This document shows positions 1-35,526 of a stretch of 35,526 nt of DNA, in pieces. The notes beneath the pieces are model-generated. The model was not told the DNA's origin. It saw only the letters and a list, made by a program, of their open reading frames with translations, and made no database searches. Each line of letters opens with the position of its first letter. The stretch's first letter is position 1. Origin of the DNA: Spirochaetota bacterium (GTDB lineage: Bacteria > Spirochaetota > Spirochaetia > Treponematales > UBA12059); contig JAKLDN010000012.1 of assembly GCA_022703505.1 (NCBI GenBank), positions 1 through 35,526 on the forward strand. The letters are read 5' to 3'. Position numbers and translations under genes: made by a program.

Positions 1-259
1 GGGCCTTCAGGGGGGAGACGTAGAGCACCGAGAGCCGACCCGGCTCGTACTCCCCCCGGACCAGCCGGGAGATCGCGTCCAGGAAGGCGGCCAGGGTCTT
101 GCCGCTCCCCGTAGGGGCCAGGGCCAGGACGTGCTCCCCCGCGGCGATCCGGGGCCAGGCCGCCGCCTGGACGGCCGTGGGCTCCCCGTAGGTTTCCCGG
201 AACCAGGAAGGGATGAGAGGGTGGAAGCTCGGGGGGAAGGGTTCGTCCATGCCGGTCAT
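1..259 (-). CDS. Lhr-like large ATP-dependent helicase, N-terminal fragment
   Basis: Only the first 86 codons are in the window; the gene runs off the left edge. The translation starts MTGMDEPFPPSF and continues with HPLIPSWF, a Q-motif-like PTAVQAAAWP, the Walker A motif APTGSGKT at about residues 48-55, and VLYVSPLKA. The pairing of 'F..F/HP.I..WF', 'PT..Q...WP.IA.G.HVL' and 'YVSPLKAL' is characteristic of the Lhr family of superfamily 2 DEAD/DEAH helicases, which are very large proteins linked to DNA/RNA unwinding in repair. ATG codons at 259 and 250 are in frame and either could be the start; no strong ribosome binding site separates them. It begins 30 bases downstream of nrdG on the same strand. 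Subfamily assignment is from the N-terminus only. Confidence 0.8.
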   Translation of the reverse strand, partial: MTGMDEPFPPSFHPLIPSWFRETYGEPTAVQAAAWPRIAAGEHVLALAPTGSGKTLAAFLDAISRLVRGEYEPGRLSVLYVSPLKA

Positions 260-289
260 GGTACCCCGGCGGCCGCGGGGCTTCAAGTT

Positions 290-1009
290 CTAGGTCGAGG
301 ACCGGACGCGGACCCGGGCGGCCCGGGTCCGCAGCAGCCCGGCGTAGTCCTCCAGGAGGCGTTCCGGCGTGGCGGGCAGGGTCTCCCAGAGGGGATCCAG
401 GACCCGCAGTGGACGGAAGCCCTGGAGGACCACGGAATCCTCGGGCTCCAGGAGTTCGGCGAGGCTCCGGATCTCCCCGGTCTCGGCGATGCCGGGGGCG
501 CAGGTGATGCGGAGCTCGTAGGGCACCCCGAGGGAGCGCACGACCCGGAGGGATTCCAGGACCCGTTCCCCCGCGTCCGGAACCCCCGGCGCGACACGGT
601 CGTAGCGGTCCGGGGTCGTCTTCAGGTCCAGGGCGACGAAGTCCGCCCCCACCCCCTCGATCCGGTCCGGGAACGAGCCGTTGGTGTCCAGCTTGACCTT
701 GAAGCCCCGGTCCCGCAGCTCCCGGGCCAGGAGGGGCAGGTCCTCCCGCAGGAGGGGCTCCCCCCCGGAGAGGACCACACCGGACAGGACCCTCCTCCGG
801 GTGTCCAGGAAGGCCAGGGCATCCCCGGCGGTGGACAGGTCCTCCGGGAAGGGGGGAAGGACCAGGTCGGGATTGTGGCAGTAGGGACAGCGGAAGTTGC
901 AGCCCGCCAGGAAGAGCACGGCGGAGACCCGGCCGGGATAGTCGATGAGGCTGGTCTTCTGGACGGCTACCCCCCAGGCCGCCGTCCGCTCCGCCGCCGG
1001 GGCTTCCAC
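290..1009 (-). CDS. nrdG: Anaerobic ribonucleotide reductase activating enzyme (radical SAM, NrdG type)
   Basis: A 239-residue radical SAM protein. Cys37, Cys41 and Cys44 form the CxxxCxxC site that holds the [4Fe-4S] cluster (context AGCNFRCPYCHNP), and GGEPLL at about 82-87 is the SAM-binding GGE motif. The QKTSLIDYPG start resembles NrdG/pyruvate formate-lyase activating enzymes. In this family the protein abstracts a hydrogen from a glycine on its partner reductase to make the glycyl radical. The GTG at 1009 is preferred because it is the first start after the stop of the upstream gene at 1015-1017 (5-base gap) and gives a family-sized protein; an open frame extends further upstream but overlaps the neighbouring gene. 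Its position after the split nrdD genes makes the RNR its likely substrate. Length exceeds E. coli NrdG and is nearer the longer anaerobe form. Confidence 0.9.
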   Translation of the reverse strand: MEAPAAERTAAWGVAVQKTSLIDYPGRVSAVLFLAGCNFRCPYCHNPDLVLPPFPEDLSTAGDALAFLDTRRRVLSGVVLSGGEPLLREDLPLLARELRDRGFKVKLDTNGSFPDRIEGVGADFVALDLKTTPDRYDRVAPGVPDAGERVLESLRVVRSLGVPYELRITCAPGIAETGEIRSLAELLEPEDSVVLQGFRPLRVLDPLWETLPATPERLLEDYAGLLRTRAARVRVRSST

Positions 1010-1014
1010 GGTGC

Positions 1015-1584
1015 CTAGGCCGTCTCGGGGACCGTCTCCAGGAAGGCACGGAGCTCCGTGACGCTGTACGCCCGGTAGACCTCCCGGTCCTCGAGGTCCC
1101 GGAGCACCGCGGTCGGACAGGAGAGCACCCCGTAGGCCCGGGCCAGTTCCAGGCCCTGGGGCGAATCGACGTCCGCCTCCCTCCCCAGCAGCCCCGTGCC
1201 CTCCAGGTAGTCCCGGACGGCCGGGCAGTTGGGACAGGAACGGCGGGTGAACAGGATGTACGAGGCCGGCCCCATGACGTCGCTCAGGGTCGGCGCCTGT
1301 TCCCCGGTGAAGAGGTCGGGATGCTCCGCCGGGGCTTCCCAGAGGAGGGCGTGGCCGGAGACCGGCGCGGGCGGCTGAGGGGCGTCCCCCAGGGCCGAGG
1401 GGATCCCGGAGGGCAGGCGGTAGGTCGCCCGATGGGAAAACTCCTCCCGCTTGCCCGCGTTCCAATTTTTGACGGAGCGATAGTATCCCACGATCCGGCT
1501 GTACACCTCCGTGGGGGTGCCCTGGACGGAAGCGAGGTCCGCCTTCAGGCCGGCCAGCCTTTTTTCGATCGTTGCCGTATCCAT
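1015..1584 (-). CDS. Detached NrdD glycyl-radical domain fused to a CxxC redoxin
   Basis: A 189-residue protein in three parts. Residues 4-20 (IEKRLAGLKADLASV) are a short amphipathic helix. Residues 24-48 (TPTEVYSRIVGYYRSVKNWN, then GKREEF) match the C-terminal glycyl-radical segment of class III ribonucleotide reductases, with Gly33 as the expected radical site. After a proline-rich linker, residues 105-185 form a glutaredoxin/NrdH-like domain with the active site CPNC at 117-120 and a second SCPT (cis-Pro type) near 156. The NrdD protein encoded just upstream lacks exactly this glycyl segment, so the two should work together. The ATG at 1584 has a strong AGGAGGG ribosome binding site 5 bases upstream, showing independent translation. 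I infer that the redoxin part supplies electrons to the reductase. The domain order is unusual; the two domain identifications are firm. Confidence 0.85.
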   Translation of the reverse strand: MDTATIEKRLAGLKADLASVQGTPTEVYSRIVGYYRSVKNWNAGKREEFSHRATYRLPSGIPSALGDAPQPPAPVSGHALLWEAPAEHPDLFTGEQAPTLSDVMGPASYILFTRRSCPNCPAVRDYLEGTGLLGREADVDSPQGLELARAYGVLSCPTAVLRDLEDREVYRAYSVTELRAFLETVPETA

Positions 1585-1603
1585 GTACCCTCCTGTGAGG
1601 TAA

Positions 1604-1719
1604 ATCGGTGAAGGGGTGAATCGTGAATACGTGATTCCTGAATTCGATTCTCGACGCGTTCAGGACCTCAAGCGGCTACAGCCGCTCCATTCACCCATTC
1701 ACCCATTCACCCATTCACT
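1604..1719 (-). repeat. Octamer tandem repeat with inverted partner between nrdD and its glycyl-radical gene
   Basis: Between the two halves of the reductase lies a 134-base gap. On the plus strand CATTCACC occurs four times head to tail at 1688-1719 (the last copy is CATTCACT). At 1607-1635 the opposite-strand words GGTGAAGG, GGTGAATC, GTGAATAC and GTGATT appear, so the two arms could pair imperfectly. A GC-rich hairpin, AGCGGC - TACA - GCCGCT, sits between them at 1671-1686. No gene is present. The last octamer abuts the TAA stop of nrdD. Confidence 0.75.
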
Positions 1720-3821
1720 TATTCTCTTCCTTCCGCCAACTCCCTCTCCAGCGCCCGGATCTCCTCCCGGAGCCGGGCCTCCTTCTCCTCCTTGCACCGG
1801 GGGCAGGCGAAGTGCTTGCCCGAGAGGTAGCCGTGCACGGGGCAGACCGAGAAGGTCGGGGAGATCGTGAAGTACGGAATGCGGTAACCGCCCGCTACGG
1901 CCTTCACCAGGTCCCGGACCGCCTCCCATTCCTCCACCGCCTCACCCAGGAAAATGTGGAAGACTGTACCGCCGGTGTACTGGGTCTGGAGCTCCTCCTG
2001 GTGGTCCAGGGCGTCGAAGAGGTCCTCCGTGAACTCCGCGGGCAGCTGGGAGGAGTTCGTGTAGTAGGGTTCCTCCCGGCCGGAGGTGACGATCTCGGGG
2101 TACTGCTTCTTGTCGTGCTTGGCCAGGCGGTAGGAGGTGCTCTCCGCGGGGGTCGCCTCCAGGTTGAAGAGCTCCCCGGTCTCCTCCTGGAAGTCCTGGA
2201 GCCGCTTGCGCATGTAGCCCAGGACCTCCAGGGAGAAGGCCTTGCCGTCCGGGGTCTCGATCCCCTTTCCCAGGAAGTTCAGGCAGCACTCATGCATCCC
2301 CACGAGGCCGATGGTGGAGAAGTGGTTGTCGAAGGACCGAAGGTAGCGCCGGGTGTAGGGGAAGAGCCCCGCCTCCAGGAGCCGGGAGCAGACCTTCCGC
2401 TTGATCCGGAGGCTTTGGGCGGCCAGGTCCAGGAGCCGGTCCAGACGGCGGAAGAAGTCCGTCCGGGAATCGGCCAGGTAGCCGATGCGGGGGAGGTTCA
2501 GGGTGACCACCCCGATGGATCCCGTGAGCTCGTCGCTCCCGAACAGGCCCCCTCCCCGCTTGCGGAGCTCCCGCTTGTCCAGCTGGAGGCGGCAGCACAT
2601 GGACCTAACGTCCCCGGGATCCAGGTCGGAGTTGATGAAGTTCTGGAAGTACGGGGTTCCGTACTTGGCGGTCATCTCGAAGAGGCGCCGGGCGTTGGGG
2701 GTGTCCCAGTTGAAGTCCCGGGTCACGTTGTAGGTCGGGATGGGGTACTGGAAGCCCCGGCCCTCGGCGTCGCCCTCCAGCAGAAGGTCGATGAAGACCT
2801 TGTTGATCAGGTCCATCTCCGCCTGGCAGTCCCCGTAGGTGAAGGGCTGTTCGGTCCCGCCGACCACGGCGGGGAGCTTGGCCAGGTCCGCGGGTACCGT
2901 CCAGTCCAGGGTGACGTTCGTGAAGGGCGCCTGGCTGCCCCAGCGGCTGGGGGTGTTCACCCCGAACAGGAAGCTCTGGATGCACTGCTTGACCTCCGAC
3001 TCCGGCAGGGAGTCGGCCTTGACGAAGGGCGCCAGGTAGGTGTCGAAGGAGGAAAGGGCCTGGGCCCCCGCCCACTCGTTCTGGAGGACCCCCAGGAAGT
3101 TCACCATCTGCTGGACCAGGGTGGACAGGTGCTTGGCGGGGGTGGAGGAGATCTTGTCGGGCACCCCGCCGAAGCCCTCCTTGATCAGGGCGCGGAGGGA
3201 CCAGCCGGCGCAGTACCCGGAGAACATGGACAGGTCGTGGATGTGGAAGTCCGCCGACCGGTGGGCCCGGGCTATCTCCTCGGGGTAGATGTTCTTGAGC
3301 CAGTAGTTGGCGGTGATGGAGCCCGAGTTGTGGAGGATCAGTCCCCCCAGGGAGTAGTTGACGTTGGCGTTCTCCTTGACCCGCCAGTCCGCCTGGGCCA
3401 GGTACCCGTCCATGGTGGAGTTGATGTCCAGCATGAGGGTTTTGGTGTCCCGGAGGACCTCGTGACGGGCCCGGTAGAGGATGTAGGCCTTGGCGACCTC
3501 CACCTCCCGGGCCTCCACCAGGACCGTCTCCACCACGTCCTGGATCTCCTCGATGGCGGGGATGGAGTTGCGGTGTCTGCCCGCCAGGATCAGGCGGAGC
3601 CGGTCCTCGACGGCGTCGGCCAGGCGGCCCACGGTGTCCTTTTCCGCGACACCGGAAACGGCCCGGAAGGCCTTGGCTATGGCCTCCTCGATCTTGGCCC
3701 GGTCGTACTTCTCGACCTGCCCGGAGCGTTTGACCACGGATTTGACAAAAGCGGTTCCGCCCTCCCCGGCCGGGGAGCCCAGAAAGCTCCTCCATTCGGG
3801 AAAGACATGCTGGTCCGACAT
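1719..3821 (-). CDS. nrdD: Anaerobic (class III) ribonucleoside-triphosphate reductase, large body lacking the glycyl-radical segment
   Basis: A 700-residue NrdD that reduces ribonucleotides to deoxyribonucleotides for DNA synthesis without oxygen. Residues 25-118 are an ATP-cone allosteric domain (VVKRSGQVEKYDRAKIEEAI). The catalytic barrel shows GYCAGWSL with Cys204, SMCCRLQLD with Cys409/Cys410, TGSIGVVTLNLPRIGY, and NLEATPAESTSYRLA near 553-567. A zinc-site-like region, CPVHGYLSGKHFACPRC, lies at 660-676. Family members then continue through EVYSR-GY-Y/L to the end; here the protein stops after a charged helix (EARLREEIRALERELAE). The missing part is encoded at 1015-1584. The ATG at 3821 is chosen over an upstream open frame because GGAGGGG lies 4-10 bases before it. 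The stop is TAA, so selenocysteine readthrough is not an explanation. Confidence 0.95.
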   Translation of the reverse strand: MSDQHVFPEWRSFLGSPAGEGGTAFVKSVVKRSGQVEKYDRAKIEEAIAKAFRAVSGVAEKDTVGRLADAVEDRLRLILAGRHRNSIPAIEEIQDVVETVLVEAREVEVAKAYILYRARHEVLRDTKTLMLDINSTMDGYLAQADWRVKENANVNYSLGGLILHNSGSITANYWLKNIYPEEIARAHRSADFHIHDLSMFSGYCAGWSLRALIKEGFGGVPDKISSTPAKHLSTLVQQMVNFLGVLQNEWAGAQALSSFDTYLAPFVKADSLPESEVKQCIQSFLFGVNTPSRWGSQAPFTNVTLDWTVPADLAKLPAVVGGTEQPFTYGDCQAEMDLINKVFIDLLLEGDAEGRGFQYPIPTYNVTRDFNWDTPNARRLFEMTAKYGTPYFQNFINSDLDPGDVRSMCCRLQLDKRELRKRGGGLFGSDELTGSIGVVTLNLPRIGYLADSRTDFFRRLDRLLDLAAQSLRIKRKVCSRLLEAGLFPYTRRYLRSFDNHFSTIGLVGMHECCLNFLGKGIETPDGKAFSLEVLGYMRKRLQDFQEETGELFNLEATPAESTSYRLAKHDKKQYPEIVTSGREEPYYTNSSQLPAEFTEDLFDALDHQEELQTQYTGGTVFHIFLGEAVEEWEAVRDLVKAVAGGYRIPYFTISPTFSVCPVHGYLSGKHFACPRCKEEKEARLREEIRALERELAEGRE

Positions 3822-3992
3822 AGTCCCCTCCCAGGACCGGGAACGGGGGCGGCCGGATACCGGCCGCCCCGGGCGGCTCTCCGGCCCGGGGCCGCGACCC
3901 CGGGCCTCGGAACCTCCGCCGCCGCCCGGCCGCGCGCCGTCTCCCAAGCCGGCGCGCGGCCCGTTCCCTAGTTCACGATACCTTCACGACCT
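3822..3992 (-). other. nrdR-nrdD intergenic leader with three perfect GC hairpins
   Basis: This 171-base gap holds no gene. It contains three perfect inverted repeats in a row: 3846-3870 (11-bp arms GGGGCGGCCGG, loop ATA), 3883-3906 (9-bp arms GGCCCGGGG, 6-base loop) and 3928-3961 (11-bp arms GGCCGCGCGCC, 12-base loop). None is followed by a T run on the minus strand, so they are not classical intrinsic terminators. Next to nrdR the words GTGAAGGTC, GTGAAGGTATC and GTGAAC (minus strand, 3967-3996) repeat. These could control how much nrdD message is made relative to nrdR, but that is inference. Confidence 0.7.
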
Positions 3993-4469
3993 TCACAGGG
4001 CAGGCCCTTTTCTCTCCGACTCGATCTGCTCGACCACCTTCAGAAACTCGTCCACGCTCTCGAAACTTCGATACACCGCCATGAACCGGACGTACGCCAC
4101 CTTGTCGATGTCGTAGAGCCGGTGCAGGACCATGTCCCCCAGGACGGAGCTCGCGATCTCGTTGCCGCCCTTGCCCCGCACGGCGGCCTCGTCCTCGATC
4201 TCGTTCACGATATTCTCGATCGAGAGCTGGGATATGGGACGCTTTTCCACGGCCCTCTGGACGCCCCGCTCGAGCTTGGCCCGCTCGAAGGGCTCCCGGC
4301 GGCCGTCCCGCTTCACGACCATGAGGGGTTTTTCCTCGATCCGCTCGTAGCTGGTGAACCGGAACTCGCAGGCCAGGCACTCCCGGCGCCTGCGGATACT
4401 CTCCCCGTTGGCCAGGGTCCTGGAATCGATGACCCGGTCGTCCAGGCTGCCGCAGTGGGGACACCTCAC
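3993..4469 (-). CDS. nrdR: Transcriptional repressor NrdR
   Basis: A 158-residue protein with a four-cysteine zinc ribbon (CPHC at 3-6 and CLAC at 31-34) followed by RRRECLACEFRFTSYERIE and an ATP-cone from about residue 49 (VVKRDGRREPFERAKLERGV). This is the full NrdR architecture. NrdR senses ATP/dATP and represses ribonucleotide reductase operons. The GTG at 4469 is chosen as start because the product then begins MRCPHCGS, as is usual in the family, and GGAG lies about 9 bases upstream; an in-frame ATG at 4544 would add 25 poorly conserved residues. It precedes the reductase genes on the same strand, so it probably regulates them and itself. Confidence 0.95.
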   Translation of the reverse strand: MRCPHCGSLDDRVIDSRTLANGESIRRRRECLACEFRFTSYERIEEKPLMVVKRDGRREPFERAKLERGVQRAVEKRPISQLSIENIVNEIEDEAAVRGKGGNEIASSVLGDMVLHRLYDIDKVAYVRFMAVYRSFESVDEFLKVVEQIESERKGPAL

Positions 4470-4487
4470 GCGGCGCTCCGGCTTTTT

Positions 4488-4641
4488 CGGTTTTTTTTCG
4501 TCCCAGATCCCCGATCCGACATCCCCTTGGTATCCTTTTTGCAATCAGACTATACAACAAGTAGTAGTATCTATCACGATCGACTACAGGATATAGTGGC
4601 GGAACGGACGGATGTCAAGGCTTTGCGGTTTTTTTTCGTCC
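4488..4641. repeat. 16-bp direct repeat flanking the nrdR promoter
   Basis: The sequence CGGTTTTTTTTCGTCC occurs identically at 4488-4503, within the nrdR leader, and at 4626-4641, upstream of the promoter. Eight consecutive T residues are rare in this genome, so two exact copies 138 bases apart are unlikely to be chance. The function is unknown. Confidence 0.6.
4549..4598 (-). promoter_or_regulatory. nrdR promoter with two candidate NrdR boxes
   Basis: An AT-rich island in a GC-rich genome. On the minus strand TATAGT (4549-4554) is a good -10 and GTGATA (4572-4577) a weak -35 with a 17-base spacer. Two partly palindromic sequences flank or overlap it: ACTATACAACAAGTAGT (4549-4565) and ACTACAGGATATAGTG (4583-4598), about 33 bases centre to centre, close to the three-turn spacing seen for NrdR box pairs. 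Both have ACTA...TAGT ends like the known ACACTATATATAGTGT-type box, but the centres deviate. Overlap of one box with the -10 fits autorepression. Confidence 0.5.
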
Positions 4642-4726
4642 GTGCGGGAAAAGCTTCCCCCGGGCCGCTAAAGAGGCTATGTTATAAAGGACGGAATTTC
4701 ATATTCGATCGGCCGTAGGGGGTATC

Positions 4727-5068
4727 ATGACGTTTTCCGAGAAGATCAAGAACCTGGTCAACACGGGCCTGGACACGTCCCGGGACATCCTTTCCAAGGC
4801 GGGGGGCAAGGCCCAGCAGTGGGGCGAGATGGGGGTGCTCAAGGTCGAGATCGTCCAACTCCGGGGACAGGCGGAGAAGATGACCGCCCGTCTGGGCGCC
4901 GAGGTCTACGAGACCCTGGTGGAGAAGGGCCAGAAGACGGTCAGCCGGGACACCCCCTCCATCCGGGATATCCTGGGGAAGATCGAGGAACTGGGAAAGA
5001 CCGTGGAGGAGAAGGAAGCCCAGTTCCGGAAGCTCGGGGGCAAGGAAGAGGACCTAACCAAGGCCTGA
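4727..5068 (+). CDS. Small coiled-coil protein of unknown function
   Basis: A 113-residue soluble protein with no signal peptide or membrane segment. It is mostly helical: residues 38-60 (VLKVEIVQLRGQAEKMTARLGAEVYE) and 82-108 (IRDILGKIEELGKTVEEKEAQFRKLGG) have heptad-like leucine/isoleucine spacing. The start, SEKIKNLVNTGLDTSRDILSKAGGKAQQWGEMG, resembles conserved small proteins of spirochaetes but I cannot assign a function. The ATG at 4727 follows a GGGGG ribosome binding site. It is transcribed away from nrdR and converges on the downstream methyltransferase gene, separated by 66 bases. Confidence 0.75.
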   Translation: MTFSEKIKNLVNTGLDTSRDILSKAGGKAQQWGEMGVLKVEIVQLRGQAEKMTARLGAEVYETLVEKGQKTVSRDTPSIRDILGKIEELGKTVEEKEAQFRKLGGKEEDLTKA

Positions 5069-5134
5069 TTACCGACATCGTCTCCGAAGCCCCGCCGGAT
5101 CCCGGGCCTGAACGGCCCGCGCTTACCGAAGCCT

Positions 5135-5944
5135 TCAGTCCTTGCGGACCCTGCAGACGTACATGGGTCCCGCCCCCCGGGCGGCGTCGGGTAGGACCAG
5201 GATTCCGAACTCGGTTCCCTCGAACACGGGAGCCTCCGGTCCCGCATCCTCGGCCGACGGCGGCTCGTACGAGACTCGGTCCCCGTACTTGGCGCCCAGG
5301 CGGCCCGCCACCCCGTCGTTCTCCTCCGGGGACAGGGCGCATGTGGAATAGACCAGGGCTCCCCCGGGCTTGAGCAGGAGGAAGGCCGCGGAGAGCAGGG
5401 ACCACTGCCGGGCGGCCAGGTTCCGCACCCGGGCCTCCGACCAGGCCGCCAAGTGGGCGGGGGAAGCCAGGACGTGCCGCTCGCTGGAGCAGGGTGCGTC
5501 CAGGAGGATCGCGTCCCAGGCTTCCCGCTCCCTCCGGGCGCGGGAGGCCGCGTCGAAGCCCGATACGGCCACCCTTCCCGCGAGCTCCGGGGGCAGGTGA
5601 ATGGCCAAAACGTCCCGCAGACGCCTCCTCCGGTCCGCGGAAAGCTCGTTGGAGGTCAGGGTCACCCCCGGCCGGTCCGCCATCCGGGAGGCCAGGACCA
5701 GGGACTTTCCGCCCGGGGCCGCGCAGGCGTCCAGGACCCGGCCCTCCTCCGGGAGGGGCAGGGACCGCGCGGCCAGGACGGAGGCCCGGTCCATGCGGTA
5801 GGGCCGGGCCAGGCCTTCCGCGTACTCCACGCTGTCCGGCGGCCCTTCCAAGGCGGCTTTCAGGCCCGGGAACCGGTCCCCGAATATGCGTTCGTACCTC
5901 TGCAGGAAGGCTTCCTTCCCCCGTGCGGACGGTTCCCGGCCCAT
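5135..5944 (-). CDS. RsmB/NOP2 family RNA cytosine-C5 methyltransferase
   Basis: A 269-residue SAM-dependent methyltransferase. The SAM-binding motif DACAAPGGKS is at 72-81, the PC motif DAPCSSERH at 149-157 and the catalytic TC motif YSTCALSPEEND at 199-210. In this family the TC cysteine attacks C6 of cytosine in rRNA or tRNA and the PC cysteine releases the product. It lacks the N-terminal NusB-like domain of RsmB and the C-terminal PUA domain of RsmF, so the exact target cannot be named. The ATG at 5944 has a GGAAGGGAG stretch about 10 bases upstream. It is divergent from gph, 95 bases apart. Confidence 0.88.
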   Translation of the reverse strand: MGREPSARGKEAFLQRYERIFGDRFPGLKAALEGPPDSVEYAEGLARPYRMDRASVLAARSLPLPEEGRVLDACAAPGGKSLVLASRMADRPGVTLTSNELSADRRRRLRDVLAIHLPPELAGRVAVSGFDAASRARREREAWDAILLDAPCSSERHVLASPAHLAAWSEARVRNLAARQWSLLSAAFLLLKPGGALVYSTCALSPEENDGVAGRLGAKYGDRVSYEPPSAEDAGPEAPVFEGTEFGILVLPDAARGAGPMYVCRVRKD

Positions 5945-5950
5945 GCGGAA

Positions 5951-5979
5951 TTGACACTCCCTTCCGGTGCGGCTAGACT
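5951..5979 (+). promoter_or_regulatory. Sigma-70-type promoter for gph
   Basis: TTGACA (5951-5956), a 17-base spacer, then TAGACT (5974-5979). The -35 is a perfect consensus and the -10 matches 4 of 6. The first codon of the phosphatase is at 6040, leaving a leader of about 55 bases. Confidence 0.75.
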
Positions 5980-6039
5980 CGGCGGCGCCGCGGATACCCC
6001 ATACCCTACACCGGCCGGCGGCGGAGCGGATAGAACCCC

Positions 6040-6696
6040 ATGCCCCCAGCCCTCATCTTCGACCTGGACGGCACTCTCGTCGACACCCTTCCGGACATCG
6101 CGGCGGCCATGAACGCCGCCCTGGAGACACGGGGCTTCCCCACCCTGCCCCGGGACGCCTACCGCTCCCGGGTGGGCTGGGGATCCCGGGAGCTCTCCCG
6201 GCTCTGCCTGCCCGAGGCCCGCGGGACCGACGAGGAGATCCGCTTCCTGGACCGGGAATTCCGGCGGCGCTACGAGGCGGCCCCCGCGGTCCGATCCGTC
6301 CCCTTCCCGGAGATCCCCGCGGTCCTGGCGGAGCTCCAAGACCGGGGGATACACCTTTCCATACTCACGAACAAACCCGAGGAGGCCGTACAGCCCCTCT
6401 TGGCCGCCCTCTTCCCGGACATCCGGTTCTTCCGGACCCTGGGCGCCGCGGACGGACGCCCCCGCAAGCCCGATCCCGCTGCGGCCCTGGGGATAGCCCG
6501 GGACCTCGGCGTGCCGCCCGAAGGGGTCTACTTCGTCGGGGACTCCGCCGTGGACATGAGGACGGCCCGGAACGCCGGGATGGTGCCCATCGGCGTCGCC
6601 TGGGGCTATCGGGACGTCCCGGAGCTCGAGGCGGAGGGGGCCGCTCGGATACTGCGGAGCCCCCGGGACCTCCTGGCCATCCTGTCCGAACCTTGA
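6040..6696 (+). CDS. gph: Phosphoglycolate phosphatase-like HAD hydrolase
   Basis: A 218-residue HAD-superfamily phosphatase. Motif I FDLDGTLVDT is at 7-16 with nucleophile Asp8 and acid/base Asp10; motif II is LTNKP near 109; motif III lysine is in RPRKPDP near 145; motif IV GDSAVDMRTARNAG is near 168-181. The helical cap between motifs I and II fits the Gph/PGP group, which removes phosphate from 2-phosphoglycolate arising from DNA repair or oxygen damage. Other small phosphate-ester substrates (as in PpaX or MasA-like enzymes) remain possible. The ribosome binding site is weak (GGAG 14 bases upstream). Confidence 0.85.
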   Translation: MPPALIFDLDGTLVDTLPDIAAAMNAALETRGFPTLPRDAYRSRVGWGSRELSRLCLPEARGTDEEIRFLDREFRRRYEAAPAVRSVPFPEIPAVLAELQDRGIHLSILTNKPEEAVQPLLAALFPDIRFFRTLGAADGRPRKPDPAAALGIARDLGVPPEGVYFVGDSAVDMRTARNAGMVPIGVAWGYRDVPELEAEGAARILRSPRDLLAILSEP

Positions 6697-6697
6697 T

Positions 6698-6703
6698 TAT
6701 ACT
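6698..6703 (+). promoter_or_regulatory. Possible -10 element before the phosphohexomutase gene
   Basis: TATACT at 6698-6703, directly after the gph stop codon, is a good -10 hexamer, 70 bases before the mutase ATG. No convincing -35 is seen at the expected distance, so this is tentative. Confidence 0.35.
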
Positions 6704-6773
6704 GGAAGCATAGCGTCGGCCGGTCGGCCTTCCGACCCGCCGTGCGACATGTACCAACCGCCGGGAGGAAGCC

Positions 6774-8534
6774 ATGGACAGGAAGGAACTGCAGGACCGG
6801 GCCCGAGCCTATATAGACCAGGAAACCGAGGTCGCCTTCCGGAGAGAGATCGAGGACCTCCTTTCAAGGGAGGACTGGAAGGAGCTGGAGGACCGGTTCT
6901 ACCGGGACCTCGAGTTCGGGACCGGGGGCCTCCGGGGCAAGATCGGCGGGGGCACCAACCGCATGAACCTTTTGGTGGTACGGAAGGCCACCCAGGGGCT
7001 CTGCGACTACCTCAAGTCCGCCCTGCCGGGGAAAAAGCTCTCCGCCTGCATCGCCTACGATTCCCGGCGCTACTCCGCGGCCTTCGCGGAGGCGACGGCC
7101 CTGGTCTTCGCGGCCAACGGGATCAAGGCCTGGCTCTTCAGCGCCCTCCGGCCCACCCCGGAACTCTCCTTCGCGATCCGGCTCCTGGGGGCGGACACGG
7201 GCGTGGTGGTCACCGCCAGCCACAATCCCCCGGCGTACAACGGCTACAAGGCCTACTGGGGGGACGGGGCCCAGGTGATCGCCCCCCACGACGAGGGGAT
7301 CATAGCCCGGGTGAATTCCGTGGGAACCGTCCGCACGATGGGCCGCGCCGAGGCCCTGGCCGCCGGACTGCTGGCGGTGATCGACAAGGAAGTGGACGAG
7401 CCCTACGTCGCCATGGTCAAATCCCGACTCTTCCGGCCCGCGCTGATCCGGGAGATGGCCGGGAGCGTGAAGATCGTCTACTCCCCCCTGCACGGCACGG
7501 GGGCCCTGCACTTCGAGCGCGTCCTGGGGGACCTGGGCCTCAAGGTCGTGACGGTCCCGGAGCAGAGGGATCCGGACGGGGAGTTCCCCACCGTGGCCTT
7601 CCCCAACCCCGAGGAGGCCGCGGCCCTCAAGATGGCCCTGGACCTGGGGAAGTCCGTGAAGGCCGACGTGGTCATGGCCACGGACCCCGACGCGGACCGC
7701 CTGGGCATCGCGGTGCCCGACGGGGCGGGCGGATTCGCCCTGATCACGGGCAACCAGCTGGGCGCCCTCCTGGCGGACTACATCCTTCTTACCCGGAAGG
7801 AGCTCGGCACCCTGCCCCGCAAGCCCGCCACCATCAAGAGCATCGTGACCACGGAGCTCCAGGCCCGGATCGCCGAGGCCTACGGGGCGACCTGCTTCGA
7901 CTGCCTTACGGGCTTCAAGTGGATCGCCGACCTCATGCGGAGGTTCGAGACCGACGGCCGAGGATATGAATTCGTGTACGGCACCGAGGAGAGCTACGGC
8001 TACCTGGTGGAGAACGAGGTGCGGGACAAGGACGGGATCTCCGCGGCGGCCGTGACCGCGGAGATGACCCTGTACTGGCGCGGCAAGGGGAAGAGCCTCC
8101 TTCAGCGCCTGGACGACCTCTACCGGACCCACGGCTTCTACGAGGAAAAGGGCATCAGCAAGTATTTCGAGGGAGCCTCAGGCATGGCCCTCATGGGGGG
8201 CATCATGGAGGCCTACCGTAAGGCCCAGCCCTCGGCCTTCGGAGGGGTTCCCGTGGCTCGGATCCGGGACCTCAAGGCCGGCAAGGTCTGGGAGCCCGCC
8301 CGGCCCGGATCGGAAGCCCCCGCGGGGCTCCCGGCCAGCGACGTCCTCCAGTGGTGGCTGGCGGACGGGACCCTGGTCACCGTTCGGCCCAGCGGTACGG
8401 AGCCCAAGATCAAGTACTACATCCTGGCCCGCACCGAGGTTCCCGGAGGGTCCCTGGAAGCCGCCCGGGCGGAGAGCGCCCGGAAGGTCAAGGCCATCGA
8501 GGCCGACATCCGGGCGGTCGTGGATTCTAAGTGA
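6774..8534 (+). CDS. Phosphoglucomutase/phosphomannomutase (alpha-D-phosphohexomutase)
   Basis: A 586-residue enzyme that interconverts hexose 1- and 6-phosphates. All four family loops are visible: the phosphoserine loop TASHNPPAYNGYK near 146-158, the metal loop TDPDADRLGI near 303-312, the sugar loop GTEESYGYL near 403-411, and the phosphate-binding loop RPSGTEPKIKYY near 537-548. The length matches the long PgcA/YhxB-type mutases. The ATG at 6774 follows GGGAGGAAG. Its stop overlaps the next gene by GTGA. With glucokinase and a uridylyltransferase-like gene nearby, a glucose-6-phosphate to glucose-1-phosphate role toward UDP-glucose is a reasonable inference; mannose phosphates are an alternative. 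Confidence 0.93.
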   Translation: MDRKELQDRARAYIDQETEVAFRREIEDLLSREDWKELEDRFYRDLEFGTGGLRGKIGGGTNRMNLLVVRKATQGLCDYLKSALPGKKLSACIAYDSRRYSAAFAEATALVFAANGIKAWLFSALRPTPELSFAIRLLGADTGVVVTASHNPPAYNGYKAYWGDGAQVIAPHDEGIIARVNSVGTVRTMGRAEALAAGLLAVIDKEVDEPYVAMVKSRLFRPALIREMAGSVKIVYSPLHGTGALHFERVLGDLGLKVVTVPEQRDPDGEFPTVAFPNPEEAAALKMALDLGKSVKADVVMATDPDADRLGIAVPDGAGGFALITGNQLGALLADYILLTRKELGTLPRKPATIKSIVTTELQARIAEAYGATCFDCLTGFKWIADLMRRFETDGRGYEFVYGTEESYGYLVENEVRDKDGISAAAVTAEMTLYWRGKGKSLLQRLDDLYRTHGFYEEKGISKYFEGASGMALMGGIMEAYRKAQPSAFGGVPVARIRDLKAGKVWEPARPGSEAPAGLPASDVLQWWLADGTLVTVRPSGTEPKIKYYILARTEVPGGSLEAARAESARKVKAIEADIRAVVDSK

Positions 8535-9196
8535 ACCGGTACGGATACCTCCGAAGGATCCGGGCCCGGGGAAGTCGATCGGGGACCGCCCCCGCGTCCT
8601 CCCGCGGCCGCCTGGACCTTGCCCGGCTTCGGGAGCTCTGGGGCCGGGCGTCCTTCGCGGTTTTGGACTTCGAGACCACCGGGCTGGACAGCCGCGCGGA
8701 CCGGATCTGCGAGATCGGGGCCCTCCGGCTCTCGGAGACGGGAGTCGAGGCCGCTAGCCTGGACCTCCTGGTGAACCCCGGCTTGCCCATCCGGCCGGAG
8801 GCCTCCCGGGTCAGCGGCATCACCGACGAGATGGTGAGGAACGCCCGGCCCGTGGAAGACGCTCTCCCGGAACTGCTGGCCTTCCTGGGGGACTCGGTGA
8901 TCGTCGCCCACAACGCCTCCTTCGACCTGGGCTTCCTCAAGGCCGCGGCGGAGCGGGCGGGTCTGCCCGCCCCGGCAAACCCCGTGGCGGACACCCGGGA
9001 CTTGGCCCGGGAGGCCTTCCCGGGCCTGCCTTCCTATGCCCTCCAGAACCTGGCCCGCTCCTTCGGCCTGTCCCCCGGAAACGCCCACCGGGCCTGCGAC
9101 GACGCCCGCACCTGCGCCCGCCTCCTGGCCCTCTGCGTACAGGCGGCCCCGGCCGCGGCCGTAGGCTCCGGAACGGAGAGCCCCCCGACGCCATGA
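8531..9196 (+). CDS. DnaQ-like 3'-5' exonuclease (DEDDh)
   Basis: A 221-residue protein with an exonuclease domain at about 38-205. Exo I is VLDFETTGLD (Asp and Glu ligands), Exo II is VAHNASFDLGFL, and Exo III is HRACDDARTCARLL with the catalytic His and Asp. This is the DEDDh pattern of DNA polymerase III epsilon subunits and related repair nucleases. The 37-residue basic N-terminal extension (RIRARGSRSGTAP) and short tail are unassigned. The GTG start overlaps the mutase stop (GTGA), so translation is probably coupled; no separate ribosome binding site is seen. Whether it proofreads for Pol III or acts in repair cannot be told from this window. Confidence 0.88.
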   Translation: MNRYGYLRRIRARGSRSGTAPASSRGRLDLARLRELWGRASFAVLDFETTGLDSRADRICEIGALRLSETGVEAASLDLLVNPGLPIRPEASRVSGITDEMVRNARPVEDALPELLAFLGDSVIVAHNASFDLGFLKAAAERAGLPAPANPVADTRDLAREAFPGLPSYALQNLARSFGLSPGNAHRACDDARTCARLLALCVQAAPAAAVGSGTESPPTP

Positions 9197-10221
9197 ACCC
9201 GAGTCCCGCCCCGGAAGCCGCGGACCGCCGCGCCTTCGCCCTCGTCCTCGTATCCTGCCTCCTCCTGCTGATCGAGGGGGCCCTGGTCCTTTCCGCCGCG
9301 TCCCCGGGTTCCCGCGGAACGCGGTCCGCGGCGGCCGCCGCTCCGGCCGGACGGGACAGAGCGGCCGCGGGCCCCGTCTCCGCCGGCCGCCTCGAGACCG
9401 CCGCCCTAGACCTCGACGCCCTCCGCCGGCTCTCCCTGGAGGAGGCCGCCGAGGCGGGAAGGGCCTGGGCCCGGGCGGCCGCGGCGGACGGGCTCATCTC
9501 CGAGCGGGAATTGGCCGCTGTCCTCCCCTCCCCGGCCTTCATCCTGGCCCGCACCTCCCCGGACGAGTACGCGGACGACATCCGGCTGTCCGCCGAGGGC
9601 GCAGGCGCCTTTGCCCGGGCGTACGGGCCCATCGACGAGGCCATGCCCGGATCGAACGCCGCGGGAGCCCGGCTGGAGGCCGCCCTGGGCTCGATCCACG
9701 AGGTCCGGGTCTCCCTGGGCGCGGCTCCGGGTCCCGCCGGGCTCCGGGCTCCCCTGCCCCGGGGACAGAGGTGGATCGCCTCCGCCGAGGACCTCAAGAA
9801 GACCCACCGCCACGCCCTGGACATCTTCTTCGTCGGGGAAGGGGAACGCGGGAGCGTCGAAAAGGGCCCGTTGATCCGGTCCATGAGCCCCGGGGTCGTG
9901 GTGGCCGCCGCGGACGACTGGGTCGGGGGCGAGGGCGCCGCCAAGTACCGGCGGGGCGGCCTCACCCCCCGGGCCGGAAACGGGGCGGTGGTCTACGACC
10001 CCGGGACCCGGCGGTACTACACGTATTTCCATATGCACGACGTCTCCGTCCGGCCCGGCCAGTGGGTGGATGCCGGCGAGGTCCTGGGCCGGGGCGGGAA
10101 CACCGGAACCAACGCCCGCAAGCGGGGCCACGGCGGTCACCTCCACCTGGAGATCTACGAGGCCTCCGAGGACCGGGCCCTGGACTGCTGGGAACTCCGG
10201 GACCTGGTGTTGTCGCTTTGA
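9193..10221 (+). CDS. Membrane-anchored M23 (LytM) family peptidase
   Basis: A 342-residue protein with an N-terminal hydrophobic segment (FALVLVSCLLLLIEGALVL, about 16-34) that should place the rest outside the cytoplasm. Residues 70-170 are alanine-rich helix. The C-terminal 140 residues are an M23 fold with GHGGHLHLEIYEA, whose HxH is the usual second zinc/catalytic pair. The first zinc site is RHALDIF, where His to Asp spacing (HxxD) is one residue shorter than the common HxGxD. Family members cut peptidoglycan cross-links. The ATG overlaps the exonuclease stop (ATGA), continuing a three-gene coupled unit with the mutase. Confidence 0.85.
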   Translation: MNPSPAPEAADRRAFALVLVSCLLLLIEGALVLSAASPGSRGTRSAAAAAPAGRDRAAAGPVSAGRLETAALDLDALRRLSLEEAAEAGRAWARAAAADGLISERELAAVLPSPAFILARTSPDEYADDIRLSAEGAGAFARAYGPIDEAMPGSNAAGARLEAALGSIHEVRVSLGAAPGPAGLRAPLPRGQRWIASAEDLKKTHRHALDIFFVGEGERGSVEKGPLIRSMSPGVVVAAADDWVGGEGAAKYRRGGLTPRAGNGAVVYDPGTRRYYTYFHMHDVSVRPGQWVDAGEVLGRGGNTGTNARKRGHGGHLHLEIYEASEDRALDCWELRDLVLSL

Positions 10222-10245
10222 CCCCTTCCAGAACGTGGAACCAGA

Positions 10246-10355
10246 GTAAGGACAGGATTAACAAGATGATAAACAGATGAACAAGATAGAGAATAACTAT
10301 TTTATATATATACATTTATCCTGTATATCCGAATTCCATCCTGTCCATCCTGTCA
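10246..10355. repeat. AT-rich ACAGGAT-word inverted repeat element
   Basis: In the 196-base gap before the outer-membrane protein, the left arm (from 10246) reads as repeats of words like GGACAGGATTAACAAGATG and AACAGATGAACAAGATA; the right arm (about 10315-10355) holds their complement, ATCCTGT three times (context CATCCTGTCCATCCTGTCA). The middle is TATATATATACATTTA. Composition is far below genome GC. It resembles short intergenic inverted repeats made of a 9-10 base word. No open frame is present. Confidence 0.65.
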
Positions 10356-10384
10356 AATATTTCTGAAAAACCCGACCGGCGCGC

Positions 10385-10410
10385 TATACTTAGAGGGCGA
10401 CCCAAGGAGG
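10385..10410 (+). promoter_or_regulatory. -10 element and strong ribosome binding site of the outer-membrane protein gene
   Basis: TATACT (10385-10390) is a near-consensus -10; the -35 region (TTCTGA at 10361-10366, 18-base spacer) is weak. AAGGAGG at 10404-10410 is a perfect Shine-Dalgarno, 7 bases before the ATG, consistent with high expression of a surface protein. Confidence 0.6.
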
Positions 10411-10417
10411 TTTCACG

Positions 10418-11398
10418 ATGAAACGGTTTGTTCTAGTCCTTGCGGCCCTGTCGATCCTCGCCGCGGGCGTGTCGGCCCAGACTCTCGACGGATTCCAGAC
10501 CGCCTTCCAGACCTTCGCGGAGGACATGGCCGGGGTCCTGGCCGCCAACTCCACGGTCGGGAACGTCTGGTCCCACGCCTACGTGGGGGGCTTCCCCCGC
10601 TTCGGCGCCGGACTGGCCGTGGGCGCCAACTTCGTGCCCGCGGATTCCGCGGAGCCTCTCTTCGCTGCGGCGGGCGAGACTCTGCCCGCTGAGCTCGCGA
10701 ATCTCGGCATTCCCATCCCCGCCGCGGCCCTGTCCTTCAAGATCGGGCTTCCATTCCTGAACATGGACGTGGGTGTCAAGGGCGGCCTCATCCCGGACTC
10801 GGCTTCCGGAGTATTGTCGGGGCAGGGAATCGAGGCTACTTACGAAACATTGGGAATCAATGTAAGGTATGCGATTCTCAAGGATCGCTTGATGATTCCG
10901 GCCGTATCCATCGGGGCGAGCTGGAATTATCTTAAGGGATCTATAGCCACGGGATTAGGCGCAGGAGATACTACATACACAGACGGTGCAACATATTCAG
11001 TTACTGTCTCGGATCCCGATCTAACACTTGACTGGCAGGCGAACACATTCGATTTCACCCTTCAAGCCTCAAAGAACCTTTTAATCTTCACGCCGTATGT
11101 CGGCGCAGGTTTTACCATTGGTGTTGCCAGTACGAGCGGAGGTATGGCAGCAACAACGACTGTAGCAGATTATAATACGAGTGGTAGCAATGCGGATGAA
11201 ATCGCTGCTTTGGAAGCTGCTGGAATTTCCGTTTCTGATCAAGGGTTTTCCGTCTCTTCAGAGGTGACCACCCCGACGATCCGTATTTACGGCGGCACCA
11301 GCATCAACATCCTGATCCTCAAGCTGGACCTCATGGCCTCCTACGTCCCGGCCACCCAGGCCCTGGGCGCCCAGGTGATGGCCCGGATCCAGCTCTAG
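10418..11398 (+). CDS. Spirochaete-type outer-membrane beta-barrel protein, mosaic
   Basis: A 326-residue protein with a clear signal peptide (MKRFVLVLAALSILAAGVSA, cut before QTLDG). The mature part alternates hydrophobic and polar residues (FGAGLAVGANF, LMIPAVSIGASWNYL, TFDFTLQASKNLLIFTPYVGAGFTIGV, NILILKLDLMASYVPA) as in a beta barrel, and ends VMARIQL without a C-terminal Phe. It resembles conserved treponeme outer-membrane proteins of unknown function. The coding sequence is mosaic: about 10830-11265 averages near 49% GC and uses rare A/T-ending codons, while both ends have the genome's high GC. The stretch includes the extracellular-loop-like GAGDTTYTDGATYS and ATTTVADYNTSGSNADE. This suggests replacement of the surface-exposed portion by DNA from elsewhere. 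Confidence 0.8.
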   Translation: MKRFVLVLAALSILAAGVSAQTLDGFQTAFQTFAEDMAGVLAANSTVGNVWSHAYVGGFPRFGAGLAVGANFVPADSAEPLFAAAGETLPAELANLGIPIPAAALSFKIGLPFLNMDVGVKGGLIPDSASGVLSGQGIEATYETLGINVRYAILKDRLMIPAVSIGASWNYLKGSIATGLGAGDTTYTDGATYSVTVSDPDLTLDWQANTFDFTLQASKNLLIFTPYVGAGFTIGVASTSGGMAATTTVADYNTSGSNADEIAALEAAGISVSDQGFSVSSEVTTPTIRIYGGTSINILILKLDLMASYVPATQALGAQVMARIQL

Positions 11399-11422
11399 AT
11401 CCCGACTCGAACGATTCGGTGC

Positions 11423-11455
11423 GCGGCCGCCCTCCAGGGCGGCCGCTTCCAATTT
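11423..11455 (+). terminator. Intrinsic terminator after the outer-membrane protein gene
   Basis: A perfect inverted repeat GCGGCCGCCCT / AGGGCGGCCGC (11423-11446) followed by TTCCAATTTT. Stem plus T-rich tail on the plus strand, 25 bases after the stop codon. Confidence 0.8.
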
Positions 11456-11498
11456 TCACGCCCCCGCACCCGACGAGACCGCCTCGGTACGCCCCGGT

Positions 11499-11526
11499 TT
11501 GACAGGATCGGTTCCCCGTATATGAT
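11499..11526 (+). promoter_or_regulatory. Glucokinase promoter, probably giving a leaderless message
   Basis: TTGACA (11499-11504), 16-base spacer, TATGAT (11521-11526). The expected transcription start, 7 bases on, coincides with the ATG at 11533. No ribosome binding site lies between. Confidence 0.75.
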
Positions 11527-11532
11527 GTACCC

Positions 11533-12597
11533 ATGAGCACCACGCGCGTGAGCTACGACCTGGTCGTCCTGGCCGGGGACGTGGGCGGCACCAACACCAA
11601 CCTGGCCCTGATCGGCAAGAAGGGCGGAACCTTCTCCACCCTGATCGAACGGCATTATGCCACGAAGGGCGAGACCTCCTTCCTGGCCCCCCTGGGCCGC
11701 TTCCTGGAGGAGGCCCGGATCGAGGTCCCCGGCTTCCGGCCCGACCTGGCCTGCGTCTCCGGGGCCGGGCCCGTGGAGGGCGACCGGATCCGCCTGACCA
11801 ACGCCCCCTGGGACATCGACGCCCAGGCGATTAACCGGGAATTCGGGCTCCGGACCTTCCTGATCAACGACTTCACCGCCGTGTCCTACGGCGTCCTCCT
11901 CCTGGATCCTGCGGACGAGTCCCAGCTCCGCCCCCTGGCCGGCCGGAATGCGGCGTTCCCCGAACCGGTCCCCGGCGGGGTCAAGGCCGTCATCGGGGCG
12001 GGCACGGGGCTGGGGGTGGGCTATATCGTACGCGTGGGGGACCGGACGACGGCCTTCCCCTCGGAGGGGGGGCACGTATGTCTCCCGGTCTACGACGAGG
12101 AGACCCGGGCCTTCTCCCGGTGGCTCGAGGACAAGTACGGCTTCCCGCCCGGGGCGGAGGCGGGGGTCTCCGGGCAGGGTATCGGCCACCTCTTCGCCTT
12201 CCTGGCGGAGCGGGACGCGGCCGCCGGCCGGGCCCTCTCCGCGGCGGACGCGGCCGTGCTGGCCCTTCCGGAGGCGGAGCGTCCGGCCCGGGTCGCGGCG
12301 GCCTCCCGGGTGAGTCTGCTCTGCGGGCGATCCATGGAGATCTTCGTGAAGCTCTACGCCCGCTGCGCCGCGGACGCCTCGGCCTCCTTCCTTCCCTACG
12401 GGGGCCTCTACCTGGCAGGGGGCATCGCCTCGAAGAACGAGGCGTGGTTCCTGGAGGACTTCCGGTTCATGGACATGTTCCTCCGGAGCTACCGTTCCCA
12501 CATCCGGGCGATCCTGGCCCGGGTACCCGTGTATATCGTGAAGGACTACGGCATCTCCCTGTACGGAGCGGCGAACGCCGCGGCTTCCCTGATGTGA
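11533..12597 (+). CDS. glk: Glucokinase (Glk family)
   Basis: A 354-residue sugar kinase of the bacterial Glk family. LAGDVGGTNTNLALI (13-27) is the phosphate-binding loop; TNAPWDID near 95 and LINDFTAVSYG near 113-123 are substrate-site motifs with the catalytic Asp in NDF; GAGTGLGVGYI near 155 and PSEGGHV near 176 follow; GGLYLAGGIASKN near 296 closes the ATP site. It phosphorylates glucose to glucose-6-phosphate in the cytoplasm. Length slightly exceeds E. coli Glk (321). The ATG at 11533 lies exactly where transcription should start, so translation is probably leaderless. The following gene is 34 bases downstream and likely cotranscribed. Confidence 0.92.
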   Translation: MSTTRVSYDLVVLAGDVGGTNTNLALIGKKGGTFSTLIERHYATKGETSFLAPLGRFLEEARIEVPGFRPDLACVSGAGPVEGDRIRLTNAPWDIDAQAINREFGLRTFLINDFTAVSYGVLLLDPADESQLRPLAGRNAAFPEPVPGGVKAVIGAGTGLGVGYIVRVGDRTTAFPSEGGHVCLPVYDEETRAFSRWLEDKYGFPPGAEAGVSGQGIGHLFAFLAERDAAAGRALSAADAAVLALPEAERPARVAAASRVSLLCGRSMEIFVKLYARCAADASASFLPYGGLYLAGGIASKNEAWFLEDFRFMDMFLRSYRSHIRAILARVPVYIVKDYGISLYGAANAAASLM

Positions 12598-12631
12598 ACA
12601 CGGCCGGATCCGCGGCCATGGAGGAACCAGG

Positions 12632-14146
12632 ATGATCAACGAGGCACTGCGCCGGGACATGGAATCCAAGGGCATCGACGTGGACCTGACCCTTTCGATC
12701 CTCAAGGACTTCAACGAGGGCTTCTACGACTCCGTTCGGCCGGTCAAGGCCGCGGGGGTCCCCGCGGTGGACAACCGCACGGTCATCTCCCTGGACAAGG
12801 GGCTGTCCTTCGATCTCCCCGCGGAGGAGGCCCGGCGCCGCCTTTCGGACCTGGACCTGCCCCTGCCCGCCGCCGTCCTGGACGAGGGCGGACGGCTCCG
12901 CTTCCCCCAGGCCGCCCTGGCCGAACTGGGGGAGCGGCTCCTCCCCAGGACGGCCTACGGGATCCTGAACGGCGGATCCGCCACCAGCTACGCGGACCGA
13001 AAGAAGAACCAGGCCTTCGGGGACGACGTCTTCGCCGCCCTGGAGGGCCCCTTCGAGGAGCTGGCTCCCCTCTGCGAGGGCCGACCCAAGGGGATCACCC
13101 CGGCCTACATCAACCCCGACGGAACCCCCGGTGCGTCCTTCCTCCAGCTGAAGCTCCGGGCCCGGCTCCTGGCGGCCCTGGCCTATCGCCGCCGCTACGG
13201 AGACCCGGGGCGGCCCGTCCTGCCCCTCTACCAGATGACCAGCGCCGGGACCGACGCCGAGCTGGCCCGGGCCTACGAGGCCTACGAGGAGGAGGAGATC
13301 CTGCGCCCCCTGGCCGAGGCCCTCGGCGCCCCGGCCTGCTCCTTCCGGACCGGGATCCAGCCCATGATCGGGGCCTATTCCCACTCCGCATCGGGGCGCC
13401 CCAGGACGGTCTTCGACCGGGCCTACGGGAAGCCGGACAACGCCCTCCCCCTGCCCGGCGGCCACGGCCAGTGCTTCCGGGTCCTAGCGCCGGCCCTCCG
13501 GGACCTGAGGGACTCGGGGACGCGCTACGCCTACCTGGGGAACGTGGACAACCTCGGCTATCTGCCGGACCCGGTGGAGATCGGCCTTCTGGCCCTGTCC
13601 GGGCAGCCCGCGGCCTTCGATTTCTCGGTGCGGACCCCCGTGGACGTGAAGGGAGGGATCCTGGTGGTGACCGCGGAGGGCCGGCGTCTGGTCGCGGACA
13701 TCGGTCCGGCCATCCCCTTCGCGGAGCTCCAGCGCCTGGAGGACCAGGGTGCCACGGTCCTGTTCAACTGCGCCACGGGGCTCTTCGACCTGGACTGGCT
13801 GGTACCCCGCCTGGACGAGGTGGCCCGGGCCCTTCCGGTCCGGTTCACGGACCAGGACAAGGACGCGGGCCGCTACTCCCAGGCCGAGCAGGTCACCTGG
13901 GAAGTCACCGGGCTCCTGCCGTCCTTCCTGGCCTTCGCGGTGAACAAGTACGACCGCTTCATAGCGGCCAAGATGTTGGCGGAGACCCTGCTGACCAGCG
14001 GCGTGGGGGCGGACGACCCGAGGCTGCCCGCCGACCTGGCGGCTACCTCCAGCCTCCTCCGGGCGGGACTGGAATGGAAACTGGCGGGCTCCTACGGGAT
14101 GGAGCTCTGGGACGGACGCTGGACGCCCCGGGACGCCGCCTACTAG
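12632..14146 (+). CDS. UDP-glucose pyrophosphorylase-like nucleotidyltransferase (UDPGP family)
   Basis: A 504-residue protein with features of the UDPGP family, which joins UTP and a sugar 1-phosphate. LNGGSATSYADRKKNQ near 111-126 corresponds to the GG.GT nucleotide loop, LPGGHGQCFRVL near 274 to the P-GHG motif, YLGNVDNLGY near 302 to the metal-binding N.DN, and VDVKGGILVV near 336 to the DVKGG segment. The nucleotide loop departs from the usual LGT..GC.GPKS, so substrate may differ from glucose-1-phosphate. GGAGGAACCAGG precedes the ATG. It follows glucokinase by 34 bases, supporting a role in UDP-hexose supply. Its stop shares CTAG with the convergent molybdoenzyme gene. Confidence 0.78.
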   Translation: MINEALRRDMESKGIDVDLTLSILKDFNEGFYDSVRPVKAAGVPAVDNRTVISLDKGLSFDLPAEEARRRLSDLDLPLPAAVLDEGGRLRFPQAALAELGERLLPRTAYGILNGGSATSYADRKKNQAFGDDVFAALEGPFEELAPLCEGRPKGITPAYINPDGTPGASFLQLKLRARLLAALAYRRRYGDPGRPVLPLYQMTSAGTDAELARAYEAYEEEEILRPLAEALGAPACSFRTGIQPMIGAYSHSASGRPRTVFDRAYGKPDNALPLPGGHGQCFRVLAPALRDLRDSGTRYAYLGNVDNLGYLPDPVEIGLLALSGQPAAFDFSVRTPVDVKGGILVVTAEGRRLVADIGPAIPFAELQRLEDQGATVLFNCATGLFDLDWLVPRLDEVARALPVRFTDQDKDAGRYSQAEQVTWEVTGLLPSFLAFAVNKYDRFIAAKMLAETLLTSGVGADDPRLPADLAATSSLLRAGLEWKLAGSYGMELWDGRWTPRDAAY

Positions 14147-16290
14147 GTTCCGGACCGGCCGACCGGACCTGTCGGACCCGATCGTTCCACCTCCACCGGT
14201 ATCCCGTGCATCACGCAGGCCGTGGAGGGAGGGCTGCCCTCCGTCCCGGTCAGGACGTTCGCGGACCCGCCCAGGTCCGAGACCGCCGTGGCGAAGGATT
14301 CCGACGCGCCGGATTCCGCCTCGAACCAGGAGCCCTCGTACAGGCTGACGGTACCCGGAAGGATGGATTCCGTGAGCTCTGCGACGGCCCGGGTCGACCC
14401 CCGGCCGTTTCGGATCCTCACTTCCGCGCCCGGCAGGATGCCCCGGGCCGCGGCGTCCCGGGGGTGCAGGCTCAGGACGACCCCTCCCCGGGCGGCCGGG
14501 GAGCCGGGGTCCCCGCCCTGGGAGTGGGTGCGGAGCGGCGACTTGGGGGTCACGAGGAGGAGGGGACGGCCGGGCTCCTCGGGCGCCGGCCTCCAGACGG
14601 GGATCGGCGGCAGTCCCGTGTCCCGGGCCCAAGCCCGGCTTGAGAGCTCGACAAGGCCCGAGGGGGTGCCCAGGGGACGGGCCCGGGGGCTCTCCGCGAA
14701 GTCCGCCAGCCCCGTCCGCTCCTGGTCCGGGGCAAGATAGACTCCCGTTTCCCGGAAGGCCTCCGGGTCGGGTACCTCCGACTCCGCCAGGAAGGAGTCC
14801 AGCCAGTCCCGGGCGGACCTTCCCTCCGTGAACGCATCCCCGAAGCCCAGGCGCTCCGCCAGGTCCGAGAATATGTCGTAGTCCGTCCGGGCCGAGCCCC
14901 GGAATGGACAGGCGGCGCGCTTGTAGGCCAACCAGTTGCCGGCCCAGGGGATACCGATGTCCTCCTTCTCCAGGGGAGAGGCCGCGGGCAGGACCACGTC
15001 GCAGTGCCGGGCCGTGGGGGTCAGGAACATCTCGTGGCAGACCGCGAAGTCCAGGGCCCGGAAGGCCCGGACGTTCTTTCCGATGTCGCCGCCCTGGTTC
15101 AGGAAGTTCGAGCCGCAGACGTAGGCGGCCCGGATGTCCGAAGGATAGCCCCCGGAGCGTCCCTCCAGGATCGCGTCGGGCCAGCGCAGGACGGGCACCC
15201 CGGGGTTCTCCGGCCTGCGGAGCTCGTCCAGGCTGCCGACCCGGGGTCCCGGCAGGCGGTTGTTGATGGAGCCCGTGGAACCGCCCGGTCTCCCGAAGTT
15301 GCCCGTGGCCAGCTGGAGGGCGACGGAGAGGCGGAAGGGATCCTCTCCGGCATAGACCCGCTGGATCGAGTACCCCGGGAGGAGGAGGGCCGGCTTGGTC
15401 CGCCCGTACTCCCGGGCCAGTCGCCGGATCTCCGCCGCGGGGACCCCGCAGACGCCCTCGGCCCAGGCCGGATCCCGAGAGGGTCCGCCGTCCCCTCCCA
15501 GGACATAGGCGGACAGCTCGTCGAAACCCAGGGACCGGGAGCGTGCGAAGTCCGCGTCCGCCAGTCCCTCCGACAGAAGGACGTGGAGTATCGCAAGCAT
15601 CAGGGCGGCGTCCGTGCCCGGACGGACGGGAATCCACCAGGCGTCCGTCCGGCGGGCGGTGTCCGTGTACCGGGGGTCGATGCAGACGACCCTCGCGCCG
15701 TTCCGCCGGGCCTCCAGGAGCCGGGCGGGAAGCTCGGTCCCCAGCCGGGCCTCCAGGACGTTGGCGCCCCATAGGAGGATCAGCCGGGAATGCCGCAGGG
15801 TCGCCGGATCGAATCCGGATCGGGCGGCGTCCGGTCCGAAGAGGTAGGGCAAAACGAACCGCGCCGCCCCGTTGGAGTAGTTGCCCGTGAGGACCGTCGA
15901 GCCCCCCCCGGCGTTCAGGAACCTCGTCGTCAGGGTCTGGGTGTCGTGGAGGGCCCCGGTGGATCCCGAGCTGGAGAGGTTCAGGATCGAGGCGGGACCG
16001 TGCCGGGTCCGTATCTCGTCCAGGCGCCGGGCGACCAGGGTCAGGGCCTCCTCCCAGGAGGCGGCGCGGAAGTCCCGGGAACCCCGATCCCCGACGCGGA
16101 TCAAGGGCTCCAGTATGCGGTCGGAAGAGAGGTGGAAGGCCGGCAGGTCCAGGCCCCGGCGGCACCCCGCCAGCTCGGGGGGGGCCGCGGGGTTGCGGAG
16201 GATCCGCACCGGTCGGCCGTCCTCTACCTCCACCGCCAGGGGGCAGGCGTTGCCCCCGCAGTCCTTCCCGCAGAAGGTGGGCAGGATCAT
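14143..16290 (-). CDS. Stand-alone cytoplasmic molybdopterin oxidoreductase (DMSO reductase family)
   Basis: A 715-residue catalytic subunit. The N-terminus CGKDCGGNACPL with a later GCRRG gives four cysteines for an [4Fe-4S] cluster, with CxxxCxxxxC spacing rather than the usual CxxC/CxxxC start. LTGNYSNGAARF near 133-144 resembles the GDYSTGA segment of DMSO/TMAO reductases, suggesting Ser as molybdenum ligand. Further cofactor-binding segments are LILLWGANVLEAR, CIDPRYTDTA, ATGNFGRPGGSTG, AAYVCGSNFLNQGGD and, at the C-terminus, SLHPRDAAARGILPGAEVRI. There is no Tat signal and no iron-sulfur or membrane partner gene nearby, so it appears soluble and self-contained; substrate unknown. It starts 10 bases after lon and is likely cotranscribed. 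Confidence 0.88.
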   Translation of the reverse strand: MILPTFCGKDCGGNACPLAVEVEDGRPVRILRNPAAPPELAGCRRGLDLPAFHLSSDRILEPLIRVGDRGSRDFRAASWEEALTLVARRLDEIRTRHGPASILNLSSSGSTGALHDTQTLTTRFLNAGGGSTVLTGNYSNGAARFVLPYLFGPDAARSGFDPATLRHSRLILLWGANVLEARLGTELPARLLEARRNGARVVCIDPRYTDTARRTDAWWIPVRPGTDAALMLAILHVLLSEGLADADFARSRSLGFDELSAYVLGGDGGPSRDPAWAEGVCGVPAAEIRRLAREYGRTKPALLLPGYSIQRVYAGEDPFRLSVALQLATGNFGRPGGSTGSINNRLPGPRVGSLDELRRPENPGVPVLRWPDAILEGRSGGYPSDIRAAYVCGSNFLNQGGDIGKNVRAFRALDFAVCHEMFLTPTARHCDVVLPAASPLEKEDIGIPWAGNWLAYKRAACPFRGSARTDYDIFSDLAERLGFGDAFTEGRSARDWLDSFLAESEVPDPEAFRETGVYLAPDQERTGLADFAESPRARPLGTPSGLVELSSRAWARDTGLPPIPVWRPAPEEPGRPLLLVTPKSPLRTHSQGGDPGSPAARGGVVLSLHPRDAAARGILPGAEVRIRNGRGSTRAVAELTESILPGTVSLYEGSWFEAESGASESFATAVSDLGGSANVLTGTEGSPPSTACVMHGIPVEVERSGPTGPVGRSGT

Positions 16291-16300
16291 ACCGGTCCCG

Positions 16301-18649
16301 TCACGACGGCAGGGCTATGGCTATGACTTCCTCCATGGTCTCCACGGGGTGGAAGGCGATACCCTTCTTCACGTGCTCGGGGATCTCGTCCAGGTCCTTC
16401 TCGTTGGCCTTGGGGATGATGATCTCCCGGATCTTGTTCCTCCGGGCGGCCACGGTCTTCTCCTTGAGGCCCCCGATGGGCAGGACCTGGCCGGTCAGGG
16501 AAAGCTCCCCGGTCATCGCCAGGCGGTCCTTGATCTTCCGGCCCAGGACCAGGGACAGGAGGGCCGTGGCCATGGTGATCCCCGCGGAGGGTCCGTCCTT
16601 CGGGGTGGCCCCCTCGGGGATGTGGAGGTGGATCTGCCGGCCCTCGAAATAGTCCGCCCCCACCCCATAGGACTCCGCGGCCAGGTGCCGCACGTGGGTG
16701 TATGCGATGCCGGCGGATTCCTGCATGACCGCCCCCATCTGGCCGGTCAGCTTGAAGCCTTCCTTTCCGGGATTGGCCACCGCCTCGATGATCAGGGTAT
16801 CCCCGCCCATGCTGGTCCACGCCAGGCCCACGGACATCCCGGGCCGGGTGGCCCGCTTGACCTCGTCCTCCCGGAACAGGGGCTTGCCCAGGTACTTCTG
16901 GACCGCGGGCTTGTCCACCTCGAATTTCGTCCCCCCCTTGTCCTCCAGGACGATGGACTTGGCGATCTTGCGGTGGATCTTGTCCAGGTACTTCTCGAAG
17001 TTGCGGACCCCGGCCTCCCGGGCGTAGGACTCGGCGATGAACATCAGGGCGTCCCGGGTGTAGCGGACGGTGCCCTTCTTCATGCCGTTCTTCTCCATGG
17101 ACTTGGGGATCAGGTAGTGCCGGGCGATCTCCAGCTTCTCGGTGTCCACATAGCCCGGCAGCTGGATGACCTCCATCCGGTCGATCAGGGGACCCGGGAT
17201 GGAATCCAGGGTGTTGGCCGTGACGATGAAGAAGACGTGGGAGATGTCGAAGGGAAGGTCCAGGTAGTGGTCCCGGAAGGCGAAATTCTGCTCGGGGTCC
17301 AGGGCCTCCAGGAGGGCGCTGGAAGGATCCCCCTGGTAGCTGACCCCCATCTTGTCGATCTCGTCGATCATGAAGACCGGATCCCGGCTCTTGGTGATCT
17401 TGAGTCCCTGGACGATCTTCCCGGGCAGGGCCCCCACGTAGGTCCGGCGGTGCCCCTTGATCTCCGCCTCGTCCCGCATCCCGCCCACGGAGAATCGGAA
17501 GAACTCCTTGCCCAGGGCCCGGGCGATGGACCGTCCCACGCTGGTCTTCCCGACCCCCGGAGGTCCCACCAGGCAGAGGATGGAGCCCTTGGCGTCCTTC
17601 TTGAGCTTCCGGACCGCCAGGTATTCGATGATGCGGTCCTTCACGTCCTTGAGGCCGTAGTGGTCGGATTCCAGGATGTCCTGGGCCTTCTTGAGGTCGA
17701 AATCCCCGTTGACCGCCGCCTTCCAGGGCAGGTTGCTGATCAGGTCCAGCCAGTTCCGGGTGACGATGAACTCCGAGGAGTTGGGGTCCATGAGGTTGAA
17801 CTTCTCGAGCTCCTGCTCCACCAGCTCCTTGACCTCCCCCTGGAAGGCGAAGCCCTCGATCTTGTCCTTGAACCTCTGGTAGTCCGAGCTCTTGGAGTCC
17901 GTGGGCATGCCCAGCTCGCCCTTGATGGCCTTGAGCTCCTCCTTGAGGAAGTATTCCCGCTGGTTCTTCTCGATCCGTTCGTTGATCTCCTGCTGGACCC
18001 GCTTCTGGATCTTGAGGAGCTCCTGTTCCTTCTTGATGAACAGGAGGACCCGCTCCATCCGGTCCTTGACGTCGAGCATCTCCAGGATCTTCTGCTGCTC
18101 GTTCTTGTCCAGGTTCAGGATGCTGGCGATGAAATCCGCGATCTTGCCCGGATGGTCGATGTTGACCATGTTGAGCCGCATCTCCTCGGAGAAGAGGGGA
18201 TTGTTCTCGGAAACCTGTTTCATCTCCGACAGGAGGGCCCGGGTCAGGGCCTTGACCTCGTCGGCGTCCTCGATCTCCTCGTCCAGGTATTCGACCGCGG
18301 CCACGATGGGACTCTGTTTCGTCAGGTACTTCTTGACCTTGAAGCGCTTCAGCGTGGAGATGAAGATGTTGACCGAGCCGTCCGGGAGGTTGATCCGCTT
18401 GACGATCTTGGCTACCGTCCCGACCTGGTGAAGGTCCTGGGAGGTGGGCTTGTCGAACTCGTTCTTGATCATCACGAGTCCTACGATCCCGTCGGCCTGC
18501 ATGGCCTCGTCCACGGTGCCGACGTCGTCCCCGTTCCCCACCATGATGGGGGTGAAGATTCCGGGGAATATGGGTTTTCCCATGAGGGGAATGATCGGGA
18601 TCTTGGCGGGCAGAAGTTGATCGATGGGGATGATCTCGTTGTCCGGCAT
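16301..18649 (-). CDS. lon: ATP-dependent protease Lon
   Basis: A 782-residue Lon. The N-terminal substrate-recognition domain begins IPIIPLMGKPIFPGIFTPI, followed by long helices (residues 150-300). The AAA+ domain has Walker A GPPGVGKTS near 358-366 and Walker B VFMIDEIDKMG near 425. The C-terminal protease has catalytic Ser in PKDGPSAGIT near 687 and Lys in GGLKEKTVAARR near 728. Lon degrades damaged and selected regulatory proteins in the cytoplasm. The ATG at 18649 follows AAAGGAG. The length is typical. The pfkB-like gene ends 124 bases upstream and a promoter lies in between. Confidence 0.97.
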   Translation of the reverse strand: MPDNEIIPIDQLLPAKIPIIPLMGKPIFPGIFTPIMVGNGDDVGTVDEAMQADGIVGLVMIKNEFDKPTSQDLHQVGTVAKIVKRINLPDGSVNIFISTLKRFKVKKYLTKQSPIVAAVEYLDEEIEDADEVKALTRALLSEMKQVSENNPLFSEEMRLNMVNIDHPGKIADFIASILNLDKNEQQKILEMLDVKDRMERVLLFIKKEQELLKIQKRVQQEINERIEKNQREYFLKEELKAIKGELGMPTDSKSSDYQRFKDKIEGFAFQGEVKELVEQELEKFNLMDPNSSEFIVTRNWLDLISNLPWKAAVNGDFDLKKAQDILESDHYGLKDVKDRIIEYLAVRKLKKDAKGSILCLVGPPGVGKTSVGRSIARALGKEFFRFSVGGMRDEAEIKGHRRTYVGALPGKIVQGLKITKSRDPVFMIDEIDKMGVSYQGDPSSALLEALDPEQNFAFRDHYLDLPFDISHVFFIVTANTLDSIPGPLIDRMEVIQLPGYVDTEKLEIARHYLIPKSMEKNGMKKGTVRYTRDALMFIAESYAREAGVRNFEKYLDKIHRKIAKSIVLEDKGGTKFEVDKPAVQKYLGKPLFREDEVKRATRPGMSVGLAWTSMGGDTLIIEAVANPGKEGFKLTGQMGAVMQESAGIAYTHVRHLAAESYGVGADYFEGRQIHLHIPEGATPKDGPSAGITMATALLSLVLGRKIKDRLAMTGELSLTGQVLPIGGLKEKTVAARRNKIREIIIPKANEKDLDEIPEHVKKGIAFHPVETMEEVIAIALPS

Positions 18650-18680
18650 TGCAGGCTCCTTTCACAGGGTTACGACCTAT

Positions 18681-18709
18681 AAAATACGAGGTTTGACCGA
18701 TACGGGCAA
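18681..18709 (-). promoter_or_regulatory. lon promoter
   Basis: On the minus strand TTGCCC (18704-18709), a 17-base spacer, then TATTTT (18681-18686), about 32 bases before the lon ATG. The hexamers are moderate; the local AT richness and correct spacing support it. No CIRCE-like inverted repeat is present. Confidence 0.55.
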
Positions 18710-18773
18710 GATTCCGCAAGCGTTTTAGGGAAGTTTGACGGGATTTCAGGGTTGTTGGACAGGTTCGGCGGAC

Positions 18774-19733
18774 TTATACCAGGACGGACTGGCGGGCTTT
18801 CCGGATCCGGGAAGGGTCCAACCGGCAGCCGGGCACCTGGATGATCTCCTCGGCCACCCGATTGCCCATCCGCAAGCAGACCTCGGGGGGCTTGCCTTCC
18901 AGGACCGCGGCCAGGAAGCCCGCCGCGAAGGCGTCCCCCGCCCCGGTCTCGTCCATCGGGGTGAAGGCCCGGACCGGGCTGTCGATCCTGCGGTCTCCGT
19001 AGCACCAGATGGCGCCCCGCTCGGCGCGCTTCACGATCATCTCGAACCGGGAGGCCGCGAAGAGGGACAGGGCCTCGTCCAGGGGCAGCCCCGCCAGGGC
19101 GCGGAGCTCGTCCTCGTTCATGAAGACCCAATCGCAGTACTCCTCGAAGGCGTCCAGGAAAAAGGCGGCGTTCCGGTTGGCCAGGGAGAAGCTGGCAGCG
19201 TCCACGGCTACCCGCATCCCCGCGCGTCGGCCACGTTCCAGGATGTGGATGAAGAGCTCCCTTCGGGAGGCGATGAAGCCGTCCACGTACAGGATCGCCC
19301 CGGGCACGAAGGTACGGTCGGGGATCTCGGAGACGGACAGCTCCCCCGCTGCGCCGGGGGAGACGACGATGGCTCGGGAACCGTCCTCCCCCACCAGGGC
19401 CAGGAAGATGCCCGTGGGCTGGCTCTTCTCCACGGCCAGGAATTCGGCCCCCGCCTCCTCCATGTCCCGCCGGAATAGGTCCCCGAAACGGTCCCTGCCC
19501 ACGGCGCCTACGAAACGGCCCTGGAGTCCCAGGAGGGCCGCCACGCGGATCGTGTTGGCCGCGCCGCCCCCTGCCACGAAGATGGGGTCCGGAACGGCCA
19601 GGAGGAGGTCCTCCATCCGGTCGTAGGGGACGTGGTTGGTGGTGGAGTTGTGAACGCCCAGGTAGGGCGGGTAGTCGGGTTCCACGAAGGAGATCACATC
19701 CAGCAAGGCGTTGCCGATTCCGACGAGTTCCAT
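18774..19733 (-). CDS. PfkB/ribokinase-family sugar or nucleoside kinase
   Basis: A 319-residue kinase. GIGNALLDVI near 5-14 is the N-terminal strand, GGGAANTIRVAALLG near 55-69 the first PfkB signature region, and DETGAGDAFAAGFLA near 262-276 the second signature with catalytic Asp and the anion hole GAGD. NSTTNHVPYDRMEDLL resembles the lid region of adenosine-kinase-like members, so adenosine or a related nucleoside is as likely a substrate as a sugar. The ATG at 19733 is chosen because GGGAG lies 7 bases upstream and the product then begins MELVGIGNALLD as in the family; an upstream ATG at 19802 would add 23 unconserved residues. It is transcribed toward lon. Confidence 0.88.
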   Translation of the reverse strand: MELVGIGNALLDVISFVEPDYPPYLGVHNSTTNHVPYDRMEDLLLAVPDPIFVAGGGAANTIRVAALLGLQGRFVGAVGRDRFGDLFRRDMEEAGAEFLAVEKSQPTGIFLALVGEDGSRAIVVSPGAAGELSVSEIPDRTFVPGAILYVDGFIASRRELFIHILERGRRAGMRVAVDAASFSLANRNAAFFLDAFEEYCDWVFMNEDELRALAGLPLDEALSLFAASRFEMIVKRAERGAIWCYGDRRIDSPVRAFTPMDETGAGDAFAAGFLAAVLEGKPPEVCLRMGNRVAEEIIQVPGCRLDPSRIRKARQSVLV

Positions 19734-19903
19734 GGATTCTCCCGGCTCGAAGGACACGATGGGATCTAGAACTTTACCGAGGCCTTTAAGGCAGTTTATC
19801 ACGGTTGGCGGGAGGCGGCAACGGTTGTCGGCCCGGCGCGGTGACGTGCGGATCAGGCCGCCTCCTTCCCGGACGGATCCGGATCGTCCGCAAGACCCTC
19901 CGA

Positions 19904-19932
19904 TTGACGAAGCCGGCCCCCCGTGCTAATGT
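19904..19932 (+). promoter_or_regulatory. tRNA-Val promoter
   Basis: TTGACG (19904-19909), 17-base spacer, TAATGT (19927-19932). Predicted start near 19939, four bases before the mature tRNA. Confidence 0.7.
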
Positions 19933-19942
19933 CCGGCGACGC

Positions 19943-20016
19943 GGGCGCTTGGCTCAGCTGGTCAGAGCGCCTGGTTTACACCCAGGATGTCGGGGGTTCA
20001 AATCCCTCAGCGCCCA
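19943..20016 (+). tRNA. tRNA-Val (anticodon UAC)
   Basis: A 74-base cloverleaf: acceptor GGGCGCT / AGCGCCC with discriminator A, D-arm CTCAGCTGGTCAGAG, anticodon stem CCTGG / CCAGG around the loop TTTACAC (anticodon TAC), and T-arm GGGGG / TCCC region with TTCAAAT loop. The CCA end is not encoded (next bases TAC). Its 3' third is repeated downstream, see the array entry. Confidence 0.95.
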
Positions 20017-20084
20017 TACGAAACCCCGATCGGCCTTCGGCCGGTCGGGGTTTCGTACTTGGGGGGCGCTGAGGGATTTGAACC
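19995..20084 (+). repeat. tRNA-Val 3'-end inverted repeat, unit 1, with terminator-like hairpin
   Basis: The last 21 bases of the tRNA body (19995-20015, T-arm through acceptor) recur in perfect inverted form at 20064-20084. Between them is a second hairpin: arms 20017-20035 and 20039-20057 (start TACGAAACCCCGA), 18 of 19 pairs, loop TTC. The inner hairpin could end tRNA transcription although there is no T run after it. Confidence 0.9.
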
Positions 20085-20186
20085 GAAGCACCGTGGCGAG
20101 CGAATGCGAGCCCGAGGCGCAGGGATGCGCCGAGAGGTGCGGAGGCGGGTCCGAGCCTCGAGACAGGAAGTCGAGAGGTGAGGACC
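20085..20186 (+). other. Structured spacer 1 between tRNA-end units
   Basis: About 100 GC-rich bases with no credible gene. It holds the hairpin GGCGCA - GGGA - TGCGCC (20116-20131) nested between GCACC and GGTGC, and the hairpin CTCGA - loop - TCGAG (20157-20175) with ACAGGAA in its loop. The GGA-in-loop arrangement resembles CsrA-binding hairpins. Confidence 0.55.
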
Positions 20187-20269
20187 AAATCCCTCAGCGC
20201 CCATACGAAACCCCGATCGGCCTTCGGCCGGTCGGGGTTTCGTACTTGGGGGGCGCTGAGGGATTTGAA
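20186..20269 (+). repeat. tRNA-Val 3'-end inverted repeat, unit 2
   Basis: An exact 84-base copy of 19999-20082: the tRNA 3' end from the T-loop to the discriminator, the terminator-like hairpin, and the inverted tRNA end. No tRNA 5' half is present, so this copy cannot make a tRNA. Offset between copies is 187 bases. Confidence 0.92.
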
Positions 20270-20373
20270 GGGTCGGCGCGCCGAGCGGCAGCGAGGTGAG
20301 CGAGCCAGGATGGCGAGCGCGAGCGCCGACCCCGGCCCGGAAGCCCGCGGCAGGATGCCGAGGGCTGGAGGGC
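20270..20373 (+). other. Structured spacer 2 between tRNA-end units
   Basis: About 100 bases, different from spacer 1 in sequence but alike in design. GGGTCGGCGC / GCGCCGACCC (20270-20333) form an outer stem. Within or after it are GCCA - GGA - TGGC (20304-20314) and CGGCA - GGA - TGCCG (20348-20360), both with GGA as the whole loop and CA/TG closing pairs. Confidence 0.55.
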
Positions 20374-20442
20374 AATCCCTCAGCGCCCAACCGAAGAACG
20401 CCGCCGCAAGGCGGCGTTCAACATTAGACACGCTGAGGAATG
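20374..20442 (+). repeat. tRNA-Val 3'-end repeat, unit 3 (degenerate)
   Basis: The left arm AATCCCTCAGCGCCCA (20374-20389) is intact. The central hairpin is replaced by GAACGCCGCC - GCAA - GGCGGCGTTC (20396-20419), a 10-bp stem with a GNRA tetraloop. The right arm is reduced to CGCTGAGGAAT near 20431-20441. Confidence 0.8.
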
Positions 20443-20468
20443 ACGTCGCGCGCATTCCGCTCCCGAGA

Positions 20469-20474
20469 TATACT
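20469..20474 (+). promoter_or_regulatory. Possible -10 element of the AraC-family regulator gene
   Basis: TATACT at 20469-20474 is a good -10, 35 bases before the ATG at 20509. No matching -35 is seen, as might be expected for an activator-dependent promoter. Confidence 0.4.
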
Positions 20475-20508
20475 GTCCCGTCGGCGGTGAAGACCGGCGG
20501 GGTGCGGG

Positions 20509-21405
20509 ATGGACGAATCTGGAATCGGGCGTGGGCTTTGCTTCCTCGAGGATCATCTGCGGAAAACCTTCATCATGGAGTCCGCGGCCAGGGCGGCGGG
20601 ATACTCGCTGTACCACTTCTGCAGGCTCTTCTCCCTGGCGGCTGGCCTGCCTCCGGGGGAATATGTCCGGAAGCGCAGGCTGTCCGAGGCGGCCCGGAAA
20701 TTGGCCGAGACAGACGAACCCGTGGGAAGGATCGCACGGGAATACACCTTCCAGTCCCACGAGGCCTTCACGAGGTCCTTCAAGGCCCTTTTCGGCGTCA
20801 GCCCGGAACGGTACCGTCGCCGCACGGAGCCGGCGCGGCTCATGAAGCCCTTCCTCCTCATGGAGGATTTCCGGATCTCCGACCCCGACCGCCTGGCCCG
20901 GCCGCCGGAACTCGTGGCGCTCGATGAAACCCGGATCGCCGGCCTGCGCTTTCTCTGCGACCTGACCTCGCCCCGCCTGGCCTCGGACATCCGCGACCAT
21001 TGGGAACGGTCCGCTCCCCGGATCCGGGCCGCCGCCGGAGGCGTCTACCCCGCCCGGCGGTACGGCATCGGCTGGCCCGCCGAGGGTCGGATCGAGGAGC
21101 CGGTCCTGGAATACCTGGCCGGCATGGAATGGACGGAAGCTCCACCGCCCGCAGGCTTCCGGACCTTCCGCATCCCGGCCGGCCCCTACCTACGGGCGAT
21201 CCACCGGGGAGCCCCGGCCTTGGAACGGGAAACCTTCCTGTACCTCTACGGGGCCTATCTCCCCGCCTCGAACCTGGATGTCCGGGACGCCTTCGATTTC
21301 GACGTATACGCCGAACGCTTCCATGCGGACAGTCCGGACGATCCGGATTCCGAGGTGGAGATCTACATTCCCGTGAAGCGCCGGGAAGACCCGCTCCGGG
21401 CTTAG
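20509..21405 (+). CDS. AraC-family regulator with GyrI-like effector-binding domain
   Basis: A 298-residue protein. Residues 8-105 are two helix-turn-helix motifs of the AraC type (IMESAARAAGYSLYHFCRLFSLAAGLPPGEYVRKRRL and PVGRIAREYTFQSHEAFTRSFKALFGVSPERYRR). Residues 125-295 look like a GyrI/BmrR-type small-molecule-binding fold (LVALDETRIAGLRFLCD, FRTFRIPAGPYLRAIHRG, and acidic VEIYIPVKRR at the end). This DNA-binding-first order is that of Rob-like regulators, which respond to hydrophobic or toxic compounds. The next gene is in the same direction 59 bases downstream and could be its target. The ribosome binding site (GGGGTGCGGG) is weak. Confidence 0.88.
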   Translation: MDESGIGRGLCFLEDHLRKTFIMESAARAAGYSLYHFCRLFSLAAGLPPGEYVRKRRLSEAARKLAETDEPVGRIAREYTFQSHEAFTRSFKALFGVSPERYRRRTEPARLMKPFLLMEDFRISDPDRLARPPELVALDETRIAGLRFLCDLTSPRLASDIRDHWERSAPRIRAAAGGVYPARRYGIGWPAEGRIEEPVLEYLAGMEWTEAPPPAGFRTFRIPAGPYLRAIHRGAPALERETFLYLYGAYLPASNLDVRDAFDFDVYAERFHADSPDDPDSEVEIYIPVKRREDPLRA

Positions 21406-21441
21406 CAAGAACTATCAAATCCCGACGGCCCGGGGAGCCGG

Positions 21442-21447
21442 TATACT
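21442..21447 (+). promoter_or_regulatory. Possible -10 element before the DJ-1/glycosyltransferase-like gene
   Basis: TATACT at 21442-21447, 18 bases before the ATG at 21465, with GGAGGCGGGGA between. A -35 is not evident. The position suggests a separately regulated promoter, possibly controlled by the adjacent AraC protein. Confidence 0.4.
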
Positions 21448-21464
21448 CACGGCGGAGGCGGGGA

Positions 21465-23087
21465 ATGAACGTACGAATCGGAATCGCCCTGACGCTCGCC
21501 GCGGTCTTCGACGCGGCCGTAGGCGCGGAAGGAGGCGGCATGGGGGGCTCGGAAGGCAAGGCGGTAGGGGACGCGAGGGGCAGGGTGTCCGCGCTGCTCC
21601 TCCTGGACGACGAGTACGGCGCGAACTTCCTGATCGAGGACGAAATCCCGAGCATCCTGGAGCAGCTGGAGAGCTACGGATGGAGCCTCACCACGGCGGC
21701 TCCCAAGCCGGAAGTCCGCCCCTGCGCCTGGGGCTCCCGGAACGCCGGTCAGAAACCTTTTCGCCCGGACATCACGGTACGGGACCTGGGGGACCCGTCC
21801 CGGTACGATGTCGTAATCCTCATCCCCGGGAAAACCCAGTCCAATCTCCAGTCCGACCCGGGGGTCCTGGACTTCCTTCGACGGGCCGCGGACCGAGGGA
21901 CCGTTATCGCCGCCTGGTGCCGTTCCAGCCGCATCCTGGCCAAGGCGGGGGTGCTGGAGGGTGTGCGCATCGTCGGCAAGCCGGAATACAGGGCCGAGTA
22001 CGAGGCCGCGGGCGCCTTCCCGGCGGAGGTCCCGTCCCCGGCGGAGACCCCCCCGCCGGTTTCCGACCGGGGGATCGTCACGACCCTCCGGAGCAAGTAC
22101 TACCGGACGGCGATGTGCGAGGAAATCCGCAGGACCGTGGAGTCCTCGGTACCGCGGCTTTCCCGGGAGCGCGAGCCTCCGATCTCCCGGGCTTCCTCCC
22201 CGGCCGTCGCCTTTTTCGCCCGGGCCGGGCAGGAGAGCGAGGCCCGGATCCTGGTCGAGAGCCTTCGCGCCTTCGGGGGTTCCCTCAAGGACGCCCCGGT
22301 CAGCGTCCTTTACCCGGAGGATTCCCCGCTCCGGGACGGCTCGGACCGCCGGGCCCTGGAGAGGCTGGGAGCCGAGCTCGTGCCGTTCCGCGGCGATCCC
22401 AGGGTCATGGCCTTCCCCCTGTCGGACAAGGCGGCCGCGGCCGCGGAGGCGGAGCGCCGGGCCGAAGGCCGGGCGGATGTCCTGGTCTGGCTGGACGCGG
22501 ACACGGTCTTCCTGGATGAGCCCTCGGATTTCCTGCTTCCCCCGGGGATCGCCCTGGCGGCCCGGCCGGTCCACCACAGGCTCATCGGGTCTCCCTACGA
22601 CGAGCCGCCCTCCCCGCTCTGGAAACGTCTCTACGAGTCGGAGGATGTCCCGGAATCGAACCTGTACCCCGTGGTGACCACCGTGGACCGGCAGACGATC
22701 CGGCCCTACTTCAACGCCGGCTGTCTGGTCGTCCGCCCGGAGCGGCGGGTCCTCAGGACCTGGTACGCGGAGCTCGCCCGGTTGATCCGGGATCCCGCGG
22801 TGGTCGAGGAAGCCTCGGAGGTTCCCCGGGGCTCCCTCTTCCTCCACCAGGCGGTGCTTTCGGCGGTCATCCTGTCCCGGATACCCAGGGAGCAGATCGC
22901 GGAACTGCCCTTCCGGTACAACTATCCCCTGGCCCTGCACCGAAGCTGCCCCGAAGACCTGCGCCCCGCTTCCTGGAGCGCCCTGACCACCCTGAGGTAC
23001 GACAGCCTCGGGAACGTGCGCGGGGACGCGTGGAGGATCCTCCCCGCGGAGGGGCTATCCAGAAAGCTCAGAAAGCTTTTTGAATAG
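21465..23087 (+). CDS. Exported DJ-1/PfpI-like domain fused to a glycosyltransferase-like domain
   Basis: A 540-residue protein. MNVRIGIALTLAAVFDAAVGA looks like a signal peptide. Residues 41-225 resemble the DJ-1/PfpI (class I amidotransferase-like) fold: VSALLLLDDEYGANFLIEDEIP, RYDVVILIPG, and TVIAAWCRSSRILAKAGVLEG with Cys152 at the nucleophile-elbow position. Residues 247-500 resemble a GT-A glycosyltransferase: DVLVWLDADTVFLDEP with the DxD-like Asp344/Asp346, and RPYFNAGCLVVRPERRVLRTW near 413-433. I know of no standard family with both. A glycosyltransferase outside the cytoplasm would lack nucleotide sugars, so either the leader is not cleaved or the second domain has another role. 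The ATG at 21465 is chosen for its GGAGGCGGGGA site; the frame is open far upstream inside the AraC gene. Confidence 0.7.
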   Translation: MNVRIGIALTLAAVFDAAVGAEGGGMGGSEGKAVGDARGRVSALLLLDDEYGANFLIEDEIPSILEQLESYGWSLTTAAPKPEVRPCAWGSRNAGQKPFRPDITVRDLGDPSRYDVVILIPGKTQSNLQSDPGVLDFLRRAADRGTVIAAWCRSSRILAKAGVLEGVRIVGKPEYRAEYEAAGAFPAEVPSPAETPPPVSDRGIVTTLRSKYYRTAMCEEIRRTVESSVPRLSREREPPISRASSPAVAFFARAGQESEARILVESLRAFGGSLKDAPVSVLYPEDSPLRDGSDRRALERLGAELVPFRGDPRVMAFPLSDKAAAAAEAERRAEGRADVLVWLDADTVFLDEPSDFLLPPGIALAARPVHHRLIGSPYDEPPSPLWKRLYESEDVPESNLYPVVTTVDRQTIRPYFNAGCLVVRPERRVLRTWYAELARLIRDPAVVEEASEVPRGSLFLHQAVLSAVILSRIPREQIAELPFRYNYPLALHRSCPEDLRPASWSALTTLRYDSLGNVRGDAWRILPAEGLSRKLRKLFE

Positions 23088-23101
23088 CTGGTTTGAAGGT
23101 A

Positions 23102-23138
23102 GCAGTTTTAACGTTCTATTGAGAACGTTAGAAACTGC
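23102..23138. repeat. GCAGTTT..CGTTCT palindrome, copy 1
   Basis: A 37-base near-perfect inverted repeat, GCAGTTTTAACGTTCT - ATTG(A) - AGAACGTTAGAAACTGC, in the gap between two convergent genes. It shares ends and core with the palindrome at 35203-35241 and may also act as a bidirectional terminator. Confidence 0.8.
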
Positions 23139-23140
23139 AA

Positions 23141-23177
23141 GGGGTGTCCAATGAGTAGCCGACGTAGTGGACACCCC
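23141..23177. repeat. GGGGTGTCCA hairpin adjoining the palindrome
   Basis: Ten-base perfect arms GGGGTGTCCA / TGGACACCCC around a 17-base loop, three bases after the previous palindrome. The rest of the 164-base gap (to 23251) is GC-rich with no gene. Confidence 0.75.
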
Positions 23178-23251
23178 GGGCTCGAGGAGCGTTTTCGCGA
23201 TAGGCCGCCCGGGGTTCTCCCGACCGGGGCCCGCCGCCCGACCGGGGGGCC

Positions 23252-23803
23252 TCAGGAAACGGAGACCCCGTCCTTCCCGAGTATCAATTCCGAGTAGGTA
23301 CGCTTCTCGATCGCGGATTCGGGGACCCCCGCCTTGGCCAGGGCGGCCTTGAGTCCCTCCCGGGCCGCCTCCAGCGCGGCCGGGGAGTCGGTCGCAAGCA
23401 GGCGTTCGATCTCCAGGAATGTACCGGCGCCCTCGACCCGGAGGATCTCCAGGGTCATCCCCTCGTATTCATAGGCCGCTCCGACCTTTCGTTTGCGGTA
23501 GTACGGCTCGCAGCCGATTCTCCGCACGAACTCGTCGAAGACCGCGGGGTCCGAGATCTCGAATTCCCGCTCCTGGTTCATCTCGAACCCGCCCTCGAGG
23601 CGCTTGGACTTGAAGGTGACCACGAAGGAATCCCCCTCGGAGCGCACCCGGAAACCTCGGGTTCCGCGCCGGTCCCGCCATCCCGGGCCGTGCCAGTAGG
23701 AATCGCTCTTGTCCACCTTCTTGACGAACCGGGCGAAGGCGGCGACCCGCCCCTCCACGGCCCCGGGATCCTCGATCCGGGCCTTGAGCTCCACCTCCAG
23801 CAC
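23252..23803 (-). CDS. CYTH-domain protein (class IV adenylate cyclase / triphosphatase type)
   Basis: A 183-residue CYTH (CyaB/thiamine triphosphatase) tunnel protein. VLEVELKAR at the N-terminus carries the signature ExExK. Further charged strand residues follow: DSYWHGP, RGFRVRSEGDSFVVTFKSKR, NQEREFEISD, YYRKRKVGAAYEYEGMTLEILRVEGAGTFLEIERLL. These line a tunnel that binds triphosphates with metal. Members make cyclic AMP or hydrolyse tripolyphosphate or thiamine triphosphate; the substrate cannot be chosen here. The start is GTG at 23803, 2 bases after the gpmI stop, with GAGGGG upstream; the frame is open further back only inside gpmI. Confidence 0.88.
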   Translation of the reverse strand: MLEVELKARIEDPGAVEGRVAAFARFVKKVDKSDSYWHGPGWRDRRGTRGFRVRSEGDSFVVTFKSKRLEGGFEMNQEREFEISDPAVFDEFVRRIGCEPYYRKRKVGAAYEYEGMTLEILRVEGAGTFLEIERLLATDSPAALEAAREGLKAALAKAGVPESAIEKRTYSELILGKDGVSVS

Positions 23804-23805
23804 GG

Positions 23806-25464
23806 TCAGCCCCTCGCCCGGAGGACCGCCGGGTCGTAGCCCTCGGGGGGCTCGAAGCCCAGAAGCCGCGCGCAGGTGGCCGCCAGGGAGCTGATGCCCA
23901 GGCCCGACGCCAGCTCGGTCTCGTATTCGCCCTTGTACTCGGGGTCGTAGATCACGCAGGGCACGGGGTTCAGGGAGTGGCTGGTCTTGGCCTTGGGGGT
24001 TCCGTCGGGCTTCCGGGAAACCTGGCCGGTCTTCTTGTCGTGCTCGTACATGTCGTCCGAGTTCCCGTGGTCCGCGGTCAGGATCAGGATGCCCCCGGCC
24101 TTCTCCACGGCGGCGCGCAGGCGGCCGATCTGGAGGTCCATGGCCTCCAGGGAGCAGACCACCGCCGGGAAGACCCCGGTGTGTCCGACCATGTCCCCGT
24201 TGGGGAAGTTGACCCGGATGAAGCCGTACTTTCCGGAGGGTATCTCCTCGAGGAGCCGGTCCGTGATCTGGGCGCACTGCATCCAGGGCCGCTGCTCGAA
24301 GGGAAGCCGGTCGCTGGGGATCTCGACGTAGTCCTCCAGGGCCTCGTCGAACTTCCCGGTGCGGTTCCCGTTGAAGAAGTAGGTGACGTGCCCGAATTTC
24401 TGGGTCTCCGAGATGGCCAGCTGGCGGACCTTGGACGCCGCCAGGTACTCCCCCAGGGTCCGGTCGATGGAGGGGGGCTCCACCAGGTACTGGGCGGGCA
24501 CGTGGAGGTCCCCGTCGTACTCCATCATCCCCGCGTACTGGACCCTGGGACGGCGTACCCGGTCGAACTTGTCGAAGTCGTCCCGCTCGAAGGCCGCCGT
24601 GATCTCCAGGGCCCGGTCCCCCCGGAAGTTGAAGTACACCACCGAGTCCCCGTCCTCGATGATTCCGACGGGCTTGCCGTCCTTCACCACCACGAATTCC
24701 CCGAGGTCCTGGTCGATGACCGAGGGTTTCTCGGCGCGGTAGGCCAGGACGGCCTCCCGGGCGCTCGGGAAGGCCCGGCCCCTGCCCAGGACGTGGGCTT
24801 CCCAGCCTCGCCGGACCATCTCCCAGTCCGCCCCGTAGCGGTCCATGGTGATGTACATGCGCCCGCCCCCGGAGGCGATCCTGTAGTCGAGGCCCCTGCC
24901 GTTGAACCCGGCCAGGAAGGCCTCGAAGGGATCCAGGTAGTCCAGGGCGCTCTGCTCTCCCACGTCCCGGCCGTCGAAGAGGGGATGGATGCGGACCGCC
25001 TTGACCCCCTCCTCCGCGGCGCGGCCGATCAGGGCCTTCAGGTGGTCCAGATGCGAGTGTACGTTCCCGTCGGAAAAAAGGCCGATGAAGTGGAGCTTCC
25101 CGCCGGAAGCCCGCACGTTGGCCACGAGCTTCTTCCAGGTCTCACCCCGGAAGATGGCCCCGGTGTCGATGGAGGCGGAGACCAGCTTGGCTCCCTGGGC
25201 GAAGACCCGTCCGCAGCCGATGGCGTTGTGTCCGACCTCGGAATTTCCCATGTCCTCATCCGAGGGCAACCCCACGGCGGTGCCGTGGGCCTTGAGCAAG
25301 GTTCGCGGGCAGGACGCCTCCAGGGACCGGAAGTTGGGCATGAGGGCGCGCCGCACCGCGTCCCCTTCCTCGTATGCGCCGTACCCGACGCCGTCCATCA
25401 CCACCAGGACCACGGGACCTCTCCGTCCCTTCCAATTCGGATCGCGCTTCAGGGAGCCGAGCAT
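23806..25464 (-). CDS. gpmI: 2,3-bisphosphoglycerate-independent phosphoglycerate mutase
   Basis: A 552-residue iPGM, a two-manganese glycolytic enzyme that converts 3- to 2-phosphoglycerate. VVLVVMDGVGYG near 18-29 has the first metal Asp; MGNSEVGHNAIGCG near 72-85 contains the catalytic Ser; PLFDGRDVGEQSA near 160, VNFPNGDMVGHTG near 425 and LTADHGNSDDMYEHD near 463 supply the other metal and substrate ligands. The length slightly exceeds the common 510. The ATG at 25464 follows AGGAGGGG. It is followed by the CYTH gene with a 2-base gap. Confidence 0.95.
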   Translation of the reverse strand: MLGSLKRDPNWKGRRGPVVLVVMDGVGYGAYEEGDAVRRALMPNFRSLEASCPRTLLKAHGTAVGLPSDEDMGNSEVGHNAIGCGRVFAQGAKLVSASIDTGAIFRGETWKKLVANVRASGGKLHFIGLFSDGNVHSHLDHLKALIGRAAEEGVKAVRIHPLFDGRDVGEQSALDYLDPFEAFLAGFNGRGLDYRIASGGGRMYITMDRYGADWEMVRRGWEAHVLGRGRAFPSAREAVLAYRAEKPSVIDQDLGEFVVVKDGKPVGIIEDGDSVVYFNFRGDRALEITAAFERDDFDKFDRVRRPRVQYAGMMEYDGDLHVPAQYLVEPPSIDRTLGEYLAASKVRQLAISETQKFGHVTYFFNGNRTGKFDEALEDYVEIPSDRLPFEQRPWMQCAQITDRLLEEIPSGKYGFIRVNFPNGDMVGHTGVFPAVVCSLEAMDLQIGRLRAAVEKAGGILILTADHGNSDDMYEHDKKTGQVSRKPDGTPKAKTSHSLNPVPCVIYDPEYKGEYETELASGLGISSLAATCARLLGFEPPEGYDPAVLRARG

Positions 25465-25517
25465 ATCCCCTCCTAGGGTTCAGCGGAACGGACCGCCTGC
25501 GTGTCGATGGGTTACAA

Positions 25518-25544
25518 GGTATAGAAACGGGCCGAGGATTTCAA
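25518..25544 (-). promoter_or_regulatory. Possible gpmI promoter
   Basis: On the minus strand TTGAAA (25539-25544) and TATACC (25518-25523) with a 15-base spacer, shorter than ideal. It lies in the 88-base gap between apt and gpmI, the largest gap within this gene run. Confidence 0.4.
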
Positions 25545-25552
25545 CGACCGGA

Positions 25553-26086
25553 TCATTCCCCGAAGTATTCGATCAGGGTCCGCACGGGCAGGCCCTCCAG
25601 GACCCGGTCGTACTGGAGGAAGGGCAATCCGATGACGCAGAACACCCCGACGGGCCGGGCGCCCGCCTCGGAAAGGAGGTCCGCGGCGGCCCGGAGGGTC
25701 CCCCCGGTGGCCACCAGGTCGTCCACGATCAGGACTCGGCCCCCGGCCGGAATGTCCTCGGCGTGCATCTCGATCTCCGCCTGGCCGTACTCCAGGGCGT
25801 AGGACTTGGACACCGTGCGTCCCGGGAGCTTTCCCTTCTTGCGAACCAGGATCAAGGGCAGGCCCAGGCGCTGGGCGAAGGGGGCCGCGAAGAGGAAGCC
25901 CCGGGACTCGATCGCGGCCACGGCGTCGACGGCCTCGCCCTTGTAGAGCTTGACCATGGCGTCCACGCAGTACTCGAAGGCGGCGGGGTTCATCAGGATG
26001 CTCGTGATGTCGTAGAACAGTATGCCTTTCTTGGGAAAGTCGGGCACCTTGCGGATGGCGTCGTCGAGGTTGAATCCCTGTGCCAT
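25553..26086 (-). CDS. apt: Adenine phosphoribosyltransferase
   Basis: A 177-residue type I phosphoribosyltransferase that salvages adenine to AMP with PRPP. The PRPP loop VLIVDDLVATGGTL lies at about 120-133; VAAIESRGFLFAAPFAQRLGLPLILVRKKGKLPG near 57-90 and the N-terminal IRKVPDFPKKGILFYDITSILMNP are APRT-specific. The length matches the family. CGAGGATTATC precedes the ATG. With cdd nearby it represents nucleobase/nucleoside salvage. Confidence 0.95.
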   Translation of the reverse strand: MAQGFNLDDAIRKVPDFPKKGILFYDITSILMNPAAFEYCVDAMVKLYKGEAVDAVAAIESRGFLFAAPFAQRLGLPLILVRKKGKLPGRTVSKSYALEYGQAEIEMHAEDIPAGGRVLIVDDLVATGGTLRAAADLLSEAGARPVGVFCVIGLPFLQYDRVLEGLPVRTLIEYFGE

Positions 26087-26104
26087 GATAATCCTCGGGT
26101 TGGG

Positions 26105-26509
26105 TCAGAAATCCATCGCCGTCTTGAACCAGGCGGCCACGGCCGCGGGTCCCGATCCTACGTCGAGATCCTGGCCGGTGAGGGAGATGTCCGAGTCCTT
26201 CAAGGAGGCCTTGAGCGCCGCCACTCCCTTGGATCCCGGGGGGCCGAAGAACGCCGCCCTGCGGCCCGCCAGGTTGATCCCCCGGAAGAGCCTGCGAAGC
26301 TCCGCGTAGGAAGGGGAATCCGGAGCGTGGGCCCCGAACACGAACAGGCGAGATGCCAGAACCTCCGAAACGGTGACGGTCGAGGCGGTCCGGAGGCGGA
26401 CGGCGGCGCCGGCCGCTTCCGCCAGCCGCTCCATGTCCCGGGCCGCCTGAGCCAGGTCCTCCCGGGCATCTTCGTAGACGATCAGGGTTTTCGGTTTGGT
26501 GGCTTTCAC
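26105..26509 (-). CDS. Flavodoxin-like fold protein
   Basis: A 134-residue protein with a flavodoxin-like pattern: TLIVYEDAREDLAQAARDM as first strand and helix, SRLFVFGAHAPDSPSYAELRRLFRGIN as the middle strand, GRRAAFFGPPGSKGVAALKASLKDS as the fourth. The N-terminal phosphate loop (usually T/S-x-T-G-x-T) is replaced by EDAREDL, so FMN binding is doubtful. The start is GTG at 26509; a consensus promoter ends 6 bases upstream, implying a leaderless message. It precedes apt by 18 bases. No specific function can be given. Confidence 0.65.
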   Translation of the reverse strand: MKATKPKTLIVYEDAREDLAQAARDMERLAEAAGAAVRLRTASTVTVSEVLASRLFVFGAHAPDSPSYAELRRLFRGINLAGRRAAFFGPPGSKGVAALKASLKDSDISLTGQDLDVGSGPAAVAAWFKTAMDF

Positions 26510-26515
26510 ATTTCC

Positions 26516-26544
26516 ATACTAGTACGGCCGCTAGGGGCTGTCAA
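26516..26544 (-). promoter_or_regulatory. Consensus promoter of the flavodoxin-like gene, leaderless
   Basis: On the minus strand TTGACA (26539-26544), 17-base spacer, TAGTAT (26516-26521). The transcription start should fall at the GTG start codon (26509). The -35 lies inside the end of the upstream coding sequence. Confidence 0.75.
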
Positions 26545-26989
26545 CTCTCGCCTTTGCCGCCGCCTTGCGGGTCCGGGAGGCGCGGATCACGGCGTCCAGG
26601 GCCCCGACGCCCACCGAAAGCAGGGCGGCGGTCCCGATGGAGGCCAGGATCTCGGGGGTGGTGGGCTTGTAGGAGTACTCGCTCTTGAGCGGCCAGGGCG
26701 CGTAGAAGGGATCGTATCCGGACCGGGCGTACCGGGAGATGTCGAACCCCAGGTTGGAATAGAAAAGCATGATGGGGAAGGCCCCGAAGGCGACGATCTC
26801 GAACCGCCGCAGGCCGGTCAGGAAGGGAGAACGGTCCTCGGGGACGAAGGCCCCGGGCAGGGCATCCGGCGCGGCCCGGACCGGGAGTGCCGGCTCCGGG
26901 ACCGCAGGGGCTTCCTGGGCCCGGGCGCCCGGGACGGCGGATGTCCAGGCCAGGGCCGCCGCGGCCAGGATCGCCGGAAACCTCCTCAC
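26531..26989 (-). CDS. Small exported or membrane protein of unknown function
   Basis: A 152-residue protein. The first 24 residues (RRFPAILAAAALAWTSAVPGARA) are a signal peptide with cleavage likely before QEAPAVPEP. Two hydrophobic stretches follow, FEIVAFGAFPIMLFYSNLGF near 63-82 and ILASIGTAALLSVGVGALDAVI near 114-135, with a basic tail. The GTG start at 26989 overlaps the stop of the YggS gene by 4 bases (GTGA), so it is translationally coupled. The P.YAPWPLKSEY segment is reminiscent of small spirochaete membrane proteins; I cannot assign a role. Confidence 0.7.
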   Translation of the reverse strand: MRRFPAILAAAALAWTSAVPGARAQEAPAVPEPALPVRAAPDALPGAFVPEDRSPFLTGLRRFEIVAFGAFPIMLFYSNLGFDISRYARSGYDPFYAPWPLKSEYSYKPTTPEILASIGTAALLSVGVGALDAVIRASRTRKAAAKARVDSP

Positions 26990-27696
26990 GCCGGATCCCT
27001 TTTCCCGAAGAGGACGGTGCCCAGGCGCAGGAGGGTCGCCCCCTCCTCCACGGCGATCTCGAAATCGTTGGACATGCCCATGGACAGGGTGTCGAAGTCC
27101 GGGAAAGACCCGGAGGTGTCGATTTCCTCAAACAGGGCACCCAGGGCCCGGAAGGAGGCCCGGACGGCCGCCGCGTCGTCCGTGTACGGGGCCATGGTCA
27201 TGAGCCCCCGAAGCCGGAGGTTCCCGAGGCCGCGGAGCCTTTCGCAGGCCTCCAGGGCGGATCCTCGGTCCGGGAAGCCGCTCTTGGATTCCTCTCCGGT
27301 GTGGAGCTCCAGGAGGATGTCCATCCTGCGGCCCGCTGCGGCGGCCCTGCGCTCGAGTTCCCCCAGGAGGTCCGGGGAGTCCACGGACTGGATGCAGGAA
27401 AACAGCTCGACGGCCTTCTTCACCTTGTTGCCCTGGAGGTGGCCGATCATGTGGACTTCCGCGTCCGGCCGCCGGACCAGGAAGTCCGGATACTTGTCCA
27501 GGGCCTCCTGGACCCGGTTCTCGCCGAAGACCCGGATCCCGGCTTCGTAGGCGGCCTGGACGGCCTCCAGGGGATGGAATTTGGTCACCCCCAGGATCGA
27601 TATCGTCCGGGGATCCCGGCCTGATCGTTCCGCGGCCTTCGCTATCCGGATCCGTACGTCCTCGAGCCGTTCCCCCACGAAACCGTAGTCCCCCAT
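26986..27696 (-). CDS. YggS/PLPBP family pyridoxal-phosphate homeostasis protein
   Basis: A 236-residue single-domain PLP-binding barrel. ILGVTKFHP near 34-42 contains the PLP lysine; VFGENRVQEALDK near 56, HMIGHLQGNKVKKA near 81, SVDS near 103, HTGEESKSGF near 131 and LSMGMSNDFEIAVEEGATLLRLGTVLFG near 203-230 are diagnostic. Members buffer PLP and affect amino-acid balance; no catalysis is established. The ATG at 27696 is preferred (GGAAGGGGAGGGGC upstream); the frame continues to 27744 with an unconserved arginine/glycine-rich leader. Confidence 0.92.
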   Translation of the reverse strand: MGDYGFVGERLEDVRIRIAKAAERSGRDPRTISILGVTKFHPLEAVQAAYEAGIRVFGENRVQEALDKYPDFLVRRPDAEVHMIGHLQGNKVKKAVELFSCIQSVDSPDLLGELERRAAAAGRRMDILLELHTGEESKSGFPDRGSALEACERLRGLGNLRLRGLMTMAPYTDDAAAVRASFRALGALFEEIDTSGSFPDFDTLSMGMSNDFEIAVEEGATLLRLGTVLFGKRDPA

Positions 27697-27740
27697 GCCC
27701 CTCCCCTTCCCGCCTCTTCCTTCCCGCGGACGGGCTTGCC

Positions 27741-28619
27741 TCAATCGACCTGGAGCGCGCCGCCGGTTTCCCTCTCGTTTCCCGCGTGATCGGAGACGAT
27801 GAGGGCGATGGTCGTCCGCCCCCGGGCCAGGAGGAAGCTGCCCAGCCGGATCCTGCCGTCCGGCAGGAAATAGGACCGGGAGTCCAGGCGGGCGGAGCCG
27901 AAGAACCGCAACCGCCCGGATTCCGCCCGGGCGGCGTCGTACAGGTAGCGTGCGGCCTCCTTGCCGTCCACGAGCAGGCGTATGGAATACGGGGCCCGGG
28001 GGCGGGCATCCGAGGCCGCCAGAGGGTCCTGAATGTCCGCGATGATCTCATAGGTTCCCTGGCGGACCGACCGGGTTTCCCCCAGGGGCAGGACCTTCCC
28101 CCCCGAGGAGAGGTAGACCCCCCGGACGAGGGGCGCCCGGTCGTCGCGGACCGGGGGCAGGAGGACCTGGGGATTCAGGTACTGCCGCTTGATCCGGTCG
28201 TAGAGGGTGAACGAAAGCTCCCGCCCCGTCCGGAAACCCGAGAGCCCTGCCCTTCCGAGAATATCCCCGGAGGATACGGCGCGGAGGTACCGCGGCAGGC
28301 TTCCCCGCTCCAGCCGGGCGTATACGCTGATCATTCCGTCCGGATGGCTAAGGGCCACGAATCCCCCCAGGGGACAGGGTAGGCCGGAGGGCAGCCTGTC
28401 GCCGTCGAAGGAGAAGCTGATTTCCCCGGCCCCGATGGCCCGGACCTGCGCGCCTTCGGGACCCGCGGTCATGGAGGGATGGAACCGGCCCGATTCATGG
28501 CTGCCGAAGGTGAGGACCGGCACGCCCCCGGCCACGGGCCACTCCAGGGATCCCAGGCCCGCGGCGGGGATCGCGAGCGCGAGGAGGGACCCTATCAGCC
28601 GACGCACCTTCGGTCCCAT
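27741..28619 (-). CDS. Exported LytM/M23-like protein with degenerate active site
   Basis: A 292-residue protein with an N-terminal signal (VRRLIGSLLALAIPAAGLGS). Residues 26-150 follow the M23 layout (WPVAGG, RFHPSMTAG, GAQVRAIGAGEI, FVALSHPDGMISVYARL, VSSGDILGRAGLSG, RELSFTLYD). The expected HxGxD is HPSMT and the expected HxH is LSFTL, so zinc ligands are missing. Such degenerate LytM domains (as in EnvC/NlpD) bind rather than cut peptidoglycan or activate amidases. The remaining residues (165-292) are beta-rich, Ig-like. The ATG directly follows the TGA of the upstream gene, indicating an operon. Confidence 0.75.
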   Translation of the reverse strand: MGPKVRRLIGSLLALAIPAAGLGSLEWPVAGGVPVLTFGSHESGRFHPSMTAGPEGAQVRAIGAGEISFSFDGDRLPSGLPCPLGGFVALSHPDGMISVYARLERGSLPRYLRAVSSGDILGRAGLSGFRTGRELSFTLYDRIKRQYLNPQVLLPPVRDDRAPLVRGVYLSSGGKVLPLGETRSVRQGTYEIIADIQDPLAASDARPRAPYSIRLLVDGKEAARYLYDAARAESGRLRFFGSARLDSRSYFLPDGRIRLGSFLLARGRTTIALIVSDHAGNERETGGALQVD

Positions 28620-29696
28620 TCATTCCTCCGAGATGTCGATTCTTCCCAGGACGGCCCCAGAACCCAAGTAGAGGCTCCGATCCGCGTGCCGCGTCCAAAG
28701 GGCCCCTCCGGGCAGGGGATACGAAAAGATGACCCGGGCGGGCGGCTCGAAACAGACCACCCCTCCGGTGCGGGCCGCCCGGAAGAACAGGTACTCCAGG
28801 CCCCGGGAGGCGTCGGAGGCCAGTTCGAAGCTTTCCGCGCGCAGGGGCAGCAGGGATTCCCGGCCGGTTTGACGGTCGTAGACGGCGATGCCCTCGGATT
28901 GGCGGTACAGGACGTACCGGCCGTCCCCGGTGAACCGTACCGTCACGGGTTCCCGATAATCGCTGTCCAGGTACCTGTGGTACTGGACCTTGAAGGCGCC
29001 GCCCTTCCGGACCAGGAGGATGAACCTCTGCCGGTCCGCCCCGCAGACCGCCGCGATCGCCTCTTCCCGGGGGTCCAGGGCTACCCCCAGGGTGACCTCG
29101 ATCCGACTTCCCCCGGGCGCGAAGCTGAGGACGGACTTGCCGTCGGCGTCCACGCATTCGATGCTCCCGTCCAGCAGGCCGGCCACGGCCAGGGACTCCG
29201 TGGCGTCGAAGTCGGTGATCTTGAACGGGAAATCGTAGGACCAGAGCAGCTTGCCCTCCGGTGAATACTCGGAGACCGAATCCATCTCCGGGGACATCAG
29301 GAACAATCGTCCGGACCGGAAAAAGGGCCAGCCCTCGGCCTGGATCCGGAAGGCGGGGTCGCCTCCGGGGGTGAAGGCAGAGAGAACCTTGGATTCACGC
29401 TCGTAGGGCAGGAAGAGGGAATCGGACACGGCCGCGTCGAAGGCCGCCCCCCTCGACCAGATCCGCGTCCCGTCGGGAGTCACCGCTCCGTACCGGCCGC
29501 CCAGATGGAAGGAGAAGGCAAGCGCCGGATCGGGGGACGGCTCCGGATCCGCGTCCCGGGACACGTCCCCGGCCCAGACGGGATGCAGGGCGAGCTCCTT
29601 CTGAAGGGGTTCCGCGGCGGCGAAAAAATACCCCAGGAACGCGAGAGCGATGAGGGCGTACAGGAGCCTGTTCGGACGTTCGTCTACATCCCGCAT
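28620..29696 (-). CDS. Membrane-anchored beta-propeller-like protein
   Basis: A 358-residue protein. RLLYALIALAFLGYFFAAAEP (10-30) is a signal anchor. The rest has repeated short strands of the PQQ/WD propeller type: YGAVTPDGTRIWSRG, FRSGRLFLMSPEMDSVSEYSPEGKLLWSYDF, LLDGSIECVDADGKSVLSF, FTGDGRYVLYRQSEGIAVYDRQTGRE, DRSLYLGSGAVLGRID. About seven repeats are plausible. No catalytic residues are recognised. It sits directly upstream of the degenerate LytM protein (stop and start adjacent), so a shared envelope role is likely. GGAAAGG precedes the ATG at 29696. Confidence 0.7.
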   Translation of the reverse strand: MRDVDERPNRLLYALIALAFLGYFFAAAEPLQKELALHPVWAGDVSRDADPEPSPDPALAFSFHLGGRYGAVTPDGTRIWSRGAAFDAAVSDSLFLPYERESKVLSAFTPGGDPAFRIQAEGWPFFRSGRLFLMSPEMDSVSEYSPEGKLLWSYDFPFKITDFDATESLAVAGLLDGSIECVDADGKSVLSFAPGGSRIEVTLGVALDPREEAIAAVCGADRQRFILLVRKGGAFKVQYHRYLDSDYREPVTVRFTGDGRYVLYRQSEGIAVYDRQTGRESLLPLRAESFELASDASRGLEYLFFRAARTGGVVCFEPPARVIFSYPLPGGALWTRHADRSLYLGSGAVLGRIDISEE

Positions 29697-29741
29697 CGCG
29701 GCCTTTCCAAATAGGGTCGGTCTTTCCAGGAGGCGCTTAAT

Positions 29742-29769
29742 GGTATATAGTGAAGCCTCCCGTTGTCAA
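29742..29769 (-). promoter_or_regulatory. Promoter of the propeller-LytM operon, overlapping a divergent cdd promoter
   Basis: Minus strand: TTGACA (29764-29769), 16-base spacer, TATACC (29742-29747). On the plus strand TTTCCA (29723-29728) with TATAGT (29746-29751) at 17 bases could serve cdd. The -10 elements overlap, so the two promoters would exclude each other. Confidence 0.65.
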
Positions 29770-29804
29770 CCGAACCAATCCCTACGAAGCGCGGGAGAGC
29801 ATCG

Positions 29805-30206
29805 ATGGAACTCGAGGAACTGTACCGGGAAGCCCGAAAAGCTGCGCAAAACTCGTATTCCCCGTATTCGAAATTCCGGGTCGGAGCGGCCCTGCTCTGC
29901 GGGGACGGGACCGTTGTCACCGGCGCGAACGTGGAGAACCGGTCCTTCGGGCTGACGATCTGCGCGGAGCGCGGAGCGATCACCGCCGCCGTTTCCTCGG
30001 GGCGCAGGAAATTCCTCGCCCTGGCCATCTGCACCCCCGACGCGGAGTATCCCGTCTGCCTCTGCGGGGCCTGCCGTCAGTTCCTGAGCGAGTTCGCGGA
30101 TCCGACCCTGCCCATCGCCTTCGGCCACGGAGACTCCATCGGAGCCCGGACGACCATGAAGGAATTGATGCCCCTGGATTCCCTGCACGAACTCGCGGAC
30201 AGGTGA
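29805..30206 (+). CDS. cdd: Cytidine deaminase
   Basis: A 133-residue homotetramer-type cytidine deaminase, converting cytidine and deoxycytidine to uridine forms. FRVGAALL near 25, NVENRSFGLTICAERGA near 43-59 (zinc Cys and catalytic Glu) and PVCLCGACRQFLSEF near 83-97 (remaining zinc cysteines) are the complete signature. The ATG at 29805 is preferred because GGGAGAG precedes it and the product begins at the usual place. It converges with the next gene; the two stop codons are adjacent. Confidence 0.95.
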   Translation: MELEELYREARKAAQNSYSPYSKFRVGAALLCGDGTVVTGANVENRSFGLTICAERGAITAAVSSGRRKFLALAICTPDAEYPVCLCGACRQFLSEFADPTLPIAFGHGDSIGARTTMKELMPLDSLHELADR

Positions 30207-31013
30207 TCAGCGCTTCGGGGCTTCCCTCTTCTTGATGTCGCTCTCCAGCTTGGCGGTCCAGATGTCCGCCTTCTTTTTCAATTCCTCCACGTCGTCCCGA
30301 TCCCCCAGGACGGCGTGCACCCGGCGGATCGCGTTCAGGAAGAGGATGGCGATGCGGAAGTCCTCCGCCTTGTTGGAGAAAATCTCGTACTTTTCCCGGT
30401 ACTTGTCCGCGGAATCCCGGAAGAGCCGCTTGACCATCGAAAGGTGCTGGTGGGTGACCTCCCGGTGGGGAGAGTCGAAATCCAGGTTGGCGGGGAGGCT
30501 CTTCAGGTCCAGGAGGTTCTTGGCCACCGTGGCGTACTTGCCCCAGAGCTCGATGAAGGCCCACTTCCACCGGGACATCTCCCCGTAGGCGTCCTCCAGC
30601 TCCTGTATGGCGAAACCCAGCTTCATGAGGAGCTGGTAGCGGCTCTGGGGACTCAGGTCGGAGATGGCTTCCAGGTTCTTCTCGTAGTCGGAGTAGGGAG
30701 CGTCGATGTAGGCGGTGACGGTGTCCTCGAAGTGCTTGATGGCCCGGGCGATGGCGCGGCGCGCCTCCGCGAGGTAGTCCTCGTTCTTGATGCCCAGGAG
30801 GGCCACCGAGACGGAGTTGATCAGGATGTAATGGGAGGCGACGTTCAGGGCCTCCTCCGCGGCGGCTATCCGCTTGTACGCGACCCCCGGATCGTCGGAA
30901 CTCAGGAGCTCCTGCAGGGTCTTTTCCTTAGAGAGTCGGGCGTCGATGAGTTTCTTGTATTCCTTCACCTTCTCGAAGTAGAGGTTGCGCTGTTCCTGCG
31001 TTATCTTACCCAT
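30207..31013 (-). CDS. Conserved helical protein of unknown function, recN operon
   Basis: A 268-residue soluble, nearly all-helical protein without signal peptide. Notable stretches are QRNLYFEKVKEYKKLIDARLSKEKTL, a central ARRAIARAIKHFEDTVTAYID, and a charged C-terminus AKLESDIKKREAPKR. I recognise it only as the kind of conserved protein found in spirochaetes; no domain can be named. It overlaps recN by 8 bases, so translation is coupled and a role linked to this operon is possible. Codon use is like its neighbours. Confidence 0.8.
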   Translation of the reverse strand: MGKITQEQRNLYFEKVKEYKKLIDARLSKEKTLQELLSSDDPGVAYKRIAAAEEALNVASHYILINSVSVALLGIKNEDYLAEARRAIARAIKHFEDTVTAYIDAPYSDYEKNLEAISDLSPQSRYQLLMKLGFAIQELEDAYGEMSRWKWAFIELWGKYATVAKNLLDLKSLPANLDFDSPHREVTHQHLSMVKRLFRDSADKYREKYEIFSNKAEDFRIAILFLNAIRRVHAVLGDRDDVEELKKKADIWTAKLESDIKKREAPKR

Positions 31014-32709
31014 CGTTTTCCCGCCAATTACCGTAGCGCCTTAGAAGCTCCACCGCGTGGGCGTAGGACACTTCGGTCTTGGAATCGCCCGCCAGCATGC
31101 GCGCTATCTCCCGGGCCGTAGCCTCACCGGACAGGGCCGCCAAGCGGGTGACCGTCCGGTCCTGCTGGACGGCTTTTTCCACCCTGTAGTGAGTATCGGC
31201 GCGAACGGCGATGGACGCAAGGTGGGTGATGCACAGGACCTGCTTCCGGGCGGCCAGGGCGTGGAGGTGCTCCCCCACGGAAAGGGCGACCTCTCCTCCG
31301 ATCCCGGCGTCGACTTCGTCGAAGATCAGGGTCCCGATGGTGTCCGTGTCCGCAAGGGCGGTCTTCACGGCCAGCATGACCCGGCTCATCTCGCCCCCCG
31401 AGGCTATGCGCGCGAGTTCCCGCAGGGGTTCCCCCCGGTTCGGGGAGATCAGGAAATCGATTTCGTCGATCCCGTTCGGGCCGACCACGGCCTTGCCCCC
31501 GTCGGAATCCTTGCGGGCCAGCCGGATCGAGAACCGGGCGCCGGGCATGCCCAGGGTGCGCAGGATGGCCACGATCCGCTCCTCCAGGTCCGAACCCGCC
31601 GCGGCCCGGGCCTTCGAGACGGCAAGGGCCCGGTCGTAGACCTCCCGCTCCAGGACGGCGATCTCGGCCTCCCGGGCGGCCTTGTCCTCCTCCCAGTTCG
31701 AGAGGCGTTCCAGGCGGGCGGCCCCGTCCGCGCCGTAGGCGATCACCTCTTCCAGGGTATCGCCGTACTTCTTCTTGAGCCTCTGGAGCTCCGCGATACG
31801 GGACTCCACGGCCTCGAGCCGTTCCGGGCTGAATCGGAGGGCGTCCATGTAATGCCGAAGGGTGTCCGCGACGTCTTCCAGCTCGTAGTACCCGTCGTCC
31901 ACCCTCCGGGCGAGGTCGGAGACCTTGGAGTCGATGGCCTGGGCCGACTCCAGGAGGGTCCGGACCTTCCGGAGCGCGGGCAGGGCCCCTCCCGACGGGT
32001 CGGCCAGGAGATCCCGGGCACCTTCCACCGCGGAGGCGAGTTTCTCGAACTGGGACAGGAGGCGTTCCTCCTCCTCGAGCTCCGCGTCCTCCCCGGGCTT
32101 GAGCTTGGCCTTGGAGATCTCGTCCACCGCGAAAGCCAGGAGCTCGGCCTCCCGGGCTCGCTCCCGTTCCGAGGCCGCCATGCCCTCGAACTCCCGGCGC
32201 CGGGAGGCGAGCAGGGTAAAGCGCTCGCCGAAGGCCTCCACCTCCGCCTCGATACGGGCGAAGCGGTCCAGGAGGCGGCGCTGGGAATCCGGGCGGAGGA
32301 GGGATTGGTGCTCGTGCTGCCCGTGGACGTCCACCAGGAGGCTCGTGAAGTCCGCCAGGTCCTGACGCAGGGCGGGGACGTTCTGGATGTAGACGGATCC
32401 CCGGCCCGTGCTCTTCAGGGACCTGCGGATGACGACGGTGCCGTCCTCGCAATCCATGCCGTGGGCGGACAACCAGGCCCTCGCCTCGGGGTTGCCCGAG
32501 ACGTCCAGGACCCCGGAAACCAGGGTCTCCTCGGCACCGGACCGAATGATCCCGGTGTCCGCCTTGCCGCCCAGGAGGAATCCCAGGGCCCCGATCAGGA
32601 TCGACTTGCCGGCCCCGGTCTCCCCGGTCAGGAGGTTGAGCCCGGGACCGAACCGGACGCTGACCCGGTCGATGAGGGCGAAATCCCGGATCGTCAGCTC
32701 CTCAAGCAT
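31006..32709 (-). CDS. recN: DNA repair protein RecN
   Basis: A 567-residue SMC-like ATPase for double-strand break repair. Walker A GETGAGKS is at 29-36; two coiled-coil arms (about 150-370, for example EEERLLSQFEKLASAVEGA and LQRLKKKYGDTLEEVIAYG) are followed by the ABC signature ASGGEMSRVMLAVK and Walker B LIFDEVDAGIGGEVA near 455-470. It starts MLEELTIRDFALIDRV as usual. It overlaps nadK by 8 bases upstream and the hypothetical gene by 8 bases downstream. Confidence 0.96.
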   Translation of the reverse strand: MLEELTIRDFALIDRVSVRFGPGLNLLTGETGAGKSILIGALGFLLGGKADTGIIRSGAEETLVSGVLDVSGNPEARAWLSAHGMDCEDGTVVIRRSLKSTGRGSVYIQNVPALRQDLADFTSLLVDVHGQHEHQSLLRPDSQRRLLDRFARIEAEVEAFGERFTLLASRRREFEGMAASERERAREAELLAFAVDEISKAKLKPGEDAELEEEERLLSQFEKLASAVEGARDLLADPSGGALPALRKVRTLLESAQAIDSKVSDLARRVDDGYYELEDVADTLRHYMDALRFSPERLEAVESRIAELQRLKKKYGDTLEEVIAYGADGAARLERLSNWEEDKAAREAEIAVLEREVYDRALAVSKARAAAGSDLEERIVAILRTLGMPGARFSIRLARKDSDGGKAVVGPNGIDEIDFLISPNRGEPLRELARIASGGEMSRVMLAVKTALADTDTIGTLIFDEVDAGIGGEVALSVGEHLHALAARKQVLCITHLASIAVRADTHYRVEKAVQQDRTVTRLAALSGEATAREIARMLAGDSKTEVSYAHAVELLRRYGNWRENDG

Positions 32710-33559
32710 CCGGTCCCCCGGACCAGTTGAGCTTGTGCCGAAGGACGTCGTAGAAGGAGGCCCGGCCGGCGCACCAGATGCGGGCCCGGGACTCGGAGCG
32801 ACGGAACAGGACGCGGTCCCCGGGCGCCAGGTCGAAGAAATCCTGGCCGTCGAGGGTTAGGATCAGGGAGCTTCTCTGCTTTTCCGCGACGTTCACCTCG
32901 ATCTCCTCGCTCCCCGGGAGGACCAGGGGTCGATTGGAAAGGGCGAAGGGACAGATCGGATTGAAGACCAGGGCGTCCAGGTCGGGCTCCAGGATGGGCC
33001 CCCCCGCGGCCAGGGAATAGGCCGTGGAGCCCGTCGGGGTCGCGACGATGGCACCGTCGGACTTGTAGGAACACAGGGGAGCCCCGCTCACGACGACCCG
33101 GAGGTCCAGGATCTTGGCGCTCCCGGATCCCGAGACGACCCCCTCGTTCAGGGCCGTGAACCGGGCCTCGGTCCGTCCGTCCCGGACCACCTCCACGTCC
33201 AGCATCACCCGCTCCGAGAGGGTGAGCCGCCCGGCCAGGCAGTCCTCCAGGCGATGCCTCCACTCGCTTTTCCGTATCCAGGCGATGAAACCCAGGCTGC
33301 CGAGGTTGACGGGGAACACGGGGACCTTCCAGGGGGCGGTGATCCGGGAGGAATACAGGACGGTGCCGTCCCCTCCCAGGGAGACCGCGAAGTCGGCCCC
33401 GGCCACGCGGGGGACCTCGTCGGGTTTGCCCGCGAACGCGTGCACGTCCACCGTATGGCCCCGCTCCCGAAGGAAGTGGCCGATCTCCCGGGCTACCTCC
33501 CCGGCGTCATCCTTGGACAGGTTCGCGATGATCAGGGCACGGCCGGGATCGGACTGCAC
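32702..33559 (-). CDS. nadK: NAD kinase
   Basis: A 285-residue NAD kinase making NADP. GGDGTVLYSS (62-71) is the diphosphate-binding motif with catalytic Asp; PVNLGSLGFIAWI near 81, TALNEGVVSG near 131 and SDGAIVATPTGSTAYSLAAGGPI near 160 complete the family pattern. The GTG at 33559 is chosen because GAGGAGG lies 6 bases upstream; the open frame continues far back inside the preceding gene. nadK beside recN is a common arrangement in bacteria. Confidence 0.95.
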   Translation of the reverse strand: MQSDPGRALIIANLSKDDAGEVAREIGHFLRERGHTVDVHAFAGKPDEVPRVAGADFAVSLGGDGTVLYSSRITAPWKVPVFPVNLGSLGFIAWIRKSEWRHRLEDCLAGRLTLSERVMLDVEVVRDGRTEARFTALNEGVVSGSGSAKILDLRVVVSGAPLCSYKSDGAIVATPTGSTAYSLAAGGPILEPDLDALVFNPICPFALSNRPLVLPGSEEIEVNVAEKQRSSLILTLDGQDFFDLAPGDRVLFRRSESRARIWCAGRASFYDVLRHKLNWSGGPDA

Positions 33560-33570
33560 GGGTGCCTCCT

Positions 33571-34593
33571 CTAGGGCAGGGTCGCCAGGACCCTGGAAAC
33601 CTTCTGCGCCGCGGACTTGCCTATGCGGGGGTGGAGCGGGAAGACCAGGCACCGGAGGGCCAGGGAGGCCGCCTTCGGGCAGGCTCCCTCGGGCACGAGG
33701 GACCGGGCGACGCAGGATCCCTCGAAGGCCAGGGCCGTGTCCACCTCCTTCTTCCGGGCGTAGGCCCGGACGTCCTTCACCCCCGCGGGCAGGACGACGG
33801 GAAGGCCGAAGTACGCGGGCTCCCCTTCCCCCGGAAGCCGGAGGGCGGCATGCTTCGACCGCGCCAGGGCCTCCTCGAAGAGCCGGGCCAGTTCGCGGCG
33901 CCGTTCGAAGGTCCTCTCCAGGGCGCGGATCTGGGAAAGCCCCAGGGCGGCGTTCAGGTCCGTCATGAGAAGCTCCGGAGGCAGGGAGTCCGCCTGGTTC
34001 CGGAGCGCCTGGGCTTCCCGCCGGCCGTTGGCGTAGACCAAGGCCCCCCCGCCGGCCGTGGCCAGGCCCCCCTGCTCGAGCCCCAGCAGGGTCAAGGCTC
34101 CCAGGGAGCCCGCCCGGGTCTGTCCGATGAAGGCTCCGAGGCTTTCCGAGACGTCCTCGACGACGGGGATCCCGAGGTCCACATATTCCTCGGGGTTCGG
34201 AAGGATTCCGGCACCCTCGAAGAGGAGGAGGACCCGGGCTCCGTCCCGGGCCTTGGCCAAGGCTTCCGTATCCGGGCAGCCCGTATCCGGCTCGATATCC
34301 AACCACAAAGGGTTCAGACGCTTGTCTTTCAGCACGTAGGCATAGTACGCCGGAGAGAGCGCGGACAGGGCGACCGTCGCTCCTTCGGGCAGGGCGAAGC
34401 AGTCCAGGGCGGCTCCCAGGGCGAACGCGGGGCTGCGGAAGGCCGCTCCCTGCTCGAAGGCGAGCTGTTCCTTGGCTACGCGGAGGAACTTCGAGAGGAA
34501 GGCTCCCGGCTCCGCGGCGTCCTCCACCATGCAGGAGAGGACGGAATCCATATCCTTTCGACGGATGTAGGAAGAACGGACGGGGATGATCAC
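33571..34593 (-). CDS. DegT/DnrJ/EryC1-like protein lacking the PLP lysine
   Basis: A 340-residue protein with the fold-type I pattern of DegT-family sugar aminotransferases: MIIPVRSSYIRRKDM at the start, PVVEDVSESLGAFIG at 143-157 (the Asp that contacts the PLP nitrogen is Asp147), GSLGALTLLGLEQGGLATAGGGALVY at 162-187, NAALGLSQIRALERTFERRRELARLFEEAL near 212-241. The lysine that should lie in the 'S/F...K..T.GEGG' segment is replaced (LEQGGLATAGGG) and no lysine occurs between about residues 115 and 248. It therefore cannot form the usual Schiff base. It is an intact frame in the cheW-nadK-recN operon, so a non-catalytic or altered role is likelier than decay. Confidence 0.75.
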   Translation of the reverse strand: MIIPVRSSYIRRKDMDSVLSCMVEDAAEPGAFLSKFLRVAKEQLAFEQGAAFRSPAFALGAALDCFALPEGATVALSALSPAYYAYVLKDKRLNPLWLDIEPDTGCPDTEALAKARDGARVLLLFEGAGILPNPEEYVDLGIPVVEDVSESLGAFIGQTRAGSLGALTLLGLEQGGLATAGGGALVYANGRREAQALRNQADSLPPELLMTDLNAALGLSQIRALERTFERRRELARLFEEALARSKHAALRLPGEGEPAYFGLPVVLPAGVKDVRAYARKKEVDTALAFEGSCVARSLVPEGACPKAASLALRCLVFPLHPRIGKSAAQKVSRVLATLP

Positions 34594-34603
34594 TACGGTT
34601 GTC

Positions 34604-35083
34604 CTACTTTCTTAGATCTTCGATCTTCTGGAGCTCCCGGGCGTTGAAGAGTCGGCGGATATCCAGGATGATGAGGTATCCGCTCTTCTGGTTCACGACC
34701 CCCTGGATGTACTCCGAGCCGATTCCGCTGAGCATCTGGGGAGGGGGCTGGATTTCGTTGGCCTCGATGGGGGTCACCCGCTCGATCTTGTCGATGATGA
34801 CCCCGAGCTTCATTCCGGCCACTTCGATGATGATGAACCCGGACAGAAGTTCCGAATCCTCTCCGAGGGCCGCCCGTTTCAAGTGAAACCGCTTGTGCAG
34901 GTTAATGATCGGGATGATCTCGCCGCGCAGATTATAGAGTCCCTCGACGTAGGCCGGCGCATTCGGGATCGTACGAATCTCCTGGATGCGTACTATTTCC
35001 TTCACGTCCATGATGTCGATTCCGTACAGTTCCTCGCTCAGTTGGAAGGTCACGAGCTGGATCTGGCTTTCCGTTTCGGACAT
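34604..35083 (-). CDS. cheW: Chemotaxis coupling protein CheW
   Basis: A 159-residue CheW that links chemoreceptors to CheA. IQLVTFQLSEELYGIDIMDVKEIVRI, YVEGLYNLRGEIIPIINLHKRF and MKLGVIIDKIERVTPI are the characteristic strands, including the conserved NLRG loop. Base composition is somewhat lower in GC than the rest. A promoter lies about 50 bases upstream and a 10-base gap leads into the DegT-like gene. Its presence implies a motile organism. Confidence 0.96.
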   Translation of the reverse strand: MSETESQIQLVTFQLSEELYGIDIMDVKEIVRIQEIRTIPNAPAYVEGLYNLRGEIIPIINLHKRFHLKRAALGEDSELLSGFIIIEVAGMKLGVIIDKIERVTPIEANEIQPPPQMLSGIGSEYIQGVVNQKSGYLIILDIRRLFNARELQKIEDLRK

Positions 35084-35130
35084 GACACCCCCGTTTTAGG
35101 GCCTGTAGAGGCAGGCCGGCCGTCTTCCGT
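35084..35130 (-). promoter_or_regulatory. cheW leader hairpin
   Basis: GGCCTG - 6-base loop - CAGGCC at 35100-35117 lies in the 5' leader, and GGGGGTG serves as ribosome binding site. Whether the small stem has regulatory value is unknown. Confidence 0.35.
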
Positions 35131-35132
35131 GG

Positions 35133-35161
35133 AGTGTAGCATTTTTTGCCCCCGGGAGCAA
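35133..35161 (-). promoter_or_regulatory. cheW operon promoter
   Basis: Minus strand: TTGCTC (35156-35161), exactly 17 bases, TACACT (35133-35138). The leader would be about 43 bases. Confidence 0.65.
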
Positions 35162-35167
35162 GTTTCC

Positions 35168-35200
35168 GGCGAATGCCGTGCGGTACGCACTGCATTCGCC
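35168..35200. repeat. GGCGAATGC hairpin
   Basis: Arms GGCGAATGC / GCATTCGCC with an inner stem GTGCG - GTA - CGCAC. It adjoins the palindrome at 35203, as the GGGGTGTCCA hairpin adjoins the one at 23102. Confidence 0.75.
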
Positions 35201-35202
35201 TC

Positions 35203-35241
35203 GCAGTTTTCGGCGTTCTCTAGGAGAACGCCGAAAACTGC
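35203..35241. repeat. GCAGTTTT..CGTTCT palindrome, copy 2
   Basis: A perfect 18-bp inverted repeat GCAGTTTTCGGCGTTCTC with a TAG centre. Ends (GCAGTTT / AAACTGC) and core (CGTTCT / AGAACG) match the copy at 23102-23138, while the intervening bases differ on both sides in a compensating way. Confidence 0.85.
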
Positions 35242-35266
35242 CGGGCATGATAGCGGCTCCCGGAAC

Positions 35267-35394
35267 GGTGGACAGTGGTCGGTGGACGGTGAACGGCGTG
35301 GTTGCAGCGCACGGCCGCAGCCCACGCCGGGGCGTGGACGGCGCCGGCGGCCGGGAGTAACTTCCGACCTTTGACCCCTGTTCACCGTCCACCG
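35267..35394. repeat. Heptamer-word inverted repeat beside the 5S rRNA gene
   Basis: The left arm reads as successive 7-base words GGTGGAC AGTGGTC GGTGGAC GGTGAAC from 35267. Its 15 bases CGGTGGACGGTGAAC (35280-35294) recur inverted at 35380-35394. The 85 bases between are GC-rich with no gene. Confidence 0.75.
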
Positions 35395-35406
35395 GAATAA
35401 AAAAAA

Positions 35407-35519
<113 letters not shown>

Positions 35520-35526
35520 ATAAAAA

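Follow-up and report, generated by a model that had tools for sequence, protein, structure and literature searches.

The window, a 35,526-nucleotide stretch of DNA that we analysed at its full length, contains a gene (10418-11398, + strand) with GC-rich ends and a low-GC centre, and raises the question of whether that centre was exchanged for divergent DNA or changed where it stands. The gene is an open frame for a 326-residue exported protein, probably an outer-membrane beta-barrel. In particular, codons 1-21 (10418-10480, +) form, by eye, a putative signal peptide, with small residues preceding Gln21 after a basic start and a hydrophobic core. The flanking genes, labelled by inspection of their sequences, are presumably an M23-like peptidase gene and a glucokinase-like gene, and gene order around the locus is kept in both congeners. 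The genome, of which the window is contig C4, comprises 3.66 Mb in 14 contigs and is 98.5% complete; among relatives with names, the nearest were assembled from metagenomes and are labelled Treponema sp. and uncultured Spirochaetes.

Orthologues of the gene are present in 37 of 58 relatives' genomes, mostly in single copy. The orthologue alignment comprises 28 sequences (30 loci were taken and the partial genes L022 and L030 excluded; eight more weak orthologue matches are without a locus, and L031 and L032 duplicate the contigs of L002 and L003). Profile searches reveal a weak, distant likeness across this set to DUF6588 (PF20230; 23 of the 28 at E<=0.1) and to Lsa36, a family of surface proteins in spirochaetes (NF047512; 7 of the 28 at E<=0.1, best 2.1e-8), and one of the 28 matches a general outer-membrane barrel profile. 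The protein of the window itself scores 23.9 bits against DUF6588, under the curated cut-off of 27, and has no match to the NF047512 profile. Leptospira Lsa36 is counted among the fibrinogen-binding outer-membrane proteins in the excerpted text of PMC8657130. A literature search returned no papers on DUF6588, and a search with a profile of the 28 orthologues returned no solved structure.

The best two-change-point fit to GC3 places the low-GC tract at codons 129-281 (10802-11260, +), with a log-likelihood gain of 39.8; none of 60 shuffles exceeded 9.6. GC3 is 0.88 outside these limits and 0.43 inside; the reading frame is open across the whole tract, and the best-fit edges adjoin conserved blocks. 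GC at 10831-11265 is 47.8%, the lowest value for any 435 consecutive bases in the window, whose mean is 67.3% (sd 4.8%), and in a sample of 400 kb (20 stretches of 20 kb) from the 3.66-Mb genome, 0.1% of 26,100 segments of this length are as low. The sequence-only reading had placed a low-GC centre with an intact frame at 10830-11265; the centre and its open frame are confirmed, and the start had been set about 28 bases late. Among 373 called genes tested, the intragenic GC3 valley of this gene ranks second and is the strongest credible one. In the first-ranked gene, the valley (residues 19-498) precedes the recognised domain (528-803), so that we set it aside as a probable error in calling the start.

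The lowest-GC valley of the 400-kb sample (43.7%) lies in a lipoprotein-like gene (L068:4113-5036, contig C7 of genome G000) that encodes a caspase domain (PF00656, 1.1e-17); the gene has a GC-rich signal-peptide end and a low-GC body (GC3 0.47) and was possibly acquired. The same contig carries a low-GC open frame (L073:11821-12255) that, by eye, we take to resemble a REP-associated transposase.

We compared three genomes of the genus, one per species (the window species and two congeners), at fourfold-degenerate sites, which allow genes to be compared independently of protein change. Six neighbour genes have 996/1478 and 1011/1505 fourfold sites identical to the two congeners (0.65-0.67 across pairs). 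The GC-rich head, comprising codons 1-128 (10418-10801, +), has a similar identity (55/78 and 52/76), as for a segment inherited with its neighbours. The GC-rich tail, comprising codons 282-326 (11261-11398, +), is nearly identical to the congeners in the codon alignment (21/24 and 19/22) and is likely the downstream recombination block. Within the centre, 8/21 fourfold sites are identical to each congener at codons 129-176, and 7/32 and 9/31 at codons 177-265, where the congeners share 7/28 with one another; over codons 181-283, identities of 0.22 and 0.28 are close to the random expectation of 0.26 for that composition. The difference between centre (18/60) and ends (76/102) is significant (Fisher p=3.5e-8; p=2.4e-6 for the other congener). 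Within the gene, chance-level synonymous identity is thus limited to the centre, where much of the protein is nevertheless conserved. Specifically, codons 203-237 (11024-11128, +), a conserved pair of strands that separates the putative loops, have an amino-acid identity of 0.77-0.80, and their synonymous sites are saturated within the genus (2/13, 1/12, and 2/11 identical), whereas two close pairs from other genera have 17/21 and 14/18 of these sites identical.

Chance-level fourfold identity, in this case to congener G002, also occurs in codons 11-60 of the gene at 16301-18649 (- strand), which has 96% protein identity overall and a GC3 of 0.93 in the window species. This segment may be a second exchange. 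That gene too is locally saturated, and the surface-protein gene is thus not alone in its synonymous saturation.

Kinship changes within the gene as well. In the neighbour genes, amino-acid identity is 0.864 for the congener pair, against 0.888 and 0.886 for the window species with each congener, so that the congeners stand, if anything, further from each other than from the window species. At codons 129-176 (10802-10945, +), the two congeners are identical to one another at 48/48 residues, and the window species is identical to each at 38/48. The kinship order there is thus the reverse of the neighbour-gene ranking; in the GC3 heat map, the window species is also the only one of the genus with low GC3 at these codons. 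This is the pattern that replacement in the lineage of the window species predicts, and since ten residues are altered against the neighbour ranking, a shift in codon choice alone is insufficient at codons 129-176.

Alignment of the 28 orthologues places most indels of the centre in two segments flanked by amphipathic stretches: codons 177-202 (10946-11023, +), with low conservation, and codons 238-272 (11129-11233, +), with indels of up to 10 columns and the lowest conservation. Since the fold model failed (prediction from three sequences, mean pLDDT 29.2), we infer from the indels and the hydropathy alternation that these segments are surface loops. Both show a recurrent GC3 dip. Beyond the genus, 10 of the 15 high-GC3 orthologues have lower GC3 at the two segments (mean -0.13, p=0.009), and 5 have no dip; the strands that separate and precede the loops show no significant dip there (8/15, p=0.27). 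Both p-values are optimistic because the segment limits were set after the GC3 heat map had been viewed. The dips of these wider relatives are weaker than the low-GC centres of the genus and are confined to the two loops.

Both congeners have a low-GC3 core at codons 181-260. A low-GC centre shared by all relatives had been named in the sequence-only reading as the mark of an old property of the barrel, and with respect to the congeners' cores and the wider loop dips such sharing is what we find. The sharing does not extend further: at synonymous sites the cores of the congeners match neither the window species nor each other (7/28), and low GC at codons 129-176 is, within the genus, confined to the window species. 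Because the cores differ in this way, they point to a site that was repeatedly replaced rather than to one shared old centre, and on sequence comparison the centre of the gene appears to be a recurrent replacement site common to the genus.

Searches for a donor returned none. By protein search (E<=10), the only copy in the genome is the gene itself, and by DNA search the other matches in the same genome are at most 37 bases long (E>=2.85); the donor cassettes expected elsewhere in the genome are therefore absent by both searches. Neither 23 genomes from the family nor the phages, plasmids, and viral contigs searched yielded a donor of the centre, and an order-wide search of 390 genomes gave, beyond the congeners, a best match of 46% identity. 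The centre is 70-71% identical to the congeners in protein, above any other match, and is equidistant from the two (38/48 to each, then 58/86 and 56/86). The earlier proposal of recombination with foreign DNA is thus retained as to replacement by divergent DNA, for which chance-level synonymous identity in the centre only and the change of kinship order argue, and is corrected as to origin: a centre that is equidistant from the congeners and closest to them is not plainly foreign, and it probably derives from a lower-GC donor, as yet unsampled, within the genus or in a near sister of it. Homologues of ComEC and DprA are encoded in the genome, so that natural uptake of DNA is permitted, though only permitted.

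Just upstream of the gene lies an AT-rich inverted repeat about 120 bases long (10235-10357). It has 31 matches in the genome (itself included, most partial), occupies the same place in congener G002, is absent from congener G001, and looks like a small dispersed repeat. We set it aside as a cause of the mosaic centre, since such a centre also occurs in a congener without the repeat.

We observe changes of composition, synonymous divergence, and kinship within one open frame, and no donor within the genome, and we consider it probable that the gene is a mosaic surface-protein gene, its centre exchanged by homologous recombination and its ends inherited vertically. Both conserved, GC-rich ends would have descended together with the neighbouring genes; codons 129-281 would have been swapped for their counterpart in a diverged allele of lower GC, carried by an unsampled relative that belongs to the genus or lies close to it; and the cross-overs would lie in the conserved blocks that flank the centre. 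Separate exchanges would have taken place at the same site in the two congeners, with a core at about codons 177-265. The DNA may have entered by uptake through the ComEC and DprA homologues, and diversifying selection on the loops by phage, predator, or host, including the selection for antigenic or phage-receptor change proposed in the sequence-only reading, may have favoured the exchanges.

Several observations count against this reading: no donor was found, the centre is not plainly foreign, local saturation also occurs in the gene at 16301-18649, the low-GC core is common to the congeners, and a shift towards A/T-ending codons in itself lowers fourfold identity. The last two are accommodated by change in place, in which the genus had an old, low-GC, fast-changing centre that the lineage of the window species extended upstream, with no import; the GC3 dips at the loops in 10 of the 15 orthologues outside the genus are in keeping with it too. 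We consider this unlikely, and find its suggested causes, local codon selection or relaxed upkeep of GC-ending codons around the loops, likewise improbable. The strands between the loops are saturated here and not in the two pairs from other genera, and at codons 129-176 the window species differs in both protein and composition, contrary to the neighbour ranking. Moreover, the neighbour genes have variable 20-codon stretches that stay GC3-rich (bin means 0.75-0.90 where amino-acid identity is below 0.7, with identity under 0.5 in only 2 stretches of one comparison and 1 of the other), which argues that variability alone does not lower GC3.

A similarly small probability attaches to deeply diverged centres that were kept by frequency-dependent selection, passed between species, and drifted to A/T. 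Such alleles would be too different to recombine in the centre and would thus escape GC-raising biased conversion; GC content is positively associated with recombination in bacteria in the excerpted text of PMC4450053. Three species with three different saturated cores (7/32, 9/31, and 7/28), and a GC3 dip that coincides with the most divergent segments of the family, are in keeping with this reading. Sharing of alleles across species is, however, not seen among genomes numbering one per species; two processes are required, against one for import from a lower-GC donor; and 5 of the 15 orthologues outside the genus are without a loop dip. It is correspondingly improbable that the centre is an ancient cross-species allele under balancing selection and the GC3 dip a general footprint of balanced surface loops in bacteria with GC-rich genomes. 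A strain chimera assembled at a variable locus of a metagenome-derived genome, suggested by the two named relatives being metagenome-assembled, is very improbable given the intact frame, the assembly of the genome into 14 contigs, and the same layout with different centres in two separately assembled congeners.

Exchange of the centre by homologous recombination would make it probable that phages, predators, or hosts target this little-known spirochaete surface protein. Recombination in surface loops is as a mechanism already well established elsewhere. In the literature searched we found no direct precedent for low-GC loops of outer-membrane proteins, and one may exist elsewhere; our results suggest that a within-gene GC3 dip could flag replaced loops in GC-rich genomes for which strain collections are lacking.

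Among known systems, the target of a diversity-generating retroelement acquires adenine-directed changes from a template repeat, with a reverse transcriptase encoded nearby. The centre of the gene is unlike this pattern, since many synonymous sites, of every kind, are changed over 450 bases. The spirochaete surface protein TprK undergoes cassette-driven antigenic variation. The same holds for VlsE of Borrelia (PMC2632889). The likeness to these systems lies in a variable centre between constant ends in a spirochaete surface protein; the difference is that the genome studied here is without silent cassettes or paralogues, and in view of the absence of a second copy or cassette, switching of the vlsE/tprK kind is not indicated.

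Two comparisons are closer to exchange between lineages. The Treponema pallidum loci tp92 and mcp2-1 are mosaic and are ascribed to recombination between lineages in the portion of PMC3447947 consulted, and so resemble our gene as mosaic genes in a treponeme; there the exchange is between subspecies of a pathogen, whereas here it would be deeper, between species, in a spirochaete known from metagenomes. Neisseria porB is a mosaic porin gene with recombination in its loop regions, also between species, in the excerpted text of PMC10327514. Our gene shares with it conserved, probably barrel-coding parts and putative recombination in what may be loops, a likeness that does not imply homology to PorB. 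For porB, donors and thousands of alleles are known; our comparison has three genomes, a strong GC contrast, and no donor found. Like an interspecies mosaic, the gene at 10418-11398 has ends whose divergence is that of the genome and an interior that differs in both divergence and kinship.

Follow-up and report, generated by a model that had tools for sequence, protein, structure and literature searches.

tRNA-linked repeats with a covarying three-way-junction core behind tRNA and tmRNA genes of Spirochaetota

What is the array of direct and inverted copies of a tRNA 3' end that follows the tRNA-Val gene of a Spirochaetota bacterium of the UBA12059 lineage, and is it peculiar to this locus? 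The window analyzed here is a stretch of 35,526 nucleotides (assembly GCA_022703505.1, contig JAKLDN010000012.1, positions 1 to 35,526 of the forward strand). A first-pass annotation had described three repeat units downstream of the tRNA gene and had offered three suggestions: a structured RNA, a recombination relic, or a self-propagating repeat that uses the tRNA end. The array itself is borne out by the ARAGORN call of the tRNA, by its direct and inverted copies, by its fold, and by the scores of a covariance model (CM) that was built from 11 sequences taken from several loci and genomes. Its neighbours are a PfkB kinase, an AraC/GyrI-type regulator, and an ORF with a DJ-1/PfpI domain.

The tRNA-Val(tac) gene lies on the plus strand at 19943..20016 (ARAGORN; Rfam RF00005, 71.7 bits), and its segment C56-A73 (19999-20016, plus strand) serves as the master copy for the repeats. 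An inverted-repeat search identified a first spacer hairpin immediately 3' of the gene (20017..20057, plus strand); no terminator-like site was found there and, since it lacks a T-tract, it is not a canonical intrinsic terminator. At some other tRNAs, unlike in this array, the first spacer hairpin does carry a T-tract. Next comes an inverted copy of the T-arm/acceptor end (20064..20084, minus strand; 21 nt, 100% complementary), which forms the 5' strand of a closing helix, P1, while the 3' strand of P1 is provided by the first direct copy of C56-A73, an 18-nt match found by direct-repeat search (20186..20203, plus strand). Between them extends the core of unit 1, a branched fold of type B (20072..20194, plus strand; 69.6 bits, E = 3.7e-13), whose predicted structure presents GGA loops at 20121-20126 (AGGGAT) and 20165-20169 (AGGAA) of the plus strand. 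A second spacer hairpin, identical to the first by repeat search (20204..20244, plus strand), is followed by the second inverted copy (20251..20269, minus strand; 19 nt, 100%) and by the core of unit 2, which is of type A (GAAGGGT..ACCCCGGCCCGGA..GAGGGC; 20259..20380, plus strand) and folds with AGGAT in both of its GGA loops (20307-20311 and 20352-20356, plus strand). This core scores 94.5 bits (E = 1.9e-18), being itself one of the 11 seed sequences of the CM. The second direct copy (20374..20389, plus strand; 16 nt exact) precedes a terminal hairpin with a GCAA loop (20396..20419, plus strand), which by sequence and fold is the counterpart of the spacer hairpins, and a degenerate third inverted copy, cgctgaggaat (20431..20441, minus strand).

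The direct repeats of the tRNA-Val end thus start at about 19999-20001, at about 20186-20188 and at 20374, and the 84 identical bases that the first-pass annotation had noticed in its units 1 and 2 are an exact repeat (19999-20082 and 20186-20269). Its GCAA-loop hairpin and partial inverted end were also correctly seen, but its count of three holds for two complete units only, the third being the terminal hairpin with the degenerate inverted copy. The array is better parsed as two complete units, each consisting of tRNA end, hairpin, inverted end, core and direct end, plus that terminal hairpin; with the boundaries drawn earlier, the stretches left between the units were the cores, which are the conserved structured part. 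The fold of the region 19943-20460 surpasses those of its dinucleotide shuffles by 15 standard deviations, and the next-best place for the CM in the window after the two cores reaches 15.9 bits. Neither a promoter-like site, between the units or elsewhere in the array, nor a T-tract terminator was found.

The first-pass annotation had proposed looking for tRNA-specific copies behind other tRNA genes of the genome, and the outcome was strongly positive. The layout of tRNA end, hairpin, inverted T-arm copy, core and direct copy is present at 15 of the 44 tRNA genes and at the tmRNA gene; each of the 15 tRNA loci carries copies of its own tRNA end, some units being truncated. A CM search of this genome returned 14 places. 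In the phylum as a whole, matches were obtained in 44 of 296 Spirochaetota genomes, representing 22 of 139 genera. Among the 182 matches in the loci fetched for study, 157 have a same-strand tRNA 3' end no more than 700 nt upstream, usually 40-70 nt away, and these cover 32 anticodons. Four matches lie behind a tmRNA gene, and several of the remainder follow displaced tRNA 3' parts that often start near the anticodon loop, as expected where a genomic island has pushed the former tRNA end away from its gene. Most of those left over sit at a contig end or in a short view of the locus. Tandem units number two in the window and up to three elsewhere.

A right-half pattern of the motif was additionally searched in 85,000 species genomes, where it returned chance GC-rich matches of variable length together with a set of fixed 49-50-nt spacing. 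The latter comes almost entirely from spirochaetes and, where the upstream sequence suffices, is nearly always behind a tRNA gene. The draft genome is GC-rich and in 14 contigs, a setting in which one might invoke an assembly or duplication artefact or chance hairpins. This vanishingly improbable explanation is already refuted: the layout recurs at further tRNAs of the genome and in 43 other genomes, several of the 44 genomes being in one contig, and units score up to 143 bits, whereas GC-rich non-spirochaete control sequences, chosen beforehand for the presence of half the motif, reached at most 22.4 bits. Rfam scans of the window and related loci matched the units to no known family, and no description of tRNA-adjacent repeats in spirochaetes was found in the literature searched. 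This family, spread across the spirochaetes at tRNA and tmRNA genes and marked by covariation in its fold and by loops of the CsrA type, appears to be undescribed in the literature and databases searched. A TLR-like unit was also seen behind tRNA-Ser on contig CAMUXX010000109.1 (L057), which is AT-rich and labelled as an Elusimicrobia MAG (27.6 bits); either the family is more widely distributed, or the contig has been misbinned.

The copies of the tRNA end are precise and specific to the locus. In 103 of 135 cases C56 is the first base of the direct copy, which usually extends to the end of the tRNA gene (N73); the median exact match of this copy is 18 nt to the local tRNA and 5 nt to tRNAs with other anticodons, and a match of at least 12 nt is found for 84.5% of comparisons with the local tRNA versus 0.4% with the others. 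The inverted copy usually reaches U55, with a median match of 11 nt to the local tRNA versus 5 nt to others. Where the T-stem of tRNA-Val has changed among about 20 genomes in the family, the two copies have changed with it. Even the trailer behind the tRNA recurs behind the distal copy: in 41% of 106 units the two share 12 nt or more, versus 0.5%. Reverse transcription primed by a tRNA at a primer-binding site was considered and, on inspection of the loci, rejected, as the inverted copies reproduce the gene sequence without the TGG that a CCA end would give. The copies carry no CCA, in which they differ from the E. coli repeats treated below, since none is encoded in the tRNA genes seen here.

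This tracking of the local tRNA, the recurring trailer and the tandem, nearly identical units all speak for a repeat that is maintained at the level of DNA and has no selected RNA product, its structure being a by-product or a selfish feature. Under such a reading, tRNA end, hairpin and inverted end would be quasi-palindromes homogenised by template switching during replication, and recombination between the 18-nt copies would amplify and lose units. Each unit has a three-way-junction core, about 120 nt long in the window, in which P1, made of the inverted T-arm copy and the direct copy of C56-N73, encloses a branched arm P2 with hairpins P2a and P2b, and an arm P3. Across 125 distinct matches, 86.4% of the cells at paired positions can pair, versus 56.4% after shuffling, and the covariation is 0.649 versus 0.156 for shuffled alignments (0/500) and at most 0.097 for slid partners; this alignment was fitted to the CM, and a MAFFT alignment of the 11 seeds gives the same picture. 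In the orthologous Val unit of two species of one genus, two pairs are fully compensated, one has changed from G-U to G-C, four changes fall at unpaired positions, and none breaks a pair.

The unpaired loops are conserved as well. In P2b, 97% of the loops contain GGA and the usual form is C[A(N)GGAN]G, while the P3 loop is C[AGGAN]G-like with GGA in 73% and C[ACGAN]G in 22%; the closing C-G pair is present in more than 95% of the loops. Across genera, loop sequences, lengths and junctions have been kept while the stems have diverged. This conservation, the compensated pairs at the Val locus and the position of the units behind stable-RNA genes on the same strand argue against an origin in DNA processes alone. 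On the other side, the stems are nearly perfect Watson-Crick helices with few G-U pairs. Mismatched cells comprise 4 G-U and 7 A-C in P2b and 13 G-U and 4 A-C in P3, as compared with 56 G-U and 1 A-C in the acceptor stems of nearby tRNAs. As selection on the RNA strand alone should give more G-U than A-C, P2b and P3 bear little signature of such selection. The stems behave like nearly perfect palindromes, and template-switch correction of DNA could be an alternative keeper of the pairing. Owing to this low G-U bias and to the persistence of units in a genome without detectable csrA, described below, we retain the DNA-level repeat as a minority reading of real weight. Among the three suggestions of the first-pass annotation the structured RNA has nevertheless become the best supported, through phylum-wide covariation and compensatory changes at one locus within a genus, while a self-propagating repeat using the tRNA end is still to be reckoned with.

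A further alternative is that the units are non-autonomous mobile elements or attachment relics that an integrase or a transposase acting in trans inserted at the T-loop of tRNA genes. The sharp U55/C56 boundary with its 18-nt copy of the tRNA end, the many tRNA targets, and a RAYT gene inside one unit at tRNA-Gly are all in keeping with this idea. As the first-pass annotation had noted, however, there is no integrase nearby: none is present on this contig, and the integrases found in the genome, all on other contigs, include three directly behind tRNA-Met, tRNA-Leu and tRNA-Asn. A linked integrase together with a repeat bounding cargo, the combination by which an attachment repeat is recognized, was not found at the array. 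The genome does contain a bona fide island of about 39 kb (contig C12, about 40.67-80.0 kb; L009 and L096), with a tyrosine integrase directly behind tRNA-Met(cat). At its far end a tRNA 3' half at C12:80022 matches the tRNA-Met at C12:40600 and is followed by a displaced, intact TLR unit, which means that the unit of tRNA-Met has been carried by the island to its far end, some 39 kb away. The repeat of this island starts in the anticodon loop, unlike the C56 start of the units. Moreover, the exact pattern gave no match in 2.9 million viral contigs, tRNA-Val units are common to the family and hence mostly vertically inherited, and a core brought from another tRNA would arrive without an inverted copy of its new tRNA. 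These findings disfavour a recombination or attachment relic, and insertion of a mobile element is improbable.

Mobilisation of the units by RAYTs was likewise rejected. The genome encodes five RAYTs, which have their own GGGACAGAGCT-like repeats nearby, and only one lies within a unit: a RAYT-type Y1 transposase gene interrupts the unit of tRNA-Gly(tcc) as an insertion, apparently in the P2b loop (L043/L050, C8:150164-150710). None of the other RAYTs adjoins a unit in the stretches read.

Other repeats were encountered near tRNA genes. One is about 65-70 nt long and consists of two hairpins joined by a CAATCGNTTCC-like linker. It is inserted in TLR hairpin loops or in the inverted copy of the tRNA, in one case (L144) as a tandem array, and was seen 3' of tRNA-Val at L134, L132 and L144 and, in the host genome, in the units of Leu-cag (L005), Glu-ttc (L036), Glu-ctc (L037), Ala-cgc (L007), Ala-ggc (L019) and Lys-ttt (L012). 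It looks like a separate mobile, REP-like element with a preference for hairpins. Behind tRNA-Thr-ggt (L027), tRNA-Pro-cgg (L002) and tRNA-Cys (L006) there is a different repeat, in which short acceptor-end copies are separated by further hairpins and another hairpin replaces or precedes the T-loop. A palindromic repeat unrelated to the TLRs (GGCTTTTTGGACA ... GGCAGTTTCTAACGTTC...GAACGTTAGAAACTGC ... CCAATAAGT..CGACTTATTGG) recurs behind tRNA-Pro-tgg (L016), tRNA-Met (L035) and tRNA-Ser-gga (L020).

A tRNA-linked layout of this kind was described in Escherichia coli in 1978, and we know of no function of tRNA-linked repeats (TLRs) beyond the in vitro binding of CsrA and Hfq by the rRNA-linked ones. 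As a layout class, TLRs stand in one to five tandem units at each locus. The E. coli TLRs comprise 22 units at ten loci, and their 3'-terminal 18-19 bp are identical to the end of the upstream tRNA or rRNA (PMC8144298). They also supply the precedent for inverted arms that the first-pass annotation, which had regarded these as foreign to attachment sites, did not name (PMC8144298). The E. coli K-12 loci tyrV, lysV, argV and rrnB were fetched as a yardstick. The three units at tyrV have direct copies of 19 nt and inverted copies of 10 nt; at lysV the order is terminator, inverted T-arm, core, direct copy and a repeated terminator; argV has one inverted and one direct copy. The rrnB TLR contains the GGCAGGAC hairpin, and no inverted copy closing the core was found 5' of its direct copy. 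The TLRs of tyrT/tyrV (RtT RNA, Rfam RF00391), lysV and argVYZQ accordingly resemble the spirochaete units in lying 3' of a tRNA on the same strand as tandem units, in sharing their 3' end with that of the tRNA (18-19 nt in E. coli, a median of 18 nt in spirochaetes), and, at tyrV, lysV and argV, in having an inverted T-arm copy that closes the core.

The two sets differ in that the spirochaete units at tRNA loci have a three-way-junction core with two GGA-loop hairpins, and that they occupy about one third of the tRNA genes plus the tmRNA gene as opposed to ten loci in E. coli. The Rfam model of RtT (RF00391) does find three E. coli units, and it detects nothing in the window or in those related loci that were scanned. 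Conversely, when the tyrV locus alone was searched with the spirochaete CM, the tyrV units ranked first (E = 0.04-0.17), while in a larger scan the TLR units were insignificant (E of at least 0.66) and a non-TLR place ranked first. Since the E. coli loci share the arrangement of inverted copy, core and direct copy, we assign the array with high confidence to the TLR type by layout, outside the RtT family and with homology to the E. coli cores not established.

The GGA loops raise the question of a ligand. In vitro selection of CsrA ligands by SELEX gave the consensus RUACARGGAUGU, in which GGA usually occupies the loop of a hairpin (PMC7652899), and in the units GGA stands in hairpin loops closed by C-G, as in CsrA-binding sRNAs, in 97% of P2b and 73% of P3. 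The sRNAs rrA, rrB and rrF of E. coli, which are located between the dual rrn terminators, arise by read-through past the first terminator and processing, and bind CsrA in vitro in a GGA-dependent manner; the repeated 3' end has been suggested to be their processing signal, for example in RrB, while the remaining 19 TLRs, located in tRNA operons, are predicted to lack CsrA binding (PMC8144298). Like the spirochaete units, these sRNAs are TLRs behind a stable-RNA gene and carry a hairpin of this kind, C[AGGAC]G, but they follow 5S rRNA rather than tRNA. CsrB, CsrC and RsmZ also contain a series of hairpins in which C-G closes an (A)NGGAN loop. They differ from the spirochaete units, which are many, scattered behind tRNAs and lack a detected promoter; in addition, CsrC and CsrB assemble 9-18 motifs in one RNA, compared with two per unit. 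The TwoAYGGAY RNA motif, reported from human gut, Gammaproteobacteria and Clostridiales (PMC2864571), is alike in having, judging by its name, two GGA-type terminal loops; the Rfam scan of the window gave no match to it, with an Rfam copy that may not include this model.

In spirochaetes, FliW adjoins CsrA, and Leptospira has no csrB or csrC homologues (PMC8668096); csrA (C13:46238-46396) adjoins fliW in the host genome, too. Whether FliW and sRNAs act together is unknown for any species (PMC7652899). The presence of csrA in 42 of the 44 unit-bearing genomes is uninformative as a discriminating test, because csrA is too common overall (267/296). One genome that is 99% complete and has five unit matches (G215) yielded neither csrA nor fliW. 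There, ACGA replaces GGA in two of the four P2b loops examined, versus 1/125 elsewhere (Fisher p = 0.002, both loops being paralogues), which may reflect relaxed selection on the loops or may mean that CsrA is not the reason why the element exists. On balance, the GGA hairpins make CsrA a tentative candidate, at somewhat less than even chances, for the main ligand of the units.

With the layout, the conserved fold, the conserved loops and the genomic association in hand, we moderately favour the interpretation that the units form a TLR family of spirochaetes whose members are transcribed together with stable RNAs and then processed into small structured RNAs, which are probably ligands of CsrA. 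That the units give rise to a functional transcribed RNA at all is slightly more probable. The absence of a promoter-like site between the units and of a T-tract terminator in the window array suggests that they would be transcribed as a read-through trailer of the tRNA. By analogy with the proposal for E. coli RrB, the duplicated tRNA end and trailer may re-create the context in which the 3' end of a stable RNA is processed, and tRNA-type 3' processing at the copied end would then release RNAs of about 120-140 nt with two GGA hairpins each. Binding of CsrA by these hairpins would tie the availability of CsrA to stable-RNA transcription. A bolder and rather speculative view is that TLRs are ancient, cross-phylum RNAs of stable-RNA trailers, which in spirochaetes constitute a dispersed CsrA sponge with dozens of GGA hairpins. 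If this were true, the activity of CsrA would read out the synthesis of tRNA and tmRNA in a phylum in which it is thought to be controlled by FliW.

The existence of a second and far larger set of TLRs in another phylum turns an enterobacterial oddity into a comparative problem. The covarying fold and the near-invariant loops of the spirochaete TLRs give it a concrete candidate ligand, CsrA, and, if the prediction is true, the units would be candidates for an RNA that antagonises CsrA in bacteria in which FliW is believed to have that role.
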